A stretch of DNA of 64,000 bases from Actinomycetes bacterium (lineage in GTDB: Bacteria > Actinomycetota > Acidimicrobiia > Acidimicrobiales > Aldehydirespiratoraceae), in contig JAJRXC010000059.1 of NCBI GenBank assembly GCA_024276495.1, positions 1-64,000 on the forward strand, given 5' to 3'. The translations under genes and the position numbers were made by a program. The notes beneath the pieces were generated by a model. That model did not search any database. It saw only the letters and a program-made list of their open reading frames with translations, and was not told the origin of the DNA. This document shows, one piece after another, positions 1 through 64,000 of this stretch. How positions within the stretch are numbered: the stretch's first letter is position 1; each line of letters starts with the position of its first letter.

Positions 1-59
1 GGCTCGGCCACCTCCGCTTCCCCGGCATCGAACAGGCGATCAGCAGCAGCGTTTCCCAT
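1..59 (-). CDS. N-terminal fragment of a gene running off the window
   Basis: Reading leftwards from an ATG at 59, 19 codons stay open to the window edge (MGNAAADRLFDAGEAEVAE). The upstream 60-110 stretch is unusually AT-rich for this window, as expected for a promoter. No family can be recognised from so short a piece, and the start is only a guess. Confidence 0.3.
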   Translation of the reverse strand, partial: MGNAAADRLFDAGEAEVAE

Positions 60-137
60 ACCGCCATTCTTTTACATTTCCGGGCTCATCGCGAATCGAG
101 CCAGCACACCCACATGGCGGTTACTGACCCACGCTCC

Positions 138-143
138 TAGCGT
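138..143 (+). promoter_or_regulatory. -10 hexamer for the nitroreductase (leaderless type)
   Basis: TAGCGT lies 7 nt before the ATG at 151, so transcription would begin at or next to the start codon. There is no Shine-Dalgarno sequence in between. The same spacing recurs at many genes of this window. Confidence 0.5.
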
Positions 144-150
144 TCATGTC

Positions 151-756
151 ATGTCCGAACTCCACGCCGTGCGCTCTGTCCTTCGCCGCCAGCGAGCCCA
201 CCGCTCATTCACCGATCAACTGGTGGATGAGAGTGTGATCACCGAGTTGCTCGAACTCGCCACCCGCGCCCCCAGCGCCCAGAACTCCCAACCGTGGCAG
301 TTCGTCGTCGTCCAGGAACCGGCCCGCCGCCTCGCGATCTGGCAACTGGGCGCGCGGCTCTGGGAATCCGGCGGCGCCGCCGCGTCCAAGGAGAAGCTCC
401 CGCCGACGATGTTCGACGACGTCGCTCAAGGGCTCTCCGCCGGGTTCGCCCAGGCACCGGTCACGGTCGTCGTCTGTGCCGACCACACTCGCAGCGGCCA
501 CTCGAACGCCGGATCGTCGATCTGGCCCGCGGCGCAGAACCTCATGACCGCGGCCACCGCGCACGGCCTCGGTACTGCCCTCACGACCATCTCCACGATC
601 CTGACCGACGAGCTCCGCACGATCATCGGTCTCCCCGCCACCGTCGACCCGCTCGCGGTGATTCCAATCGGCCACCCGGCCAAGGTGCTCGGTTCGTCAC
701 GGCGGGAGCCGGTGAACGAACATGCCCACCGAGAGGAGTACGGCAATGTCTGGTGA
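151..756 (+). CDS. Nitroreductase-family flavoprotein
   Basis: A 201-residue protein of the FMN-dependent nitroreductase fold. The N-terminus has the family pattern of an R-S-F segment (residues 18-20) followed by an APSAQNSQPWQF motif (about residues 40-51), which in the family contacts FMN. A GLGTALTT segment near residue 140 matches the second half of the fold. Members reduce nitro groups, quinones or enones with NAD(P)H; the substrate here is unknown. Its 3' end overlaps the next gene by 11 bp, so it probably heads the operon that continues into a SnoaL-like protein and an acyl-CoA dehydrogenase. A leaderless -10 sits directly upstream. Confidence 0.85.
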   Translation: MSELHAVRSVLRRQRAHRSFTDQLVDESVITELLELATRAPSAQNSQPWQFVVVQEPARRLAIWQLGARLWESGGAAASKEKLPPTMFDDVAQGLSAGFAQAPVTVVVCADHTRSGHSNAGSSIWPAAQNLMTAATAHGLGTALTTISTILTDELRTIIGLPATVDPLAVIPIGHPAKVLGSSRREPVNEHAHREEYGNVW

Positions 757-1159
757 AACGGCATCCGGTGAGACGACATCGGCTGAATCAGAGATACGCA
801 AGCTGCTGGCCCGGTACTGCCAGTTCCTCGACGACGGCCGCTTCGACGAGTGGATCGACCTCTTCACCGACGACATCGAATTCGTGGTGATGGGGATGCA
901 CAAGAACGGCCACGAGGAGTTGCGGGGTTTCATCGAACCCAGCCAACAGGCCGATGCCCGCGGCAAGCACATGATCAGCGAACCGTGGATCGAGATCGGA
1001 TCGACCGAGGCCGCCACCGCCACCACCGACTTCGCCTGGGTGTCGAAACAGGGCGCCATCGGCCAGAGTGGGCGCTACCACGACCGGATCGTCAACCAAA
1101 GCGGCCGGTGGCAGTTCCAGCGCCGCGAGATCGTCTTCACAGGAGACCAGCCCGAATGA
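746..1159 (+). CDS. SnoaL-like / NTF2-fold protein
   Basis: A 137-residue polypeptide with the NTF2-like helix-then-sheet pattern: an N-terminal IRKLLARYCQFLDDG helix, then WIDLFTDD and a closing GRWQFQRREIVF strand. This fold includes SnoaL-type cyclases, hydratases, and ring-hydroxylating dioxygenase small subunits. The start at 746 is preferred over an in-frame ATG at 722 because GAGAGGAG lies about 8 nt before it. The stop overlaps the start of the acyl-CoA dehydrogenase (ATGA), so the two are probably translationally coupled. The substrate is not evident. Confidence 0.75.
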   Translation: MSGETASGETTSAESEIRKLLARYCQFLDDGRFDEWIDLFTDDIEFVVMGMHKNGHEELRGFIEPSQQADARGKHMISEPWIEIGSTEAATATTDFAWVSKQGAIGQSGRYHDRIVNQSGRWQFQRREIVFTGDQPE

Positions 1160-2331
1160 GCAGCACCCCCAATCCGATCACCCCGCCGGAGATCGCCGAC
1201 CAGATGATCGAGACGATCGCCAAGTGGATCGACAAGGACGTGATCCCCAAGGCGAGCGAACTCGAACACGCCGACGAGTTCCCCGAGGCCATGTTCGCCC
1301 AGATGTGCGAGTTCGGACTCTTCGGGGCGACGATCCCCGAGGAGTACGGCGGACTCGGCCTCGACGTCACCACGTATGCCCGGATCATCGAGGAGCTCAG
1401 CCGGGGGTGGATGTCGCTGTCCGGCATCCTCAACACCCACAAGATCGGCGCGACGATGATCGGCCGCTACGGCACCGAGGAGCAGAAGCAGAAGTACCTC
1501 CCGGCCATGGTCGACGGCAGCTACCGGGCCGCGTTCTCGCTGAGCGAACCCGACTCCGGTTCCGATGCCGGCGCCCTGCGCTGCAAGGCCACGCCCGACG
1601 GCGACGAATGGATCATCAACGGCACCAAGATGTGGGTGACCAACGGCGTCCGGGCCTCGATCGTGATGCTGCTCGCCCGAACCCCCGACGACCGGGTCAC
1701 CTGTTTCATCGTCGAGAAGGAACCCGGCGATTCCTTCGAGGGCATCCGCGCCTCGAAGAAGATCCACAAGCTCGGCTACAAGGGCGTGGAAACCGTCGAG
1801 ATGTCGTATGTCGACCACCGCGTGCCCGACACCAACATGCTCGGCGGCGCCGACGGCATGGGCAACGGACTGCGCTACGCCCTGTCGGCCCTCGAGCTGG
1901 GCCGAATCAACATCGCGTCGCGGGCGGTCGGGGTGGGCCAGGCCGCGTTCGACGCGGCGATGAAGTACGCCCAGGAACGCGAGACGTTCGGAAAGCCGAT
2001 CTTCCAGCATCAGGCCATCCAGTTCAAGCTGGCCGAGATGGCCACGAAACTCCAAGCGGCCCGGCTGATGACGTATGACGCCGCGAAGAAGTACGACGAG
2101 GGCAAACGCATCGACCTCGAGGCGGGCATGGCGAAGCTCTTCGCGTCGGAGGCCGCGTTCGAGATCTGCACCGATGCCCTGCGCATCCACGGCGGCAACG
2201 GCTACACCCAGGAGTACGACGTGGAGCGCTACTTCCGCGACTCGCCGTTGATGATCATCGGCGAGGGCACCAGCGAGATCCAGAAGATGGTCATCGCCCG
2301 CAAGCTCCTCGAGCGCCACGCGATCGACTGA
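1156..2331 (+). CDS. Acyl-CoA dehydrogenase
   Basis: A 391-residue FAD-dependent acyl-CoA dehydrogenase that introduces the alpha-beta double bond into an acyl-CoA. The three-domain fold is complete: an N-terminal helical domain (IPEEYGGLG near residue 57), a central beta domain with SLSEPDSGSDA (about 130), and the C-terminal helical domain with RETFGKPI and RIHGGNGYTQEY. The GEGTSEIQ segment near the C-terminus carries the Glu that is the usual catalytic base in short/medium-chain members. AGGAGA at 1141 is its ribosome site. It is coupled to the preceding gene by an ATGA overlap. Chain-length preference cannot be read from sequence alone. Confidence 0.9.
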   Translation: MSSTPNPITPPEIADQMIETIAKWIDKDVIPKASELEHADEFPEAMFAQMCEFGLFGATIPEEYGGLGLDVTTYARIIEELSRGWMSLSGILNTHKIGATMIGRYGTEEQKQKYLPAMVDGSYRAAFSLSEPDSGSDAGALRCKATPDGDEWIINGTKMWVTNGVRASIVMLLARTPDDRVTCFIVEKEPGDSFEGIRASKKIHKLGYKGVETVEMSYVDHRVPDTNMLGGADGMGNGLRYALSALELGRINIASRAVGVGQAAFDAAMKYAQERETFGKPIFQHQAIQFKLAEMATKLQAARLMTYDAAKKYDEGKRIDLEAGMAKLFASEAAFEICTDALRIHGGNGYTQEYDVERYFRDSPLMIIGEGTSEIQKMVIARKLLERHAID

Positions 2332-2341
2332 GACCTGCTCG

Positions 2342-3796
2342 ATGACGATCCGCCAGCCGGCCGAACGGTTCCGGGCCCTGTTCGAGCCGCGCGGGATCGT
2401 CGTCGCCGGGGCGGCCACCCACCCCGGCAAGTTCGGCTTCGTGGCGTACCACAATCTGCGGGCCGCCGGGTACGGAGGTGCGCTCTACGGCACCAACCTG
2501 GCCAGCGAAGCGGTGCTCGGGGAGCGCACCTACGCGTCACTCGCCGAGATCCCCGAGGCCGACCTCGATCTCGTGTTCCTGGGCGTCCCGGCCCACGCGA
2601 CGGCCGACGTGTTGCGTCAGGCCGCCGACCGGGGCATCACCGCCGCGTTCTGCGCCTCGGCCGGCTACGCCGAGATCGACGCCGAAGGCCGCGCGCATCA
2701 AGAGGAGCTCGCGGAGCTGGCCGACCAGCTGGGGATCCTGTTCGTCGGGCCCAACGGCCAGGGGGTCATCTCGACCCCGGTGGACATGTGCGCCCAGATC
2801 GTCGCCCCGATGCCCCTGCGGGGCCCGATCGGCATCGCCAGCCAGTCGGGAGGCATGGTGTCGACCTTCGGCAACTTCGCCCGCCAGGGCGGGGTCGGGA
2901 TCAGCCGAGCGGTCTCGGTCGGCAACAGCGCCCAGGTCGGGGTCGCCGACTTCATGGAGTGGTACGCCGACGATCCCGAAACAGACGTCGGTCTCGCGTA
3001 TCTCGAACACATCGCCGATGACACGGTCGAACGCCTCGGAGCGGTGACCACCACGATGCCGGTCGTCGTGATGCGAGGCGGCCGGAGCCGCAGCGGTGTC
3101 GATGCGGTCGCGGCGCACACCGGCTCGTCGGCCGGACGAGAGGGCACCGACGAGGCGCTGGCCGACGCGGGCGTGACCGTGGTCGACACGATCGCCGAGG
3201 CCTACCGCACCGCCGCGACGTTCGCGACCCAGCCCCTCCCCCGCGGCCCGCGCACGGTGGTGTTCGGCACCGCCGGGGGATGGTGTGTCATCACCGGGGA
3301 TGCAGTGGCGCGCAGCGAGCTCGACCTGATCGATCTCCCCCCGGATCTGGCCGCGGAGATCGACGCCCGGGTCCCGCCCCGCTGGAGCCGCCGCAACCCG
3401 ATCGATCTGGCCGGCGGTGAGACCCGCGACACGATTCCCGAGCTGCTCCCGATCATCGCCGCCCACCCCGACGTCGACGCGATCATCTATCTGGGTCTCG
3501 GGATCCAGTCGAACACGGCGGCGATGGAGAAGGAGGGGCCGTTCCATCCCGATCACGGCCTCGACCGCATCGTCGAGTACCACGAACGCCAGGACACCCG
3601 CTTCGCGGAGGCCGCGGCGGCGGCAAGCGACGCCAGCGGCAAGCCGGTCATCACGTTCACCGAGCTGGCCCTGACCGATCCGCGCAATCCGGGCCCGGCC
3701 ACCGTGCGGGCCACCGGCCGCTACTGCCACTCGGCCGGAGACGAGGCCGTCGCCGCGCTCGAACATCTTTGGCGCCACGCCCGGCGCGGGAACTGA
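2342..3796 (+). CDS. NDP-forming acyl-CoA synthetase, alpha-like subunit
   Basis: A 484-residue protein with a CoA-binding Rossmann domain (ARFRALFEPRGIVVAGA onward) and the succinyl-CoA ligase-like region. The motif AAHTGSSAG (about residue 260) contains the His that is phosphorylated in NDP-forming acyl-CoA synthetases. No ATP-grasp (beta) domain follows in the polypeptide and none is encoded nearby, so it is either the alpha partner of a subunit encoded elsewhere or an acyl-CoA binding protein that has lost autonomous activity. It follows the acyl-CoA dehydrogenase by 10 bp and is probably in the same operon. Confidence 0.8.
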   Translation: MTIRQPAERFRALFEPRGIVVAGAATHPGKFGFVAYHNLRAAGYGGALYGTNLASEAVLGERTYASLAEIPEADLDLVFLGVPAHATADVLRQAADRGITAAFCASAGYAEIDAEGRAHQEELAELADQLGILFVGPNGQGVISTPVDMCAQIVAPMPLRGPIGIASQSGGMVSTFGNFARQGGVGISRAVSVGNSAQVGVADFMEWYADDPETDVGLAYLEHIADDTVERLGAVTTTMPVVVMRGGRSRSGVDAVAAHTGSSAGREGTDEALADAGVTVVDTIAEAYRTAATFATQPLPRGPRTVVFGTAGGWCVITGDAVARSELDLIDLPPDLAAEIDARVPPRWSRRNPIDLAGGETRDTIPELLPIIAAHPDVDAIIYLGLGIQSNTAAMEKEGPFHPDHGLDRIVEYHERQDTRFAEAAAAASDASGKPVITFTELALTDPRNPGPATVRATGRYCHSAGDEAVAALEHLWRHARRGN

Positions 3797-3855
3797 GAAT
3801 CCGCCAAAACCGGGGCCCACCGGCCGGCCGCACGGTCCGGTACCGTCGCGGCGAC

Positions 3856-5280
3856 ATGACCGGCGACCCGCACACCCTGACGACGCTGTTCGCGGCGGCT
3901 CCGGATCGTCCCGACCTCGTGGTCCACGACGACCGCCGCCTCTCCCGCGCCGACCTCACGTCGCTCACCTCGGGGGTGGCCGGCGGGCTCGCCGCCCACG
4001 GCATCGGGCGGGGGGATCGTGTCGCCTTCCAGCTCCCGGTGGGCGTCGACGCGCTCGTCGTCTATCGAGCCTGCTGGTCTCTCGGTGCGGTCCCGGTGGC
4101 CCTGCATCCCCTCGCCGGTTCGGCCCAGCTCGACGAGGCCCTCGCCCGGGCCGAACCCGCGCTTCTCGTCGGTGCCGACGGATTCGCGCTCGCCGATCGG
4201 CCGACGGTCGTCGAGGTCGACGATCTGGCCGAATCCGCACCGATCACCGCGCCGGTCGACCCGACCGACGATGCGCTGATCATGTTCACCTCCGGCAGCG
4301 GCGGCACACCGAAAGGGGTCGTGCACACCCACGCGAGCCTCACCTACAAGGCGACCGAGAGCATCGAGGTCCATGGTCTCACCGCCGACGACGTGGTCCT
4401 GATGCCGGCGCCGCTCGCCCACGTCTCGGGTCTCCTCCACGGCGTGCTGGTTCCGGGCGCGCTCGGCGCCACGGCCGTGCTCATGTCGAGATGGGAGCCC
4501 GGCGCGGCCCTCGATCTCATCGAGTCCGAGGGTGTGACCTGGATGATCGGTCCGCCCACGTTCTTCATCGGGCTCATGGACCATCGCTCGTTCGCCGCGG
4601 ACCGGGTCTCGTCGCTGCGGCTGGTCTCCTCCGGCGGCGCCGGCGTCACCCCGGCCTTCGTCGAGCGGGCCCGGCGCGAGCTCGGCGCGGTGGTGAAGCG
4701 GGCGTACGGATCGACGGAGGCACCGACCATCACGACCAGCCACCACGACGATCCCCCCGAACGTATGGCCACCACCGACGGCCGGGCGTTCGGCGAGAGC
4801 GCGGTGCGCGTCGACGAGCGAGGCGAGCTCTGGGTGCGGGGCCCCGAGCTCGCCCGCGGCTACCTCGATCCGGCTCGCACCCGCGAGTGCTTCGTGGACG
4901 GTTGGTTCCGGACCGGCGACCTCGCGACGATCGACGACGGGTGGGTGACCATCACCGGTCGCCTCGGTGACCGCATCATCCGTGGCGGCGAGAACATCTC
5001 CGCTTCCGAGGTCGAGCACCACCTCGAGGCCCATCCGACGATCAGTCAGGCGGTCGCCGTTGCCGAACCCGACGACCGCCTCGGGGAGCGGGTGGCCGTG
5101 TTCGTGACGACTTCCGGCCCCTTCGATCTCGCGGCCTGTCGCGACTGGTTCGCACGACGCGGCGCCGCCCGTTTCATCACGCCCGAACGCATCGAGATCG
5201 TCGACGAGTTCCCGATGCTCGCATCCGGAAAGGTCGATCGGGCGGCGCTGCGGGAACGCCTGTCGCGTCGCTCGGCCTGA
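3856..5280 (+). CDS. AMP-dependent acyl-CoA synthetase/ligase
   Basis: A 474-residue ANL-superfamily adenylating enzyme that activates a carboxylate as acyl-AMP and then acyl-CoA. Motifs are all present: P-loop FTSGSGGTPKGV (about residue 145), A5 AYGSTEA (about 280), the hinge GRLGDRIIRGGENIS (about 380), and the catalytic Lys in SGKVDRAAL near the C-terminus. The start is ATG 3856, preceded by TACCGT at 3841. Convergent with the amidohydrolase, leaving only 2 bp between stop codons. Substrate unknown; the neighbours suggest a branched or cyclic acid degraded through CoA esters. Confidence 0.88.
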   Translation: MTGDPHTLTTLFAAAPDRPDLVVHDDRRLSRADLTSLTSGVAGGLAAHGIGRGDRVAFQLPVGVDALVVYRACWSLGAVPVALHPLAGSAQLDEALARAEPALLVGADGFALADRPTVVEVDDLAESAPITAPVDPTDDALIMFTSGSGGTPKGVVHTHASLTYKATESIEVHGLTADDVVLMPAPLAHVSGLLHGVLVPGALGATAVLMSRWEPGAALDLIESEGVTWMIGPPTFFIGLMDHRSFAADRVSSLRLVSSGGAGVTPAFVERARRELGAVVKRAYGSTEAPTITTSHHDDPPERMATTDGRAFGESAVRVDERGELWVRGPELARGYLDPARTRECFVDGWFRTGDLATIDDGWVTITGRLGDRIIRGGENISASEVEHHLEAHPTISQAVAVAEPDDRLGERVAVFVTTSGPFDLAACRDWFARRGAARFITPERIEIVDEFPMLASGKVDRAALRERLSRRSA

Positions 5281-5282
5281 GA

Positions 5283-7121
5283 TCAGGCCGCCCGCTCGGC
5301 GAAGAAGGCGGTCACGAGGTGGCCGGCCACCGCACACGCGCATCCGCCGGGTGCGCAGTCGTGGGCAACCTGTGAAGCGATGAGCGGCATCGACGCGCGG
5401 CCATCGCTTCGCCGGACCGGCTCCACGGCATCGTTGGCGACCGGGAACCAACGGCCCTCGAACACGGTGCCCCGGACGCGGATGTCGGGGATCTCGAGAG
5501 GGTCGACGGCGAGCGGATCCCGGTCGACCACCGTGAAGTTGGCGAGCTTGCCGACCTCGATGCTGCCGAGCTCGTGTTCGCGCCGCCACGACTGGGCCGC
5601 CCCCAGCGTGACCGCGTGGAGGGCGGCCGCGGCGGAGACCCGCTGCGCCGGGCCGGCCACCCGGCCCGAGGCGGTGATCCGGTTGACCGCGAAACCCATC
5701 ATCGCCAGCGGATCGGAGGGGCCCATCGGGAGATCGGAGTGAAACGACAGTGGGATCGCGCGGTCGAGGACCGAACGATTGCGGGTCATGACGTCGGCCC
5801 GCTCGGGCCCCAGTCCGAACTCGCCGTACTTGTCCGCGAATCCGACCGGGTAGTAGGGGTTCGAACTGACGATCGCGCCGAGCGCCGCGATCCGGTCGAC
5901 CTGTTCCTCCGTCGAGTTCGCGAAGTGCACGATCACGGTACGGTGGTCGTCCCGCGGGGTTTCCGCGAGCCGCCGCTCGAGCGTGTCGAGCACGAGATCG
6001 AGCCCGAGGTCGCCGTTGACGTGGACGTGGAGTTGGTAGCCGGCATCCCAGTACGCCTTCGACCGCTCCTCGAAGACCTCGGGGGTCATCAGCCATTCCC
6101 CGTGGTGGTCGGGGTCGGGGCGACCATCGTCGTCGAGATACGGCTCCCGCATCTGCATGAGCTGGGAGATGATGGCGCCGTCGGCGAACAGCTTCACCTG
6201 GCCGGGCAGGAACGACACCTTCCCGTGGGGCGCCCGTGAGATGAGTGCCGCTGCCTTCTCGAGCGCCTCGTCGACCGGGATGCCGGCCGTCGCCGGGCCG
6301 CGGGCGTCGACGATGAACGAGCTGTCGAGCGGGACATCGTCGTCACCGAGGATCTCCTGGTAGAGCTCCCACGCCCCCGGTGGGAGGACCGCGCCGGGCT
6401 CGTTGAACGCGGTCACGCCGTTGTGGTGGAGATAGGTGATCATCTGGCGGAGGCCGGTCACCAACCGATCGACCGTCACGAAGACCGGGGTGAGGATCGG
6501 CATGAGGAAGCCGAAGAAGCCGTTCTCCCAGAAATGGCCGTGCTCGAGCGAGATCGTCGCGGCCAAGGCGCCGGTCGCCGCCACCTGCGCCTCGGTGATC
6601 CCGAGGGCGTCGATCGCGGCGGAGTTCAGGTAGAACTCGTGGCACGATCGCTGCCACACACCGATCGGGCGGGTGGTGCTGATCGCGTCGAGCACGTCGC
6701 GATCGAGTCGACCGTGCCACAACGAGTGGTAGCCCCAGGAGAACAGCCACTCGTCGGGTGCACCGAGGGCCGCGTCGGCATCGGCGAGTCGGGCCCGGTA
6801 GTCGTCTTCGGTGGTCGCGGCCGGGAAGGTCCGGCCGGGAAGTCGCCAGTCTTCGGTGGCGATCACTTCCGTCGTGAGCGTCATCGCGCCGAGAAACGGA
6901 TGGAGGTGCTGATCGATGAGCCCCGGCAGGATGACGTCGTGCTCGTGGGTCCGGTCGATGGTCGGTGTCTCGCCACGAAGCGTCGCCGTCACCTCGTCGA
7001 GCGAACCGACCGCGACGATCCGCGAACCCCGGATCGCCACCGCGGCCGCCGAGGGCCGGGCCGGGTCCATTGTGACGATCCGCTCGGCGACGAGCACAGT
7101 GACGGCATCGGTGTCGGACAC
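5283..7121 (-). CDS. YtcJ-like metal-dependent amidohydrolase with Cys-rich tail
   Basis: A 612-residue amidohydrolase of the YtcJ/NfdA type. The N-terminal beta-sandwich leads to the metal motif in GLIDQHLHP (about residue 72), and LHVHVNGD supplies further metal-binding histidines. These enzymes hydrolyse amide-like bonds in a TIM barrel, but substrates are rarely predictable. It starts at GTG 7121. The unusual part is the C-terminal extension, which ends in AHDCAPGGCACAVAGH: three cysteines and two histidines within 16 residues that do not belong to the hydrolase fold and look like an added metal or thiol site. It diverges from the alcohol dehydrogenase gene over about 60 bp. Confidence 0.85.
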   Translation of the reverse strand: MSDTDAVTVLVAERIVTMDPARPSAAAVAIRGSRIVAVGSLDEVTATLRGETPTIDRTHEHDVILPGLIDQHLHPFLGAMTLTTEVIATEDWRLPGRTFPAATTEDDYRARLADADAALGAPDEWLFSWGYHSLWHGRLDRDVLDAISTTRPIGVWQRSCHEFYLNSAAIDALGITEAQVAATGALAATISLEHGHFWENGFFGFLMPILTPVFVTVDRLVTGLRQMITYLHHNGVTAFNEPGAVLPPGAWELYQEILGDDDVPLDSSFIVDARGPATAGIPVDEALEKAAALISRAPHGKVSFLPGQVKLFADGAIISQLMQMREPYLDDDGRPDPDHHGEWLMTPEVFEERSKAYWDAGYQLHVHVNGDLGLDLVLDTLERRLAETPRDDHRTVIVHFANSTEEQVDRIAALGAIVSSNPYYPVGFADKYGEFGLGPERADVMTRNRSVLDRAIPLSFHSDLPMGPSDPLAMMGFAVNRITASGRVAGPAQRVSAAAALHAVTLGAAQSWRREHELGSIEVGKLANFTVVDRDPLAVDPLEIPDIRVRGTVFEGRWFPVANDAVEPVRRSDGRASMPLIASQVAHDCAPGGCACAVAGHLVTAFFAERAA

Positions 7122-7182
7122 GTCGTCATCTTGTCACGGACTCGATTCGCACGAGCCGTCCCCGCTCGCGAAGCTGAACCCG

Positions 7183-8199
7183 ATGACGAGCCCCACGATG
7201 AAGGCGGCGATCTACCGACAACCGGGCCGGGTCGAGGTCGTCGAGCTCGACCGGCCGGTCGCCGCCGACGGCCAGGCGTTGGTGGCCGTCGACTTCTGCG
7301 GGATCTGCGGCACCGACCTCCACATGATGATCGACGGCTGGGGAACCCCCGATTCGGTGTTCGGCCATGAGTGGTCGGGGCGAGTGATCGAGCCGGGTCG
7401 ATCCGATCTCGCGCCCGGCACCCGCGTGGTGGGCCGTCCGGCGATCGAGTGTGGGAGCTGCGACCGCTGCCGAGCGGGCCGCGCCAGCCTCTGCCGCCAC
7501 CGGTCGAGGGCCGGGTCCGGGCCAGAACCGGGGGCGTTCGCCGGTTTCGTGACCGTCGATCCCGGCCGCCTCGTCCCCGTTCCCGATCGGGTCGGGTCCA
7601 TGGAAGCCGCGTTCACCGAACCGCTGGCCGTCGCCCTCCATGCGGTCGGCCTCTCGGCGGCGGTCCGAGGGGACCGGGTCCTCGTCTTCGGCGCCGGACC
7701 GATCGGCGCCGCGATCATCGCGATCCTGCGGTCTCGGGGAATCGAGACCGAGGTGGTGGAGCCCGGTCGGCGACGCGCCGCGCTCGCCGAGGAGCTCGGG
7801 GCGAGGGTTCGAGCCGCCGACGAGTTGGCCGTGGCCGACCATCCCGGCGATGTCGTCGCCGATGCCGTCGATGTCGTGTTCGACACGTCCGGGGCCCGCG
7901 CCGCGGCCGAGATCGGCCTCTCCCAGCTCGCCAGCGCCGGTGTCCTCGTGCTCGTCGGCACCGGTGTCGACTTCCCGAGGCTCGACCCGAACCGCATCAT
8001 CCTCAACGAGCTCACGGTGACCGGTGCGTTCAACTACGACCCCGATGGGTTCCGCGCCGCCCTCGACCTGCTCGCCGCCGACGCCCTTCCGCTCGACCTC
8101 CTGATCGAATCGGACCCCGTCGACCTCGACGGCATGGTCGACGCGATGCAACGACTCCGGGCCGGCGAGCTGCCGGGAAAGGTGATGGTGACCCCATGA
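7183..8199 (+). CDS. Zinc-dependent alcohol dehydrogenase (MDR family)
   Basis: A 338-residue medium-chain dehydrogenase/reductase. The catalytic zinc site is seen in FCGICGTDLH and FGHEW. The structural zinc cysteines are in the ECGSCDRCRAGRASLC segment (about residues 84-100). The Rossmann nucleotide-binding glycines are in VFGAGPIGAA (about 165). It would oxidise an alcohol or polyol with NAD(P). The start at 7183 is followed by an alternative in-frame ATG at 7198. It overlaps the next gene by 4 bp (ATGA). Confidence 0.85.
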   Translation: MTSPTMKAAIYRQPGRVEVVELDRPVAADGQALVAVDFCGICGTDLHMMIDGWGTPDSVFGHEWSGRVIEPGRSDLAPGTRVVGRPAIECGSCDRCRAGRASLCRHRSRAGSGPEPGAFAGFVTVDPGRLVPVPDRVGSMEAAFTEPLAVALHAVGLSAAVRGDRVLVFGAGPIGAAIIAILRSRGIETEVVEPGRRRAALAEELGARVRAADELAVADHPGDVVADAVDVVFDTSGARAAAEIGLSQLASAGVLVLVGTGVDFPRLDPNRIILNELTVTGAFNYDPDGFRAALDLLAADALPLDLLIESDPVDLDGMVDAMQRLRAGELPGKVMVTP

Positions 8200-8654
8200 C
8201 GGACGACACGACAGCCCGGGAGTTTCGCGGGCCGACCCGTTTCAACCATGTCGCGATGAGCATGCCGGCCGACGCCCTCGACGAGCCGGGCCGGGCCGAC
8301 ATCACCTCGTTCTACTCCGAGGTCTTCGGCTGGGAGGAACACCCGACGATGACCGAGAATCGCAAACGGCTCGTCATGGGGGTGCACTCCTGGGACCAGT
8401 TCGTGTTCCTCATCGCCGACGAGAACCCGATGTCCGCGCCACGTTTGGACCATTTCGGACTCGCGGTCGACAGCCTCGCAGAGCTCCACATCGTGGCGGA
8501 TCGGGCCAAGGCCCGGGCCGAACACGACCCCCGCGTCGACATCGTCGACCACACCGTCGAAGACCACGGCGTGGTCAAGTTGCACAACTTCTATGTCGGT
8601 TTCCTCCTCCCGATGATGGTCGAAGTGCAGTATTTCGAACTGTTCGAAAGCTGA
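8196..8654 (+). CDS. VOC-superfamily (glyoxalase/dioxygenase-like) protein
   Basis: A 152-residue protein with two beta-alpha-beta-beta-beta modules. Likely metal ligands are the His in FNHVAM (N-terminal), the His in LDHFGLAV (start of the second module) and the Glu in VEVQYF (C-terminal), the usual His-His-Glu arrangement. It is translationally coupled to the alcohol dehydrogenase through an ATGA overlap, so a shared substrate route is likely. The reaction (isomerase, dioxygenase or lyase) cannot be assigned. Confidence 0.75.
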   Translation: MTDDTTAREFRGPTRFNHVAMSMPADALDEPGRADITSFYSEVFGWEEHPTMTENRKRLVMGVHSWDQFVFLIADENPMSAPRLDHFGLAVDSLAELHIVADRAKARAEHDPRVDIVDHTVEDHGVVKLHNFYVGFLLPMMVEVQYFELFES

Positions 8655-8737
8655 CTCCTCGATCCAGTCGGACCGACGCGGGGTAGATTGCTGCGCACCG
8701 AATCCTCGGCTCGAACCCCCCTCGAAGGAGTCCCCCG

Positions 8738-9652
8738 GTGCGCAGGTCCATGATTGCTCGTGTCGTCGGTGCGCTCGTCGCCCTCGCCGCCCTCGCGTCG
8801 GCCTGTGGATCAGCCGACGACTCGGCCGGCGCCGACGGCGAGTTCAGCGGCACCCTCATGATCGGGGCCATTCCCGACCAGGACGGAGAGATCCTGGCCC
8901 GCAACTACGGCAAGCTCGCCGACTACCTGTCGGACGAGATCGGCATGGAGGTCGAGTTCCAACCGGTGACCGAATACGACGGTGCCGTCACCGCGTTCAA
9001 GGTGGGCGCCCTCGATCTCGTGTGGTTCGGTGGACTGACCGGCGTCCAGGCCCGACTCGAGGTCGACGGCGCCGAAGCGATCGCCCAGCGCAACATCGAC
9101 GCCGAGTTCACCTCGGTGTTCATCGCGGGCACCGACACCGGCATCGAGCCCGTCGACGACATCGCGGGGCTCTCGGTGCTCGAGGGCCGACGATTCACGT
9201 TCGGTTCGGAGTCCTCGACGTCGGGCCGGCTGATGCCACAGTCGTTCCTGAGCCAGGCGGGCGTCGGGCTCGACTCGTTCGCCGGTGAGCCGGGGTTCTC
9301 CGGCAGCCACGACCAGACGATCGCGCTGGTCGAGGCCGGCACCTTCGAAGCCGGGGTGCTCAACAGCCAGGTCTGGGAGGCCCGTCTCGTCGAAGGGGCG
9401 TTCGACGAGTCCAGGGTCCGGGTGATCTTCGAGACGCCGCCCTACTACGACTACCACTGGGTGGCCCGACCGGAGATCGACGCCGGGCTCCGCCAGGCCA
9501 TCGTCGACGCGTTCACCCGACTCGACCCCGCGGTGCCCGAAGAGGCGGAGATCCTGTCCTTCTTCGGCGCCGAATCCTTCATCACCACCGAGAGCTCCAA
9601 CTACGACCAGATCGAAGCAGTCGGTCGGGAGATCGGCAAGATCACCGACTAG
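8738..9652 (+). CDS. phnD: PhnD-like periplasmic/lipoprotein substrate-binding protein
   Basis: A 304-residue ABC-transporter binding protein anchored as a lipoprotein: the signal peptide ends in a lipobox with Cys23 (LASAC). The mature part has the phosphate/phosphite/phosphonate-binding layout, with MIGAIPDQD at the start of lobe one and YDGAVTAFKVGALDLVWFGG, then a GSESSTSGRLMP ligand-loop segment. GTG 8738 is chosen because AAGGAG lies 7 nt upstream. It heads a three-gene operon with an ATPase and a fused permease. Family relatives bind small oxyanions. Because the operon runs directly into selenium genes, the ligand here may be a selenium oxyanion (inference). Confidence 0.82.
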   Translation: MRRSMIARVVGALVALAALASACGSADDSAGADGEFSGTLMIGAIPDQDGEILARNYGKLADYLSDEIGMEVEFQPVTEYDGAVTAFKVGALDLVWFGGLTGVQARLEVDGAEAIAQRNIDAEFTSVFIAGTDTGIEPVDDIAGLSVLEGRRFTFGSESSTSGRLMPQSFLSQAGVGLDSFAGEPGFSGSHDQTIALVEAGTFEAGVLNSQVWEARLVEGAFDESRVRVIFETPPYYDYHWVARPEIDAGLRQAIVDAFTRLDPAVPEEAEILSFFGAESFITTESSNYDQIEAVGREIGKITD

Positions 9653-9656
9653 CCCC

Positions 9657-10448
9657 ATGTCGACCCCGACCCACCCACCGTCGGCGATGCTGCGACTCGA
9701 CGCAGTGACCGTGCGCTACACACCCGGTGGGGTCGCGGCCGTCGACAACCTCCATCTGACGGTCGAGCCGGGAGAACGAGTCGCCCTCGTCGGCCCGTCG
9801 GGCGCCGGCAAATCCTCGATCCTCGCCGTCGCCAACGGCCTCATGTTGCCGTCATCGGGCACCGCCGAGGTGTTCGGCGTCGACACCGCGGCGCTGAGCC
9901 GTCGCGAGCACCGGGCGACCCGCCGACGGATCGGGACCGTGCACCAGGACTTCGCCCTCGTCGGTTCGCTGCGCGTCATCCACAACGTGGCCGCGGGACG
10001 CCTCGGAACCTGGGGTCCGCTCCGGGCCTTGCGCTCGCTCGTCCGGCCGACCGACCGCGACGAGATCCATGCCGTGCTCGAACGGGTCGGCATCCCCGAG
10101 AAGCTCTGGTACCGCACCGACCAGCTCTCGGGGGGCCAGCAGCAGCGGGTCGCCATCGCCCGGGTCCTGTTCCAACAACCCGATCTCCTGCTGGCCGACG
10201 AACCGGTCAGTAGTCTCGACCCCACCCGGTCGAAGTCGGTGCTCGACGTGTTGGTGGAGGCGTGCGAGGCCGACCCCGCCCGCGCCCTGATCACGAGCAT
10301 CCACGACGCACCTCTGGCGCTGAGTCACTTCACCCGGATCGTCGGGCTCCGCGACGGGCAGACGGTGTTCGACGAGCCGACCCGCGTTGTCACCCCCGAG
10401 ATGCTCGACCGGCTCTACGCGTTCGAAGACACCCCATTCGACCCGTGA
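9657..10448 (+). CDS. phnC: PhnC-like ABC transporter ATPase
   Basis: A 263-residue ABC ATPase with Walker A GPSGAGKSS (about residue 45), Q-loop VHQDF, signature LSGGQQQRV, Walker B LLLADEP and the switch His in SIHDAPLA. It energises the import system formed with the binding protein upstream and the permease downstream. The gene starts 4 bp after the binding-protein stop and overlaps the permease start by 4 bp (GTGA), so the three proteins should be co-produced. Confidence 0.87.
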   Translation: MSTPTHPPSAMLRLDAVTVRYTPGGVAAVDNLHLTVEPGERVALVGPSGAGKSSILAVANGLMLPSSGTAEVFGVDTAALSRREHRATRRRIGTVHQDFALVGSLRVIHNVAAGRLGTWGPLRALRSLVRPTDRDEIHAVLERVGIPEKLWYRTDQLSGGQQQRVAIARVLFQQPDLLLADEPVSSLDPTRSKSVLDVLVEACEADPARALITSIHDAPLALSHFTRIVGLRDGQTVFDEPTRVVTPEMLDRLYAFEDTPFDP

Positions 10449-12133
10449 CCATCGAGACGGTGGCTCCCACGGACACCCCGACGCGGACCCCCACGCCGAC
10501 GTCGACGGGGCGCCGACGGCGGGGCTGGGCGGCGATCATCGTGGTGCTGGTGATCTGGTCGACCCAGCGGGCCGGTGTCAACCTGCCCGACCTGATCAAC
10601 CCGCGAGGGTGGGGCCAGGTGCGATCGTTCTTCGCCGCGATGGTCCGCCCGGACCTCTCCCCCGACTTCCTGCGCCTGACGGTCGAGGAGACCGCCGTCA
10701 CCTTGTCCTACGCGCTTCTTGGCACCGCACTCTCGGTGGCGATCGGGATCCTCGGCGGACCGTTGTTGTCGGAACGGCTGTGGCGACCGTTGGCCGGCGA
10801 ACCCACCACCCGGGCCCGATGGGGCTGGCGCCTCGCCCGGTTCACGTTCGCGGTCCCCCGCTCGATGCACGAGGTCGTCTTCGGGCTGATCCTTCTCAAC
10901 ATCTTGGGCCTCGACCCGCTCGTGGCCGTTCTGGCCATCGGTGTGCCCTTCGGGGCCGTGACCGCGAAGGTCTTCTCAGAGCTCATCGACGAGGTGCCGT
11001 CCGATGCCGAACGGGCGATGCGCGCCGCGGGAGCCGGTCGGCTGACCGCCATGATCTTCGGGGTCGTCCCGACTGCCCTCGGCGACCTCCTGTCCTACGC
11101 GTTCTACCGGTTCGAGTGCGCGATCCGATCGGCCGCCGTCCTCGGCATCGTCGGCGCCGGAGGGCTGGGGTTCCAGCTCGCCTTGTCGTTCCAGTCGTTG
11201 CGCTACGACCAGATGTGGACGTTGCTGTGGGCGCTGATCGCGGTCGGCGGCATGGCCGACTGGTGGTCGTCGTCGGTGCGTCGGCGCCGCTCCGATTCGG
11301 GCCCCGACCTGTCCGCGGGCGAGGGCGCCAGTCACAGCCTCGAACGCGACCCGTTCCTCGTCGCGAGCGCCGCCGGCGGGGCCCTCATGATCCCGGTGGC
11401 CTGGTGGTGGCTCGATCTGTCGTTGTCGTCGTTGTGGAGCCCAAGGACCCGCCGACTCGGCGCGGAGCTGGCCGGCGACGCATGGCCCCCTCAGGTCGGC
11501 CCCGGCGGGTGGCGCAGCCTCATCGCCGACGCGGCCGACACCGTCGCTCTGGCGATGCTCGCCCTGGCCCTGGCGTGGACGTTCGCATCGGCGCTCGCCT
11601 TCCTCGCCGCCCGTCGAAAGAGGGTGCCGGGCGGCCCCGCGCTGCTGCCCGGCCGGACCTTGTCCTGGCTCTCGCGATTCGTCCTGCTGATCGCCCGTTC
11701 CGTGCCGCCCCCGGTCTGGGCCCTGCTCGCCGTCTTCGTCTTCCTCCCCGGGCTGTGGCCCGGGGTGGTCGCCTTGGCGATCTATCAGTTCGGGGTGCTC
11801 GGACGCCTCGAGGGCGAAGTGGTCGAGAACCTCGACGACCGCCCCGGCCGGGCCCTGCGAGCCGCCGGCGCGTCTCGCAGCGGCGCCATCGCCTACGCGA
11901 CGTTGCCGGCGGTCTCGACCCGGTTCGTCGCCCTCGGCCTCTATCGGTGGGAGGTCACGATCCGCGACACCGTGATCGTGGGGGTGGTCGGTGCGGCCGG
12001 TCTCGGTCAGCGCATCTCCGAGCAGACGTCGAGCTTCGACTATCAGGGCATCCTGGCCTCGATCGCGGTGCTGGTCGTCTTGACCGTCGCCGCCGACATC
12101 GCGTCGGCCGCGATCCGTCGCACCCTGCGCTGA
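10445..12133 (+). CDS. phnE: Fused double PhnE-like ABC permease
   Basis: A 562-residue membrane protein made of two complete binding-protein-dependent permease domains in one chain. Domain one spans about residues 75-280, with the EAA-loop DAERAMRAAGAGR. Domain two spans about 340-562, with the equivalent loop GRALRAAGASR. Most PhnE permeases are single-domain homodimers; here the pair is fused, so one polypeptide can form the channel. A Thr/Pro-rich N-terminal tail (residues 5-20) precedes the first membrane segment. Starts at GTG 10445, overlapping the ATPase stop. It ends 1 bp from the convergent senB stop. Confidence 0.85.
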   Translation: MTIETVAPTDTPTRTPTPTSTGRRRRGWAAIIVVLVIWSTQRAGVNLPDLINPRGWGQVRSFFAAMVRPDLSPDFLRLTVEETAVTLSYALLGTALSVAIGILGGPLLSERLWRPLAGEPTTRARWGWRLARFTFAVPRSMHEVVFGLILLNILGLDPLVAVLAIGVPFGAVTAKVFSELIDEVPSDAERAMRAAGAGRLTAMIFGVVPTALGDLLSYAFYRFECAIRSAAVLGIVGAGGLGFQLALSFQSLRYDQMWTLLWALIAVGGMADWWSSSVRRRRSDSGPDLSAGEGASHSLERDPFLVASAAGGALMIPVAWWWLDLSLSSLWSPRTRRLGAELAGDAWPPQVGPGGWRSLIADAADTVALAMLALALAWTFASALAFLAARRKRVPGGPALLPGRTLSWLSRFVLLIARSVPPPVWALLAVFVFLPGLWPGVVALAIYQFGVLGRLEGEVVENLDDRPGRALRAAGASRSGAIAYATLPAVSTRFVALGLYRWEVTIRDTVIVGVVGAAGLGQRISEQTSSFDYQGILASIAVLVVLTVAADIASAAIRRTLR

Positions 12134-12134
12134 C

Positions 12135-13151
12135 CTATTCCCCCGACCGCGTCGGCCGGCCGAGCGCGTCGAACACGGCGCGCCACCCAGCTCGTTCGTG
12201 GGCCGGCTCGGTGATGTCGACGAGGGCGTCGATTCGGCGCTGCAGGTCGGCCAGCGCCCCCGGCTCGGTCTCGAGCCGGGCGAGCAGACGGGCAAGGGCC
12301 GCGTCGTCGCCGACGGGGACCAGAGCCGGATAGTCGGCGCCGAGCAGCCCCCGGTTGCCGTCGATCGCGGTGCCGACCACCGGAACGCCGGCGGCGATGG
12401 CTTCGGTCACGACGTTGGCACCACCCTCGAGCCGCGACGTGCAGGCCAACACGGTGGCCCCGGCCAACCACGCTCGGGCCTCGGCCGCGGTGATCTCGCC
12501 CAGCCACCGGTAGCGCGGGTTGTCGCTCTCCTCCCGACGGGCCGCGGTCGCCCAGCCGTCGTCGTGGGCGGCGCCGGCGTGAACGACCCGCACCGTCGAC
12601 GACTCCGGCAGTCGAGCCGCGGCCCGGGCGGCGAGCAGCGGATCCTTCACATCTCGCAGGTGGGCGAGCACGACGACGACGAACCCATCGGGGACGCGGC
12701 GTTCCGGCGTCGGCCCGTCGACCGATTGGTGCACGACGTGGGCCTTGGCCGCCAACGCGGGATCGAACCCGGCCAGGCGTTCGATCGCATCGGCCTGCAG
12801 GACCACGAGCCGGTCGGCCTCGTCGATGGCAGCGCGGGCATCGACGTCGTCGGGCAGATCGGCATAGAGATCGGTCCCGGCCAGCGCGACCACCACCGGC
12901 CGGTCGGGGGCCTGGGCCCGGGAGGTCGCGACCGCGGCCGCGCAGCGACGCGCGTGGATGACCACCGCGAGATCGCGATCGGCGCCCAGATCGAGCTCGC
13001 GGGCGACGAACCCCTCGCCTTGATCCGCGGTGAGGGGAACGATCTCGACGCCATGTCCGAGCTCCTCGAACCGCCGCGCCCACCGGGCCGCGGTGACGTC
13101 GTTGCCCGAGGACGCCCCCGGACGGCGAGGGCTGATGATCGAGATGCGCAC
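12135..13151 (-). CDS. senB: SenB-type selenosugar synthase (GT4-fold glycosyltransferase)
   Basis: A 338-residue GT-B glycosyltransferase-like protein. The N-terminus ISIISPRRPGASSGNDVTAA followed by an RWARRFEELGH helix is characteristic of SenB. A HLRDVKDPLLAARAAARLP segment marks the start of the second Rossmann lobe, and EGGANVVTEAIAAGVPVVGT is the nucleotide-sugar-binding end. In the described selenoneine pathway, SenB joins selenophosphate and UDP-GlcNAc to give a selenosugar. The GTG start is 3 nt after the senA stop, so senA-senB form an operon. Assignment rests on the family-like N-terminus plus linkage to senA and selD. A generic GT4 enzyme is the alternative. Confidence 0.83.
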   Translation of the reverse strand: MRISIISPRRPGASSGNDVTAARWARRFEELGHGVEIVPLTADQGEGFVARELDLGADRDLAVVIHARRCAAAVATSRAQAPDRPVVVALAGTDLYADLPDDVDARAAIDEADRLVVLQADAIERLAGFDPALAAKAHVVHQSVDGPTPERRVPDGFVVVVLAHLRDVKDPLLAARAAARLPESSTVRVVHAGAAHDDGWATAARREESDNPRYRWLGEITAAEARAWLAGATVLACTSRLEGGANVVTEAIAAGVPVVGTAIDGNRGLLGADYPALVPVGDDAALARLLARLETEPGALADLQRRIDALVDITEPAHERAGWRAVFDALGRPTRSGE

Positions 13152-13154
13152 GAC

Positions 13155-14456
13155 TCAGTCGAGGGCGCAGGTCCGAAAGCCGGCGAAGACGTCCTGGCGG
13201 TCCGGGGTGAAGTAGTTGCGGAAGGTCGAGCGGACGTAGCGGGCCCGCGTCGCCCACGACCCACCCCTCAGGACCTTGCGACTGTGGAACCAGGGCTCGG
13301 AGTTGTCACGGTAGGCGTCGGGTTCGAAGTGGGGGTAGGGCTCGAAGGTGGACGATGTCCACTCCCACACGTTGCCGATCAGCTGACGATGGCCCCAGGG
13401 GCCGTCACCGGCCGCGAAGGCGCCGACGTCGACGGTTCCCCCCGTGGTGCCGTCGAGCGCGGCGTCGTCGGCCGTCGCGTCTCGCGCACCCCACGGGTAC
13501 CACGAGTGCTTGACCCCGTCGGGCCCGGTGGTGGCCGCCATCTCCCACTCGGCCTCGGTGGGGAGCCGCCGGCCGGCCCAGCGGCAGAACGCGTCGGCCT
13601 CCCACCAGTTGACGTGCATCATCGGCCGCGTCGCGTCGGCGTCGATGTCACGCCAGGTGTCGAACCATCGGTGTTGCCATTCGCCACCCTCCTGACGCCA
13701 GTAGACCGGCGCGGTCGACCCGGTCTGCGATCTCCATCGCCGACCCTCCGGCGACCACAGCTCCTCACGCCCGTAGCCGCCGTCGGCGACGAACTCGCGA
13801 TAGCCACCCATCGTGACCGGCGTCGCGGCCATCGAGAAGGCACCGACGTCGACGGGTCGGGCCCAACGCTCGTTGTCCATCACAAATGGCTGGTCGCGGC
13901 TGCCGCCGAGCAGCAGACGGCCACCGGGGACGTCGATGTCGCCGGCCGCCACCGGATCGGGGGCGACATCGATTCGGGTCTGGCCGGGACGGGGTGACCA
14001 TCCGAGGGTCTGGCGGGTGTAGGTCAACGCCTCGGTGTGGGCGTCGTGGTGCATCACCGCGTAGAGCGAGAAGTGGGCCGTCGAATCGACACCACGGTCG
14101 TCGAGCACCATCGCGGCCACCGCATCACCGACCTCGCGCACATAGCGACGGGTTCGTTCGGGGTCGGGATACGAGAGCTGCCAGCGGGTGATGTGGGGAA
14201 CCGCCGCCGAGTCGTAGCGGGCGTCGACGTCCGCCATGAGCGGCGAACCACCGTGGAGTTGACGCAACACGAACCATTCGGCGAACCAGGCCGCGTGGGC
14301 GATCTCCCAGATCACGGGGTTGATGATCACCTGGTAGGGCGCCATCCACCGCGGGTCGTCGTCGGTCAGATCGGCGACCGTCCCCAGCATCGACTCGGTG
14401 GCATCGCCGACCCAGTCGGCCAGTCGTTCGGCCGGTACCCACTCGGAGAGTTCCAT
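13155..14456 (-). CDS. senA: SenA-type selenoneine synthase (EgtB-like)
   Basis: A 433-residue iron enzyme with an N-terminal DinB-like domain and a C-terminal formylglycine-generating-enzyme/sulfatase-modifying domain, as in EgtB. Putative iron ligands are His54 (IAHAAWF) and the H-x3-H pair His136/His140 (MHHDAHTE). The C-terminal domain shows RRLPTEAEWEMA, IGNVWEWTSS and LRGGSWATR. EgtB makes the ergothioneine precursor. The SenA branch instead couples hercynine to a selenosugar to make selenoneine, and linkage to senB and selD favours SenA. No egtD (hercynine synthase) lies in the window. A TAGGTT -10 sits 6 nt before the ATG. Confidence 0.83.
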   Translation of the reverse strand: MELSEWVPAERLADWVGDATESMLGTVADLTDDDPRWMAPYQVIINPVIWEIAHAAWFAEWFVLRQLHGGSPLMADVDARYDSAAVPHITRWQLSYPDPERTRRYVREVGDAVAAMVLDDRGVDSTAHFSLYAVMHHDAHTEALTYTRQTLGWSPRPGQTRIDVAPDPVAAGDIDVPGGRLLLGGSRDQPFVMDNERWARPVDVGAFSMAATPVTMGGYREFVADGGYGREELWSPEGRRWRSQTGSTAPVYWRQEGGEWQHRWFDTWRDIDADATRPMMHVNWWEADAFCRWAGRRLPTEAEWEMAATTGPDGVKHSWYPWGARDATADDAALDGTTGGTVDVGAFAAGDGPWGHRQLIGNVWEWTSSTFEPYPHFEPDAYRDNSEPWFHSRKVLRGGSWATRARYVRSTFRNYFTPDRQDVFAGFRTCALD

Positions 14457-14565
14457 GCGTTGAACCTAGCGGCCATGGTCGGCTTCGGATCAGGTCGTGT
14501 CCGCTCCCGCCGACCCCACAGTAGGGTTGCGGGCCAGCCCGAACCCACCCGACCCGGAGGCCACC
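14457..14565. promoter_or_regulatory. Divergent senA / selD promoter region
   Basis: This 109-bp spacer drives both halves of the selenium cluster. On the minus strand TAGGTT (14463-14468) is 6 nt before the senA ATG, which implies a leaderless mRNA. On the plus strand TAGGGT (14522-14527) lies about 38 nt before the selD ATG, and GGAGG at 14557-14560 serves as ribosome site. No obvious operator palindrome is visible. Confidence 0.5.
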
Positions 14566-15606
14566 ATGAGCGACGAAAGCACGACCCGTCTCACTCAGTT
14601 CAGCCACGGCGCCGGTTGAGGTTGCAAGCTCGCCCCCGGCGAGCTGGCGCACGTCGTGCGCCATCTGGAGACCATCGAGAGCCCCGATCTCCTGGTCGGC
14701 ACCGAGACAGGTGACGACGCCGCGGTCTGGCGCATCGACGACGAGCGGGCCCTGATCTCGACCGCCGACTTCATCACCCCGGTGGTCGACGACGCCCGCA
14801 CGTGGGGCCGGGTCGCGGCCGCCAACAGCATCTCCGACGTCTACGCGATGGGAGGGCGCCCGCTCTTCGTCCTCAACCTCGTCGGCTGGAACAGTGACGC
14901 GCTGGGCACCGAGCTCCTCGGCGAGGTCCTCCTCGGTGGCAGCGAGGTCGCCACCCGGGCCGGCGCCGTGGTCGTCGGGGGCCACACGATCGACGACCCC
15001 GAACCCAAGTACGGCATGTCGGTCACCGGAGAGGTCCACCCCGACCGCATCCTGACGAACGCCGGGCTGGAACCCGGCCAGGACCTGATCTTGTCGAAGC
15101 CGCTCGGCATCGGCATCATCACCACCGCGATCAAGGCCGACGAGGCCTCCGGCGACGTGGCCGACGGCGCGATCGAATCGATGACCCGGCTCAACGACAT
15201 CGCCTCGGCGGCGGCGGTCGCCGCCGGCGCGACCGGCTGCACCGACGTCACCGGGTTCGGGCTTCTCGGCCATCTCGGTCGCATGACCGTCGAGTCCGGG
15301 GTCGACACCACCATCGAGGTCGAGGCAACACCTTTCCTTCCTGGCGCGAAGGATCTGGCCGCCGCCGGGATGATCCCGGGTGGCACCCGTCGCAACCTCA
15401 CCTGGATCTCCGAACATCTCGATGTCGGGTCCGCCGACGAGCTCACCCAGCTCCTGTTGGCCGATGCCCAGACATCGGGTGGTCTCGTCTTCGGGGTCGA
15501 TCCCGGTGAGTCGGCGACGGTGTTGGCCGAGCTCGAGCGCACGGGGCACACCGCGGCCGTGATCGGTCGCACCGCCGATGGTTCCGGACGGGTGGTCCTG
15601 CGCTGA
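14566..15606 (+). CDS. selD: Selenide water dikinase SelD/SenC, selenocysteine-containing
   Basis: A 346-residue selenophosphate synthetase, which makes selenophosphate from selenide and ATP. The reading frame starts at ATG 14566 (GGAGG 5 nt upstream) and passes an in-frame TGA at 14617-14619 before staying open to 15606. Read as Sec, the TGA gives SHGAGUGCKLAP: Sec18 falls exactly at the catalytic Cys17 of E. coli SelD, and Lys21 matches its essential Lys20. GDDAAVW (about residue 47) is the metal/ATP Asp motif. An annotator treating TGA as stop would report only 14656-15606 and lose the active site. Diverges from senA, so it could serve both selenoneine and Sec synthesis. Confidence 0.92.
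14617..14663 (+). promoter_or_regulatory. UGA (Sec) codon followed by two hairpins, SECIS candidate
   Basis: Seven nt after the TGA lies a perfect 8-bp stem, AGCTCGCC/GGCGAGCT (14627-14634 with 14638-14645), with a CCC loop. It is followed at once by a second perfect 8-bp stem, TGGCGCAC/GTGCGCCA (14645-14652 with 14656-14663), with a GTC loop. Bacterial SECIS elements are hairpins inside the coding region just downstream of UGA. The first loop lacks the G/U residues typical of the E. coli element, so which hairpin SelB would bind is unresolved. Confidence 0.65.
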
Positions 15607-15609
15607 GCG

Positions 15610-16851
15610 TCACCGCCGGGCCCGGTAGCGGCGGGCGTCGTCGGGATTGTCGGCTGCCTCGATGCGGTCCTGTACGTCACTCAACGCGGCTCGGGCCCGT
15701 CGGTCGTACCGCGGGTCGGGTCTGATCTCGTCGCCGGGAAGGGGCGGCAGCCGGAACCCGGAGTAGACGACCTTGCGGGGACGCTCGATCGGCGGGTGGG
15801 CACGATGCAAGGTGTCGCTGCAGTGGACGGTGATGTCGCCGGTGCGGGTCTCCAGCACGATCGGCTGGAGGTCGAGGGCCGGGTCGCGTCCGGTCGCCAT
15901 CGTGTTGGCCCGATGCGAGCCGGGGATGACCCCGAGGGCGCCGCTCACCCGATCCGCACCGGTCACGCTGATGCCGCAGGTCAGCGAGTTGCACATGTAG
16001 GAGTGCATGCCCTGGCCACAGTCCTTGTGCCACGGAAGATCCGAGAGTCCTTTCACGATGCCCAGCGGCTTGACGAGACCCTCGGCCCCGCCGTCGTGGC
16101 GATGCCCGTCGCCGGTCAGGCCACCGAGCCACGTGAACCGCTCGTCCTCGACGAGCCCGCGCAACGCCACCGACTTCTCGTGGAAGAACAGGACCCGCAC
16201 GGCCCGGGTCGCTCCGGCTGCGTCCTCGGCCCACCATGACTCGTCGTCATCGGGAGTCGCACGTCCGATCCACTCGTCGATGTCGGCCGCGATGGTCGCC
16301 ATCTCGGGCTCGTCGAACACGCCCCGGATGTGGAGGAAGCCGGCTTCGGTGAGGAAATGGGCGATCTCCTCACGATCGTCGTCGAGGGTGAACGACCGGC
16401 CGACGTCGAGCGGCTCACCATCGAGGCCCGAGAGGGTCACGTCACCGGGCTCGTGCACCCGACGACCGTCGAACAGGGCGCGCAGGACCGGCTCCCATCC
16501 GATCCAGTCGTTCATGTTGCCGGCGGTGAGTCGGACCCGGGAGGTCATTGCGAGCCCCATCGTCGACTGCCGATCCGTGACGAGGTCCGACAAGGCGTCG
16601 TCGGCCAGATCCGCGACCACCCCCGCGTCGTCGACGCCCGGTGTCGCGACGACGACCCCGCCGCGGGCAGCGAGTGTCACTGCCCGACCGTCGACCTCCA
16701 GCCCGAGGGCCGGCAGCCCCGTGTGCTCGATGCCTCTCCCGGCGATCTCGCCATGATCCGAGAGCGCCCGCGGGATCATGTCGTCGAACACCTCGTCGCG
16801 TTCGAACGCGTGCCGGTCGCGGTGTCGCCGGGTTCGCTGGTCGATCGTCAC
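15610..16851 (-). CDS. Phytanoyl-CoA dioxygenase (PhyH)-family oxygenase
   Basis: A 413-residue protein whose C-terminal half is a double-stranded beta-helix Fe(II)/2-oxoglutarate oxygenase. The iron ligands appear as the H-x-D in LPWHKDCGQGMH (about residue 277) and the distal His of VHCSDTLHRAH, with the RKVVYSGFR Arg likely binding 2-oxoglutarate. The first 150 residues do not resemble the core domain and are unassigned. The start is GTG 16851 with GGAGG 5 nt upstream. It converges on selD with 3 bp between stops. Such enzymes hydroxylate acyl-CoAs or small natural products; no link to selenium is shown beyond proximity. Confidence 0.78.
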   Translation of the reverse strand: MTIDQRTRRHRDRHAFERDEVFDDMIPRALSDHGEIAGRGIEHTGLPALGLEVDGRAVTLAARGGVVVATPGVDDAGVVADLADDALSDLVTDRQSTMGLAMTSRVRLTAGNMNDWIGWEPVLRALFDGRRVHEPGDVTLSGLDGEPLDVGRSFTLDDDREEIAHFLTEAGFLHIRGVFDEPEMATIAADIDEWIGRATPDDDESWWAEDAAGATRAVRVLFFHEKSVALRGLVEDERFTWLGGLTGDGHRHDGGAEGLVKPLGIVKGLSDLPWHKDCGQGMHSYMCNSLTCGISVTGADRVSGALGVIPGSHRANTMATGRDPALDLQPIVLETRTGDITVHCSDTLHRAHPPIERPRKVVYSGFRLPPLPGDEIRPDPRYDRRARAALSDVQDRIEAADNPDDARRYRARR

Positions 16852-16874
16852 GGAACCTCCCCTGCCATCGTGGG

Positions 16875-17927
16875 TCAGGCGAGGACCGAGCCGCCAGTCT
16901 CGAGCCGCCGGGCGAGCAGCGACGCGAGCCGGGCGCGATGATGACGGGCGTCGCCGAAGGCCACCCGGTCGAGCTGGACCCGCTTCAGGTAGAGGTGCAC
17001 GTCGGACTCCCAGGTGAACCCGACCCCGCCGTGGACCTGCAGCGCCGACTCGGCAACCCGCAGGCCCGCGTCGCTGCACCAGATCTTCGCGGTTGCCGCG
17101 GCGACCGGCCCCTCGACGTCACCGGCCCCTGTCGCCCATGCGGCGTGGTACACCGCGGCGCGCATGCCTTCGACATCGACCAGCATGTCGGCACACCGGT
17201 GCTTGACGGCCTGGAAGCTCCCGATCGGCCGCCCGAACTGCTCCCGGTCCTTCGCGTACCCGACCGCGAGCCGCATCACCGCGTCGGCGGCGCCGAGCAG
17301 CTCCGCGGAGTGGAACACCGCGCCGCGGTCGAGATGCGCGGCCACCGCGTCCGCGTCACCGACGGTGCGTGCGCCGGCCTGGTCGAGATCGATCCGGGCC
17401 AACTGCCGGGTCCGGTCCATGGCCGGTTCGGCGACCCGGTCGACGCCCCCGAGATCGACGACCACGAGCTCGACCTCCCCAGTGTCGGTCGTGGCCGGGG
17501 CGACGAGCAGATCGGCCCGCGCCCCGTGGATGACCGGCTCGGGCCGACCCGAGACCGTGCCATCGGCGTTTCGGGTCAACGGCCGTCGAGCCACGCATGC
17601 GAGAGTGTCGCCGGCGAGCAGGGCCTCACCCCGCTCGGTCGCGGCGAGCGCGTCGAGCGCGAGCAGCTGCTGGGTGAGCGGAACCGGCGCGACATGGGCA
17701 CCGACCTGCTCGAGGAGAAGCGCGATCTCGACGGTTCCCAGGCCGAGCCCGCCGCGCTCCGCCGGGACCGCGACGCCGGTCCAACCCTGCTCGACCATCA
17801 GCCGCCAGAGATCGACGTCGAATCCGTCGTCGGCCACCCGCACCCGTTCGCTCGTGCATTCGCGGTCGAGAAGATCCGCGGCCGCGTCGCGTAGGGCCAG
17901 CTGGTCCGGCGAGAGATCGAAGTCCAT
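16875..17927 (-). CDS. Acyl-CoA dehydrogenase (short, FadE heterotetramer-like subunit)
   Basis: A 350-residue acyl-CoA dehydrogenase. Visible landmarks are VPAERGGLGLGTVE (about residue 55), DREQFGRPIGSFQAVKH and the C-terminal LQVHGGVGFTWESDVHLYLKR block, typical of actinobacterial FadE27/FadE28-like chains. The middle beta domain is short and divergent and lacks the usual T-E-P-x-A-G-S-D motif. In steroid-degrading actinobacteria such chains pair with a second dehydrogenase as a heterotetramer, and the gene directly opposite (starting 18015) is a natural partner. A TACGAT -10 (17937-17942) lies 9 nt before the ATG. Confidence 0.85.
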   Translation of the reverse strand: MDFDLSPDQLALRDAAADLLDRECTSERVRVADDGFDVDLWRLMVEQGWTGVAVPAERGGLGLGTVEIALLLEQVGAHVAPVPLTQQLLALDALAATERGEALLAGDTLACVARRPLTRNADGTVSGRPEPVIHGARADLLVAPATTDTGEVELVVVDLGGVDRVAEPAMDRTRQLARIDLDQAGARTVGDADAVAAHLDRGAVFHSAELLGAADAVMRLAVGYAKDREQFGRPIGSFQAVKHRCADMLVDVEGMRAAVYHAAWATGAGDVEGPVAAATAKIWCSDAGLRVAESALQVHGGVGFTWESDVHLYLKRVQLDRVAFGDARHHRARLASLLARRLETGGSVLA

Positions 17928-18014
17928 CCGGGCCGAATCGTAGGGCCGGCGGCCAGGCGACGCCCATCGACGAAAGACTCGCCCGCCGGCGACGGCGACT
18001 GGTAGACCTCCGAC

Positions 18015-19202
18015 GTGGACCTGACCCCGACCGCCGAGCAGGAGGCCTTCCGGGCCGAGTGCCGCGGCTGGTTGCGCGAGAACCTCCCCTGGGAGTACGG
18101 CGTGGGCCTCCCACCGCGATTCGACGATCTCGACGCCGAGGTCGCGTTCCTGCGCACATGGCAGCAGCAACTCGCCGCCGCGGGATTCGTCGGTGTGACC
18201 TGGCCGGTCGAGTTCGGCGGCCGGGCCGCCGACCCGCTGCACCACTACATCGTGCAAGAGGAGCTGGCCCGGGCCCGGGCCCCCGAGCTGGTCGGTCGCA
18301 TCGGCGTCAACCTCGTCGGCCCGACCGTGTTGGCTCATGGCACCGACGAGCAGAAGGCCCGTTGGCTCCCCGGCATCCTGAACGCCGAGTCGTTGTTCTG
18401 TCAGCTCTTCTCCGAACCCGACGCGGGTTCCGACCTGGCCGCGGTGGCGACGCGTGCCGTGGAAGTCGACGGTGGCTGGGAGCTCCACGGCCAGAAGGTG
18501 TGGACGTCGTACGCCCAGTTCGCCGACTGGGGCCTGTGTCTCGCCCGCACCGATGCCGATGCTCCGAGACGCGAGGGCATCTCGGCGTTCATGGTCGACA
18601 TGAGGGCGCCGGGCGTCGACATCCGCCCGCTGCGCCAGATCACCGACGAGACCGACTTCAACGAGGTCTTCTTCGACAGAGTCTTCGTGGCCCGCGAGCA
18701 GCTCCTCGGGCCGCTGCACGGCGGTTGGCAGGTCAGCGGGTCGACCCTCTCCCACGAGCGGGGGACCAATCCCCGCCAGCTCGTCATCCACACACAGCTC
18801 CTCGACGAGCTGTTCCACCTCGCGGTCGACCGGGGGCTCGCCGACGACCCCCGGGTGAGACAGGACCTCGCCCAGGCCTTCGTCGAGCTTCGCTTGTTCC
18901 AACTCCAGAACTGGCGTTCGCTCAGCCGCCTGCAACACGGCCGTGAGCTCGGACCGGAGGCGGCCACGGCGAAGCTCTACTGGAGCGAGATGAGCCAACG
19001 CCTGCACCACACCGCCATGCAGCTCCTCGGCGACGACGCCCCCCTGTGGCGCGGCGCGTCGGACAACCCGGCCGACGGCCGGTGGCAACGTTCGTGGCTC
19101 TACTACCGGGCGGCGTCGATCTTCGCGGGAACCAACGAGATCCAACGGACCATCATCGGCGAGCGCACCCTCGGACTTCCCCGCGAGCCCCGCCCTCGTT
19201 GA
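18015..19202 (+). CDS. Acyl-CoA dehydrogenase (FadE-like partner)
   Basis: A 395-residue acyl-CoA dehydrogenase starting at GTG 18015, with MDLTPTAEQEAFRAECRGWL at its N-terminus. FSEPDAGSDLA (about residue 135) is the FAD/substrate motif, and AGTNEIQRTIIGERTLGLPRE closes the chain. HERGTNPRQL around residue 255 belongs to the segment that carries the base in long-chain members. It diverges from the 350-residue dehydrogenase over an 87-bp promoter region, a layout consistent with a two-chain enzyme, but pairing is inferred from known FadE pairs rather than shown. The next gene on this strand is an enoyl-CoA hydratase 126 bp downstream. Confidence 0.88.
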   Translation: MDLTPTAEQEAFRAECRGWLRENLPWEYGVGLPPRFDDLDAEVAFLRTWQQQLAAAGFVGVTWPVEFGGRAADPLHHYIVQEELARARAPELVGRIGVNLVGPTVLAHGTDEQKARWLPGILNAESLFCQLFSEPDAGSDLAAVATRAVEVDGGWELHGQKVWTSYAQFADWGLCLARTDADAPRREGISAFMVDMRAPGVDIRPLRQITDETDFNEVFFDRVFVAREQLLGPLHGGWQVSGSTLSHERGTNPRQLVIHTQLLDELFHLAVDRGLADDPRVRQDLAQAFVELRLFQLQNWRSLSRLQHGRELGPEAATAKLYWSEMSQRLHHTAMQLLGDDAPLWRGASDNPADGRWQRSWLYYRAASIFAGTNEIQRTIIGERTLGLPREPRPR

Positions 19203-19328
19203 GTCGGCGAAGACTTCCGCACGAGGTCGGGCGATCGTGGTGGTCGCGGATCCGGCGACGAGCTCGGGCACGACGTTCCTCGTGTCGATGAACTACCGCC
19301 CGCACCTCGAATCCTGGGAACATGGGCC

Positions 19329-20177
19329 ATGGCCGACTTCTCCACGATCACCTACGAGGTCGACACCGCGGTGTGCACCATCACCCTCGACCGCCCGGAG
19401 GTCGCCAACGCACAGAACACCGAACTGATCGACGAACTCGACGCGGCATTCGACCGCGCCGACGCCGACGACGCGGTGCGGGTCGTGGTCCTCGCCGCCA
19501 ACGGCCGCCATTGGTCGGCCGGCCACGACCTGAAAGCGCTCGTCGGCGACGCCGAACCCGACGAGTGGCGGCTCATGAGGGAGACCCCGGAGGGGAAATG
19601 GCACCACGAGAAGGTGATGTACTTCGATCGGTGCCTGCGGATCCGCGACTTCCGCAAGCCGACGATCGCCGCGGTCCAGGGAAAATGCATCGCGGCCGGC
19701 GTCATGCTGGCGTGCATGTGCGACCTCATCGTGGCAAGTGACGACGCCTCGTTCCAGAACCCGGTGTTGCGGATGACCGGGGCCGCGGTCGAGATCCTCG
19801 TCGAACCATGGGAGATGCCCGCCCGCAAGGCCAAGGAGTTCCTGCTCGCGGCCGAGACCTTCAGCGCCGCCGAGGCCGAGCGCCTCGGCATGGTGAACCG
19901 CGTCGTTCCCCGCGACGAATTGGCCGCCGCGGCCCGTGAGTTGGCCGATCGCATTGCCCTCGTGCCCCCGGCGACCGCCCAGGTGGTGAAGCGGTCGATC
20001 AACAAGACCCTCGATCTCCAGGGCCAACGGGACGCCTGGGACTACCACTTCCAGGCCCACCACTGGATGCACAACACCGCCACCGCGCTCGAGGCGCTGG
20101 AGGCCCGCAAGGCGAAGGGCTCGATGAAGGAAGTCTTCGCGGAGCACACCACCGCCGACGAAGCCGACGACTCGTGA
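19329..20177 (+). CDS. Enoyl-CoA hydratase/isomerase family protein
   Basis: A 282-residue crotonase-fold protein. The oxyanion-hole regions are WSAGHDLKAL (about residue 60) and GKCIAAGVMLACMCDL (about 118). The second catalytic segment reads SFQNPVLRMTGA, without the Glu of classical hydratases, so isomerase, hydrolase or another crotonase reaction is as likely as hydration. The C-terminus is an extended helical region. The start at 19329 is one of two nearby ATGs (19322 is out of frame). The stop overlaps the GTG start of the CoA transferase by 4 bp, linking both to the upstream dehydrogenase. Confidence 0.83.
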   Translation: MADFSTITYEVDTAVCTITLDRPEVANAQNTELIDELDAAFDRADADDAVRVVVLAANGRHWSAGHDLKALVGDAEPDEWRLMRETPEGKWHHEKVMYFDRCLRIRDFRKPTIAAVQGKCIAAGVMLACMCDLIVASDDASFQNPVLRMTGAAVEILVEPWEMPARKAKEFLLAAETFSAAEAERLGMVNRVVPRDELAAAARELADRIALVPPATAQVVKRSINKTLDLQGQRDAWDYHFQAHHWMHNTATALEALEARKAKGSMKEVFAEHTTADEADDS

Positions 20178-21376
20178 CGCGTCGACCCCTGGCGGGCCTG
20201 CGGGTCCTCGACCTCGGCACCCGCATCGCCGCACCCTTTTGCGCCGGCCTCCTCGGTGAACAGGGGGCCGAGGTGATCAAGATCGAACAACCTCGGGGCG
20301 GCGACCCCCTCCGTGACCTCGGACCGTTCGTCGACACCGACGACGGTCCCTACTCGCTCTACTGGTCGGTCGAGGGCCGCGGCCGAAAATCGCTGACCCT
20401 CGATCTGCGCGAAGAGGAGGGTCAGGCGATCTTCCGGGAGCTCGCCGCCGCCTCCGACGTGGTGTGCGAGAACTTCCGACCCGGCACCCTCGAACGCTGG
20501 AACATCGATCCGACCCGACTCGCGTCCCGCATCGTGACCGTTCGCATCAGCGTCTTCGGCCAGAGTGGGCCGAAGTCGTTGCGGCCCGGGCTCGACCGCA
20601 ACGGCGTCGCCTACGGCGGTCTCCTCCACCTCACCGGCGAGCCGGACCGGCCACCGGTCCGACCCGGGGTGACCGTCACCGACTATCTCACCGGCGTCTT
20701 CGCGGCCCAGGCCGCGCTCGCCCTCCTCTACGAACGCGACGCTCGCGGCACGGGCGAGGGTGGCGTGATCGACGCTTACCTCTACGGTTCGGCCCTGCGC
20801 ATCCTCGAATGGACGATCGCGGCCTACGATCAGCTCGGCATCGTGCGCAACCGGTCCGGGAACCGGCTCGAGCACTCGGCGCCACTCGACAACTATCCGA
20901 GCCGAGACGGTCGCTTCGTGTGCATCGTCGCGGCGGCCCAGAACAACTTCGAGCGCCTGTGCGAGGCGATGGGTCGCCCCGACCTGTTGACCGACGAGCG
21001 CTACGCCACTCCCGCCGGTCGGGCCGAGAACAACGCGGCGATCAACGCGATCGTCGCGGACTGGGCCGCCGAACTGACGGCCGCGGAGATCGAAGCCCGC
21101 TGTGTGGCCCATGACGTCCCCGTCGGCACCGCCTACGACGCGGCCGACCTGAGCAACGACGAGCACGTGCTGGCCCGCGGCGACATCTTGTCCGTCGACG
21201 ATCCGGTGATCGGCGCGGTCCGCCAGCAGGCCCCGTTTCCCCGCATCGTCGGGCAGGACCACACCGTCCCGACCGGGGCTCCCCGTCTGGGCGAGCACAC
21301 CGACGAGATCCTGGCGGGTGTGCTCGGATACGGTCCCGACCGGCTCGACGATCTGCGCTCGAGAGGCGTGATCTGA
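20174..21376 (+). CDS. CaiB/BaiF family III CoA transferase
   Basis: A 400-residue family III CoA transferase, which moves CoA between acids through an aspartyl-CoA anhydride. The N-terminal LAGLRVLDLGTRIAAPFCAG and GAEVIKIEQPRGGDPLR segments are diagnostic. The catalytic Asp is probably that of VTVTDYLTGVFAAQAAL (about residue 165). It is coupled to the enoyl-CoA hydratase-like gene by a GTGA overlap and to the following lipoprotein by a TGATG junction. This would activate the substrate whose CoA ester the neighbouring dehydrogenases and hydratase process. Confidence 0.87.
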   Translation: MTRRPLAGLRVLDLGTRIAAPFCAGLLGEQGAEVIKIEQPRGGDPLRDLGPFVDTDDGPYSLYWSVEGRGRKSLTLDLREEEGQAIFRELAAASDVVCENFRPGTLERWNIDPTRLASRIVTVRISVFGQSGPKSLRPGLDRNGVAYGGLLHLTGEPDRPPVRPGVTVTDYLTGVFAAQAALALLYERDARGTGEGGVIDAYLYGSALRILEWTIAAYDQLGIVRNRSGNRLEHSAPLDNYPSRDGRFVCIVAAAQNNFERLCEAMGRPDLLTDERYATPAGRAENNAAINAIVADWAAELTAAEIEARCVAHDVPVGTAYDAADLSNDEHVLARGDILSVDDPVIGAVRQQAPFPRIVGQDHTVPTGAPRLGEHTDEILAGVLGYGPDRLDDLRSRGVI

Positions 21377-22473
21377 TGAGAACACGTCTGGTCCCACTCC
21401 TGTTGATCACCGCGCTGCTCGCGGCCGCATGCGGCGAAGTCGACACCGCCGCGCTGATCGAGGCCGGCGCGGATACCACGTCGGCGACAACGCGCGACGA
21501 CCCACCGACCACCTCGGCGCCACCGGCCGGGGGCGAGAACGGTGAGATCGAGGGCGCGCCCGTCGGCGTCCGCGGCACGTTGACCTCTCCCGTTCCCGCC
21601 GGGGAGATCGCCGATGTCGGCGGCGGCTGGAAGGTCCAGGTTCTCGGGTTCGAAGCCGACGCCACCGCGACCGTCATGGAGGAGAACCCGTTCAACGATC
21701 CTCCGCCCGCCGGTTCGGTGTACACGATCGTTCGGGTCGTGGCCGGCTACTTCGGCACCGACGACCCGGTCGACTGGTTCGACCTGCGCATCTCCGCGCT
21801 CGAGAACGGGCTCGAGCTCGACGGCAACTGCGGGGTCATCCCCGACGAGTTCCCGTTCACGAGGATCTATGCCGGCGGTGTGATCGAGGCGAACGTGTGC
21901 TTCGTGTCGTCCGGCGACCCGGCCGGCTTCACGCTCTACGCCGAAGACTTCTTCTCCTTCGACGATCCGGTGTTCTTGGAACCGGGGACCCCGACGACGG
22001 TCGAAGCGATGCCGGGGCTGCCCGGTCCGCAGCCCGGCGCCGCGGCATCGGCGGGACGGCTCGACCCGATCGCGGCCGGAACCCCCACCGTCATCGGAGA
22101 GGACTGGACGGTGTCGGTCGACTCCGGTCGCGTCGGCACCGGCGAGGTGCTCTCCGCCTACGACTTCAACGACCTACCGCCCGCCGGATCCGAGTTCTAT
22201 CTCGTCGATGCCGACCTCACCTACACCGGTGACGAGACGGGGTCGATCTTCGACCTCGACATCACCGCAGTGGCCAGGTCGAACGTCACCTTCGACACGT
22301 TGTGCGGGGTGATCGACAACGACTTCGACTTCACGCAGGAGGTGTTCCCCGGCGGCACCCTCAGCGGCACGGTCTGCTTCGTCGTCCCGAGCGACGAGAC
22401 CGACTCGGTCGTCGTGAGCGTCCGCCAGTCGTTCGACCTCGAAGCGGTCGACCTCTACTTCGCGCCCGCCTGA
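21376..22473 (+). CDS. Lipoprotein with two copies of a DUF4352-like beta domain
   Basis: A 365-residue secreted lipoprotein: a signal peptide ending in LAAAC (Cys19), a Thr/Pro-rich linker (about 30-60), then two homologous beta-rich domains. Domain one (about 70-195) and domain two (about 228-365) share the pattern FNDPPPAGS / FNDLPPAGS, then CGVIPDEFPFT / CGVIDNDFDFT, and a second Cys in VCFV, so each probably has one disulfide. Such domains resemble Telobox/DUF4352 surface modules of unknown ligand. It starts on the last base of the CoA transferase stop (TGATG). It overlaps the convergent gene by 19 bp. Confidence 0.75.
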   Translation: MRTRLVPLLLITALLAAACGEVDTAALIEAGADTTSATTRDDPPTTSAPPAGGENGEIEGAPVGVRGTLTSPVPAGEIADVGGGWKVQVLGFEADATATVMEENPFNDPPPAGSVYTIVRVVAGYFGTDDPVDWFDLRISALENGLELDGNCGVIPDEFPFTRIYAGGVIEANVCFVSSGDPAGFTLYAEDFFSFDDPVFLEPGTPTTVEAMPGLPGPQPGAAASAGRLDPIAAGTPTVIGEDWTVSVDSGRVGTGEVLSAYDFNDLPPAGSEFYLVDADLTYTGDETGSIFDLDITAVARSNVTFDTLCGVIDNDFDFTQEVFPGGTLSGTVCFVVPSDETDSVVVSVRQSFDLEAVDLYFAPA

Positions 22474-23156
22474 TCCCGTTCCGGCTTGCGGGTGCCGATG
22501 CGCAGGTAGATCTCCTCGGGGACGTCCTCGGGTCGTCGGTACACATGCTGCACGCAGGGCTCACCGGGTTGTCGCGGCGGGAACTCGACGCTGGTCAGCC
22601 GGCCGGTGTTCTCCACGGACTGCATCTCGTTGTTGACCGAGCAGTGAGCGCAGTAGACCCACATCGAGTCGCGGCCGAACGTGCGCGGCCCGGCTTCGGT
22701 CAGGGTCAGCAGCGCGTCGTCGCCTTCGTAGGCGCCGGAGTCGATCAGCCAGCCGCCGCTGCCGCAGCGAAACGACATGACGATCTTCTCGTCGTCCTCG
22801 TGCAGCTCGACATCGGCCCCGTTGGCGAGCATCGCCCGGGCGACCACCTTCGCTCGCACTTCCGCGGGAACCGACCACCAGTCGTTCTCGGGCGCGGCCC
22901 GCTCCGCCAGGTTCCGATCACCGAATCGGCGCAGCGCCTTTTCGACCGCGGCCTCGCCTTCCGTCTCACCGATCCACGTGAGCAACTCGGCGATCCAACG
23001 GATCGAGTACTCCTTGAGCTGCCGGGCTTGGCATTCGGCCCTTGTCAGCTGGTCGAGGGCACCGGCGGCGTCGCCGGCCTCGATGGCGGCCCGGGCCTGG
23101 GCCAGGTGCGACGTGTCGTCGATGCCGGCGAGACCTTCCGGGCCGGCGGAGCTCAC
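22455..23156 (-). CDS. Conserved hypothetical protein with CAHC motif, thiolase-linked
   Basis: A 233-residue protein starting at GTG 23156, overlapping the thiolase stop by 4 bp (GTGA), so it is co-translated with it. The N-terminal third is helical (ARAAIEAGDAAGALDQLTRA and following). The C-terminal part has FRCGSGGW, YCAHCSVNNEMQS and PPRQPGEPCVQHVY, so four or more cysteines with histidines could form a metal site. I do not recognise a named family. The tight coupling to a thiolase suggests an accessory role in acyl-CoA metabolism, perhaps a partner subunit. Confidence 0.65.
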   Translation of the reverse strand: MSSAGPEGLAGIDDTSHLAQARAAIEAGDAAGALDQLTRAECQARQLKEYSIRWIAELLTWIGETEGEAAVEKALRRFGDRNLAERAAPENDWWSVPAEVRAKVVARAMLANGADVELHEDDEKIVMSFRCGSGGWLIDSGAYEGDDALLTLTEAGPRTFGRDSMWVYCAHCSVNNEMQSVENTGRLTSVEFPPRQPGEPCVQHVYRRPEDVPEEIYLRIGTRKPERDQAGAK

Positions 23157-24328
23157 GGGATCCGCTCGATGAGGGTGCCGGTGCCGAGCCCTCCCCCGCA
23201 ACACATGGAGATGAGACCCCACCTGCCATCGGTGCGTTCGAGTTCGTGCAGCGCCTTGGTCGTGAGGATGCAGCCGGTGCCACCCAGCGGATGACCGAGG
23301 GCGATCGCCCCGCCGTTGGGGTTGGTCTTCTCGAGATCGGCGCCAGTGGTCTTCGCCCAGGCCAACACGACCGCGGCGAACGCCTCGTTGATCTCGAACA
23401 CGTCGATGTCGTCGATGGTCAGCCCCTCGCGGCCGAGCACCCGTTCGGTCGCGGGAATGGGCCCTTCGAGCATGATCACGGGATCGCAACCGACGAGCGC
23501 GGTTTGGGCAACCCGGGCCTTCGGCGTGAGGCCGAGTTCCTTCGCCTTGTCGGCCGACATGAGCAGGATCGCGGCGGCGCCGTCGGAGATCTGCGACGAC
23601 GTGCCCGCCGTGTGGATGCCGTCTTCTCGGGCGACCGGCTTCAGGTTGGCCAGCGCCTCGAGGCTCGTGTCCCGGGGAACTTCGTCGCGGGCGAACTCCA
23701 CGCTCTCACCGGTCTTCTTGCCGTTCTCGTCGACGACCGCGGCCTGCACCGGCACGATCTGGGTTTCGAAACGACCCTCGTCGCGGGCCCGGGCGGCCCG
23801 CACCTGGGACTCGAGACCGAATGCGTCGGTGTCGTCGCGGGTGATGCCGTACTTCGTGGCCATGCGTTCGGCCCCCTCGAACTGGGAGGTGAACTCGTAG
23901 CGCTCGAAGTAGCTGCGCGACACCGGTCGCCCGGGCCCGTTGGCGGTGTTGGACCCGACCGGCAGCATCGTCATCACCTCGACACCGCAGGCCAGCACCA
24001 CGTCTTCCGCCCCCGACGCGATCAGCGAGTATCCGAGGTTCACTGCGTGTTGCGACGACCCGCACTGGGAGTCGACGGTGGAGCAGGCCGTGTTCGCGTC
24101 GCCACCATGTGACAGCCAGGCGGTGCGGGTGATGTTCATCCCCTGCGCCCCGATCTGGTTGATGCACCCGCCGATGACCTGGTCGACCTGGGCGCTGTCC
24201 ACCCCGGCCCGTTCCAGACACGCCTGTTGCACCGGCCCGAGCAGATCGGCCGGATGGGTGTGGCCGAGGGTGCCGTTCTTCTTGCCGACGGCGGATCGCA
24301 CGGCTTCGACGATGACGACTTCGGTCAT
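23153..24328 (-). CDS. Acetyl-CoA acyltransferase (thiolase)
   Basis: A 391-residue thiolase of the acetyl-CoA acetyltransferase type, cleaving 3-ketoacyl-CoA with CoA or condensing two acyl-CoAs. Catalytic residues are visible: the nucleophile Cys in STVDSQCGSSQHAV (about residue 90), His in NPNGGAIALGHPLGGTG (about 345), and the second Cys in SMCCGGGLGTG. NEAFAAVVLAW is the usual preceding motif. Start ATG 24328 has GGAGATCCC before it. An inverted repeat lies 74-122 bp upstream. The gene is coupled to the CAHC protein downstream. Confidence 0.9.
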   Translation of the reverse strand: MTEVVIVEAVRSAVGKKNGTLGHTHPADLLGPVQQACLERAGVDSAQVDQVIGGCINQIGAQGMNITRTAWLSHGGDANTACSTVDSQCGSSQHAVNLGYSLIASGAEDVVLACGVEVMTMLPVGSNTANGPGRPVSRSYFERYEFTSQFEGAERMATKYGITRDDTDAFGLESQVRAARARDEGRFETQIVPVQAAVVDENGKKTGESVEFARDEVPRDTSLEALANLKPVAREDGIHTAGTSSQISDGAAAILLMSADKAKELGLTPKARVAQTALVGCDPVIMLEGPIPATERVLGREGLTIDDIDVFEINEAFAAVVLAWAKTTGADLEKTNPNGGAIALGHPLGGTGCILTTKALHELERTDGRWGLISMCCGGGLGTGTLIERIP

Positions 24329-24401
24329 GGGATCTCCTGAGCTGGTCTTCGGCCCAGCGTCGCGGACGAGCTGGTGCGCTGGCAAACGCGCCACCCCCCG
24401 C

Positions 24402-24450
24402 GTTCTGTGACATCTCCGGACCGCCCAGCCGTCCTGCGATGTCACAGAAC
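24402..24450. repeat. 13-bp perfect inverted repeat upstream of thiolase
   Basis: GTTCTGTGACATC at 24402-24414 is repeated exactly in inverse orientation at 24438-24450, with a 23-nt spacer that itself has a GGAC/GTCC inner pairing (24418-24421 with 24431-24434). The element sits between the 3' end of the hypothetical gene (stop at 24464) and the thiolase start (24328), both on the minus strand. It could be a terminator hairpin for the first or an operator for the second. No T-run follows, which weakens the terminator reading. Confidence 0.7.
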
Positions 24451-24463
24451 CAGTCCGGCGGGG

Positions 24464-24853
24464 TCAGTCCGTGGGGATCGTGTCACCGGTCGTTCTGTCG
24501 ATGAGCACGCGGTCGCCGAGCGGGGCATCCAACGTGACCCCCGCGCCCCCGAGGCAATCGTTGTCGTTGAGGCCCCCGCGAACCTCGACCATCACGAGGA
24601 CTCGCTCGTCGTTCTCCGATGCCGATGCGCGACTCTCACCGTCGAAACAACCCACATAGAGGACGAAACTGAGATCGTCGCCGCCGTCCTCGACGAGCAC
24701 CACGGGATGGGCCTGCCATGCGCCCACTCGGTCCCACCACACCCATCCGGTCACGATCGCGGCCAGGAGTGCAACTCCCGAGACGATGCCGACCGTGACG
24801 CTACGAGCGAGGCTCATTCGACTCTCGCCATTGGTCTGTGCCGCGCCGCTCAC
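24464..24853 (-). CDS. Small membrane-anchored or secreted hypothetical protein
   Basis: A 129-residue protein with one N-terminal hydrophobic segment (SVTVGIVSGVALLAAIVTGW) and a soluble remainder with two cysteines (VGCFDGES and NDCLGGAG) that could form a disulfide outside the membrane. The start is uncertain. GTG 24853 is preferred because a TAGCAT -10 (24861-24866) lies 7 nt before it, the leaderless spacing common here. ATG 24817 and GTG 24871 are alternatives. No family recognised. Confidence 0.55.
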   Translation of the reverse strand: MSGAAQTNGESRMSLARSVTVGIVSGVALLAAIVTGWVWWDRVGAWQAHPVVLVEDGGDDLSFVLYVGCFDGESRASASENDERVLVMVEVRGGLNDNDCLGGAGVTLDAPLGDRVLIDRTTGDTIPTD

Positions 24854-24938
24854 GGTGGCAATGCTACCCACCTCCCTTTGCCCGGAAAGAGCGGCCGTGC
24901 TTCTTCGTTCTTCGATTCGTAGTGTCGCACCCCCTCCG

Positions 24939-24944
24939 TACTAT
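24939..24944 (+). promoter_or_regulatory. -10 hexamer of the DUF222-HNH gene
   Basis: TACTAT followed by exactly 7 nt and the ATG at 24952, the clearest leaderless arrangement in the window. It diverges from the TAGCAT hexamer at 24861-24866 used by the minus-strand small protein. Confidence 0.55.
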
Positions 24945-24951
24945 CGAACAC

Positions 24952-26206
24952 ATGTTCGTTACCGATGGACGGAGCGCAGACACTGCCGCTGAGGAGATCG
25001 CTCGGCTCGAGCGGATGTCGCGGCGGCTCGAGGCGGCGAAGATCGCCCTTCTCGACCGCGTCGACCGGTCGCGGGTGTATGCGGCCGACGGGCACTTCTC
25101 GGCCCGCATCATGATGCGGCTCCACGGCCAACTGTCGGGAATGGAGGCGGCGCAGCGGGGCCGGGTGATGAAGTGTCCACGAGATCTCCCCGCGGTGCAG
25201 GCCGCCTACGCCGACGGACTGATCGGCACCGACCAGGTGCGGCGTATCGCCAGGGTGTGGGCCAACCCTCGGGTCCAGGAGATGCTGCCGGTCTGTGAGG
25301 CCGAGTTCCTGGTGGCGGCCCAGGAGCTGGAGTTCCCCGACTTCGATCTGTTCTGTCGAGAGTGGGAGTCGCGGGTCGATCAGGAAGGGGCAGCCGACAA
25401 GGCCGCGGGCCGCGACCGCCGTCGCGACATCCGGCTGGTGCAGGACTACAACGGCTTCTGGGACCTCCGGGGCCGGATGATGTCCCTCGACGGCGGCGAG
25501 CTCCGAGATCCTCGACAAGATGGTCGAGGCCGAACGGCTGGCCGACATCGAGCAGGCCAAGGCCGAACACGGCGATGAGTGGCAGGCCTTCCTTCCCCGC
25601 ACCACCACCCAACTCCGCTACGACGCATTCATGGATCTCGTCCACCGAGGCGGGGGAGCACTGCCGGGCGCAAACGTCGGTGAGCCGACGACCGATCTCG
25701 TGATCGATCATCTCACCTTCGAGGATCAGCTCCAGCGCCTGCTCGGGTGCGACCCCGAACCGCTCGACCCGGCCGACCGGAGTCGTTTCTCCCGCACCAG
25801 CGACGGCCGCTGGGTCAACCCCGCCGAGATCGTGGCGTTCGCGTTCGCCATGATCGGTCACGTGCGGCGAGTGGTGCTCGACACGGCCGGCGTGGTGATC
25901 GACCTGGGACGGCGCCAACGGCTCTTCACCGGCTCGGCCCGCGACGCGGCGATGCTCTCCGAGCTGCGCTGCGACTGGCTGGGCTGTTGGGTGCCGGCCT
26001 CCAGATGCCAGATCGACCATCTCCATCCGGCGCGCGCCGGAGGGAGAACCGACCCCGGCAACGGGGCACCCGCGTGTGGGCACCACAACCGAGCGAAAGA
26101 ACGAGGCTTCCACGCCTGGCGCGATGCCGAAGGCGGATGGCACCTCCAACGCCCCGACGGCACCGACGTGCCCGGCCACGACACCCACTGGCCCCGTGCC
26201 GCCTGA
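24952..26206 (+). pseudogene. DUF222-HNH endonuclease gene with a +1 frameshift
   Basis: The first frame (24952 to about 25500) encodes a DUF222-like helical domain (RLERMSRRLEAAKIALLDRV, then SARIMMRLHG). The second frame, open from about 25502 to 26206, continues the same protein (SEILDKMVEAERLADIEQ) into an HNH domain: a CDWLGC zinc pair, CQIDHLHP with the catalytic His-His and NGAPACGHHNRAKERG. One extra base near 25501 (GGCGAG|C|TCCGAG) breaks the frame, and no homopolymer is present that would favour a sequencing slip. The gene is probably dead unless frameshifting is programmed. DUF222-HNH genes are often multicopy in actinobacteria. Confidence 0.75.
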
Positions 26207-26237
26207 CGGCTGTTTCGATCGCGGACCGAACGCGCCG

Positions 26238-26243
26238 TACCAT
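26238..26243 (+). promoter_or_regulatory. -10 hexamer of the ferritin-like gene
   Basis: TACCAT is separated by 6 nt from the ATG at 26250, matching the leaderless pattern. The intergenic space is only 43 bp. Confidence 0.5.
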
Positions 26244-26249
26244 CAGGGG

Positions 26250-27362
26250 ATGACTCTGCCCGACGACGACCTACCCGACCAGGATGAAGTCGACGCCTCG
26301 ATCAAGCTCATCACCGACAACGCCCAACGGGTGTTCTCGTGGAACTACGACCGCGATCGTGAGCAGCTGGTCACCCTCTACAACAAGGCGATGGCCTCTC
26401 AGTGGGACTCCGTCAACGATCTCGACTGGTCGACCGATGTCGACCCCGAACGTCTCGTGCAGACCTCGGCCCAGGTCAACGTCACGGTCGAGGTGGCCCG
26501 GGCCGCCAAGAACGTGCCGGGCTCCCCGTTCGCCAACTGGGGCGAGAAGGAGTTCACCGAGCTCGGCATCGAGGCGATGAAGGCGACGCTCAGTCAATTC
26601 ATGCACGGCGAGCAGGGCGCCATGATGGTCGCGGCCAAGATCGTCGAGACGGTGCCGTGGATCGACGCCAAGTACTACGCGTCGACGCAGACCATGGACG
26701 AGGCCCGCCACACCGAGGTGTTCGCCAAGTACCTCCACAGCAAACTCGGCGACGCCTACCCGATGAGTCCGTATCTCGATCAGCAGATCCAGGCACTGGT
26801 GGAGGACGACCGCTGGGACATCGCCTACCTCGGGATGCAGATCATCATCGAGAGCCTCGCTCTCGCCGCGTTCGGCCAGATGCTGCGATCGACGCAGGAA
26901 CCGTTGCTCAAGAAGCTGCTGCGCTACGTGCTGAGCGACGAGGCCCGCCACGTCGCCTTCGGTGTGCTGTCGCTCGGCGAGTTCTACGAGAACCTGAGCG
27001 ACGCCGAGTTGATGGATCGCCAGGAGTTCCTCGCCGAGAACACCCTGCGCAACCGCAACCGTTCGACGATCCCGGAGATCTGGGAGCGGATGAACGTCGA
27101 TCTCGACAAGGCGCTCCCCGCGCTGCACGAGGGAGCCCAGACGCTCGACAAGTCGCTGTTCACCACCTTCCAACGCGGTTTCTACGCCAAGCTCGTCCCC
27201 AACACCCGGCGGCTCGGGCTGCTCGATGCCAACAACGGCCACCTCCGCACCCTGTGGGGCGAGGCCGGGCTGCTCGAATGGGAGTTCGCCGACGACACCG
27301 CGACCGACTACGAGACCTACGACGCGGTGGCCCGGGACCGCGCCGCGGCGAACGCCGGCTGA
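26250..27362 (+). CDS. Ferritin-like diiron protein, substrate unknown
   Basis: A 370-residue helical protein with the carboxylate-bridged diiron signature: FMHGEQGAMM (first Glu), DEARHTEVF (first E-x2-H), IIIESLALAAFG (second Glu) and DEARHVAFG (second E-x2-H). All six expected ligands of a ferritin-like oxygenase or R2-like centre are present. Relatives include N-oxygenases and fatty-acyl modifying enzymes, and the substrate cannot be read from sequence. The gene has its own leaderless-type promoter and is followed after 5 bp by a secreted peptidase gene. Confidence 0.8.
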   Translation: MTLPDDDLPDQDEVDASIKLITDNAQRVFSWNYDRDREQLVTLYNKAMASQWDSVNDLDWSTDVDPERLVQTSAQVNVTVEVARAAKNVPGSPFANWGEKEFTELGIEAMKATLSQFMHGEQGAMMVAAKIVETVPWIDAKYYASTQTMDEARHTEVFAKYLHSKLGDAYPMSPYLDQQIQALVEDDRWDIAYLGMQIIIESLALAAFGQMLRSTQEPLLKKLLRYVLSDEARHVAFGVLSLGEFYENLSDAELMDRQEFLAENTLRNRNRSTIPEIWERMNVDLDKALPALHEGAQTLDKSLFTTFQRGFYAKLVPNTRRLGLLDANNGHLRTLWGEAGLLEWEFADDTATDYETYDAVARDRAAANAG

Positions 27363-27367
27363 CAACC

Positions 27368-28627
27368 GTGCGGCGGCGGGGGTGGGCGACGCTCGTCGTC
27401 GGTGCAGTCCTGGGCGGGCTCGGCATCCCCGCGGCCCACGCCGCGGTTCCGGCCGACATCGCCGCGACGACACCACTCACCGTCGACGAGCTCGTCGACA
27501 CGTTCGACTCCGGCATCCTCGATGGTCTGGGCGAGATCGGCGACCCTCCGGCCATCACCGGCGACGCGACCCTCGACCATCGGATTCGGGAGATCGCGGT
27601 CGAGCGCGGCTACCGGCGGCGTCCGGAACCGAACCGGGCCCTCACCCCGATCGACGGCCGCCTGCTGCAACCGGAGGCGGCGGCGGCCTGGGTCGCGCTA
27701 CGCGACGCGGCCGCCGCCGACGGGATCACGATCGGGCTCACGTCGGCCTACCGATCCACCGCCCGTCAGGCCGAGCTGTTCCGCTCACTGCTGACCGGCA
27801 CCGACGCCGCCGCGATCGACACGACGCTGCGTCGCGTCGCGCCGCCGGGATTCTCGCGCCATCACACCGGCTACGCGATGGATCTCACATCCGAGGGGAA
27901 GGTCCTCGGCGCGTTCACCACGACCGCGGCCCACCAGTGGCTCTCGGCCGACAACTTCGCCAACGCCAAACGCTACGGATGGGTTCCGAGCTATCCCGAT
28001 GGCGCCGCGTCGGCGGGCCCCGACCCCGAGCCCTGGGAATACGTGTGGGTCGGGACCGCCAACATCGTGTGCGAGGTCTTCACCCCCGGGGCCGATCAGG
28101 CATTCTGCGATGCGGTCGGCTCCACCTTCGAAGCCGACATCGCCTGGCTGTCGGCCAACGAGATCACCACCGGATGCCGCTCGGATCGCTTCTGTCCCGA
28201 CGACTCACTGACCCGGGCCCAGGGGGCGACGATGATCTGGCGGATGTCGGGCTCCCCGGCCGCGACGACACCCGCGCCGTTCGCCGACGTCCCACCCGAC
28301 GTGTGGTTCAGCGACGCGATCGCCTGGATGGTCGAGAACGGGATCACCACCGGAACGACTCCGACCACCTTCTCGCCGGACGACCCGCTGACCCGAGCCC
28401 AGTTCGTGACGTTCCTGTGGCGATTGAACGGCCGGCCGGAGGCCGAACCCGGACCGTTCACCGACGTGTCACCGGCCGGTTTCGCGTCCACCGCGGTCGG
28501 CTGGGCAGTCGACGTCGGCGTCACCCAGGGCACGTCACCCACGACGTTCACGCCGGAGGCGGACACGACCAGGGGCCAGACCGCGGCATTCCTCCGAAGG
28601 TACGACTCGCTGGCCGAGGCACCGTGA
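27368..28627 (+). CDS. Secreted VanY-like D,D-peptidase with three SLH repeats
   Basis: A 419-residue exported protein. The signal peptide (cleavage after AHA, about residue 24) is followed by a VanY-type domain: TSAYRSTARQAELFRSL and FSRHHTGYAMDL, the S-x-H-x6-D zinc motif. Three S-layer homology repeats then occupy about residues 240-419, each with an FxDVxxxxW..GITTG..FxPxxxxTRAQ pattern; SLH domains bind wall polymers. The third zinc ligand is odd: the usual E-x-W-H motif appears as EPWEYVWVG, with Glu where His is expected. It may be an inactive wall-binding protein or use a changed metal site. GTG start, coupled by GTGA to the next gene. Confidence 0.8.
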   Translation: MRRRGWATLVVGAVLGGLGIPAAHAAVPADIAATTPLTVDELVDTFDSGILDGLGEIGDPPAITGDATLDHRIREIAVERGYRRRPEPNRALTPIDGRLLQPEAAAAWVALRDAAAADGITIGLTSAYRSTARQAELFRSLLTGTDAAAIDTTLRRVAPPGFSRHHTGYAMDLTSEGKVLGAFTTTAAHQWLSADNFANAKRYGWVPSYPDGAASAGPDPEPWEYVWVGTANIVCEVFTPGADQAFCDAVGSTFEADIAWLSANEITTGCRSDRFCPDDSLTRAQGATMIWRMSGSPAATTPAPFADVPPDVWFSDAIAWMVENGITTGTTPTTFSPDDPLTRAQFVTFLWRLNGRPEAEPGPFTDVSPAGFASTAVGWAVDVGVTQGTSPTTFTPEADTTRGQTAAFLRRYDSLAEAP

Positions 28628-30327
28628 CCGGTCCCCGTCGCCCGGGATTCGACGCGAACATCGCCGAGGTCTTCGAGCGGATCGCGGATCGCATTCCCGA
28701 TCGCGACGCGATCATCACGCCCACCCGCCGCCTGACCTTCGCCGAGGTCGACCAACGCAGCACCCGCCTCGCCAACGCCCTGCTCGACCGGGGCGTCGGC
28801 TGCCACGCGGAGCGAGCCGGGCTGGCCGACCACGAGTCGGGCCAGGATCATCTCGCGCTCTGCGTGCACAACGGGCCCGAGTACCTGGAGAGCATGCTCG
28901 GCGCCTGGAAGGCCCGCGGCGTCGCGTTCAACGTCAACTACCGCTACGTCGCCGACGAACTTCGCGCGCTCCTCGCTGATGCCCATGCCCGGGCAATCGT
29001 CTACCACGCTCGATTCGCTCCCGCGATCGCCTCGATCCGGGCCGAGCTTCCCGCCCTCGGCACCCTGATCCAGGTGCGCGACGAGAGTGGCGAGACGCTG
29101 CTCGACGGTGCGCTCGACTACGAGACCTTGCTGGCGGAGTCGTCATCGGAGAAGCCCGATCTCGTCCGCTCCCCCGACGATCTCTACATCGTCTACACCG
29201 GCGGAACGACCGGGCTCCCCAAGGGCGTGCTCTGGCGCCAGGCCGACATCTGGCCGGCCGCGATGGGCGGCGCCGACCCTCGGACCGGCCGGGAGTTCAC
29301 CGGCTACGAGGAGGTCGTCGATCGGGCCGCGGAGCCGCGCGTGTATCCGTATCTCATCGCCGCTCCGCTCATGCACGGGGCCGGCCATTGGCTCGCCTTC
29401 CTCGGATGGATGGGGGGCGACCCGGTCGTCTTCGGCGAGGTCGTCGATCGGCTCGATCCCGCCGACGTCCTGCGGACCATCGCCCGGGAGCGGTGTTCGT
29501 TCATGATCGTGGTCGGAAACGCGTTCGGTCGACCGCTCCTCGACGAACTCGACCGCGCCGCCACAGTCGGCGATCCCTACGACATCTCGCCGCTGAAGGT
29601 GCTCGCGACCGGGGGGACGGCGATGACGCCGGGAATCAAGCAGGAGTTCCTCGCCCATCGCCCCGGCCTGCGCATCATCGATTCGATGGGGTCGTCCGAA
29701 AGCGGGACCCAGGGGCGCAACGTCGCGACGGATCCCACCGCCGTGGAGGCCGGGGTCTTCGATCCCGGCCCTGGCACGTGCCTCATCGACGAGGAGATGC
29801 GAGCGGTCGTGCCGCCCGAGCCCGGCGCCACCGGTTGGCTCGCTCGATCCGGTCGCATCCCGCTCGGCTATCTCGGTGACCCGGTCAAGACCGCGCAGAC
29901 GTTCCCCGTCATCGACGGCGTCCGTCACTCTGTTCCCGGCGACCGGGCACAGTGGCGCACCGACGGCCGGCTCCAACTGCTCGGACGCGATTCGGTGTGC
30001 ATCAACACCGGGGGCGAAAAGGTCTTCGTCGAGGAGGTGGAAGCTGCTCTTCATTCCCATCCGGCGGTCACCGACGCGATCGTGGTGGGTCGACCGAGCG
30101 ACCGCTGGGGCTCGGAGGTGTGCGCCCTGGTCTCCGTCGCGGAGCCGGTCGAGGTCGCCGAGATCATCGACCACTGCGCCGGGCATCTCGCGCGCTACAA
30201 GCTGCCCCGTACAGTGATCGTCGTGCCGGAGATCGTTCGAGGACCGAACGGCAAGGCCGACTACCGATGGGCTGCGGACATCGCAGCTTCCTCCGTTCCC
30301 CAGAACGTTCCAGAGAAAGAGGACTGA
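28624..30327 (+). CDS. FadD-like acyl-CoA synthetase
   Basis: A 567-residue ANL-superfamily ligase resembling the actinobacterial FadD3/FadD19 group. Motifs include the P-loop YTGGTTGLPKGV (about residue 198), DSMGSSESGTQG (A5), the hinge GRDSVCINTGGEKVFVEEVE and the catalytic Lys in GPNGKADYRWA. A 15-residue HAERAGLADHESGQD stretch after residue 60 looks like an insertion relative to typical members. Start GTG 28624 overlaps the stop of the wall protein. It is followed 2 nt later by an SDR gene, and together these suggest activation and oxidation of an acyl substrate. Confidence 0.87.
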   Translation: MTGPRRPGFDANIAEVFERIADRIPDRDAIITPTRRLTFAEVDQRSTRLANALLDRGVGCHAERAGLADHESGQDHLALCVHNGPEYLESMLGAWKARGVAFNVNYRYVADELRALLADAHARAIVYHARFAPAIASIRAELPALGTLIQVRDESGETLLDGALDYETLLAESSSEKPDLVRSPDDLYIVYTGGTTGLPKGVLWRQADIWPAAMGGADPRTGREFTGYEEVVDRAAEPRVYPYLIAAPLMHGAGHWLAFLGWMGGDPVVFGEVVDRLDPADVLRTIARERCSFMIVVGNAFGRPLLDELDRAATVGDPYDISPLKVLATGGTAMTPGIKQEFLAHRPGLRIIDSMGSSESGTQGRNVATDPTAVEAGVFDPGPGTCLIDEEMRAVVPPEPGATGWLARSGRIPLGYLGDPVKTAQTFPVIDGVRHSVPGDRAQWRTDGRLQLLGRDSVCINTGGEKVFVEEVEAALHSHPAVTDAIVVGRPSDRWGSEVCALVSVAEPVEVAEIIDHCAGHLARYKLPRTVIVVPEIVRGPNGKADYRWAADIAASSVPQNVPEKED

Positions 30328-30329
30328 CA

Positions 30330-31202
30330 ATGAGCGAGCTCCGATTCGACGAACGGGTGGCCATCATCACCGGCGCCGGCAACGGCCTGGGCAAGGCCCA
30401 CGCCCTCGAACTGGCGAGGCGGGGAGCGATGGTCGTCGTCAACGACCTCGACGGGGCCCAGCCGGTGGTGGACGAGATCACGGCGGCGGGCGGGATCGCG
30501 GTCGTGAACTCCGACTCGGTGTCCGACGTGGCCGGCGGCCAGAACATGGTCGACCAGGCCGTCGAGGAGTTCGGCCGAATCGACATCGTGGTGAACAACG
30601 CCGGCATCCTGCGTGACAAGGCGTTTCACAACCAGAGCATCGAGACATGGCAGGCCGTGATCGACGTCCATCTCACCGGCTCGTTCAACGTGACGCTGCC
30701 GGCGTACCGCCTGATGCGCGAGCAGGGCTACGGACGCATCGTCATGACCTCCTCGCCTGCCGGGCTCTACGGCAACTTCGGCCAGACCAACTACTCGTCG
30801 GCCAAGATGGGCCTCGTGGGGTTCGCCCGGGCGATCAAGCAGGAGGGTGGCCGCAAGGGTGTGCACGCCAATGTCATCGCCCCGACCGCGGCGACCCGGA
30901 TGACCGAAGGGCTGCTCGGCACATTGGCCGACGACTCCGACCCCGAGGACATCACCGCGGTCGTCGGCTTCCTCTGCCACGAGTCCTGTGAGCTCAACGG
31001 GGAGATCCTGGCGTGTGCGGCCGGCCGCGTGGCCCGGGTCTTCGTCGGCGTCACCCCCGGATTCTTCGACCGCCACCTGACGATGGACCAGGTCGCCGAA
31101 CACCTCGACCAGATCATGGACGAGGAGAGCTACACGGTGCCCGACAACGTGATGGACGAGATGCGGCTGATCGCCGAGGACCTCAAGAACAACCCCGCCT
31201 GA
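30330..31202 (+). CDS. Short-chain dehydrogenase (3-hydroxyacyl-CoA dehydrogenase-like)
   Basis: A 290-residue SDR. The cofactor-binding TGAGNGLGKAHA (about residues 14-25), VNNAGILRD, and the catalytic Ser and Tyr-x3-Lys in MTSSPAGLYG and NYSSAKMG are all present. The sequence resembles the dehydrogenase domain of peroxisomal multifunctional enzyme 2. A 60-residue C-terminal tail extends past the core fold. AGAGGA precedes the ATG at 30330. It likely works with the upstream CoA ligase as the 3-hydroxyacyl-CoA oxidation step. Confidence 0.87.
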   Translation: MSELRFDERVAIITGAGNGLGKAHALELARRGAMVVVNDLDGAQPVVDEITAAGGIAVVNSDSVSDVAGGQNMVDQAVEEFGRIDIVVNNAGILRDKAFHNQSIETWQAVIDVHLTGSFNVTLPAYRLMREQGYGRIVMTSSPAGLYGNFGQTNYSSAKMGLVGFARAIKQEGGRKGVHANVIAPTAATRMTEGLLGTLADDSDPEDITAVVGFLCHESCELNGEILACAAGRVARVFVGVTPGFFDRHLTMDQVAEHLDQIMDEESYTVPDNVMDEMRLIAEDLKNNPA

Positions 31203-31298
31203 GGCGGCTCACGACGACCCGTCTGCGCAGCAGGCACCGCGGTCCTCGCCCCCGGGATCGATCTGACGACCCTTGCGGCCGTGGTGCATGCTGATCTC

Positions 31299-32498
31299 AT
31301 GTCCCCGCTTCCGGCCGTCGACCGCGCGCGGATGCGCCGCGAACGTCTCGACCGACTCCAAACCCAAATGGAACGACAGCAGGTCGACGCGGCACTGCTG
31401 CTGCACGGACCCAATGTCACGTACGCGAGCGGCCATGTCCCCGACGCGGTCGACGCGAGCCACATCAACTACCGGCGACCCGTCGCGATCGTTCCCGCGG
31501 CGGGACCCGTCCACCTGTTCGTCCACGATGAGGTCGATCATCTCGACGCGACCGTCGGCGCGGGGCTGTGGCCGGAGCTGGACGACGACATGGGCGCACT
31601 TCGCCGAGCCGTCGCCGAGGCGATCGGCGACACCGCCGATCGCCGGATCGCGGTCGACACGCTGACGGGGGCGATGGCCCGAGCCGACGTTCTCGCCGGA
31701 GCCGAGCTCGTCGACGCCAGTCGGATCCTCGGCCCGGCCCGCGTGTGCAAGACCGCGGACGAAGTCGCCTGCATCGAGTGCTCGCAGATCATCAACGAGC
31801 AGGCGATGGCGGTCGCCCGGGCGAGATGTGTTCCGGGCGCGTCGAGATCCCGCGTCGCCGGCAGCTACCTCCGAGCGCTCAGGGAGCTGGGTGCGGACCA
31901 CAACGAGATCGACCCGATCTTTCAGGTGATGCCCCGGAGCCGCTCGGCGGGACCCCGCACCAGCACCGGGGATGTCGCGTTTCCCACCGGGATCGACGAC
32001 CCGGTCTTCGCCGAGGGCGACCTCGTCTGGGTCGATGCCGGTCACGGCTACGAGGGGTACGCCTCCGACTTCGGCCGCACGTGGATCGTGGGCCGCGACC
32101 CCACGGCGGAGGAACGGGCGTGCTTCGATCGCTGGGTGGCGGTGATGGACGCGTCCTACGCGGCGATCCGTCCGGGCGCGACGCTCGGCGATGTCGGTCG
32201 AGCGGCGACGGCAGCCAACGACGGCGTCACGCCCTGGCTGCCGCACTTCTATCTCGCCCACGGCGTCGGGCTCGACAGCGCCGAGATGCCGATGATCGGA
32301 TCCGACCTCGGGCCGGAGTTCGACGACGGATACCAGCTGGAGCCGGGGATGATCGTCGTTCTCGAACCGGTGATCTGGGACGACGGAGTCGCCAGCTATC
32401 GGGCCGAGGAGATCGTGGTGGTCACCGACGACGGCGGTCGGATCCTCACCTCGAACCCCGGCTACGCGCCGTTCGAACACCGCGGGCAGGGCCGATGA
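31299..32498 (+). CDS. Xaa-Pro peptidase-like M24 metallopeptidase, active-site intact
   Basis: A 399-residue pita-bread-fold protein with an N-terminal creatinase-like domain. All five M24 metal ligands are visible: the two Asp in WVDAGHGYEGYASDFGRTW (about residues 244 and 255), His in LAHGVGLD (about 322), Glu in VVLEPVIWDDG and Glu in YRAEEIVVVT. A substrate may be an Xaa-Pro peptide or an imino-compound, since creatinases share the fold. ATG 31299 is chosen over GTG 31281 because CATGCT sits 6 nt before it. It overlaps its paralogue by 4 bp. Confidence 0.85.
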   Translation: MSPLPAVDRARMRRERLDRLQTQMERQQVDAALLLHGPNVTYASGHVPDAVDASHINYRRPVAIVPAAGPVHLFVHDEVDHLDATVGAGLWPELDDDMGALRRAVAEAIGDTADRRIAVDTLTGAMARADVLAGAELVDASRILGPARVCKTADEVACIECSQIINEQAMAVARARCVPGASRSRVAGSYLRALRELGADHNEIDPIFQVMPRSRSAGPRTSTGDVAFPTGIDDPVFAEGDLVWVDAGHGYEGYASDFGRTWIVGRDPTAEERACFDRWVAVMDASYAAIRPGATLGDVGRAATAANDGVTPWLPHFYLAHGVGLDSAEMPMIGSDLGPEFDDGYQLEPGMIVVLEPVIWDDGVASYRAEEIVVVTDDGGRILTSNPGYAPFEHRGQGR

Positions 32499-33430
32499 CC
32501 GCGCCATCGTTGCTCCGGCACCGCCGCGACCGTGTCCTCGCGGCGATGGCCGATGCCGACCTCGATGTGCTCGTCCTGGGGCGCCAGGACGACGCCAACT
32601 ACGCGAGCGGCATGCACCGTCTGTGGACGGCGGGCACCAGACCGTTCGGGGCGGGTTGCATCGTCGTGCGGGCGACGGGCCGGACCCATGTGCTGTCGAG
32701 TTGGGGCGCCGGTCTCCCCGACACGATGCGATGGGACGATCTCTACCCGTCGACGTGGAACCCGCGGGTGATGGCGGCCTCGATGACCATGGTTCCGGGG
32801 CTGCCCGAGGCCCGACGGATCGGCGTCGACGAGGTCAGCCCTTCGTTCACCCGCGCCATCGGCCGGATCGCCCCGGGGGCCGAAGTGGTACCGGCCGACG
32901 ACGTCATGACCCGGGCCCGCCGGATCAAGAGCGTCGAGGAGATCGAGCGGATTCGGATCGCCTGCACGGTCGCCTGGACCGGCGTCACCGCCGCTCTGGA
33001 CGATCCGACCAACGGCGTCGGTGCCGCGATCGAGGCGATCGCCGCGACCGGTCACACCATCCCGTCGTCGGCGCCTCGGGTCCACACCGTCGAGGGTGCG
33101 GTCGTCGTCGATCTCGGCGTCCTCGTCGATGGCTACGAAGGGGGCCTCGGCGGCCGATTCGTCGACGGCGAACGGAGATCGTCGACGGCGCTCACCGAGG
33201 CCTGCGTCGCCGGCGCCACCCATGCGTCGCTCGCCGCCGCGGCTCGAGGGCGCTGGCTCGTCCGCGGTCTCGGCATGGGGTTCGAACGTCCGGTGATCGA
33301 GCGCGACCATGGCGCGGCCGAGGTGCTCGATCCGGGAATGGTGCTCAGCGTGTGCGACGGCGAACATCGCGACATCGTCGCCGTGACCGACGACGGACCC
33401 CGACTTCTCTCCCCCCGACCCCGAAGGTGA
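32495..33430 (+). CDS. Catalytically degenerate M24 peptidase paralogue
   Basis: A 311-residue relative of the preceding gene with the same N-terminal and pita-bread layout but missing metal ligands. The first Asp survives in VVVDLGVLVDG, but the second Asp site reads EGGLGGRF, the His motif reads RGLGMGFERP, the first Glu motif reads MVLSVCDG and the last reads HRDIVAVTDDG. It should not hold two metals and may act as a regulatory or structural partner of the active copy. It overlaps that copy by ATGA, which favours equimolar production. Confidence 0.78.
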   Translation: MTAPSLLRHRRDRVLAAMADADLDVLVLGRQDDANYASGMHRLWTAGTRPFGAGCIVVRATGRTHVLSSWGAGLPDTMRWDDLYPSTWNPRVMAASMTMVPGLPEARRIGVDEVSPSFTRAIGRIAPGAEVVPADDVMTRARRIKSVEEIERIRIACTVAWTGVTAALDDPTNGVGAAIEAIAATGHTIPSSAPRVHTVEGAVVVDLGVLVDGYEGGLGGRFVDGERRSSTALTEACVAGATHASLAAAARGRWLVRGLGMGFERPVIERDHGAAEVLDPGMVLSVCDGEHRDIVAVTDDGPRLLSPRPRR

Positions 33431-33434
33431 ACAG

Positions 33435-34496
33435 ATGACCGACGCGACCCCAGACGACGAGCGCACCGAGGGACTGGTCGATCCGGTCGCGCTCGGAAGA
33501 TGGATGGACGAGGAAGGACTGCCCGGGACCGGCGAGCCGCTCAGCTCCCGCTTCATCTCCGGCGGGGCATCCAACGAGATCTTCGAGGTTCGGCGCGGCG
33601 ATCATCGCTGGGCGCTGCGCCGCCCACCCCGCGTCGTGCCCAAGGGGCGCAACGAGACGATGTTGCGCGAATACCGGATCATCGAGGCGCTCACCGACAC
33701 CGATGTGCCCCACTGTCGGGCCTGGGGGGTGTGTGAGGACACGACGGTTCTCGGGAGCACCTTCTATCTGATGGAGTTCATCGACGGCTGGTCGCCGATC
33801 AGCGAGCCCGACTGGCCCGAGCCGTTTCTGTCCGACCTCGACGCGCGCCCCGGTCTCGCCTTCGAACTCGTCGATGCGATCGCGAGGCTGTCACGCGTCG
33901 ATTGGTCGGCCCGGGGGCTCGACGGGCTCGGCCGGCCCGACGGGTTCCACGAACGCCAGGTCGATCGCTGGCTGGCCCACCTCGATGCGTTCAAGTTCCG
34001 TGACATCCCCGGTCTCGACGAGGCCGCCCGGTGGCTGCGGGATCGCCGACCTCGCAGTTACGAGCCGGGCATCATGCACGGCGACTATCAGTTCGCCAAT
34101 GTGATGTTCCACCACGGCGGTCCCGCCCGGATGGCCGCGATCGTCGACTGGGAAATGGGTACCGTCGGCGACCCGCTCCTCGACCTGGCCTGGGTCGTCA
34201 TGGGATGGCCCGATGAGGGTGAGGACCGCACTGGGAGCGGCTATGTCGACTACGAAGGCATGCCGAACAAGGCCGATCTGCTGGAGCGCTACTCGTCGAT
34301 CTCGGGACGAGACGTCGACGAGATCGACTACTACGTGATCCTCGCCCGGTTCAAGATGGCCATCGTCTTGGAGGGCGGCTACGCCCGCTATGTCCGGGGC
34401 GGCGCCGACAACCCGAAGATGGCGTCGTTCGGCGACGTGGTGCTGGGGATGGCCCGCAACGCCGCCGAACTCGCCGCGACCACCCGACTGCCGTAG
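33435..34496 (+). CDS. Aminoglycoside phosphotransferase (APH)-like kinase, ACAD10 type
   Basis: A 353-residue protein-kinase-like enzyme. Key motifs are SGGASNEIFEVRRGDHRWALRRPP for the nucleotide loop and Lys/Arg region, IMHGDYQFANVMF (catalytic loop, Asp near residue 218) and IVDWEMGTVGDPLLDLAW (metal Asp, about 238). In bacteria and animals this branch sits with acyl-CoA dehydrogenases and appears to phosphorylate hydroxyacyl substrates. It follows the M24 pair by 4 bp and may belong to the same transcript. AAGGTGAA precedes the ATG. Confidence 0.83.
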   Translation: MTDATPDDERTEGLVDPVALGRWMDEEGLPGTGEPLSSRFISGGASNEIFEVRRGDHRWALRRPPRVVPKGRNETMLREYRIIEALTDTDVPHCRAWGVCEDTTVLGSTFYLMEFIDGWSPISEPDWPEPFLSDLDARPGLAFELVDAIARLSRVDWSARGLDGLGRPDGFHERQVDRWLAHLDAFKFRDIPGLDEAARWLRDRRPRSYEPGIMHGDYQFANVMFHHGGPARMAAIVDWEMGTVGDPLLDLAWVVMGWPDEGEDRTGSGYVDYEGMPNKADLLERYSSISGRDVDEIDYYVILARFKMAIVLEGGYARYVRGGADNPKMASFGDVVLGMARNAAELAATTRLP

Positions 34497-34500
34497 CCGT

Positions 34501-34881
34501 CTATCGGAACGCCGGAAGCTCGATCTCTCCCTCACCGTTGGTCAGGCCGGCGATGTAGGCCTCGAGCCAGACGATCTGAGCCGCCTCGGCGACCAGGCCG
34601 GTACGAGCTGCGTCGACATCGCCATCGGCAACCGCCCGAACGTTGACGAGCGCGGTCGCCTGCACCGTTTCGAGGAACGACGAGCTGACGTCGAGCAGTT
34701 GGTCGTAGCTCTGCTGCGAGAATCCCTGCACCGAGAGGCCTCCGCTCCACACGGCGGTGCCTCGCGGAATCGCCGCCTCCTGGATCGGGACCAGTTCGGC
34801 GACCAGCGCCGGATCCGGGGGCCGGTCACTGTTCAGCGCGGCTTGGAGATCGGCGAACCACCCTAGTTCTAGCTGACGCAT
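34501..34881 (-). CDS. Small helical hypothetical protein
   Basis: A 126-residue protein, mostly amphipathic helix, starting MRQLELGWFADLQAALNSD with no signal peptide or obvious membrane segment. There are no cysteines. It lies 14 bp downstream of a lipoprotein gene on the same strand, and both may be one transcript. The converging kinase stop is 4 bp away. I cannot name a family. Confidence 0.55.
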   Translation of the reverse strand: MRQLELGWFADLQAALNSDRPPDPALVAELVPIQEAAIPRGTAVWSGGLSVQGFSQQSYDQLLDVSSSFLETVQATALVNVRAVADGDVDAARTGLVAEAAQIVWLEAYIAGLTNGEGEIELPAFR

Positions 34882-34895
34882 CTGTCAGATGACGC

Positions 34896-35507
34896 TCAGC
34901 CCAGACAGTTCCCGGCGATCCAGGTCGCGATGTTGGTCATGGCATCCAGCATGCCCAACGCCTCGGAGTTGGTCATCACCGCGGCAAGCGCCGCCGCGTC
35001 CTGCGGATCGGACAGGTTCCCCACGTTCCAATCGAACTCGGCCATCGCCGCGCCGATCACTTCGAGCCCGGCGAGCGCGGCGTCGATGTCGGCGCTCAAC
35101 TCCGGTGCCTCGGACTTGAGCGACTGCAACCCTTCCCGGTACTGATTGAAGTCCGCCTCGAGGTCGGTGCCCGGGGGAGCCCCGATCCCGCCGGATGCGA
35201 GACCACCGATCGAGGCGAACGCCGCCTCGATGTCGGCACAGCTCGTGACGGCAAGCGCCTCGGGGGGGAGGTCGGTGCTGTCCATGTCCGGGGACTCCTC
35301 GGAGGCCGCCGTCTCGTCGGATTGCGAATCGTCCGGCACCGCGGGAGCGCCCGAGTCGCCCCCACCGTCGTTCGCCACATCGCCGGACCCGGTGTCGTCG
35401 ACCACGTCCGCGAGATCCGGGCCATCGCTGCTGCACGCCGTGGCCAACAAGACAACCGCCGCCACGATCGCGAGCAAACGAACAACGAGCGTGTTCTGGT
35501 CGGACAT
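34896..35507 (-). CDS. Lipoprotein of unknown function
   Basis: A 203-residue lipoprotein. The signal peptide ends in the lipobox LATAC (Cys25). An acidic, Gly/Ser-rich linker runs to about residue 80, followed by a helical domain with two cysteines (SCADIEAAF and AGNCLG at the very end) that may be linked. GGAGGA precedes the ATG and a TAGGGT -10 sits at 35552-35557, so this gene has a normal leader, unlike many neighbours. It diverges from an acyl-CoA dehydrogenase. Confidence 0.65.
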   Translation of the reverse strand: MSDQNTLVVRLLAIVAAVVLLATACSSDGPDLADVVDDTGSGDVANDGGGDSGAPAVPDDSQSDETAASEESPDMDSTDLPPEALAVTSCADIEAAFASIGGLASGGIGAPPGTDLEADFNQYREGLQSLKSEAPELSADIDAALAGLEVIGAAMAEFDWNVGNLSDPQDAAALAAVMTNSEALGMLDAMTNIATWIAGNCLG

Positions 35508-35551
35508 GTTCTTCCTCCGCAGTCACCGCGCATCCCCTGCCGGCGATGTCG

Positions 35552-35626
35552 ACCCTAGACCCAACCACCTGACGAATCGACCCGGCAACGACTCACTTCG
35601 CCACGAACCCACTCGCCTCGTAGTAT
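35552..35626. promoter_or_regulatory. Divergent promoter pair, lipoprotein and acyl-CoA dehydrogenase
   Basis: TAGGGT on the minus strand at 35552-35557 serves the lipoprotein. TAGTAT on the plus strand at 35621-35626 is 26 nt before the dehydrogenase ATG at 35653, with AAAGGGG between them as ribosome site. Both are leadered, unlike the leaderless promoters elsewhere. Confidence 0.45.
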
Positions 35627-35652
35627 CCGAACGCGAACAAAGGGGCCCGACG

Positions 35653-36993
35653 ATGGCGATCGATTTCGGAGTCGAACCGGAATTTCAGGAGAAGCTGGAC
35701 TGGATCGAGGAGTTCGTGAAGACGGAGATCGAGCCGCTCGATCTCTATTTCCGCACCACCGTCTCTCCGTTCGACAAGGGAAACGAACTGGCCCAGGGTC
35801 TGGTCCGGCCGCTGCAGAAGAAGGTGCAGGAGAACGAGTTGTGGGCCTGTCACATCGGCCCCGAGCTCGGCGGTCGCGGCTACGGCCAGGTCAAGCTGGC
35901 GATGATGAACGAGATTCTCGGTCGTTCCTCGTGGGCCCCGTCGGTCTTCGGCTGTCAGGCCCCGGACTCGGGCAACGCGGAGATTCTCGCCCACTACGGG
36001 ACCGACGAACAAAAGGAGCGCTACCTGGCACCCTTGTTGCGCGGCGAGATCTCGACGACCTACTCGATGACGGAGCCCCAGGCCGGATCGGACCCCGCCT
36101 ACTTCACCTGTGCCGCCGTGCGGGACGGCGACGAATGGGTCATCAACGGAGAGAAGTGGTTCGCGTCGAACTACCGCTACGCCGAGTTCCTGATCGTCAT
36201 GGTCATCACGAACCCCGACGTGTCGGTCTATCAGGGGTCATCCATGATCCTGGTTCCCGCCGGCGCCGATGGCCTCGAGCTGATCCGCGACGTGCACCTC
36301 GGGGGCGGATCGTCGGGGGCCGACGCCGGCCACGCCTACCTGCGGTTCAACGACGTCCGAGTACCGGCCGAGAACCTCCTCGGCGACGAGGGCTCGGGGT
36401 TCAAGATCGCCCAGACCCGGCTCGGCGGCGGCCGCGTCCACCACGGCATGCGCTCGGTCGGGATGGCCCAGCGGGCTCTCGACATGATGTGCGAACGGGT
36501 GATCTCCCGGGAGACGAAGGGTTCGCTGATCGGTGAGAAGCAGGCGATCCAGCACTGGATCGCCGACTCCTGGATCCAGATCCAGCAGTTCCGTCTCCAG
36601 GTTCTCTACACCGCGTGGCTGATCGATCAGGAGAACGAGACCGCGGCCGAACACGGTGGGGTCGGCGACTACCGCAAGGTGCGACAACACATCGCGGGGG
36701 TGAAGGTCGCCACACCCAAAGTCCTCATCGATGTCGTCTACCGGGCGCTGCACTCGCACGGCTCGCTCGGGGTCAGCAGCGACATGCCCCTCATCGGCAT
36801 GTGGATGACCGCGCCGGTGATGGGCATCGCCGACGGCCCGACCGAGGTCCACAAGGACACCATCGCCAAGACGGTCCTGAAGGGCTACACCCCTTACGAG
36901 GGGCTCTTCCCCTCGGCCCACATCCCCACGCGGGTCGAGGAAGCCCGCTTGCACATCGAAGCGCGGATCGAGAACGAGGTCGCGAACCTGTGA
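35653..36993 (+). CDS. Acyl-CoA dehydrogenase
   Basis: A 446-residue acyl-CoA dehydrogenase, longer than the medium-chain type because of a helical extension at both ends. Landmarks are IGPELGGRGYGQVKL (about residue 70), SMTEPQAGSDPAYF (about 138), and RTRLGGGRVHHGMRSVGMAQRALD in the C-terminal helices. DGPTEVHKDTIAKTVL is where many members carry the Arg/Glu helix end. It begins a coupled operon with a MaoC-like hydratase (GTGA overlap) and a TesB-like thioesterase. Confidence 0.88.
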   Translation: MAIDFGVEPEFQEKLDWIEEFVKTEIEPLDLYFRTTVSPFDKGNELAQGLVRPLQKKVQENELWACHIGPELGGRGYGQVKLAMMNEILGRSSWAPSVFGCQAPDSGNAEILAHYGTDEQKERYLAPLLRGEISTTYSMTEPQAGSDPAYFTCAAVRDGDEWVINGEKWFASNYRYAEFLIVMVITNPDVSVYQGSSMILVPAGADGLELIRDVHLGGGSSGADAGHAYLRFNDVRVPAENLLGDEGSGFKIAQTRLGGGRVHHGMRSVGMAQRALDMMCERVISRETKGSLIGEKQAIQHWIADSWIQIQQFRLQVLYTAWLIDQENETAAEHGGVGDYRKVRQHIAGVKVATPKVLIDVVYRALHSHGSLGVSSDMPLIGMWMTAPVMGIADGPTEVHKDTIAKTVLKGYTPYEGLFPSAHIPTRVEEARLHIEARIENEVANL

Positions 36994-37991
36994 TCCCTCT
37001 CGACGGCCCGTTCTACGACCAGCTCTCCGTCGGTCAGGAGCTGCCCCGTCAACCATCGGTGACCGTCGACGACGGCATGGCGGCCCTCTACCAGGCGTGG
37101 GTCGGTGAACGTCTGCCGATGACCCTCGACGCCGACCTGACCGAAGCAGTGACCGGGCGATCGGGCCGTCTGGTCAGTCCCGGACTCGTGATGCAGCTGT
37201 CGATCGGGCAGAGCACGACCATCAGCCGCCGGGCGATCGCGAACCTCTTCTACCGCGACGTGCGACTCGTTCGCCCCGTGTTCATCGGTGACTCGGTCGC
37301 CACCGTCGTCACGGTGTCCGGGCTCGCCGACGGCTCGCACAAGGCGGGGCGGGCCCGCCGCGGCAAGGTCCTCGTCGACATCGTCACCACCGCCGCCGGC
37401 GAACCCGCGGTCGAGTACCAACGCTGCCCGATGCTGCCGCAGGCCGACGACACGGCAGCTCCCGGTCATCACGACGATCTCGGGGAAGGCGGCCCGCTCG
37501 ATCTGCGGGCCTACGCCGACCTGGTCCCCGCGTCGTGGGACTTCTCGCCGCTCGGCGCCCCGACGAGCTGGGTGATCGGTGAGACCATCGAGGATCCGAC
37601 CCGTGATGTGATCGACGGGGCGACCGGCATGGTGCGGCTCACCCACAATCTCGCGATGATCCATCGGGATGCGGAGAAGTCGCCGTATCCGGTCCGCCTC
37701 GTCTACGGAGGTCACGTGGTGGGGCTCGCCCAGGCGTCGCTCTCACGGGTGCTGCCCGGCATGGCGACCGTCGTCGGATGGCACGGCTGCGACCACACCG
37801 GGCCCGCGTTCGAAGGTGACCTCCTGTCCTTTCGGCACACGCTGCAGGACGTGGCCGCGGCGGGCAACGGTCGGGCCTTCGCGATCCGAGTCGCCGGCTT
37901 CGCCCATCGGGGCCCCGACGATCCGGGCGGCGAGAGCTCCACCGACGGCACCCCCATCCTCGATTGGACCGTCGTGGCGATCGCGCCGTGA
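36990..37991 (+). CDS. Double hot-dog MaoC-like enoyl-CoA hydratase
   Basis: A 333-residue protein with two hot-dog folds. Its second domain contains the (R)-hydratase motif: NLAMIHRDAEKSPY with YGGHVVGLAQASLSRV, in which Asp and His are the likely catalytic pair. The first domain (about residues 1-150) looks non-catalytic. Eukaryotic and actinobacterial MaoC proteins often use such asymmetric pairs for bulky acyl groups. GTG start overlaps the dehydrogenase stop, and its own stop overlaps the thioesterase start. Confidence 0.8.
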   Translation: MIPLDGPFYDQLSVGQELPRQPSVTVDDGMAALYQAWVGERLPMTLDADLTEAVTGRSGRLVSPGLVMQLSIGQSTTISRRAIANLFYRDVRLVRPVFIGDSVATVVTVSGLADGSHKAGRARRGKVLVDIVTTAAGEPAVEYQRCPMLPQADDTAAPGHHDDLGEGGPLDLRAYADLVPASWDFSPLGAPTSWVIGETIEDPTRDVIDGATGMVRLTHNLAMIHRDAEKSPYPVRLVYGGHVVGLAQASLSRVLPGMATVVGWHGCDHTGPAFEGDLLSFRHTLQDVAAAGNGRAFAIRVAGFAHRGPDDPGGESSTDGTPILDWTVVAIAP

Positions 37992-38812
37992 CCGGCCCGG
38001 CCATCACGACGACCCGGGATCTCCTCGATGGCCTGCAACTGACCCGGATCGACGAGACGACCTGGGAGGGTCCCGGTCTCGTCATGCCGTCGGCTCGCTG
38101 GGTGTTCGGCGGATTCGTCGGCGCCCAGGCCCTCGTCGCGGCAGCGGAGACGACCGACATGGTCCCCCGTTCGGTGCGGGTCCGGTTCCTGCGCCAGGCC
38201 CCGCCCCATCAACCGATCCGACACCGGGTGTCGACCGTTTCCGACTCGAACACCTTCGCCGACCGTCGGATAGAGGTGACCTCGGGCGATGACCTGATCG
38301 CGACGACAACCGTCGTCTTCCATCGACCCGACGACACCGAGCTCGGCCACCAGCACGACAGGGCCGATGTCACGCCGCCCGACCCCGAGCGGGCGTTCGG
38401 CGGCGCCGGGTTCGAGGTCATCGACCTCAACAACCCGCCGGCTCATTCCCGCCAAGTGAGCTCGCCCCGACAACGGCACTGGATGCGGGCACCGGGCACC
38501 CCACCACACGATCCGAACACGAACCCGGCGATGCTCGTCATGGCCAGCGACCTCTTTCTCGTCGCGTCGGCCTGGCGGCCGATCGAGGGCTACTCGATCA
38601 TCGACATCGACGCCGTCATGACATTCGGGCTCGACTTCACCGTCTGGTTCCATCACCCGATCGAGATCGCCGACTGGCACCTGCTCGACGTCGACACGCC
38701 GTCGGCTGCCAACGGCCGATCTCTCAGCCTGGCGAACTGGTTCCGACCCGATGGTCTGCTCGTCGCGTCCGTCGCGCTCGACTCCGTGATGCGGATCCGC
38801 GACCCGGCCTGA
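37988..38812 (+). CDS. TesB-like acyl-CoA thioesterase
   Basis: A 274-residue double hot-dog thioesterase. WVFGGFVGAQALVAA (about residues 38-52) is the first hot-dog helix, and ASDLFLVASAW in the second domain carries the Asp expected to polarise water. FTVWFHHPIEIADWHLL is the typical closing strand. It would release the free acid from an acyl-CoA in the pathway run by the two upstream enzymes. The GTG start is coupled by GTGA to the MaoC-like gene. It ends next to the leuA stop on the other strand. Confidence 0.83.
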   Translation: MTGPAITTTRDLLDGLQLTRIDETTWEGPGLVMPSARWVFGGFVGAQALVAAAETTDMVPRSVRVRFLRQAPPHQPIRHRVSTVSDSNTFADRRIEVTSGDDLIATTTVVFHRPDDTELGHQHDRADVTPPDPERAFGGAGFEVIDLNNPPAHSRQVSSPRQRHWMRAPGTPPHDPNTNPAMLVMASDLFLVASAWRPIEGYSIIDIDAVMTFGLDFTVWFHHPIEIADWHLLDVDTPSAANGRSLSLANWFRPDGLLVASVALDSVMRIRDPA

Positions 38813-40522
38813 TCACGACTGGGCCGAGGAGCGCGCGTTGACCGCCGAGACGATCGCCCGCAGCGACGCCGACACGATCGACTCGTGCAGTCCGACCCCC
38901 CAGACCAGGTCCCGAGCACCGGTGTCGACCGCGACATAGGCCACCGCGGTCGCATCGGACCCGGTCCCCATGGTGTGCTCGGTGTAGTCGGCGATCTTGC
39001 CGTCGAACAGATCGGCCGCGGTGAGGCCGGCCACGAACGCGTCGATCGGGCCATTGCCCTCGCCGGTGATCATCAGCTCCTCGCCGTCGACGATCAGCTT
39101 CGCCTCGAGCGTCGTGAGGCCGCTGTCGAGGGTGTCGCTCGTGGCGCGATGGCCGACGATCTCGACCCGCCGCGTCGACGGCTCGACGTATTCCGCCATG
39201 AAACGCCGGTGGATCTCATACGAGGTGATCTCGGTGCCCGAATCCTCCGTCACCTTCTGGATCTTCTTGGAGAAGTAGACTTGGAGACCGCGGGGGAGAT
39301 CGAGGCCGTACTCGTGGAGAAGCACATACGACACACCGCCCTTGCCCGACTGGCTGTTCACCCGAATGACGGCCTCGTAGCTCCGCCCCAGATGGCGGGG
39401 GTCGATGGGCAGGTAGGGGACGTCCCACGCGTCGTAGTTGCCGACGAGCTCCTCACCGGGCTGCACGTCGTAGATGTCGGCCATGCCCTTTTTGATCGCG
39501 TCCTGATGACTGCCGGAGAAGGCGGTGTAGACGAGGTCGCCGACATAGGGGTGGCGCGGATCGACGGTCATCCGGTTGGAGAACTCGTAGACGCGCCGCA
39601 TCTCGTCGATGTCGCTCATGTCGAGTCGCGGATCGACGCCCTGGGTGAACAGGTTGAGCGCGACGGTGACGACATCGACGTTGCCGGTGCGTTCACCGTT
39701 GCCGAACAGGGTTCCCTCGACCCGGTCCGCCCCGGCCATCAGCCCCATCTCGGCCGCCGCCACCGCGGTTCCCCGATCGTTGTGGGGATGCAACGACAGG
39801 CGCACCGTGTCACGGTTCTTGATGTCGCGATCGAACCGCTCGATCAGGTCGGCGTAGAGGTTGGGCGTGGACATCTCGACGGTTGCCGGGAGGTTCAGGA
39901 TCAGCGGGGTGTCGGCCGTCGGCTCGAACACGTCCATGACGGCTTCGCAGATCTCTATGGCGAAGTCGGGTTCGGTCCCCGTGTAGCTCTCGGGCGAGTA
40001 CTCCCAGCGAATGGAATCGGGGTTGCCCGAGCGGGCGAGCCCCTCCATGCAGATCCGGGCCCCGTTGACGGCGACGTCGATGATCCCCTGTCGGTCGAGC
40101 CCGAACACGACGCGCCGCTGGGTCGTCGACGTCGAGTTGTAGAGATGGACGATGGCGCCGGGTGCTCCCTCGATCGCCTCGAAGGTGCGATTGATCAGGT
40201 CGGCCCGCGCCTGGGTCAGCACCTGGATCGTGACGTCGTTCGGAATGTGGCCGCCGTCGATCAACTCGCGAACGAAATCGAAGTCGGTCTGCGAGGCGGC
40301 CGGGAACCCGACCTCGATCTCCTTGAAACCCATCCGGACGAGCAGGTCCCACAGACGCCGCTTGCGGGTGGCGTCCATCGGGTCGACCAGCGCCTGATTG
40401 CCGTCGCGAAGGTCGACCGAGCACCACACCGGAGCCGACTCGATTCGACGATCCGGCCAGGTGCGATCAGGAAGCTCCACCGCCGGGAACGGGCGGTACT
40501 TCTCGAACGGCATCGTGGTCAT
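38813..40522 (-). CDS. leuA: 2-isopropylmalate synthase
   Basis: A 569-residue enzyme that condenses acetyl-CoA with 2-ketoisovalerate, the committed step of leucine synthesis. The catalytic TIM barrel begins at CSVDLRDGNQALVDPM, with metal ligands in LSLHPHNDRGTAVA. The C-terminal regulatory domain (after about residue 430), which binds leucine for feedback inhibition, is present. ATG 40522 is preferred, and ATG 40513 is a second option. The 5' region carries a leader peptide and attenuator, so expression should respond to charged leucyl-tRNA. Confidence 0.93.
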   Translation of the reverse strand: MTTMPFEKYRPFPAVELPDRTWPDRRIESAPVWCSVDLRDGNQALVDPMDATRKRRLWDLLVRMGFKEIEVGFPAASQTDFDFVRELIDGGHIPNDVTIQVLTQARADLINRTFEAIEGAPGAIVHLYNSTSTTQRRVVFGLDRQGIIDVAVNGARICMEGLARSGNPDSIRWEYSPESYTGTEPDFAIEICEAVMDVFEPTADTPLILNLPATVEMSTPNLYADLIERFDRDIKNRDTVRLSLHPHNDRGTAVAAAEMGLMAGADRVEGTLFGNGERTGNVDVVTVALNLFTQGVDPRLDMSDIDEMRRVYEFSNRMTVDPRHPYVGDLVYTAFSGSHQDAIKKGMADIYDVQPGEELVGNYDAWDVPYLPIDPRHLGRSYEAVIRVNSQSGKGGVSYVLLHEYGLDLPRGLQVYFSKKIQKVTEDSGTEITSYEIHRRFMAEYVEPSTRRVEIVGHRATSDTLDSGLTTLEAKLIVDGEELMITGEGNGPIDAFVAGLTAADLFDGKIADYTEHTMGTGSDATAVAYVAVDTGARDLVWGVGLHESIVSASLRAIVSAVNARSSAQS

Positions 40523-40565
40523 GGGAATGGTTCTTTCTGGGCTGGTGACAAAGGGACCGACGCTG

Positions 40566-40632
40566 AAAAACACGAAACCCCCCGGGCCCGAGGGCACGAG
40601 GGGTTCGGCGAGCACCGTATGGGGCGCTCGCC
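40566..40632 (-). terminator. leuA attenuator: leader hairpin and intrinsic terminator
   Basis: Read on the minus strand, a 7-bp hairpin GGCGAGC/GCTCGCC (40626-40632 with 40607-40613) begins at the leader-peptide stop. It is followed by a GC-rich hairpin, CGAACCCC pairing with GGGGTTTCG (40607-40600 with 40581-40573), and then by a TTTTT tract (40570-40566). This is the layout of transcription attenuation: ribosome position on the leucine codons decides which hairpin forms. Confidence 0.72.
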
Positions 40633-40667
40633 TACACGAGAAGAAGCAGGGCGGTCTGGGGCTTCAC
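40632..40667 (-). CDS. leuL: leuA leader peptide with four leucine codons
   Basis: GTG at 40667 opens an 11-codon peptide, MKPQTALLLLV, ending in TAG. Four consecutive leucine codons (CTG CTT CTT CTC) and a valine codon sit just before the stop, as in classical leucine attenuation leaders. The -10 TAGGGT is 7 nt upstream of the start codon, so the leader would itself be translated from a leaderless mRNA. Too short for standard gene callers. Confidence 0.8.
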   Translation of the reverse strand: MKPQTALLLLV

Positions 40668-40674
40668 GGGGTTC

Positions 40675-40702
40675 ACCCTAAGAGAATCGGCACGAAAGTC
40701 AA
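40675..40702 (-). promoter_or_regulatory. leuL-leuA promoter with -35 and -10
   Basis: TTGACT (40697-40702) and TAGGGT (40675-40680) are separated by 16 nt, the best sigma-70-like pair in the window. The -10 ends 7 nt before the leader-peptide GTG. Confidence 0.7.
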
Positions 40703-40716
40703 CCTCATGAGTGGTT

Positions 40717-40722
40717 TAGCAT
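40717..40722 (+). promoter_or_regulatory. -10 of the phosphodiesterase gene
   Basis: TAGCAT lies 6 nt before the ATG at 40729. This promoter is back-to-back with the leuL promoter; their -10 elements are 36 bp apart. Confidence 0.5.
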
Positions 40723-40728
40723 TCGGGG

Positions 40729-42192
40729 ATGACGATAGATCGAGCCGAAGCCGTTCTCACCGACCCCGCGCTCTCCGACGAGGTCGACACGGTCCTCCGA
40801 CGAACGGCCCACGGTCTGCGGGCCGCGGCGGCGAGAGGTTCGGTCGACTTCCGTCGCAACGACGACGACTCGATCGAGGTGCTGGCGACGTCGGGGGTCA
40901 ACCCGCTCGGCGATCAGCGCACCGACCAGCGCACCCTCGTCGCCGAGGAGACCGACGATCCGTGGGCTCGTCTCGGCGACCATGCCACCCCGCTCGCGAT
41001 GGAGAGCGTCGCCCAGTACTTCGACTCGGCCCACGCCCCCGACCTGGTCGTGCTCCACGCGCCGACCCATCGATTCCACGGGAACACGGGTGAACACGGA
41101 TCGTTGTCCACCACCCAGGCCCGCACGCCGTTCATCGCGGCCGGTCCGGGCATCGTCGCACGGGGGATCGTCGACGAGCACCTGCGAACGGTCGACGTCG
41201 CGCCGACGGTCACCGCCCTGCTCGGCTGCGCGCCAGTCGACGGCCACGACAGCCTTGGTCGACGCCGCTCAGGGATCCGACTCAAGGTCCAGGACGGCGA
41301 CGAACGAGCCGAGTTGATCGATCCCGATCAGCGACCCGATCACGTGGTGCTGTTTCTGTGGGACGGCTGCAACCCCCAGGCCCTCCACGAGATGGCGGCG
41401 AAGGGGGAGGCGCCGCGCATCGCCGACCTGATCGAGCGGGGGACGTCGTATCGCCACGGGGCGATCGCGAGTCTCCCCACCGCCACACTCGGAAGTCACA
41501 TGACCGAATCGACGGGTGTGCTCCCCGGGCGCTCCGGGGTCCTTCACAACACCTGGTACGACCGGGAAGCCGATCGGGTCGTCGACCTTCTCGATTTCGC
41601 CCAGATGATCACGGCCCGAGATCACCTGCGTGACGACATCGAGACCATCCACGAGGCGCTGCATCGCAACGAACCCGGCGCCACATCGGTCGCGACCTAC
41701 GAGTACGGCGATCGTGGCGCCGACTGGTCGACGTACATCCAGATGTCCTCGGGCGGCGCCCAGGGTCCACTCACCGATGAGGAGCGCCGGCGTCACCGGG
41801 ACCCCGATTTCATGGGCATTCCCGCCTACCGGAACTACAGCGTCTACGACGCCCACAGCGTCGCCGACGCGAAGTACACCTGGTCCGGCGACCTGGGCGC
41901 GCTTCCCCGCTTCTCCTGGTTCACCCTGAACCTCACCGACTCGGCGGGCCACGCCGGCGGCCCCCACAGCGAGATCGGTCGGGCCGCCATTCGCGACACC
42001 GACGCCCGCATGGGAGAGATCATCGACGAGATCGATCGTCGGGGTGTGCTCGATCGCACCGCGATCATCATGTGTGCCGACCACGGAATGCAGATGACCG
42101 CCGAGAGCGACGCGGTCGACTTGTCGATTCCGCTGCACGACGCGGGCGTCGATCACCTGATGGTCGACGCCCAATACGTCTATCTGCGCTGA
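40729..42192 (+). CDS. Alkaline-phosphatase-superfamily phosphodiesterase with permuted layout
   Basis: A 487-residue metal-dependent phosphodiesterase. The catalytic half (about 205-487) has LFLWDGCNP (metal Asp), the nucleophile Thr in SLPTATLGSH, NLTDSAGHAGG (Asp and His) and ADHGMQMT (Asp-His), so both metal sites appear complete. The N-terminal 200 residues contain GEHGSLSTTQARTPFIAAGPG and VRTVDVAPTVTALLGC-like sequence (here LRTVDVAPT), which normally lies at the C-terminal end of this superfamily. The protein therefore looks circularly permuted or internally duplicated. Substrate unknown; a nucleotide or phospholipid diester is plausible. Confidence 0.75.
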   Translation: MTIDRAEAVLTDPALSDEVDTVLRRTAHGLRAAAARGSVDFRRNDDDSIEVLATSGVNPLGDQRTDQRTLVAEETDDPWARLGDHATPLAMESVAQYFDSAHAPDLVVLHAPTHRFHGNTGEHGSLSTTQARTPFIAAGPGIVARGIVDEHLRTVDVAPTVTALLGCAPVDGHDSLGRRRSGIRLKVQDGDERAELIDPDQRPDHVVLFLWDGCNPQALHEMAAKGEAPRIADLIERGTSYRHGAIASLPTATLGSHMTESTGVLPGRSGVLHNTWYDREADRVVDLLDFAQMITARDHLRDDIETIHEALHRNEPGATSVATYEYGDRGADWSTYIQMSSGGAQGPLTDEERRRHRDPDFMGIPAYRNYSVYDAHSVADAKYTWSGDLGALPRFSWFTLNLTDSAGHAGGPHSEIGRAAIRDTDARMGEIIDEIDRRGVLDRTAIIMCADHGMQMTAESDAVDLSIPLHDAGVDHLMVDAQYVYLR

Positions 42193-42207
42193 AGTCCCGC
42201 GCCGAGG

Positions 42208-43059
42208 TCAACCCAACGATTCGAGGAATCCGGTCACCGCGTCGGTGAACGCGTCGTTGCGGTCGCCGGCGACCATGTGGCCGGCATCGCCCACGTCCAC
42301 GAACGACACACCGGGCACGGCCTCGACGAAGCGGGTCGCCCCCTGCGCGCTGACCACATCGCTCATCCGGCCTCGCACCAGCATCATCGGTTCCTCGATC
42401 GCCTTCGCGCACCTCATCAGGAGGTCGGGATCGTTGATCTCCGACGAGTTGCGGCCCTCGACGAGCGACATGAAGCGAGGATCCCAGTGCCAGTACCAGC
42501 GGCCGTCACGTTCCCTCAGGTTCTTGCGGAGGCCGTCCACCGACGGTGGCCGGTCCCGGTGGTGGTTGTAGGCGGCGACCGCGTCGGCCGCCTCTTCGAG
42601 ATCGGCGAACCCCGTCTCGGCGTTCGCGTTCATGAACGCGGCGATCCGATCGGTGCCCGACTTCTCCATCGCGGGAACGATGTCGACGAGCACCAGGCCC
42701 TGGGCGGCCCCCGGCGCCTCACGACCGAGGAGCAGCAGGGCGGTGAGTCCTCCCAACGATGCCCCCACGATCGCGGGCCGTCGGCCAATCTCGCCGATCA
42801 CCGCCTCGACGTCGGAGGCGAAGCGGCCCAGTCGATAGTCGCCGTCGGGCGCCCAGTCGCTCTCGCCGTGGCCCCGGGCATCGATCGTCCACGCACACCA
42901 GCCCCGCTCGGCGACCGCCGCCGCGGTGCCACCCCACGAGTGACGGGTCTGGCCACCACCGTGCAAGAAGATGACCTGATCGGCACCGGGATCGCCCCGG
43001 CGATCGGCGACGATCGTGTTCCCATCCCGACCCGTGAAGGTCAGCCTGGTCGGTTCCAT
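42208..43059 (-). CDS. Alpha/beta hydrolase
   Basis: A 283-residue alpha/beta-hydrolase. The oxyanion region FLHGGGQTRHSWGG, nucleophile GASLGG (Ser near residue 100), acid Asp in the MLVRGRMSDVV region and the catalytic His in DAGHMVAGD are visible. A cap domain lies between about 125 and 195. Substrate class (ester, epoxide, lactone or C-C hydrolase) cannot be resolved. TACGGT is 8 nt before the ATG. Confidence 0.85.
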   Translation of the reverse strand: MEPTRLTFTGRDGNTIVADRRGDPGADQVIFLHGGGQTRHSWGGTAAAVAERGWCAWTIDARGHGESDWAPDGDYRLGRFASDVEAVIGEIGRRPAIVGASLGGLTALLLLGREAPGAAQGLVLVDIVPAMEKSGTDRIAAFMNANAETGFADLEEAADAVAAYNHHRDRPPSVDGLRKNLRERDGRWYWHWDPRFMSLVEGRNSSEINDPDLLMRCAKAIEEPMMLVRGRMSDVVSAQGATRFVEAVPGVSFVDVGDAGHMVAGDRNDAFTDAVTGFLESLG

Positions 43060-43067
43060 GGCGCGGG

Positions 43068-43084
43068 ACCGTACCCGTTAGGGT
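43068..43084. promoter_or_regulatory. Compact back-to-back promoters in a 31-bp gap
   Basis: Minus-strand TACGGT (43068-43073) serves the hydrolase (8 nt to its ATG). Plus-strand TAGGGT (43079-43084) serves the amidohydrolase (6 nt to its ATG). Only 5 bp separate the two -10 elements, so the polymerases cannot occupy both at once. Confidence 0.5.
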
Positions 43085-43090
43085 CGAACA

Positions 43091-43993
43091 ATGGCATTCC
43101 CCGACGACATCGGCATCGTCGACACGATGATGGGGACCACCGCCGGCACCACCGGCAAGGACCGCTACAAGTTCCTCGAACGGGCGTTGAAGGACGCCGA
43201 ATCAGCGAACATGAACTTCCCGGCCCAGTACATGTTCAAGGACGTCCCGTTCTCCGATCAGGCCCGCGGCGCCGACGGATCCCTGAGCGAGCCACCACAG
43301 GGCGCGGACCTGCTGCTTCCGTTCATGGACCGGTCCGGCATCGAGATCGCGATGGTCGGCTGCAAACCCGACGGCGAGGGCTACGGGAATCGGTGTGTGC
43401 ACGAACATCCCGACCGGTTCGTGGCGGCCTACGAACCCGACCCGAACGACGGTGTCGATGCGCTCCGCGAGATTCGTTCGATGCATGCCGACCTGGGGCT
43501 CCGGGCCGTCACCGCCTTCCCGTCGGGACGTACCCCTCAGGTCCCCATCGACGCGCCGTTGATGTATCCGATCTACGCCCTGTGCGTGGAGCTCGACATC
43601 CCTATCTTCTGCTGCGCCGGCATTCCCGGCCCGCGGGTTCCCGCCGACGCCCAGCACGTCCGCCGCATCGATCAGGTGATGTACGACTTCCCCGAGCTCA
43701 CCTTCGTCACCCGCCACGGGTGTGAGCCGTGGGAGGACCTCGCGGTGAAGTTGATGCTCAAGTGGCCGGGCCTGCACTACTCCACCTCGGCGTTCGCTCC
43801 GAAGCACTACCCCAGGGCGATCATCGACTACGCGAACACGCGCGGGGCCGACAAGATCATCTACGCCGGCTACTTCCCGATGGGGCTGTCGCTCGACCGG
43901 ATCTTCGAGCAGATGCGCGACGTGCCGTTTCGCGACCACGTGTGGCGGCCGTTTCTCCGTGACAACGCCCGCCGGGTTCTCAGGCTGGACTGA
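43091..43993 (+). CDS. Amidohydrolase-2-like protein with altered metal motif
   Basis: A 300-residue TIM-barrel protein of the amidohydrolase-2 (decarboxylase/hydrolase) group. Where active members carry a metal-binding H-x-H near the N-terminus, this one has IVDTMMGTTAG. A later His in FVTRHGCEPWED remains. It may therefore use another metal arrangement, or be non-hydrolytic. The FPAQYMFKDVP segment is shared by similar actinobacterial proteins found with acyl-CoA genes. It overlaps the convergent GGDEF-EAL gene by 14 bp. Confidence 0.7.
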   Translation: MAFPDDIGIVDTMMGTTAGTTGKDRYKFLERALKDAESANMNFPAQYMFKDVPFSDQARGADGSLSEPPQGADLLLPFMDRSGIEIAMVGCKPDGEGYGNRCVHEHPDRFVAAYEPDPNDGVDALREIRSMHADLGLRAVTAFPSGRTPQVPIDAPLMYPIYALCVELDIPIFCCAGIPGPRVPADAQHVRRIDQVMYDFPELTFVTRHGCEPWEDLAVKLMLKWPGLHYSTSAFAPKHYPRAIIDYANTRGADKIIYAGYFPMGLSLDRIFEQMRDVPFRDHVWRPFLRDNARRVLRLD

Positions 43994-45776
43994 GATCGGT
44001 TCGCGACACCGAGATGCGGTTCTGAACCCATGCGACGAGATCGCCCGCCGGCATCGGGGGCGCGATCCCGTAGCCCTGTAGCCGGTCGACGGGCAGACCG
44101 GTGTCGATCATGTGGGTCCGAACCGCCATGTCCTCGACACCTTCGGCAACGACGACGAGATCCAATGACCGGCCCAGGTGACTGACCGCGGTGACGATCG
44201 CCTGGTCGTCGACCGAGGTCAGCATCGAGGAGACGAAGCTGCGATCGATCTTCAACGAGGTCACCGGGAGGTGCCGCAGCCGGGAGAGCGACGAGTGTCC
44301 GGTGCCGAAGTCGTCGATCGCGATGCCCACCCCGAGCTCGCCGAGGGCACCGAGCACCGCCCGCGCCGTCGACTGCTCGTCGGCCATCTCGTCCTCGATC
44401 ACCTCGATCGTGATCCGCTGCGGCACGACGTCGTGCCGGCGCAGGGTGTCGGCCAGAACCAGGGGGACACTCGACCGCAGCAGACTTCCGGCCGACACGT
44501 TGACCGACACGCCGATGTTCAACGGCTGCAGCGTCGCCGCGAGGGATGCGGCCTGTTCGAACACGACGCGATCCATCGTCGAGCGTCGCCCGATCCCCTC
44601 GACGAGCTCGAGGAAATCGGCCGGTTGGAGCATGCCGTGGTGACGATGACGCCACCGCAGGAGCCCTTCGACATCGACGACCCGGTCCGTCACCAGATCG
44701 ACGATCGGTTGGAAGAAGAGCTCGAACTCGCCGTCCTCGAATCCCCGTTCGACGTCGCCGGACAGGCTCACGCGTTGTCGTGACGCCGAGCGGGTCTGGC
44801 CCGACCAGCGCCGCACCCCGACCTGGGTCCGCTTCGCTTCGTACATCGCGAGATCGGCCCGGCGGAGCAGTTCCGCGGGGTCGACCCCCGGTTCGGCGAA
44901 GGCGACACCGATCGACGCACCGACCGACACGTCGATGTCGCCGAGGGCGATGCGGTGTCGGCAGGCCCGAAGGATCTCGCCGGCGGTCGAGTTGGCGTCG
45001 GTGCCCCGGAGCAGGACCGAGAACTCGTCGCCACCGGTTCGGGCGAGGACGCCGGACTCCCCCACCGCCGCGTCCATCCGGGAGGCCAACGCGATGAGGA
45101 GCTCGTCGCCGGCCTCGTGCCCGAGTGTGTCGTTGATGTCCTTGAACCCGTCGAGATCGATGGCGATGACGGCATCGACCGGAGACTCGCTCATCGCCCG
45201 GGCCAGCCCGGTTCGGTTGCGCAGACCGGTCAGCGCGTCGTGCTCGACCCGATGCTGGGTTCGGACCTTGTGTCGGGTCTCCCGTTCCCGTTGCGTCCCC
45301 GCGACCAGGAAGAGCAGGGGCAACAAGATGAGGTAGACGACCAACATCACCACCCACATGTCGACCGACCCGGCGATGCCGGCGGAGGTGAACCCGACCG
45401 CGCCGATCGCGGCTGACACGAACAGCGCCCGGGTGTCCTCGTTGGCCACGAACGCCAACATGGCGACCGCGATCATCATCGCCGGGGCGAAGACGTTGGG
45501 CATCAGATGGGCCACGACGACGGTCCACACCATGTCCACGACGGTGGCGACGGCCAGGACACGATCCGGGCGAACGAGCCGGCGGACGGCGAACGAACCG
45601 AGCGCCACGGGACCGATGAGGATGCCGGCGAGCGCGAACCGGTCGGGCCCGAGAACCGGCAGGAGCAACGTCGCGAGGCCGAGCGATGCCGACGAGACGG
45701 CACGGATCCAAACGATCCGGTGCACGAGCGCGGGATCCCAGCGGGTCTCCGGCTCGTCATGGGGCGCGACGGTCAC
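43980..45776 (-). CDS. Membrane-anchored GGDEF-EAL cyclic-di-GMP protein
   Basis: A 598-residue protein with six N-terminal membrane helices (about residues 18-190), a GGDEF domain (ARTGGDEFSVLL near residue 260, intact) and an EAL domain. The EAL signature reads VEGLLRWRH, with Gly for Ala, while the DDFGTG motif (IDDFGTGHSSL) is intact, so phosphodiesterase activity is possible. It could both make and degrade c-di-GMP. GTG 45776 has GGAG 5 nt upstream; ATG 45848 is a longer alternative. Confidence 0.83.
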   Translation of the reverse strand: MTVAPHDEPETRWDPALVHRIVWIRAVSSASLGLATLLLPVLGPDRFALAGILIGPVALGSFAVRRLVRPDRVLAVATVVDMVWTVVVAHLMPNVFAPAMMIAVAMLAFVANEDTRALFVSAAIGAVGFTSAGIAGSVDMWVVMLVVYLILLPLLFLVAGTQRERETRHKVRTQHRVEHDALTGLRNRTGLARAMSESPVDAVIAIDLDGFKDINDTLGHEAGDELLIALASRMDAAVGESGVLARTGGDEFSVLLRGTDANSTAGEILRACRHRIALGDIDVSVGASIGVAFAEPGVDPAELLRRADLAMYEAKRTQVGVRRWSGQTRSASRQRVSLSGDVERGFEDGEFELFFQPIVDLVTDRVVDVEGLLRWRHRHHGMLQPADFLELVEGIGRRSTMDRVVFEQAASLAATLQPLNIGVSVNVSAGSLLRSSVPLVLADTLRRHDVVPQRITIEVIEDEMADEQSTARAVLGALGELGVGIAIDDFGTGHSSLSRLRHLPVTSLKIDRSFVSSMLTSVDDQAIVTAVSHLGRSLDLVVVAEGVEDMAVRTHMIDTGLPVDRLQGYGIAPPMPAGDLVAWVQNRISVSRTDLSPA

Positions 45777-45857
45777 GCCAACTCCATCGGCCGCGGAGCG
45801 CCCGGTGTGAACCTCTTCGGAGTGGGCACACCCTCCCGGCGAGGGCATGCTGGAGCG

Positions 45858-46712
45858 GTGGATCAGCTGATTTGGGAACGAGAGCCGGATCGGGAGCTGC
45901 GGTCGCCGATTCTCGTGACCGCCTGGGACGGCCTGTTCGACGTCGGTGGTGCCGCCACCGGCGCCCTCGAGGTTCTCCGCCGTGACACGGCCGTGAAGGT
46001 CGGCTACATCGACGCCGACGAGTTCTTCGACTTCAACGAACGACGACCCCACGTGAGAATCGACAACGGGCATCGCGTCATCCAGTGGCCGCACAACGAC
46101 ATCTATTGTGTGTTGCTCGACGATCGGGACCGTGACCTCGTCTTGATGCAGGGGGTCGAACCGCACCTGCGCTGGCGCACCTTCGTCGACGCGGTCGTCG
46201 AGGTCATCCACCGCTTCGACGTGAAGATGGTCATCACGCTCGGCGCGATGATCGCCGAGACCCCGCACAGTCGGCCCCCGGCCATCACCGGCTCGACCAC
46301 CGACGCTGCGCTGGCGAACCTCATGCGGCTGGATCGTCCGAGCTATCAGGGGCCGACCGGGGTGGTGGGCGCGCTCCACGAGCATCTCGATCGCATCGGG
46401 GTTCCCGCCGTGTCGTTGCGGGCCAGCGTGCCGCACTATGTCGCCGGCTCACCGAATCCGAAGGCGTCACGGGCCCTGCTGGAGCGGTTCGAACGGGTCA
46501 CCGGTCTTCCGACCGGGTGGGCCACCCTCGACCGGGAGGCCCACGACTGGGAACGGCGAGTCGACGAGGCGATGGTCGACGACCCCGACGTCGCCAACTA
46601 TGTTCGCCGTCTCGAGGAGCGCTACGACGCCCACGCCGAGTCGTCGCTTCCCAACGCCGACGACCTCGCGGCCGAGTTCGAACGCTTCCTTCGCCAACAC
46701 GACGGCGACTGA
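45858..46712 (+). CDS. PAC2-family protein
   Basis: A 284-residue protein with the PAC2 pattern: LVTAWDGLFDVGGAATGAL near the N-terminus, ADEFFDFNERRP, and LGAMIAETPHSRPPAITG in the middle. PAC2 proteins assist proteasome assembly or peptide turnover in actinobacteria and archaea, but roles of most are unproven. GTG 45858 has a CATGCT hexamer 6 nt upstream. No proteasome genes are in the window. Confidence 0.75.
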   Translation: MDQLIWEREPDRELRSPILVTAWDGLFDVGGAATGALEVLRRDTAVKVGYIDADEFFDFNERRPHVRIDNGHRVIQWPHNDIYCVLLDDRDRDLVLMQGVEPHLRWRTFVDAVVEVIHRFDVKMVITLGAMIAETPHSRPPAITGSTTDAALANLMRLDRPSYQGPTGVVGALHEHLDRIGVPAVSLRASVPHYVAGSPNPKASRALLERFERVTGLPTGWATLDREAHDWERRVDEAMVDDPDVANYVRRLEERYDAHAESSLPNADDLAAEFERFLRQHDGD

Positions 46713-46742
46713 CCGACCGTTCCCCGAACCGGAGACCACCGC

Positions 46743-47195
46743 ATGACCCCGACCGAAGCCCGACATCTCGGCGAGGCCGACATTCCCTGGGTCGACACCG
46801 GCGCGGGTGTCGACCTCAAGCTGGTCAGGGTCGACATCGAGGCCGGCCTGTGGATCGTACGGAACCGTTTCGTCCCGGGCGCGGTCGTGCAAAAGCACAA
46901 GCACACCGGCGAGGTGTTCGGGTTCACGCTCTGCGGCGCGTGGAAGTACGCCGAGTACCCCGACATCAACCGGGCCGGATCGTTCCTCTACGAGCCGGCC
47001 GGCTCCGAACACACCCTCACCGTGTTGGAGGACAACATCGAGCCGACCGATGTCTGGTTTCAGATCCACGGCGCGAACCTCAACCTCGATGCCGACGGCA
47101 ATGTGGAATCGATCACCGACGCGGCGGGCATCTACGCGGCATACATGGGCCTGTGCGAAGCCCAGGGTCTCGGTCGACCCGACGTGTCGACCTGA
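46743..47195 (+). CDS. Cupin-fold protein, dioxygenase-like
   Basis: A 150-residue single-domain cupin. Metal ligands are probably the two His in QKHKHTGEVFGF (about residue 40), the Glu of TGEVFG, and the His in SEHTLTV (about 91). This resembles the small dihydroxyacetophenone dioxygenase-like cupins that cleave ketones. GGAGA precedes the ATG at 46743. Overlaps the PrmA-like gene by a few bases. Confidence 0.72.
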   Translation: MTPTEARHLGEADIPWVDTGAGVDLKLVRVDIEAGLWIVRNRFVPGAVVQKHKHTGEVFGFTLCGAWKYAEYPDINRAGSFLYEPAGSEHTLTVLEDNIEPTDVWFQIHGANLNLDADGNVESITDAAGIYAAYMGLCEAQGLGRPDVST

Positions 47196-47974
47196 GCCAC
47201 CACCTTTTCCTCGTCTCCGTCACGGGAACCGACGCGGACATCGTGGCCGCCGAGGCGTGGGCACTCGGCGCCGTCGGTGTCGAGGAGCTCGAGGGTGCGA
47301 TCCGGGTCGCGTTCGCGGACCACGACCGGGCGCGCGTGGCCCGGAACCAGCTCGCGCCCACCGCCCCCGTCGAGGCCGTCGACGATGATCTGTGGCTCGG
47401 CCGCGAACGCGACCGAATGGAGACCGTCGAGGCCGGCCGGTTCGTGGTCCATCCACCGTGGGCGCCGACGCCGACCCGGGGGATCCCGCTCTCGATCGAC
47501 CCGGGCGCGGCGTTCGGCAGCGGATCCCATCAGAGCACGCGGCTCGCGCTGGAGCTGCTGGGACGAATCGATCTGCGCGACGCGACAGTGGTCGACATCG
47601 GCTGCGGTTCCGGTGTGCTGTCGATCGCCGCGGCTCGCCTGGGGGCGACCGTCCACGCCCTCGACACCGACCCGGCCGCGGTCTCGGCGACCAACGCCAA
47701 CGCCGCCGCCAATGCCGTGGCCGACGCGATCACCGCCGAGCTCGGGTCGGTCGCCCGGCTCGATCGAGTGCCGTCGGCCGACGTGCTCGTCGTCAACGTC
47801 ACGATCGATGTCCACGAGATGCTCGCCCGGCTCCTCCCCTGGCCGCCCCGGATCGTCGTCGCGTCGGGATTCCTTCGCGGTGCCCAGGTCGAACGATGCG
47901 CGGCCGCGTGGGAGCGACCGACCACCGACCGGGTCTTCGACGGCGAGTGGGTGGGTCTGACCCTCGGTCCCTAG
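47192..47974 (+). CDS. prmA: PrmA-like class I methyltransferase
   Basis: A protein of about 260 residues that resembles ribosomal protein L11 methyltransferase: the pre-domain ends in DPGAAFGSGSHQSTRLALELL, then VVDIGCGSGVLSIAA for SAM binding (about residue 135) and a VVNVTIDV strand in place of the usual NIL. The start is doubtful. CTG 47192 overlaps the cupin stop (CTGA) and gives the expected N-terminus LSHHLFLVSVTG. GTG 47153 is the next in-frame start but adds 13 unusual residues. The alteration after the SAM loop leaves the exact substrate open. Confidence 0.68.
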   Translation: MSHHLFLVSVTGTDADIVAAEAWALGAVGVEELEGAIRVAFADHDRARVARNQLAPTAPVEAVDDDLWLGRERDRMETVEAGRFVVHPPWAPTPTRGIPLSIDPGAAFGSGSHQSTRLALELLGRIDLRDATVVDIGCGSGVLSIAAARLGATVHALDTDPAAVSATNANAAANAVADAITAELGSVARLDRVPSADVLVVNVTIDVHEMLARLLPWPPRIVVASGFLRGAQVERCAAAWERPTTDRVFDGEWVGLTLGP

Positions 47975-47983
47975 GCTGCGTCG

Positions 47984-48013
47984 ATGGCCCGGATCCCCGC
48001 CCCGACGACATGA
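47984..48013 (+). other. Nine-codon upstream ORF (leader candidate)
   Basis: ATG at 47984 opens MARIPAPTT and stops with TGA at 48011-48013, 4 nt before the hydrolase ATG at 48018. A TAGGCT hexamer (47972-47977) lies 6 nt before it, so a leaderless transcript would begin on this mini-ORF. It may just bring ribosomes to the downstream start. Confidence 0.35.
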
Positions 48014-48017
48014 CCGC

Positions 48018-48857
48018 ATGACCGAGTTGATCGAGTCCACCGACGGTGTGCAGGTCGCCCTTCACGACCTCGGAGGAGACGGCCCGCCACTGCTGTTCCT
48101 CCACGCGACCGGGTTCCACGGCCGCTGCTACCGGACGATCGCCGACCATCTGCGGGGTCAGTTTCACGTGTGGGCGCCGGATCTGCGGGGCCACGGCGAC
48201 AGCGTCACTCCCGACATGGCCCTGCCGTGGTCGGGGATGGCCGACGACGCCGTGGCCGTCATCGAGCGTCTCCGTACCGCCGGCCAACTCCCCGACGGGG
48301 AGCCGATTCGGGCGTGCGGGCACTCGATGGGCGGCGCCGCGGTCCTCAATGTCGAGCTCCGACGTCCCGGCACGATCCGGGCCGCGTGGCTCTACGAACC
48401 GATCGCGTTTCCGGCCGCCGGGATGCCGGTCCCCGCGAGCAACCCGATGGCGGAGGCGGCCCGCCGCCGTCGCGACCGTTTCGATTCGCTCGACGCGGCG
48501 ATCGAACGTCTCACCGGACGCGGCCCGTTTGCCGACGTGGTCCCCGAGGCGCTGCGGGACTATGTCGAGCACGGGTTTCGACCCGACGGCGATGGGATCA
48601 CGTTGAAGTCGAGTGGCGAGGTCGAGGCCCGCGTCTTCGAGGGGATCGACCTCGACCTCTTCGACCACCTTCCCGAGATCGGCATCGACGTGACCATCGT
48701 CGGGTCGGGAGACAGCGGCAATCCGGCCCAGATCGCCCCGCTCATCGCCGAGGCACTCCCCCACGGCCACCTCGATCTCTGGCCCGACCGGAGCCATTCC
48801 GGACCGTTCGAGGATCCCTCACGGGCGGCGACGGCGATCATCGCCGCGTTGGCCTGA
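48018..48857 (+). CDS. Alpha/beta hydrolase
   Basis: A 279-residue alpha/beta-hydrolase with FLHATGFHGRCYR (oxyanion region), nucleophile GHSMGG (Ser near residue 102) and a C-terminal RSHSGPFEDP His. The putative acid Asp lies in VGSGDSGNPAQ. No cap motif points to a substrate. A nine-codon mini-ORF ends just upstream. The next gene is a thioesterase-like hot-dog protein 5 bp downstream. Confidence 0.82.
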   Translation: MTELIESTDGVQVALHDLGGDGPPLLFLHATGFHGRCYRTIADHLRGQFHVWAPDLRGHGDSVTPDMALPWSGMADDAVAVIERLRTAGQLPDGEPIRACGHSMGGAAVLNVELRRPGTIRAAWLYEPIAFPAAGMPVPASNPMAEAARRRRDRFDSLDAAIERLTGRGPFADVVPEALRDYVEHGFRPDGDGITLKSSGEVEARVFEGIDLDLFDHLPEIGIDVTIVGSGDSGNPAQIAPLIAEALPHGHLDLWPDRSHSGPFEDPSRAATAIIAALA

Positions 48858-48862
48858 CCACC

Positions 48863-49699
48863 ATGGACGCACGCGACTGGCTGGGCCTCCAGGCGACCCA
48901 CAACCCGATGCGGTGGATCCTGCCGGTCGAACCGAAGGTCAGCGTTCGCTCCCGGTTCCTGTTCGGCGGTGCCGCGCTCGGGGCGGCGATCTCCGCGCTC
49001 GAGGGAACGACCGAACGTCCCGTCGTCTGGGCGACCGCCCAGTACCTCTCGTTCGCTCCGGTCGGCTCCGTGATGGATCTCGACGTCCACGTCTCGGTCG
49101 CGAGCCGCTTCACGACCCAGGCCCGGGTCATCGGCCACGTCGGGGAGAAGGAGATCGTCACCGTCAACGCCGCGCTCGGCACCCGCGAGCTCGAGGTGGT
49201 GCGCGAGTGGCCGGTGGTCCCCGAGGTGCGACCGCCCGACGAGTGCCGAGCCCGGGATCACCGCTACGAACAGGAGAGCCTCGGCCAGTATCTCGAGCAG
49301 CGTCTCGCGAGCGCGCCGCCGGGCCACGACCGGGGCGGCCCGACCGGCCACGGCGAAGGCCGGATCTGCATGTGGGCGAAGCCGCCCGACGACATCGCGT
49401 CGTCGGCGACGACGTTGGCGATCCTCGGCGACTGGGTCCCGATGGGGATCGGGATGGCCTCCGGCCTGCCGCTCAGCAGCAACAGCCTCGACAACACGAT
49501 CCGGATTCTCGACGTGCGACCGACCGACTGGTACCTGCTCGAGATCGAGGCGGCCGGAATCCGCAACGGTTTCGGCCACGGGCAGATCCGGATCTGGGGC
49601 GACGACGGTGGCCTCCAGGCGATCGCGAGCCAGTCGGTCGTCGTGCGCGAGCGACGCGCCCCGGATCGGGGCATCGCCGGGGAGGGACGAAGCGGCTAG
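48863..49699 (+). CDS. TesB-like double hot-dog acyl-CoA thioesterase
   Basis: A 278-residue thioesterase-superfamily protein. FLFGGAALGAAISALEG (about residues 35-50) is the first hot-dog helix with its Gly-rich turn. SSATTLAILGDWVPMGIGM is the second helix, carrying the Asp expected for catalysis. It likely hydrolyses or binds a CoA ester. Overlaps the convergent SDR gene by 4 bp. Confidence 0.78.
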   Translation: MDARDWLGLQATHNPMRWILPVEPKVSVRSRFLFGGAALGAAISALEGTTERPVVWATAQYLSFAPVGSVMDLDVHVSVASRFTTQARVIGHVGEKEIVTVNAALGTRELEVVREWPVVPEVRPPDECRARDHRYEQESLGQYLEQRLASAPPGHDRGGPTGHGEGRICMWAKPPDDIASSATTLAILGDWVPMGIGMASGLPLSSNSLDNTIRILDVRPTDWYLLEIEAAGIRNGFGHGQIRIWGDDGGLQAIASQSVVVRERRAPDRGIAGEGRSG

Positions 49700-50499
49700 A
49701 GGCCGAAGGTGCCGTCGAGTCGGACCTTCCAGGCCGAGGCGGCGATCGTCCCGCCGTCGACGGGAATCGACGAGCCGGTGACGAAGCTCGCCATCCCTCC
49801 CGCGAGGAAGACCACGACGGCTGCACATTCGTCGGCTGCCCCCATCCGGCGCAGCGGGGTCGGATGCAACCCCTCCATCAAGGCGCTGCTGTCGGCCTGG
49901 AGATCCTCGTCGCCGGGCGTGGGCATCATGTCGGGGGCGACACAGTTGACCCGGATTCCCCGATGTCCGAGCTCCATCGCCAACGTCTTCGTGAATTGCT
50001 CGACCGCCGCCTTCATCGCCGCGTAGACACCGAAGCCGGGGGCCGCGTGGTAGGCCTCGACCGACGTGACGTTGATGATGGAACCCCCGTCGTTCATCAA
50101 GGCCACCCCATGACGGACACAGTTGGTGACGGTGCCGAAGTTCTCCGCGATCAGCACACCCTCGCCCTTGGGCGACACCTTCTCGTAGAGCGCGTGGAAG
50201 CCACCGCCGGCGTTGTTGACGAGCACGTCGATCGGGCCGAGCTCCCCGTGCACCGCACGAAGCCACGCGCCCACACCGGCCTCGTCACGAACGTCGAGCT
50301 CGGTGGCGTGGCAGCGGCGTCCCATCGCCTCGATGCGGGCCCGGACCCCGTCGAGCTTGTCTCCTTGGGTGTCGCAGATCGCGAGATCGGCGCCGAAGGC
50401 CGCCAGCGCGAGGGCGGTCGCCTCGCCGATGCCCTGGGCCGCTCCGGTCACCACGGCGATCCTGTCGGTCAGCAGGATCGTGTCGGGGGTGATCGCCAT
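49696..50499 (-). CDS. Short-chain dehydrogenase
   Basis: A 267-residue classical SDR. TGAAQGIGEATA (about residues 19-30) binds the cofactor, VNNAGGG marks the next strand, and the catalytic Ser/Tyr/Lys fall in VTSVEAYH and YAAMKAA. PVDGG near the end is typical. AAGGGAG precedes the ATG at 50499. Substrate not evident. Confidence 0.86.
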   Translation of the reverse strand: MAITPDTILLTDRIAVVTGAAQGIGEATALALAAFGADLAICDTQGDKLDGVRARIEAMGRRCHATELDVRDEAGVGAWLRAVHGELGPIDVLVNNAGGGFHALYEKVSPKGEGVLIAENFGTVTNCVRHGVALMNDGGSIINVTSVEAYHAAPGFGVYAAMKAAVEQFTKTLAMELGHRGIRVNCVAPDMMPTPGDEDLQADSSALMEGLHPTPLRRMGAADECAAVVVFLAGGMASFVTGSSIPVDGGTIAASAWKVRLDGTFGL

Positions 50500-50535
50500 G
50501 TCGGCTCCCTTGCGTCATTCGTCGAGGACGCTGCG

Positions 50536-50541
50536 TACCCT
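50536..50541 (+). promoter_or_regulatory. -10 of the thiolase-like gene
   Basis: TACCCT with 7 nt to the GTG at 50549, the leaderless spacing. It sits opposite the SDR start over a 49-bp gap. Confidence 0.45.
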
Positions 50542-50548
50542 ATTCGCC

Positions 50549-52030
50549 GTGACCGTCGACCCCCGAACCCCCGTTATCGTCGGTGCCGCCCAGGTCTCAC
50601 CGACGCCGCCGGGCGACGATGGTCGACGAGATGCGGCCGACCCGATCGAACTGATGGCCGGCGCGGTGAATGACGCGGCAACCGACAGCGGGGGCCGCGG
50701 AGTGCTCGCCGACATCGATGTCATCACCGTGGTCGGGGGTCTCTGGCGCTACCGGAATCCGGGCGCGCTCGTCGCTCGGGAGCTGGGTCTCGACGACGTG
50801 CACGGGATGCTCACGACCTTCGGGGGCAACATCCCGATTCACGTCGTCCACGTCATGGCCGAGCGGATCAGGGCGGGCGAGCTCGACGTCGCCGTGATCG
50901 CCGGCGGCGAGTGCAACCACACCCGGCGGCGGCTGGCCGCACGAGGCGAGAAGCCGCGTCGTCGCGCGGAGATCGACGATGCGACGGTCGAGCGCTGGGG
51001 ACCGCCGCTCGACATGGGCGACCGGGTGGCGATCGAGCGCGGCGGCGAGGTTCCCCGCAACAGCTACGCCGTCCTCGACAGCGCGATTCGGGCCGCCCGC
51101 GGAGAGTCTCTCGACGAGGCCCGCGACCGGGCCGCGAATCTCTGGGCCGGCTACGCCGACGCCGCGACCACCAACCCGCATGCCGCCGACCGCCGGGGGC
51201 TCACCGCGGCGCAGATCCGTGACCCGGCGCCCGGCAACCGCATGGTGAGCTGGCCCTACACGAAGGCGATGTGTGCCAACAACGACGTCGACCGGGCCGG
51301 GGCCGTGGTCATCTGCTCGACCGAGGCGGCCGACCGGTTCGGTGTCCCCACCGAGCGCCGCATCCACCCGCTGCGAGCCGTCACCGCGGTCGACACCACG
51401 AGCCTGCTCGAACGCGAACGAGTCCACGAGGCCGTCGGACTTCGGGCTGCCGCGGCCCGCGTCGTCGAGATCGTCGGCTCGGATCGCACCATCGATCACG
51501 TCGACCTCTACTCCTGTTTCCCGTCGATCGTCGCCCTCACGGTCGATGCGTTGGGCCTCGACCCCGGTCGCCGGTTGACGGTCGACGGAGGTCTCGCGTT
51601 CGCCGGGGCCCCGCTGAACTTCGCGGCCGGCCAGGCGCTGATCTCGATGGTCGCGACGTTGCGCGCCGACCCCGGATCGATCGGTGTCGTCCAGGGCAAC
51701 GGTGGTCACGCGGCGAAGCACGCGTTCGGGATCTACTCGACCGGCCCGCCGATCGACCCCCACGGCATCGACGAGCTCGGCAGCTTCGGCACCACCGTCG
51801 CCGTCGCCGAGCCCGAACGGGTCGGGTCGGCCACTCTCGACGGCGTCACGGTCGAGTACGGCCACGATGGCCCGGAGCGGGCGATCGCGATCGTTCGTTT
51901 CGAAGACGGCGCCCGCAGCTGGGCGACGAGTCCCGACCCCGTTCTCATGCATCTGTTCACCACCGAGGAGATGGTCGGCCGACGAGTGCACGTCGATGCG
52001 GGCGAGATGACCGCCGCTCAGCCGACGTAG
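50549..52030 (+). CDS. Thiolase-fold protein (SCP2-thiolase-like, non-canonical)
   Basis: A 493-residue thiolase-fold protein. The N-terminal RTPVIVGAAQVSP and AVIAGGECNHTRR segments align with the thiolase fold, and VQGNGGHAAKHAFGIYST corresponds to the C-terminal His loop. The usual nucleophile Cys motif is not clearly preserved, so it may be a lipid-transfer or degenerate condensing enzyme. The C-terminus (after about 400) is an extra beta domain. It starts at GTG 50549 with a leaderless-type -10, and overlaps the convergent GGDEF-EAL gene by 13 bp. Confidence 0.75.
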   Translation: MTVDPRTPVIVGAAQVSPTPPGDDGRRDAADPIELMAGAVNDAATDSGGRGVLADIDVITVVGGLWRYRNPGALVARELGLDDVHGMLTTFGGNIPIHVVHVMAERIRAGELDVAVIAGGECNHTRRRLAARGEKPRRRAEIDDATVERWGPPLDMGDRVAIERGGEVPRNSYAVLDSAIRAARGESLDEARDRAANLWAGYADAATTNPHAADRRGLTAAQIRDPAPGNRMVSWPYTKAMCANNDVDRAGAVVICSTEAADRFGVPTERRIHPLRAVTAVDTTSLLERERVHEAVGLRAAAARVVEIVGSDRTIDHVDLYSCFPSIVALTVDALGLDPGRRLTVDGGLAFAGAPLNFAAGQALISMVATLRADPGSIGVVQGNGGHAAKHAFGIYSTGPPIDPHGIDELGSFGTTVAVAEPERVGSATLDGVTVEYGHDGPERAIAIVRFEDGARSWATSPDPVLMHLFTTEEMVGRRVHVDAGEMTAAQPT

Positions 52031-55000
52031 CCGACCAACAGCTCGCGCAGCGCCTCGGGCGGTCCCGGTTTGGCGAAGAGGAAGCCCTGGGCTCGGTGAC
52101 AGCCGAGCTCCACGAGCATCTCCGCCTGCAGCTGGGTCTCGACCCCTTCGGCGACCACTCCGAGCCCGAGCGCATCGGCCAGCGACACGATCGACCTCAC
52201 GAAGGCCACGTCCTCGGGATCGTGACCGAGATCGTTGACGAACGACCGGTCGATCTTCAAGGCATCGACCGGGAACCGTTTGAGATAGGCGAGCGAGCTG
52301 AAACCCGTCCCGAAGTCGTCGACCGCGAGGTGGACCCCCAGCTTCTTGAGCCGATGGAGGATCTCCTCGGACCGGTTGACGTCGTTCATGACCGCCGACT
52401 CGGTGATCTCGAGACAGAGGCGCCGGGGGGCGAGCCGTGTCTCCGCCAACACCGATCGGACCAGCGAAACGGTCTCCTCGCGCTGAAGTTGGGCCGCCGC
52501 CAGGTTGACCCGAACGACCGGGCCGGCATCGCCCCCGGGCCATCGGGCGGCCTCACGGCAGGCTTCGGCCAGCACGAGCTCGCCCATCTCGACGATCAGG
52601 CCCGTCTCCTCGGCGACCTCGATGAACGCGCCGGCCGCGAGCAGGCCGTTCTCGGGGTGTTGCCACCGCACCAGCGCCTCGGCGCCCAGGATCCGACCGT
52701 CGTGGAGGGACACCTCAGGTTGGTAGTGGACCAGGAGCTCGTCGCTACGAAGGGCACCACGGAGCCCCGACTCGGTCGCCATGCGGGCGGTGACGGCCTC
52801 CTGGAGCTCCTCGTCGAACGACTCGGCCCGGGCCCGGCCCTGGGCCTTGGCCCGGTACATCGCGGTGTCGGCCCGACGAATCAGATCGTCGACCGCGGCC
52901 CGGTCGTTGGCCACCGCGATGCCGATGCTGACAGTCGGATAGATCTTCTGGCTACCCAGGGTGACCGGCTCGCCGATCAACCGCATGAGCCGTTCCGCGA
53001 CGAACTCCGCCTCCGTGACCACCACCGGTCCGGGAAGGACGACCGCGAACTCGTCGCCACCGAGCCGGGCCACGAGATCCCCGGGGCGAACGGCGAGCCG
53101 AAGTCGATCAGCAACGACGACGAGCAGTTCGTCACCCCGATCGTGGCCGAGTGAGTCGTTGATGTTCTTGAATCGGTCGAGGTCGAGCAACAACACCGCG
53201 AGGGAGTCCGAATCGTCCGCGATGCGATCGATCTCATCGAGCAGGCGGCGTCGGTTCGCGAGGCCGGTCAGCTCGTCGTGCGACGCCTGAAAGCGCAGAA
53301 GCTGTTCGGCTCGACGTCGTTCCGTGACGTCCTCGATGTGGATCAGCCAGAACTCCTCCCCCCGGTGGCCCTCGACGAGTGAACCTCTCATCTGCCCCCA
53401 GACGCGGCCTCCTCCGGGTCCGCGGAACGCCGCCTCCGCGGTGAACTGTCCGTCGGGGGCCGTGGCCCACTCGACCGAGCCGGGCGCATCGTCGTAGACG
53501 AACTGCGGCGGGGTGCCGATCAACTCGTCGACCGACTCGGCGCCGACGAACTCGACGAAGGCCCGGTTGCAGGTGATCAGGTTCAGTGCCTCGTCGCGCA
53601 GCACGACTCCGATGGGCGCGCTCTCGAAGGCGGCCTCGGCATAACGCTGGGCCGCCACCCGCACGTCGGCTTCCTGGATCATCTGGCTCAACGATTCGAG
53701 CAACTCGACCGTCTCCTCGGGCCAGTCCCCGGGTCGTAGCGTGCCGGCGACGAGGATGTGGTCGGTCCGATCCGTGCCCCGGGGAACGGCCAGCAGACAG
53801 GGTTCGCGCAGGGTCGGGGAGTCGCTCACCCGAGCGGTCGTCTCACCGGTGGCCCGAACCTCGTCGAAGAGCTCACGGGCACCGAACTCGATGTCCTCGG
53901 CGAACTCGAACTCCTGATGGTCCGGGCGGATCCATCGGCTCGAATTGATGTAGCGGGAGTTGCGGTGGTCGACCTGCCAGCCACCGATCCCCTCGAGGCC
54001 ACAGAAGACCGCAGCGGCGGCCAGCACCGACTCGATCACCGCCTCGCTGTCCTCCGGGGTCGCCTCGGCCAGCTCCGCCGCACATTCGCTGAGCAGTCGC
54101 TGCGCCTCCAGGCGGCCAAGGCCCCGGCGCTCCTCGGCGATGCGGCCACGAAGCTGACCCATCATCACCGAAAGGGCCCGGAAGGCCTCCAGCTCGTGGT
54201 CGGCGAACGCCCGCCGCGCGACGAACGCCAACGCGGCGTCGGCGTGACCCCCGACGAAGACGGGGAACACCGTGCTCGACACGTCGGAACCCCACGCGCG
54301 CCGGGTGACCTCGGTCCACTTCTCGTCGGCCACGCCCCGCTGGAAGGCCTCCTTGTCCTTGGCTCGTGGCCCGGCCGGGAGCGCGATGGTGTCGCCCGGC
54401 TTCGGTCGCGGCCTCCCGGCCGGAGCCCACGCGGCCTCGACGATGCTCTCGGTGGCGCCGAGACCCCGAACCGCGACCCCATCGAGATCGAGCTGTGTTC
54501 CGATCCGTTCGACTGCCTCGTCGACGACCGCGTCGACGGTTTCCAGTGTCGCCCCCAAGAACCCGTCCGCCAGCTGAGAGATCAGCTCGTCGATCGCCAG
54601 TCGGGCGTTGATCTCCTCCTCGGCCCGGAGTCGGACGTTGAGTTGACCGATGAGGTCCGCGGCCGCGTTCGCGAGGTCACGCGGCGCTTCGAGGTCGCCC
54701 CGGGGTCCATTGGCCCAGATGAAGGTGAGGGCCGACGGCGGGAGGCCAGCGCCCCGAATCGGCGCGACGATCGAGGTCCACATCCCGTCGTCGCTGTCCC
54801 GCAGGAGAGGGGCCAGCTCCGGACTCGACGCCCGAACGTGGGTCTCGGTCTCGGTGGCCATCATCTCATCGATGAGGCCGAGCGCGTTCCGGTTCATCGT
54901 CGTACCGACGTCGACCGCCAGATCCCCGGAACGGGACCAGGAATCGACGATCGTGACGGTCTCGTGGTCGGCTTCGATCGCCGCGATCAACACGAGGTCG

Positions 55001-56181
55001 GCGCCCAGATGGGTCCCCATCCGTTCGAGGGTCGAGTGAATCGCCTCCGTCGCATCCGCCGCGCTCGCTTCGAGGAAGACCTTGCCGGTCGCGGCCAAGG
55101 CCCGTTGCCCGTCGAGGCGTTCCGCCGATGACCGTTCGGCGGCGACGCGACCCCGCGTCTGGGCGACCAGCGACGCCAGCGTCGACAAGGCGTCGAACTC
55201 CTGGGGGAGCCAGCTGTCGGCCCCGATCCGGGTGACCGCAACGAGCGCATCGCCGTCGGTCACCGAAGCCGGGAGAAGGGCGACCGTGCGGGGCGGGTCG
55301 CGGAGCTCGAGCGCGTCGCTGACCTCCGGTCCCATGATCGCGTCGACGATGTCGGCGACGTCGACGACCCGCGGTTCGCTGGTGAACTCCCGCAAGGTGA
55401 GGTTCTCGGCCCCGGGGATGCCCGACACGTCCGGAACGGAGAGCGTTCTCAGTTCGGCGGGGAGTCCCCGTTCGGCGACCATGTGGGGCAGCGCGATGGT
55501 CTCGTCGTCGATCACGTCGATCAACACCACGGCATCGGCGCCGACGATCTCCCTCATCTGTTCGAGGGCACGGTCCACCTCCGCGTCGAGGGTCTCCGGC
55601 GACACCGACTGGAGCCGCGCCGCGAGCGTGACGGTCAGATCGTCGAGTCGGTGGCGTTCGGACAACCGACGCTCGGCGACGACTCGCCGGTTGAACTGAC
55701 GCAAAAGGAGAACGAATCCCCGCACCAGCGCGAGATCGGATTCGTACCAGACGTGTCGGGCCGAACCGATCACCAAGACGGTTGTCTCGTCGGTGGTGCG
55801 GTGGATCACCGCGACGACCGCCATCCCGCCGGTCCATCCGCGCGCCTCGCACAATTCGGCGCCGACGACGAGCTCGAGCGGAACGATCCCGATCCCGTCA
55901 CCGGCCGCGACGACGTCGGCCACCGCCGGGTCGGCGGCCACGACGTCCTCGGTGGCGAGCTCCGAGGACGCGTCGAGCGACCAGCGGTGCTCGTTCGTCG
56001 CCACCGCCGTGTGGTTGTCGACTCGCCAGACACTGGCCGCCGTACCGTCGACGAGTCGGGCCACCCGTTCCATGGAGGCTTCGATGACCGCCGATGCCGT
56101 GTCGGCGGTGGCGTCGACGAAGCGGGCGCCCAGCTCCCACAGGATGTCCTGTGGTGTCCACGAACGCGACGGGTCACTCAT
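52018..56181 (-). CDS. Large sensor with five GAF-like repeats, PAS, GGDEF and EAL
   Basis: A 1387-residue signalling protein. Five repeats of about 160-180 residues share a helix-sheet pattern resembling GAF domains, each opening with a helix like LGARFVDATADTASAVIEAS or TVTLAARLQSVSPETLDAEV. Then follow a PAS domain (about 870-980, ESAPIGVVLRDEALNLITCN), GGDEF (RLGGDEFAVVL near 1060, intact) and EAL (AEALVRWQHPENG near 1180, with VDDFGTGFSSLAYLKRFP). It probably senses several signals and sets c-di-GMP. No membrane segment was seen, so it is cytosolic. The next gene on the strand is the redoxin selenoprotein, 42 bp upstream. Confidence 0.85.
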   Translation of the reverse strand: MSDPSRSWTPQDILWELGARFVDATADTASAVIEASMERVARLVDGTAASVWRVDNHTAVATNEHRWSLDASSELATEDVVAADPAVADVVAAGDGIGIVPLELVVGAELCEARGWTGGMAVVAVIHRTTDETTVLVIGSARHVWYESDLALVRGFVLLLRQFNRRVVAERRLSERHRLDDLTVTLAARLQSVSPETLDAEVDRALEQMREIVGADAVVLIDVIDDETIALPHMVAERGLPAELRTLSVPDVSGIPGAENLTLREFTSEPRVVDVADIVDAIMGPEVSDALELRDPPRTVALLPASVTDGDALVAVTRIGADSWLPQEFDALSTLASLVAQTRGRVAAERSSAERLDGQRALAATGKVFLEASAADATEAIHSTLERMGTHLGADLVLIAAIEADHETVTIVDSWSRSGDLAVDVGTTMNRNALGLIDEMMATETETHVRASSPELAPLLRDSDDGMWTSIVAPIRGAGLPPSALTFIWANGPRGDLEAPRDLANAAADLIGQLNVRLRAEEEINARLAIDELISQLADGFLGATLETVDAVVDEAVERIGTQLDLDGVAVRGLGATESIVEAAWAPAGRPRPKPGDTIALPAGPRAKDKEAFQRGVADEKWTEVTRRAWGSDVSSTVFPVFVGGHADAALAFVARRAFADHELEAFRALSVMMGQLRGRIAEERRGLGRLEAQRLLSECAAELAEATPEDSEAVIESVLAAAAVFCGLEGIGGWQVDHRNSRYINSSRWIRPDHQEFEFAEDIEFGARELFDEVRATGETTARVSDSPTLREPCLLAVPRGTDRTDHILVAGTLRPGDWPEETVELLESLSQMIQEADVRVAAQRYAEAAFESAPIGVVLRDEALNLITCNRAFVEFVGAESVDELIGTPPQFVYDDAPGSVEWATAPDGQFTAEAAFRGPGGGRVWGQMRGSLVEGHRGEEFWLIHIEDVTERRRAEQLLRFQASHDELTGLANRRRLLDEIDRIADDSDSLAVLLLDLDRFKNINDSLGHDRGDELLVVVADRLRLAVRPGDLVARLGGDEFAVVLPGPVVVTEAEFVAERLMRLIGEPVTLGSQKIYPTVSIGIAVANDRAAVDDLIRRADTAMYRAKAQGRARAESFDEELQEAVTARMATESGLRGALRSDELLVHYQPEVSLHDGRILGAEALVRWQHPENGLLAAGAFIEVAEETGLIVEMGELVLAEACREAARWPGGDAGPVVRVNLAAAQLQREETVSLVRSVLAETRLAPRRLCLEITESAVMNDVNRSEEILHRLKKLGVHLAVDDFGTGFSSLAYLKRFPVDALKIDRSFVNDLGHDPEDVAFVRSIVSLADALGLGVVAEGVETQLQAEMLVELGCHRAQGFLFAKPGPPEALRELLVGYVG

Positions 56182-56223
56182 CGTCGGAAGGTCGGCTGAA
56201 ACGGGCGAAAGGTGAGGCCGGGG

Positions 56224-57240
56224 TCAGCTCCGGGGAACGCCATGGTACGGGCTCCCCGCCGCCTGCCATTCACCGTACAGTTCGAAGAAGGCGTCGCCGA
56301 ACGGATCCACGTCGCGTAGGGGCATCGCCGCCCGTCGAACGGTGAAGTCCATAGGGGCGAGCCGGGCAGCCCGATCGAACCAGGTGCCGGCGCGCTCCTC
56401 GTCGCCGATCCGCCGCAGATGGGCGGCGATGCGAAAGGCCAGTCGCGCCTGGACCTCGTCGGGTTCGAGATCGGCGACGGCGTAGTCGGCATCGGCGGGA
56501 ACGACCCCGTCGCGGACCCACGCCCGGATCTGGTCCATGTGCTCGTCCGGTCGGACTCCGGTGAAATCGACGAACATGTCGGTGCCGACCTCCGCCGAGT
56601 TCGGTCGGGCGATGGTGCCATCGGCATCGATCCAGACGACCGTCGGGACGTTGCTGATCGCGTAGAGCTCCGCCAGGACGTGGTCCCGGTCGAGCAGCAC
56701 CGGGAAGCTGATCCCCTCCGCGAACTCACGGACGTCGTCGGCAGATTCGTCGAGCGCGACCGCGATCACCATGAAACCATCGTCGGCGAGCTCGTCGTGC
56801 AGTGCCTGCCACCCGGGCAGGTCGTAACGGCAACCTCACCAACTGGCGAAGGCGACGAGCAGTCTCTTGCGATCCTTGAACTCTTCGAGTGAGTGTGTGG
56901 TGCCGTCGAGGTCGGGGAGGACGAAATCGGCCGCCATCCGGCCCGACAGCGTGCGACTGCGCGCGCCGGCGGGAACGCTGATCGCCGCGACGAGGGGTTC
57001 CTCGGAGACGAGCGTGGTCAGGCCGAGCAGCTCAGCCGCCGCGATCAGGTCGACCCGATCACCGTGGCGCAGCGCCGCGTGGTCCCGCACGGGCACACAC
57101 ACGTCGCCGCGACACAACCCCTCGGGCTTCAGCTCCCAGCCGAGCACCACCGACACGTCGGCCGGGTCGACGAGCAGCGACTCACCCTCCCGGGCCGCGT
57201 CGACCGTCGAGGAACCGCCGGGGGTGAGTACGGTCAACAT
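56224..57240 (-). CDS. Thioredoxin-fold redoxin with selenocysteine (TlpA/ResA-like)
   Basis: A 338-residue protein read through an in-frame TGA at 56836-56838. With the TGA as stop there would be an unconnected 134-residue piece (56836-57240) and a 182-residue piece (56224-56772). Read as Sec135, the frame gives LLVAFASWUGCRYDLPGW, a thioredoxin-fold active site (Sec-Gly-Cys, Cys137) followed by a cis-Pro loop SNVPTVVWID. An N-terminal domain (residues 25-60, LGWELKPEGLCRGDVCVPV, Cys43 and Cys48) precedes the redoxin, and a helical C-terminal region follows. No signal peptide. Likely a peroxide- or disulfide-reducing enzyme. Confidence 0.83.
56805..56838 (-). promoter_or_regulatory. UGA (Sec) codon and SECIS-like hairpin of the redoxin
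   Basis: On the minus strand TGA (56838-56836) is followed after 14 nt by a perfect 6-bp stem, CCTGCC/GGCAGG (56821-56816 with 56810-56805), with a CGGGT loop. A small hairpin with G and U in its loop at this distance is the layout of the E. coli SECIS element. This is the better of the two SECIS candidates in the window. Confidence 0.68.
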
Positions 57241-57260
57241 CGTTCGGTACGGCTCGGCAT
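57234..57260 (-). other. Eight-codon uORF overlapping the redoxin start
   Basis: A strong GGAGGA (57265-57270) precedes ATG 57260, which encodes MPSRTERC and stops at a TGA that overlaps the redoxin ATG (ATGTTGA). The redoxin ATG has no good ribosome site of its own, so ribosomes probably reinitiate after the mini-ORF. It may also be an unused accident. Confidence 0.45.
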
Positions 57261-57330
57261 GGGATCCTCCGATGTCAGTCTCGCATCTCTCGGCGACCGG
57301 AGCGAGAGCGGGGCCCGACAGGCGACACGG

Positions 57331-57336
57331 TAACGT
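57331..57336 (+). promoter_or_regulatory. -10 of the enoyl-CoA hydratase gene
   Basis: TAACGT with 8 nt to the ATG at 57345, the leaderless spacing. Confidence 0.45.
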
Positions 57337-57344
57337 GCCCGGCC

Positions 57345-58127
57345 ATGGGTGAGTTCGTGATGTTCGACCGGGAAACCACGCCGGGAGTGGCCGTCATCCG
57401 GTTCGATCGACCGAAGGTGAACGCCATCAACACCGAGATGCTGCTCGACATCTTGCATGTCTGTCGGCAACTCGAGTCCGACACCGACGTCCGGTCCGTC
57501 GTGTTGACCGGCGGCGATCGCAACTTCGCCGCCGGGGCCGACATCACGGCGTTTCCCGGTTTCGACCATGCCGACGCCCTCGAGTTCTCGCATCGTTTCA
57601 ACGCTGCCGCCCTCGCACTGGAGAACCTGCCGCAGATCACCGTCTCCGCGATCAACGGCTTCGCGCTGGGCGGGGGCCTGGAGCTGGCCCTGGCCACCGA
57701 CTTCAGGATCGCCGCCGCCGACGCCCGGCTCGGCCTTCCCGAGATGCTGCTCGGCATCATCCCCGGCGGCGGGGGCACCCAACGGCTGGGTCGTCTCGTG
57801 GGGATCACCCTGGCCAAGGAGCTGGTCTACACCGGACGCAACCTCGACGCGGAGGAAGCATTGGCCGCAGGGCTGATCTCCGCGATCCACGAGCCCGACG
57901 CGGTCCAGGCGGCGGCCCTCGAGATGGCGTCGACCTACGCGGCCGGGCCGGCGTCGTTGCGGATCGCGAAGCGGGTCATGCTCGCCGGCTGTCACCTACC
58001 GATCGAGGACGCGGCGGAGATCGAGGCCGACGGCTTCGCCGAGGCGTTCACGACCGACGACAAGATCACCGGTGTGTCGAGCTTCATCGAACACGGCCCC
58101 GGTCGGGCGATCTTCACCGGGACCTGA
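57345..58127 (+). CDS. Enoyl-CoA hydratase
   Basis: A 260-residue crotonase. FAAGADITAFP (about residue 63) and NGFALGGGLELALATDF (about 105) build the oxyanion hole. GLPEMLLGIIPGGGGTQRLGRLVG (about 128) carries the catalytic Glu of genuine hydratases. It would hydrate trans-2-enoyl-CoA. The stop is 4 bp from the convergent ABC permease. Confidence 0.9.
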   Translation: MGEFVMFDRETTPGVAVIRFDRPKVNAINTEMLLDILHVCRQLESDTDVRSVVLTGGDRNFAAGADITAFPGFDHADALEFSHRFNAAALALENLPQITVSAINGFALGGGLELALATDFRIAAADARLGLPEMLLGIIPGGGGTQRLGRLVGITLAKELVYTGRNLDAEEALAAGLISAIHEPDAVQAAALEMASTYAAGPASLRIAKRVMLAGCHLPIEDAAEIEADGFAEAFTTDDKITGVSSFIEHGPGRAIFTGT

Positions 58128-58131
58128 CCGC

Positions 58132-58875
58132 TCAGGCCACCTCGAGGCGATCGAGGCGGACGGCGGCGAGCACCAGCGCGCCCACCGCGATGAGGGCCGG
58201 GACCACGATCCCGACGGTCTGCGAGAGGTCGCCGAGCTCGAGCTGCACGCCGGTGCGGGCCGTGAGTATCGAGCTCGTGTAGCCGCGGATCGCGACCTTC
58301 GCGGCCGAACTGCCGAACGCGGCGACGACACCCTCCCAGATGATGACGTAGCCGAGGCCCCACACGATGGCGTTCTTCACCAACAACCCGAGAAGGACGA
58401 ACAGGGCGCTGTACGCGAGGACGCCGAGCGCGGACGCGATGATCGTGGCCACGATCAGGTCGGAACCGACATCGAGCAACATCGCGGTGAGCACCGTCGG
58501 GATGACGGTGAGCGGGAGGCTGACGGTCACGGCGGCCAGCCATGCGCCGACGACGACCGTCCAACGGCGCATCGGCCGGAGCCACAGGTAGACGAGGGTG
58601 CCGTCCTCGCGGGTGTCGCCGAGCGACGCCGCGGCGAACACCAAGGAGACGACCGGGACGACGATGGTGAACGCGACGAGCGAGATCACCCCGACCGCGT
58701 TCTCGAGCCGAACGGACGCCGAGGATTCGATCGATTGTCCGACGGCCCATCCCACGACCGCGACGGCCACGCCGATGAGGCCGAGGCCGACCACCCGTCC
58801 GGTGGTGACGAGCTGACGCAGGATGACCCGATAGGTCACCGAGATCGCCTGGGGAGCGGCAACGGTTCCGGTCAT
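58132..58875 (-). CDS. ABC-2-type transporter permease
   Basis: A 247-residue protein with about six membrane helices (for example VVGLGLIGVAVAVVGWAVG and ISLVAFTIVVPVVSLVFAAAS) and the permease segment GDTREDGTLVYLWLRPMRR that often faces the ATPase. It is the last gene of a four-gene ABC operon and overlaps the ATPase stop by 4 bp. Direction and substrate are unknown. Confidence 0.8.
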   Translation of the reverse strand: MTGTVAAPQAISVTYRVILRQLVTTGRVVGLGLIGVAVAVVGWAVGQSIESSASVRLENAVGVISLVAFTIVVPVVSLVFAAASLGDTREDGTLVYLWLRPMRRWTVVVGAWLAAVTVSLPLTVIPTVLTAMLLDVGSDLIVATIIASALGVLAYSALFVLLGLLVKNAIVWGLGYVIIWEGVVAAFGSSAAKVAIRGYTSSILTARTGVQLELGDLSQTVGIVVPALIAVGALVLAAVRLDRLEVA

Positions 58876-59858
58876 CGACGCTCCACCAGGTATCGGAACA
58901 CCGATTCCAGATCGTCGTCGATCGGGCGGACGCCGCGAAGGCGCACACCCAGCTCCCGGGCGACCGGCGCGATCTGACGGCCGAACCCGTCGACGTCGGA
59001 GGTGTTGAGCTCGACGGTGCCGTCGGCCACGTGCACCCCGTCGATGACCTCCCGTTGGAGCAGGGCTGCGGCCAGGCGACGCGGTTCGTCGGTGACGACC
59101 CGGATCCGGTGGGGTCGGTCGTCCATCTGATCACGCAACGCGTGGTAGTCGCCTGCCGCGGCCAGCCGACCCTGGGCGATCACGAGGACCCGGGAACCGA
59201 GACGGGCCACCTCGTCGAGCACGTGGCTGGACACCAGCACACACTTGCCGCCGTCCCCCAACCGGTTGAACAACTCGATCATCCGCCGTCGTTGAACCGG
59301 GTCGAGGCCGGTGAGCGGCTCGTCGAGGATCAGCACGGTCGGGTCGTTGACGAGCGCGGCGGCGAGCTTGACCCGCTGCCGCATTCCCTTCGAGTAGGCC
59401 CCGACGCTCTTCGGGTCGGTCGGGTCGAGCTCGACGATGTCGAGAACGCGGGCCGCCGCGGCGCTCGGGTCGGGCACCCCGTGGGTGGTCGCGGCGATCT
59501 CGACGAACTGGCGGGCGTCGAGCCGGTCGAACAGGGCGTCTTGTTGGGGGGCCAGGCCGATCATTCCCCTCACGTCGGTGTCGGTGCGGGCATCTCGACC
59601 GAGCACCCGGACGGTGCCTCTCGTCGGTGAGGCGAGGCCGCACAGCATTCGGAAGAGGGTCGATTTTCCCGCGCCGTTCGGGCCCAACAACGCGGTGATG
59701 CCGGGACCGACCGTGAACGATACGTCGGACACCGCGACGACATCGCCGAAGGCCTTGGTGACGTTGGTGACCGACACCATGGGCGGCGGCGGTGGCGCGG
59801 TCGCGGGGGCCGGCACCGGGGGAGGCGGTGGGGGTGGCGGGAGCCGGGAATCGGACAT
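58872..59858 (-). CDS. ABC-transporter ATPase with Pro-rich N-terminus
   Basis: A 328-residue ATPase with Walker A LLGPNGAGKSTLF, a YSKGMRQRV signature, Walker B LILDEPLTGLDP and a C-terminal extension (about 240-328) typical of export ATPases. The first 30 residues are almost pure proline and alanine (PPPPPPPPVPAPATAPPPPP), not needed for the fold. ATG 59858 overlaps the upstream permease stop. Confidence 0.87.
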   Translation of the reverse strand: MSDSRLPPPPPPPPVPAPATAPPPPPMVSVTNVTKAFGDVVAVSDVSFTVGPGITALLGPNGAGKSTLFRMLCGLASPTRGTVRVLGRDARTDTDVRGMIGLAPQQDALFDRLDARQFVEIAATTHGVPDPSAAAARVLDIVELDPTDPKSVGAYSKGMRQRVKLAAALVNDPTVLILDEPLTGLDPVQRRRMIELFNRLGDGGKCVLVSSHVLDEVARLGSRVLVIAQGRLAAAGDYHALRDQMDDRPHRIRVVTDEPRRLAAALLQREVIDGVHVADGTVELNTSDVDGFGRQIAPVARELGVRLRGVRPIDDDLESVFRYLVERR

Positions 59859-60745
59859 CAGGCACCGGCCTTGCGGTAGCGCAGCCACAACGCCGACGCC
59901 GCCACCACGAACCAGCCGAGGTTGGCGAGGTACACTGGTGCCGTCGCGATCTCGGGGTAGACCCCGTCGGCACCGAAGATCCGGGCGCTCATCTCGAGCG
60001 GGATGTTGATCGGGTCGAGCAGTCGCAGGTACTCCGACCCGTCGGCGGACCCGATCAGGATGTCGACGATGGTCAACAAGCCGAACATGATCATGATCAC
60101 CGACACACTCGCGAAGGCCCGGCGATCCGTGACGCTCGAACAGGCCAGGCTGATGAGGGCGTAGAGCACGGAGACGGCGATCCCCGACACGAGGATTCGG
60201 ACCAGTGCCAGCATCCAGTCGCGGAACCCGTCGGGCCCGGCGGATGCGAAGGTGAGCCCCAGCAGGTACATGATCGTCGGGGCGACCACGATGATCGACA
60301 AGACGCCGGTGACGGAGGCGATCTTGCTCAGGAGGTAGGTGAGCCGCGTCAGCGGTGTCGACAGGTACAGCGACAACATGCCGTCGCGCCGGTCACGCAC
60401 GAGGGCCTCCGGGGCGACGAGACCGACGAACAGCACGGTCGCGGCGATCGAGTTGCGGGGCAGTTCCCAGAACTCGGGAACCAGCTCGCCGTCGAACAAG
60501 TCGTTGCCCAGGATCAGCGTGAGTCCGATGAAGATCACCGCCGGAAGGAACGCGATGACGACGACCACGACGGGAAACACCTTGTGGCGGGCCTTGCGGC
60601 CGAGGCCGAGCACGCTTCGCGTCGTGTGCCAGGCGACCGAGCGCATCGCACCGGCCACGCCGGAGCGACGTCCGTCGAACCGGCGGTAGCCGCGATCGAG
60701 GATCTCGGCGTGGTCGGTGGAGTCACCCGCACCGGTGGAGGTCAC
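59858..60745 (-). CDS. ABC-2-type transporter permease
   Basis: A 295-residue protein with a charged N-terminal segment, then about six membrane helices (KVFPVVVVVIAFLPAVIFIG, ISLACSSVTD and others) and a TPLTRLTYLLSK cytoplasmic segment. It pairs with the adjacent ATPases. GTG start, overlapping the stop of the preceding ATPase (GTGA). Confidence 0.78.
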   Translation of the reverse strand: MTSTGAGDSTDHAEILDRGYRRFDGRRSGVAGAMRSVAWHTTRSVLGLGRKARHKVFPVVVVVIAFLPAVIFIGLTLILGNDLFDGELVPEFWELPRNSIAATVLFVGLVAPEALVRDRRDGMLSLYLSTPLTRLTYLLSKIASVTGVLSIIVVAPTIMYLLGLTFASAGPDGFRDWMLALVRILVSGIAVSVLYALISLACSSVTDRRAFASVSVIMIMFGLLTIVDILIGSADGSEYLRLLDPINIPLEMSARIFGADGVYPEIATAPVYLANLGWFVVAASALWLRYRKAGA

Positions 60746-61689
60746 AGGGCGGCCGCCTCGAAGAGGTCCTCGAGCCGACGACGACGCGGCTCGATCCGGC
60801 GAACCCGGGCGGACGAGTCGGCGATCGCGTCGCGCACGGCATCGGCGATGTCGTCGGCCGACGCCCCGAGCACGTCCATCACGAACGCCTCCGGTTCGTG
60901 ACGAACCTCGAGCCCGGCCGCGTGGAGACGCCCGATCACCGCGCCGACCGAGTCGGGCACGTCCGCGATGTCGGCCAGCTCGATCGTGACGCCTTCGACA
61001 TCGCCGATGAGATCGACGAGTCGACCCTGGGCGATGAGCCGGCCGGCATCGAGGGCCACGACGTGATCACAGATCCTCTCGACCTCCTCGAGCAGGTGCG
61101 AGGAGAGCAACACGTCGATCCCGTATTCGCTGCTGATCTGTTTGATCAGGGCCAACATCTCGTCGCGCTGCACCGGATCGAGACCGTCGGTGGGTTCGTC
61201 GAGCAGGATGAGGCTGGGGTCGGCGGCGATGGCCTGGGCGAGCTTGACCCGTTGACGTTGACCGGTCGACATCGTTCCCAACGCCCGGAAGCGTTCCTCA
61301 CCGAGCCCGACGAGCCAGAGGGCGTCGCTGGCCCGGCTGCGGGCTTCGCTGCGGGGCATGCCGCGCACCTCGGCCAGGTGCTTCACGAAATCGGAGGCGG
61401 GCATGTCCTCGGGGAAGATGTTTCGCTCGGGGCCGTAGCCGACATGGCTGCGGAGCTCCGCACCCTGCCGCATCGGGTCGAGACCCAGCACCTCGACCAC
61501 GCCGACCGTCGGTGCCCGCAGCCCCAGCACGATCGACATGAATGTGGTCTTGCCCGCCCCGTTGGCCCCGACCAGCCCGGTCACCCCGGGCTGCACGGTG
61601 ACATCGAGCGCGTCGAGGGCCCGCTGTTGCCCGAACACCATCGAGAGGCCCGTCGCCGTGATCACACCCACTGCGACATCATCGCCCAT
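60742..61689 (-). CDS. ABC-transporter ATPase
   Basis: A 315-residue ATPase: Walker A LVGANGAGKTTFM, signature MSTGQRQRV, Walker B LILLDEPTDGLDP and SSHLLEEVERI. The C-terminal domain (about 225-315) is a regulatory extension. It heads the coupled operon ATPase-permease-ATPase-permease, so two ATPases serve one exporter or two related ones. Confidence 0.87.
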   Translation of the reverse strand: MGDDVAVGVITATGLSMVFGQQRALDALDVTVQPGVTGLVGANGAGKTTFMSIVLGLRAPTVGVVEVLGLDPMRQGAELRSHVGYGPERNIFPEDMPASDFVKHLAEVRGMPRSEARSRASDALWLVGLGEERFRALGTMSTGQRQRVKLAQAIAADPSLILLDEPTDGLDPVQRDEMLALIKQISSEYGIDVLLSSHLLEEVERICDHVVALDAGRLIAQGRLVDLIGDVEGVTIELADIADVPDSVGAVIGRLHAAGLEVRHEPEAFVMDVLGASADDIADAVRDAIADSSARVRRIEPRRRRLEDLFEAAAL

Positions 61690-61737
61690 CGCGCCGTCGA
61701 TGCACGTCCATCCCGAGAAGGAGTTCTCCGTCCTCTC

Positions 61738-62292
61738 TCAGGACGACACGACCGGACCATCGAGTCGCTTCTCGAGCATCGTCACCCGTTTCGCCCTACC
61801 GTCGGTGTCTCGCGCCCCGACCGACACGAAGCCGTGGCGCGCGTGGAACCGGAGCGAACGTTCGTTGCGGGGGCGGAGGTTGACCTCGGCGAGCATCACG
61901 CCGGCGCCGGCGGAGCGCCCCCGCTCGGCGAAGGTCGTGTAGAGGACCGAACCCACGCCGGCACCACGGCCCGACGCCGCGATGACGATCCGGTCCACAT
62001 AGACGAACGAGTCGTACCGCTCGCAGAACCAGGCGTAGTTGGCCGACTCGTAGGCGACGCCCGGGCCGTGGAGGCCGATCAGGAAGCCGGCGATGCCGGT
62101 GCCCTTGCCCGTCGCACCGGTGCCGTCGACGACGAGGAAGCTCCGGGCCTGCTCGGCGAACCGGTCCAGATCGGCGCGGGCGAGCCGATTGACCGCGGGG
62201 ACGGCGTCGTTGTTCAAAGTCAGGATCTCGTCGAGGTCGGCCTCGACGACCTCCCGAGGCGAGATGCGGTCGTTCTCTCCCGGCGTCGTCAT
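61738..62292 (-). CDS. GNAT-family N-acetyltransferase
   Basis: A 184-residue GNAT protein: the acetyl-CoA-binding pyrophosphate segment ASGRGAGVGSVLYTTF (R-x2-G-x-G/A, about residue 110) and LRFHARHGFVSVGARDTD near the end. Substrate unknown. ATG overlaps the stop of the upstream thiamine-diphosphate enzyme (ATGA). Confidence 0.83.
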   Translation of the reverse strand: MTTPGENDRISPREVVEADLDEILTLNNDAVPAVNRLARADLDRFAEQARSFLVVDGTGATGKGTGIAGFLIGLHGPGVAYESANYAWFCERYDSFVYVDRIVIAASGRGAGVGSVLYTTFAERGRSAGAGVMLAEVNLRPRNERSLRFHARHGFVSVGARDTDGRAKRVTMLEKRLDGPVVSS

Positions 62293-63971
62293 ACGAGGAG
62301 CGCGTCGGTGACGATGTCGACGAGCGCGGGTCCGTCGTGGGCCAGCGCGGCCGCGAGCGCGTCGTCGAGCTCGTCGAGCGAGGTGACACGGATCCCCCGG
62401 GCCCCGCAGAGCGTCGCGAACGCGGCGAAGTCGGGATTGTGCAACGAGGTCTGCCAGACGTCGAAGTCGGCGGCCCGTTGCTCCTTGGAGATCTTGGCGA
62501 GCTCGCGGTTGTTCAAGAGGACGTGGGTGATGTCCATCCGGTACTTGACGGCCGTGGTCATCTCCATCGCGTACTGTCCGAATCCGCCATCGCCGGAGAT
62601 CGAGACCACCTTGCGGCCGGCGAGCTCGGGCCGACTCCGGGTCGCGGCCCAACATCCCATCGCGGCCGGAAGGGCGAAACCGATCGATCCCAGGTATCCC
62701 GACATGAGAACGGACTGCTGCGCCACCTCGAAGTAGCGACCGAACGAGTAGGTGTTGTTGCCCACGTCGACGGGCATGATCGCGTCGGCCGGCACGAGCC
62801 GACCGAGCGCGTCGAACAGGGCCGCGGCGTTGATGCCTTCGCCTCGATCGTCCGCCCGTCGGCTCGCTTTCTCGTCGCGCCAGATCGCCCAACGTGACGC
62901 GACCTCGGCTTCCATGTCCGCTCGCCGCGCCACGGATGTCGTAACCGATTCGGCCAGGTCGTGTGCGGCGACGCCCACATGGGCCTGCACGGGGATCGTC
63001 ACCGCGTGGAACCGCCCGAGGGCCATCGGATCGAAGTCGACCTGGACGATCGGTTTGTACTCGGCGATGCCCGTGTGGTTGGAGAACGACACGCCGAAGG
63101 CGAGCAGCAGGTCGGCCTCGTTCATGAACCAGCTGGCGATGGGAGTGCCGCTACGGCCGAGCACCCCACCGGCCAGCGGGTGGTGATCCGAGATCAGCCC
63201 CTTCGCCTTGAACGTGGTGACGACCGGCGCGCCGATCCGCTCGGCGAGGGCGACGATCTCGCCGATGCCGTCGCGGGCACCGTTCCCCAACACGATGACC
63301 GGGCGTTCGGCTTCCGAGATCGCGGCGACCGCGGCAGCGGCGGCCTCGGCCGGCGGCGCGATCCGTCGATCTCCGGACCGCCCGTCGGGAGAACCGACCC
63401 GGGCGGACTCGGGGGCCGGCAACTCCTGGACCTCGTCGGGGAGGACCAGATGGGCGACATCGCGTTCGACCAGGGCGGTCTTGCAGGCCAGCGTCATGAG
63501 CTCGCCGTGGTCGGAGCCGGCCTGCACCGTCTGTGAGTAGCGGGCAACGTCGGCGAACGCGGCAGCGAGGTCGGTGTCCTGGAACGCGCCGCGGCCCCGG
63601 ACCCGGGACGGAACCTGTCCGGACAGGGCGAGCACCGGGGCCCGATCGGTCTTGGCGTCGTAGAGGCCGGTCAACAGGTTGGTCGATCCGGGACCGGCGA
63701 TCGCGAAGCAACCGGCCAACGAACCGGTGAGCTTGCCGTAGGCGGCCGCGGCGAACGAGGCCGCACCTTCGTGGCGAATCCCGATGTAGGTCAGGTCACC
63801 CCGTTCTTCGGCGACCCGCATCGCGTCGGCGAACCCGAGGTTGGAATGACCGACCATGCCGAACACGTGGGTCACTCCCCAGTTGATCATCGTCTCGACC
63901 AGGACATCGCTCACACTGCGGGGCCGGGGCGTCTCGACCGGGAGAGCCACGTACACGCCGTCGGCTCTCAC
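62289..63971 (-). CDS. Thiamine-diphosphate-dependent enzyme (acetolactate synthase/POX family)
   Basis: A 560-residue decarboxylase-family enzyme with three domains: the Pyr domain with catalytic Glu in RHEGAASFAAAAYGKLTG (about residue 68), a middle domain (AERPVIVLGNGARDGIG, about 220), and the PP domain with GDGGFGQYAMEM followed by LLNNRE, the Mg/ThDP-binding motif (about 465-495). It may act on pyruvate, oxalyl-CoA or a sulfo-compound; the family cannot be narrowed by eye. GTG 63971 is the longest start. Another start could be further in. Confidence 0.85.
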   Translation of the reverse strand: MRADGVYVALPVETPRPRSVSDVLVETMINWGVTHVFGMVGHSNLGFADAMRVAEERGDLTYIGIRHEGAASFAAAAYGKLTGSLAGCFAIAGPGSTNLLTGLYDAKTDRAPVLALSGQVPSRVRGRGAFQDTDLAAAFADVARYSQTVQAGSDHGELMTLACKTALVERDVAHLVLPDEVQELPAPESARVGSPDGRSGDRRIAPPAEAAAAAVAAISEAERPVIVLGNGARDGIGEIVALAERIGAPVVTTFKAKGLISDHHPLAGGVLGRSGTPIASWFMNEADLLLAFGVSFSNHTGIAEYKPIVQVDFDPMALGRFHAVTIPVQAHVGVAAHDLAESVTTSVARRADMEAEVASRWAIWRDEKASRRADDRGEGINAAALFDALGRLVPADAIMPVDVGNNTYSFGRYFEVAQQSVLMSGYLGSIGFALPAAMGCWAATRSRPELAGRKVVSISGDGGFGQYAMEMTTAVKYRMDITHVLLNNRELAKISKEQRAADFDVWQTSLHNPDFAAFATLCGARGIRVTSLDELDDALAAALAHDGPALVDIVTDALLV

Positions 63972-64000
63972 CTCGGTACGAAACGCCGCCGGCGCGTCGG

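Follow-up and report, generated by a model that had tools for sequence, protein, structure and literature searches.

The window, a 64,000-nucleotide stretch of contig JAJRXC010000059.1 from a member of the Acidimicrobiia, carries senB, senA and selD next to three genes for a putative selenium transporter (Table 1). As the earlier note had described, two of the sen genes are co-directional and one is divergent, and all three are present: senA and senB are separated by 3 nt, both on the minus strand, and selD runs away from them on the plus strand to its end at 15606. On the other side of the cluster, the permease gene overlaps the end of the ATPase gene and stands tail to tail with senB, one base apart. 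We also considered further neighbours as cluster members and rejected them: searches of the other sen loci found no homologue of a phytanoyl-CoA dioxygenase gene (end 15610, minus strand), and the alcohol dehydrogenase and VOC protein encoded upstream found no match across 13 sen loci.

Table 1. Genes and RNA features of the predicted selenium locus (positions in the window).
Feature	Position	Strand	Basis
Substrate-binding protein, putative selenate ABC transporter (TIGR04553)	8738..9652	+	317.5 bits, cut-off 250
ABC transporter ATPase, PhnC-like	9657..10448	+	TIGR02315 220.8 bits, under the true-PhnC cut-off of 266
Double ABC permease, PhnE-like	10445..12133	+	TIGR01097 338.8 bits in two stretches; GTG start at 10445 inferred from the frame
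SenB, selenosugar synthase	12135..13151	-	TIGR04348 306.6 bits (cut-off 300); PDB matches are SenB; catalytic residues kept
SenA, selenoneine synthase	13155..14456	-	NF041186 445.3 bits (cut-off 420); tree; iron ligands His54/His136/His140; pocket Y382, N385, N414, Y415
SelD (SenC), selenide water dikinase, Sec at residue 18	14566..15606	+	368.6 bits read through the TGA; TGA conserved in relatives
In-frame UGA, read as selenocysteine	14617..14619	+	every sen-linked SelD examined from Actinomycetota has TGA at this codon
SECIS-like hairpin, apical loop near 14653-14655, ~33 nt past the UGA	14645..14663	+	covariation in ten relatives

The earlier note had assigned the genes from motifs and gene order, and the assignment holds under alignment in profile searches, although the margins over the curated NCBIfam cut-offs are narrow for SenA and SenB. 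Already as first called, the SelD reading frame reached 338.1 bits against TIGR00476 (cut-off 125). The GT4-like protein is assigned to SenB and not to the generic glycosyltransferases, as it passes the SenB model, has SenB-type Se-glycosyltransferases as its sole PDB matches and keeps the residues N20, T23, H58, R61, T85, R155, K158 and E231 of Variovorax paradoxus SenB. These include the catalytic K158, the donor-binding N20, T23 and E231, and the selenophosphate pocket (PMC10891094). T83 is replaced by Ala in the window and in the nearest sen clusters. The three iron histidines reported for the EgtB-like protein were likewise recovered and are invariant across 26 homologues.

The closest solved structure to SenA, both by sequence and by fold, is the ovoselenol enzyme OvsA, and therefore ovoselenol had to be weighed as well. 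An AlphaFold model with fold comparison gives Z of about 40 to 46 for SenA, OvsA and EgtB alike and does not tell them apart, so we relied on tree, motifs and context. Among the 80 sequences of the tree, the window protein belongs to a set of 7 rows (98% SH-aLRT) inside a set of 14 rows (99% SH-aLRT) that contains SenB-linked enzymes only, and OvsA sits on a separate long branch. At the positions of M401, Q430 and A431 of OvsA, the residues are Y/N/F in V. paradoxus SenA, Y/N/W in type I EgtB, M/Q/A in OvsA and N/N/Y in the window. The triple OvsA mutant M401Y/Q430N/A431F (PDB 8ux5) was made hercynine-binding and selenoneine-forming. Two of the three positions in the window protein, N414 and Y415, are thus of the hercynine type; the third, Asn385, is a lineage-specific change at a place where V. 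paradoxus SenA has Tyr. The N/N/Y pocket occurs in ten sequences including the window and N/N/F in two more, all of them from the class or phylum of the window. In one cluster with the N/N/Y pocket (L090, which shares its contig with L068), selD, senA and senB are accompanied by a true egtD (336.7 bits, cut-off 290.9). Since two pocket residues are of the hercynine type and egtD lies inside a cluster with this very pocket, hercynine is most likely the substrate of SenA and selenoneine its product.

A different selenium-histidine compound, formed if the SenA-like enzyme, like OvsA on the way to ovoselenol, took histidine or one of its partly methylated forms as substrate, is in our view rather improbable. 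Besides the rank of OvsA as top PDB match, this reading can draw on Asn385, which is neither SenA- nor EgtB-like, and on an order-level relative (L197) with Met at the M401 position. However, the OvsA score of the window protein profits from a loop that is absent from V. paradoxus SenA, N414 and the aromatic Y415 do not correspond to Q430 and A431 of OvsA, and OvsA branches apart. Moreover, the histidine-type pocket M/Q/A is absent from the window SenA, the same N/N/Y pocket occurs beside a true egtD, and there is no methyltransferase gene next to the sen cluster of the window. With the pocket variant, hercynine versus histidine use can be tested directly by mutation.

Beyond the points raised in the earlier note, our analysis adds the selenocysteine of SelD, the transporter, the selenocysteine machinery of the genome and the ovoselenol alternative. 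The reading frame that is open from 14656 is truncated and drops the catalytic N-terminus of SelD. The likely start is the ATG at 14566, which is preceded by a GGAGG ribosome-binding site, and from there the protein reads MSDESTTRLTQFSHGAG-(TGA)-GCKLAPGEL in the same frame as the truncated one. Reading through the TGA raises the score from 338.1 to 368.6 bits and covers model positions 1-308 of 311, and the TGA aligns with the Cys of the best-matching solved SelD (3u0o), which is the catalytic Sec/Cys position. Wherever we read a sen-linked SelD from Actinomycetota, Poribacteria, Chloracidobacterium or Myxococcota, the aligned codon was TGA; all four Pseudomonadota cases have TGC there. SelD is in view at 22 of the 54 distinct SenB loci (20 TGA, 2 TGC), a sample that stems largely from an actinobacterial query and is biased accordingly. 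These counts rest on SenB loci, because SenB was not visible beside some first-pass SenA matches, which are perhaps not selenoneine synthases. Among the actinobacterial genomes with SenA or SenB, 22 of 23 contain SelD, all full-length copies have one TGA, and tRNA-Sec scores above the cut-off in 18 of these genomes, several of the rest being incomplete drafts.

Downstream of the UGA, the hairpin at 14645-14663 has 93.8% of cells paired over ten relatives, compared to 26-55% in a slid register, and three of its pairs are changed on both sides. We take it as the candidate SECIS element. A second hairpin (14627-14645), which is strong in the window, was discarded with 75% of cells paired and no two-sided changes. 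For this stretch as a whole, the folding-energy z-score is only -2.27, and an Rfam search of 12000-16000 returned nothing above a gathering score. The genome also encodes a tRNA-Sec with the anticodon UCA, selB and an adjoining selA. Together with the conserved UGA and the covarying hairpin, this machinery makes it very probable that the SelD of the window is a selenoprotein.

That the UGA instead reflects faulty sequencing or really ends translation, with SelD broken or starting downstream, is highly improbable. Under table 11 only the truncated frame is open, and the assembly is a draft in 111 contigs; yet TGA occupies the same SelD codon, inside a conserved motif, in independent genomes of several phyla. 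The ribosome-binding site ahead of the ATG, the complete selenocysteine machinery and the covariation of the hairpin speak against it as well, and SelD is listed among the known selenocysteine families (PMC13188914). The locus shows that gene calling with table 11 cuts short sen-linked selD genes. The only other selenoprotein family that we checked is FdhA, and an FdhA-like gene of this genome contains another in-frame TGA whose context is typical of Sec. A search of the genome for SelU, the tRNA 2-selenouridine synthase, found none, so that selenocysteine and selenoneine are the selenium uses seen here. The SelD of the window is the sole copy found, since a profile search of the genome detected no second one at or above the cut-off. 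As predicted from these genes, SelD also feeds selenocysteine synthesis via SelA, SelB and tRNA-Sec, and so depends on its own product.

The earlier note had found no egtD in the cluster and pointed to the rest of the genome, where EgtD is indeed encoded (PF10017, 350.6 bits; G000:C23:89300-90199). Clusters of the same SenA clade also carry egtD. On contig 23, the gene adjoins egtB. The EgtB-like protein of the window scores 293.5 bits against the EgtB model TIGR03440, under the cut-off of 360, and its clade in the 80-sequence tree excludes the EgtB of this genome, actinobacterial EgtBs and the type I EgtB of known structure (4x8b). That the locus is no more than an ordinary ergothioneine EgtB with a generic GT4 enzyme and a SelD unrelated to either as neighbours is therefore scarcely credible: the EgtB-like protein belongs to the wider EgtB superfamily, but it is under the EgtB and over the SenA cut-off, the tree sets it apart from EgtB, and SenB, SenA and SelD come together again and again across phyla. 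The match to the selenoneine pathway proposed in the earlier note is thus supported, as neither a grouping with EgtB and generic glycosyltransferases nor a genome without egtD was found.

The EgtB on contig 23 is itself unusual. The EgtBs of eight relatives that we read have a conserved N-terminal stretch ending in DVSPTKWH.AH.TWFFE. In the window genome, this part reads MTVVDVRPRTLVTWFLETF: it lacks the N-terminal helix, and the first iron histidine falls into a gap of four residues. The shortened start is preceded by a good ribosome-binding site; the shortening could also be an assembly fault. If the loss is real, hercynine may mainly serve selenoneine. One step further, selenoneine might have replaced ergothioneine in this lineage, with EgtD kept, EgtB shortened and hercynine passed to an Asn385-type SenA that is supplied by its own importer and a Sec-dependent SelD. 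In that case, selenium would be required both as substrate and within the selenium-activating enzyme. We regard this replacement as unlikely.

Within the taxonomic order, SenB is found in 13 of 397 genomes, and in 0/17 other sampled members of the family of the window. The arrangement of transporter, senB-senA and selD(UGA) recurs, as far as the contigs reach, in four further genomes (G871, G761, G818, G821), and its permease end is seen in G883 and G223. Members of TIGR04553 above the cut-off also adjoin sen genes in Actinomycetota (L090), Poribacteria (L104) and Burkholderiaceae (L173). Based on the family label, which is itself "putative", and on the linkage to sen, we infer a selenium oxyanion, selenate or selenite, as cargo. 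A literature search on the role of TIGR04553 transporters yielded nothing informative; the locus gives these transporters a testable role.

Taken together, we propose with good confidence that the locus is a selenium-uptake and selenoneine-biosynthesis island, as predicted from gene content and context. The ABC transporter (8738-12133) would import a selenium oxyanion, which would then be reduced to selenide. SelD with its active-site selenocysteine would convert selenide to selenophosphate, and SenB would join selenophosphate and a UDP-sugar to a selenosugar. SenA, an iron enzyme, would then use O2 to transfer the selenium of the selenosugar to the imidazole ring of hercynine, provided by EgtD from the other contig, and the resulting selenoxide would decay to the antioxidant selenoneine. 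For V. paradoxus, the steps to selenophosphate, selenosugar and selenoneine have been established (PMC9814287). In favour of selenoneine are the curated cut-offs, the SenB-linked clade, the SenB residues, EgtD, the selenocysteine machinery, the TIGR04553 linkage and the hercynine-type N414/Y415; against it are the narrow cut-offs, OvsA as the closest structure, Asn385, the Ala at T83 of SenB and the position of egtD outside the cluster. A 2026 review names selenoneine and ovoselenol as the two characterised bacterial selenium metabolites (PMC13188914). The pathway and each of its parts are of already known kinds. That one locus of the Acidimicrobiia combines an Asn-type SenA with a TIGR04553 importer and a Sec-containing SelD, however, seems unusual. 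The locus ties selenium import, Sec-dependent SelD and selenometabolite synthesis together in one place, and this wiring recurs in related Acidimicrobiia.

Like the senABC selenoneine cluster of V. paradoxus (Kayrouz et al. 2022; summary in PMC9814287), the window encodes SelD/SenC, SenB and SenA, and it retains both the key residues of SenB and the iron ligands of SenA. In contrast, its selD is on the opposite strand, its SelD carries Sec in place of the Cys of the Burkholderiaceae relatives, and its SenA keeps a loop of ~45 residues that is missing in V. paradoxus, besides the Asn at 385. The cluster also differs from V. paradoxus by its TIGR04553 transporter, which it shares with the Burkholderiaceae cluster L173. 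The sen clusters of Rubrobacter (e.g. Rubrobacter marinus, L115) are likewise actinobacterial, with senA, senB and a selD in which UGA occupies the Sec position, but there senB and selD are together and senA is divergent, and the nearby transporter binding proteins examined are under the TIGR04553 cut-off (173-181 bits; L082, L133). OvsA, the ovoselenol selenoxide synthase of Halomonas utahensis (PDB 8u41, 8u42), resembles the window SenA in fold (Z 46), iron ligands and the logic of the selenium donor, and differs from it in pocket and branch. EgtB, the ergothioneine sulfoxide synthase (PDB 4x8b), is similarly close in fold (Z 45.7) and iron ligands, whereas the SenA of the window stands outside the EgtB cut-off and clade and is genetically linked to SenB.

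SenB is also found apart from SenA. In one genome of the window's taxonomic order (G043), a SenB scoring 304.5 bits against a cut-off of 300 shares a tight operon with a PLP enzyme that resembles cysteine synthase and with a SAM methyltransferase; SenA is absent from the locus. The pairing of SenB with the methyltransferase recurs at 57% identity in a second genome of that order (G711). The product of the G043-type operon may be another SenB-derived selenium metabolite.

Additional SenB genes with no SenA nearby occur at L085:4692-8166 (G593), where a nearby gene encodes an OsmC-like relative of the "OsmC-related (seleno)protein" family, and at L087:7558-8508 (G559). Besides, SenA-like enzymes with adjacent egtD and no SenB in view are present in Rokubacteria and Methylomirabilota (L141, L143, L109, L113 and similar loci).

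In the window's own genome, as assembled, EgtB is missing its N-terminal helix and also the first of the iron histidines, both kept in eight relatives; a ribosome-binding site is present and the frame is otherwise intact. The same genome encodes a formate-dehydrogenase-like protein, likely its second selenoprotein, with the in-frame TGA within NRT*HAPSVVGLATVF.

Finally, in G772 all five genes senB, senA, selD, selB and selA lie inside about 7 kb, which unites selenoneine and Sec genes at a single locus.

Coordinates of the selenium-related and EgtB loci
Feature	Locus	Genome	Remark
SenB operon without SenA	L077:38-2761	G043	same order as window
SenB-methyltransferase pair	L205:31-1139	G711	same order as window
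EgtB	L021:6275-7444 (-)	window's genome	contig C23
Formate-dehydrogenase-like gene	L177 = G000:C3:5427-7298	window's genome	single in-frame TGA
senB, senA, selD (UGA), selB, selA	L198:4581-11641	G772

Follow-up and report, generated by a model that had tools for sequence, protein, structure and literature searches.

A three-domain ResA-like protein with a predicted selenocysteine and a conserved Cys-x4-Cys pair in an Acidimicrobiia genome

Results

The gene and its reading frame

The window, the whole stretch of 64,000 nucleotides that was analysed, carries a coding sequence on the minus strand at 57240-56224, with an ATG start at 57240 and a TGA stop at 56226-56224; the strand was absent from the earlier note. 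When read with table 11, the gene falls into two pieces, one at 57240-56836 and another, shorter open frame that ends at 56224, and a standard annotation pipeline would call it as two fragments. With the in-frame TGA (56838-56836) read as selenocysteine (Sec), positions 57240-56227 give one chain of 338 residues with Sec135, followed directly by the stop. Both the translation and continuous homologues bear out the earlier proposal that the two same-frame pieces join across the TGA into a single 338-residue protein, and homologue alignments run from residue 1-2 to residue 337-338 of the window protein. The same translation has Cys43 and Cys48 where they had been placed, the Sec-Gly-Cys active site within the motif FASWUGCRYDLP, and the cis-Pro loop as NVPT (Pro199).

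The gene is flanked downstream by a GAF/PAS/GGDEF/EAL protein and on the other side by a divergent enoyl-CoA hydratase. The former has 1387 residues (52018-56181, minus strand) and starts 42 bases after the selenoprotein stop. Frames of 80 codons or more near the gene in the window and in 109 relatives were compared all against all, and no constant neighbour was found; the most widespread cluster of neighbours is present at 23 of the 110 loci, with either orientation and at differing distances. Gene context gives no substrate lead. Searches of plasmids and phages matched 48 and 3 records, respectively, none covering 80% of the query, and among the matches listed (20 plasmid, 3 phage) these are redoxin-domain matches with about 26-36% identity.

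The in-frame TGA as selenocysteine

From the contigs of GTDB genomes, the best 80 of 106 relatives were taken. Among 296 genomes of the window's class that were searched, 253 had matches, many of them only general redoxins, and 50, including the window's own, had a match at E 1e-70 or better. The alignment has 110 rows, the window's included, out of 118 loci, the other eight being tRNA-Sec candidates. At position 135 the codon is TGA in 92 of the 110 rows and TGC or TGT in the remaining 18, with no other codon or residue, while Gly136 and Cys137 are present in every row. Counting only sequences that are distinct over 120 nt of DNA leaves 86 with TGA and 17 with Cys, so that a search for homologues with Cys in place of Sec, as the earlier note had suggested, does find them.

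The in-frame TGA almost certainly encodes selenocysteine, judging from these homologues, and the gene would thus be that of a real selenoprotein. Table 11 does give a stop at this codon, and a real stop, a sequencing error or a pseudogene lesion would leave a protein of 134 residues; however, TGA recurs at the same codon throughout the distinct sequences, alternates with Cys, and has continuous homology on both sides, which makes this reading highly implausible. The homologues are one continuous protein, and the possibility raised earlier, that the TGA is a genuine stop or that the pieces belong to different proteins, was not borne out. Reassignment of TGA to Trp in this organism has the open frame in its favour and no other support. 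It is equally hard to credit, in that Trp occurs at position 135 in none of the 110 rows, the gene itself ends with TGA where its homologues end, and the genome has a tRNA-Sec with anticodon TCA.

A putative SECIS hairpin

The earlier note had described a SECIS-like hairpin after the TGA, and it exists as sequence at 56805-56821 on the minus strand: CCUGCC-CGGGU-GGCAGG, a stem of 6 bp with a 5-nt loop (CGGGU), starting 14 nt after the TGA codon and with its loop 20 nt after it. As set out in the accessible text of PMC13188914, the bSECIS model has a loop of 3-9 nt, a stem of 4-16 bp, G in the first two loop positions, a spacing of 16-37 nt, and a minimum free energy of at most -7.5 kcal/mol. 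The window hairpin fits this model in loop (5 nt, with G at the second place), stem (6 bp), spacing (20 nt) and energy (-10.4 kcal/mol over 23 nt). The minimal hairpins of 76 of the 86 distinct Sec genes reach the limit of -7.5 kcal/mol, and those of the other 10 are weaker. No Rfam match was found at the hairpin.

All 86 distinct Sec genes have standard pairing at the five inner positions of the stem, versus 11 of the 17 in the Cys set (Fisher P 8.7e-6), although P values for the SECIS are rough because the counts share ancestry. In every one of the 86 Sec genes, the second nucleotide of the loop is G and the third is G or U. When sequences distinct over 42 nt are compared (80 in all), three of the six stem pairs are invariant and the other three have changes on both sides, compared with an average of 0.9 such pairs in shuffles and none of 500 shuffles reaching three; the outermost pair fails to form in 21 of the 80. 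In the set of Cys genes, none of the pairs has changed on both sides. Leu141, which lies in the stem, is never encoded by CTC in the 86 Sec genes, whereas of the 2575 Leu codons in the rest of these genes 1065 are CTC. This synonymous choice is the strongest single sign of the putative SECIS element.

The protein motif LPxWQ also constrains much of the stem, which is retained in 11 of 17 Cys genes. Folding over 81 nt gives only a moderate advantage over shuffled sequence (z -2.1; 8 of 200 shuffles do as well). Folding energy was rejected as a test for the SECIS, since the 38-nt mean is -11.65 in Sec genes and -11.62 in Cys genes; over 60 nt, Cys genes fold more stably than Sec genes. It is the comparison of homologues, not folding energy, that makes the predicted hairpin convincing.

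Selenocysteine machinery and the distribution of Sec and Cys forms

The earlier note had proposed a check for selA, selB and selC, and all three are in the genome, as is selD. The tRNA-Sec (selC) has anticodon TCA and lies at 69528-69619 of contig C79; selB scores 275 bits (cut-off 242) and selA 395 bits (cut-off 268). The selB and selA genes adjoin at 34957-37172 of the contig that also carries the tRNA-Sec. The selD gene is in the window itself, at 14587-15504 within 14497-15570 on the plus strand, with 375 bits to TIGR00476. Its product, SelD (selenide, water dikinase), is also in the Sec form, with an in-frame TGA in GAGUGCKL, and is probably what the earlier note had counted as the first selenoprotein of the window.

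Across the 50 genomes with strong full-length matches, selA was detected in 39 of the 41 that have the TGA form versus 1 of the 9 that lack it (P 7e-7). The two TGA-form genomes in which selA was not detected are 70% and 79% complete. The nine genomes without the TGA form comprise six with Cys at the codon level and three (G110, G146 and G206) known only as having no stop inside the gene; G162 is the one no-stop genome with selA. In a quick unrooted tree built on 96 rows, Sec forms are intermixed with Cys forms, with 7 changes, at least 5 of them on well-supported branches, and a group of 18 rows containing the most distant relatives is all Sec. This pattern suggests repeated replacement of Sec by Cys, as far as an unrooted tree can indicate direction. 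The family spans several bacterial phyla by the names of metagenome-bin records, some of which are doubtful. With the two forms interleaved in this way, the family supplies natural pairs of Sec and Cys proteins in which to ask what advantage selenium confers.

Domain layout

The protein has only four Cys or Sec residues (43, 48, 135 and 137), all of them conserved. An AlphaFold2 model built with 59 sequences has a mean pLDDT of 95.1 and, together with conservation and family matches, divides the chain into three parts: an N-terminal domain (residues 1-94; 56959-57240, minus strand), a redoxin domain of the ResA/TlpA fold (about residues 100-214; 56599-56943, minus strand), and a helical C-terminal domain (about residues 215-338, 124 residues; 56227-56598, minus strand). 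The C-terminal domain, helical in the model, is weakly TPR-like, and its match to TPR_2 (E 0.16) is not significant.

The redoxin domain matches PF00578 with 61.3 bits (cut-off 26), and PF08534 Redoxin is also above its cut-off. Its main residues are Trp134-Sec135-Gly136-Cys137, Asp140 and cis-Pro199. About residues 97-244 of the model match ResA and TlpA-type chains with Z of 12-16; for the ResA chain 1st9_A, Z is 15.1 and rmsd 2.1 over 133 aligned residues, which places the domain in the ResA-type fold. At Cys137+3, which we take to be the position of Glu80 in ResA numbering, D or E is present in 109 of 110 rows. A second ResA-like protein with an in-frame TGA is encoded elsewhere in the genome (contig C105, locus L147, about 280-860, plus strand); its motif is HTWUAAC (UxxC) and lies behind a hydrophobic N-terminal segment, as in a membrane-anchored counterpart.

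The N-terminal domain is predicted to be beta-rich with confidence (pLDDT 91.9 over 94 residues) and has invariant Trp35, Gly41, Cys43 and Cys48. The Cys43-x4-Cys48 pair (57097-57114, minus strand) is conserved in 109 and 108 of 110 rows, respectively, the rest being gaps. No Pfam match was found for this domain; its profile against PDB sequences returned one chance-level 31-residue peptide (E 0.92), and Foldseek returned nothing under E 0.8. By VIA, the highest Z was 5.7, to 5h3k, and the N-terminal domain of the usher Caf1A (FimD/usher) gave Z 5.6 and rmsd 2.9 over 76 aligned residues, below the level separating kin from chance. A likeness to the N-terminal repeats of copper amine oxidase was considered, and no search match bore it out. 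The lack of a match does not by itself show a new fold. No description of the domain was found in the open-access literature.

In 246 genomes of the phylum, the N-terminal domain occurs in 13 genomes at 17 places, and at 15 of these a UGC, CGC or UTC redoxin follows in frame; of the other two, one is at a contig end and one is frame-shifted. One distant relative (L146; genome G429, contig C2) has the N-terminal domain with a Cys pair one residue wider and WASWUTC in place of the UGC motif. Carrying a second candidate redox pair and having neither a Pfam model nor a clear relative of solved structure, the N-terminal domain merits structure determination.

Discussion

Proposed function and alternatives

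The protein is probably a selenol-disulfide oxidoreductase of the cytosol, with electrons passing between the Cys43/Cys48 pair and Sec135/Cys137. Its identity as a selenoprotein, its fold, and the conservation of exactly two redox pairs are well supported; we infer the relay, the direction of electron flow and the role of the C-terminal domain. In the proposed mechanism, the downstream hairpin within the gene would direct SelB and tRNA-Sec to read the TGA at 56838 as Sec135. Sec135 would take the place of the attacking Cys of ResA-type proteins with Cys137 as its partner, so the working couple would be a U-x-C selenenylsulfide/selenolthiol. Sec135 would attack a substrate disulfide or an oxidised thiol and Cys137 would resolve the product, while Cys43-x4-Cys48 would exchange electrons with the Sec/Cys pair of the same chain, as a relay or as a regenerating site. 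This exchange is proposed because the two pairs are conserved and the fusion is constant. The helical C-terminal domain may dock a partner.

A further picture, which we offer tentatively and consider somewhat doubtful as a whole, is that of a self-contained selenol relay. The Sec-x-Cys of the cytosolic redoxin would be fed by way of an N-terminal domain that is so far undescribed, has an invariant Cys-x4-Cys, is found only fused to this redoxin and would represent a new redox fold, and LPxWQ, which follows the Sec, would serve both as protein and as SECIS RNA, persisting in lineages with Cys and without selA.

The scores above cut-off for PF00578 (AhpC-TSA) and PF08534 (Redoxin) would also suit a selenol peroxidase of the AhpC/TSA (peroxiredoxin) type, with Sec135 as the peroxidatic residue and either Cys137 or the N-terminal pair resolving, and Sec is favoured in peroxidases. 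The peroxidatic motif of peroxiredoxins is PxxxT/SxxC, however, and it is absent here: in place of the expected Pro, position 128 has Leu in 105 of 110 rows, and at position 132 there are 69 rows with Ala and 41 with Ser. Beyond NF041054, ResA, StoA and TlpA are the families that match best, and by fold the top matches are to ResA and TlpA-like chains. For want of the peroxidatic motif, a peroxiredoxin is the less likely reading, and we regard it as unlikely. The small beta-rich domain has no known fold match, and its invariant Cys pair, at an x4 spacing that is unusual for a redox pair, could instead be a metal or metalloid site, from which a metal(loid) thiolate would be passed to the selenolate rather than electrons being relayed. 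No conserved His or further Cys accompanies the pair in the N-terminal domain, however, and no match to a metal-handling family was found, so that such a site seems rather improbable.

Comparison with known systems

The oxidoreductase proposed here shares its fold, its cis-Pro and an acidic residue near the active site with ResA, TlpA and CcmG. Those proteins are extracytoplasmic and have a CxxC active site, and ResA has an N-terminal membrane anchor. In contrast, the window protein has U-G-C (C-G-C in the Cys forms), which is one residue shorter than the C-x-x-C of ResA, and two extra domains. No hydrophobic anchor was found in it, the best mean hydropathy over 19 residues being 1.46, and 0.78 near the N-terminus.

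The earlier note knew of no standard name for this domain combination, but one exists: NCBIfam NF041054 (WAxxUGC_long), 'ResA-like WAxxUGC motif-containing protein', has the same three-part layout, and the N-terminal, redoxin and C-terminal parts all match it. The whole protein scores 203.1 bits, below the cut-off of 300, with 40.8 bits for the N-terminal part and 31.8 bits for the C-terminal part. The W-A-x-x-U-G-C motif of that family differs from the F-A-S-W-U-G-C of the window protein, which has Phe at position 131; Trp occupies this position in 38 of 110 rows. Ten relatives were scored on NF041054, and the three that pass (L069, L081 and L088) sit in the separate group of 18 rows in the tree; seven fail. 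The window protein falls in a subgroup with FxxWUGC that is found mainly in Acidimicrobiia, by the names of metagenome bins, some of which are doubtful. The names WAxxUGC and NF041054 were not found in the open-access literature, and titles and abstract openings of open-access papers on Acidimicrobi- selenoproteins held nothing on this protein.

UGC-type Prx-like or TlpA-like selenoproteins have been in print since 2008. In the portions of these sources that were available, a 'Prx-like (UGC-containing)' selenoprotein with 46 Sec sequences is reported from the Global Ocean Sampling survey (PMC2398784), and reviews list a 'UGC-containing Prx-like protein' (PMC9312934) and a 'UGC-containing TlpA disulfide reductase family protein' (PMC13188914). 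Compared by the descriptions in those portions only, these proteins are presented without an N-terminal Cys-x4-Cys domain, and they have in common with the window protein a PF00578/TlpA-type redoxin, the UGC motif and the occurrence of both Sec and Cys forms. The window protein, with its PF00578 domain and U-G-C motif, is of the same general type. Given its match to NF041054 below the cut-off and the UGC types already in print, the window protein would therefore come from a sister subgroup of already predicted selenoproteins.
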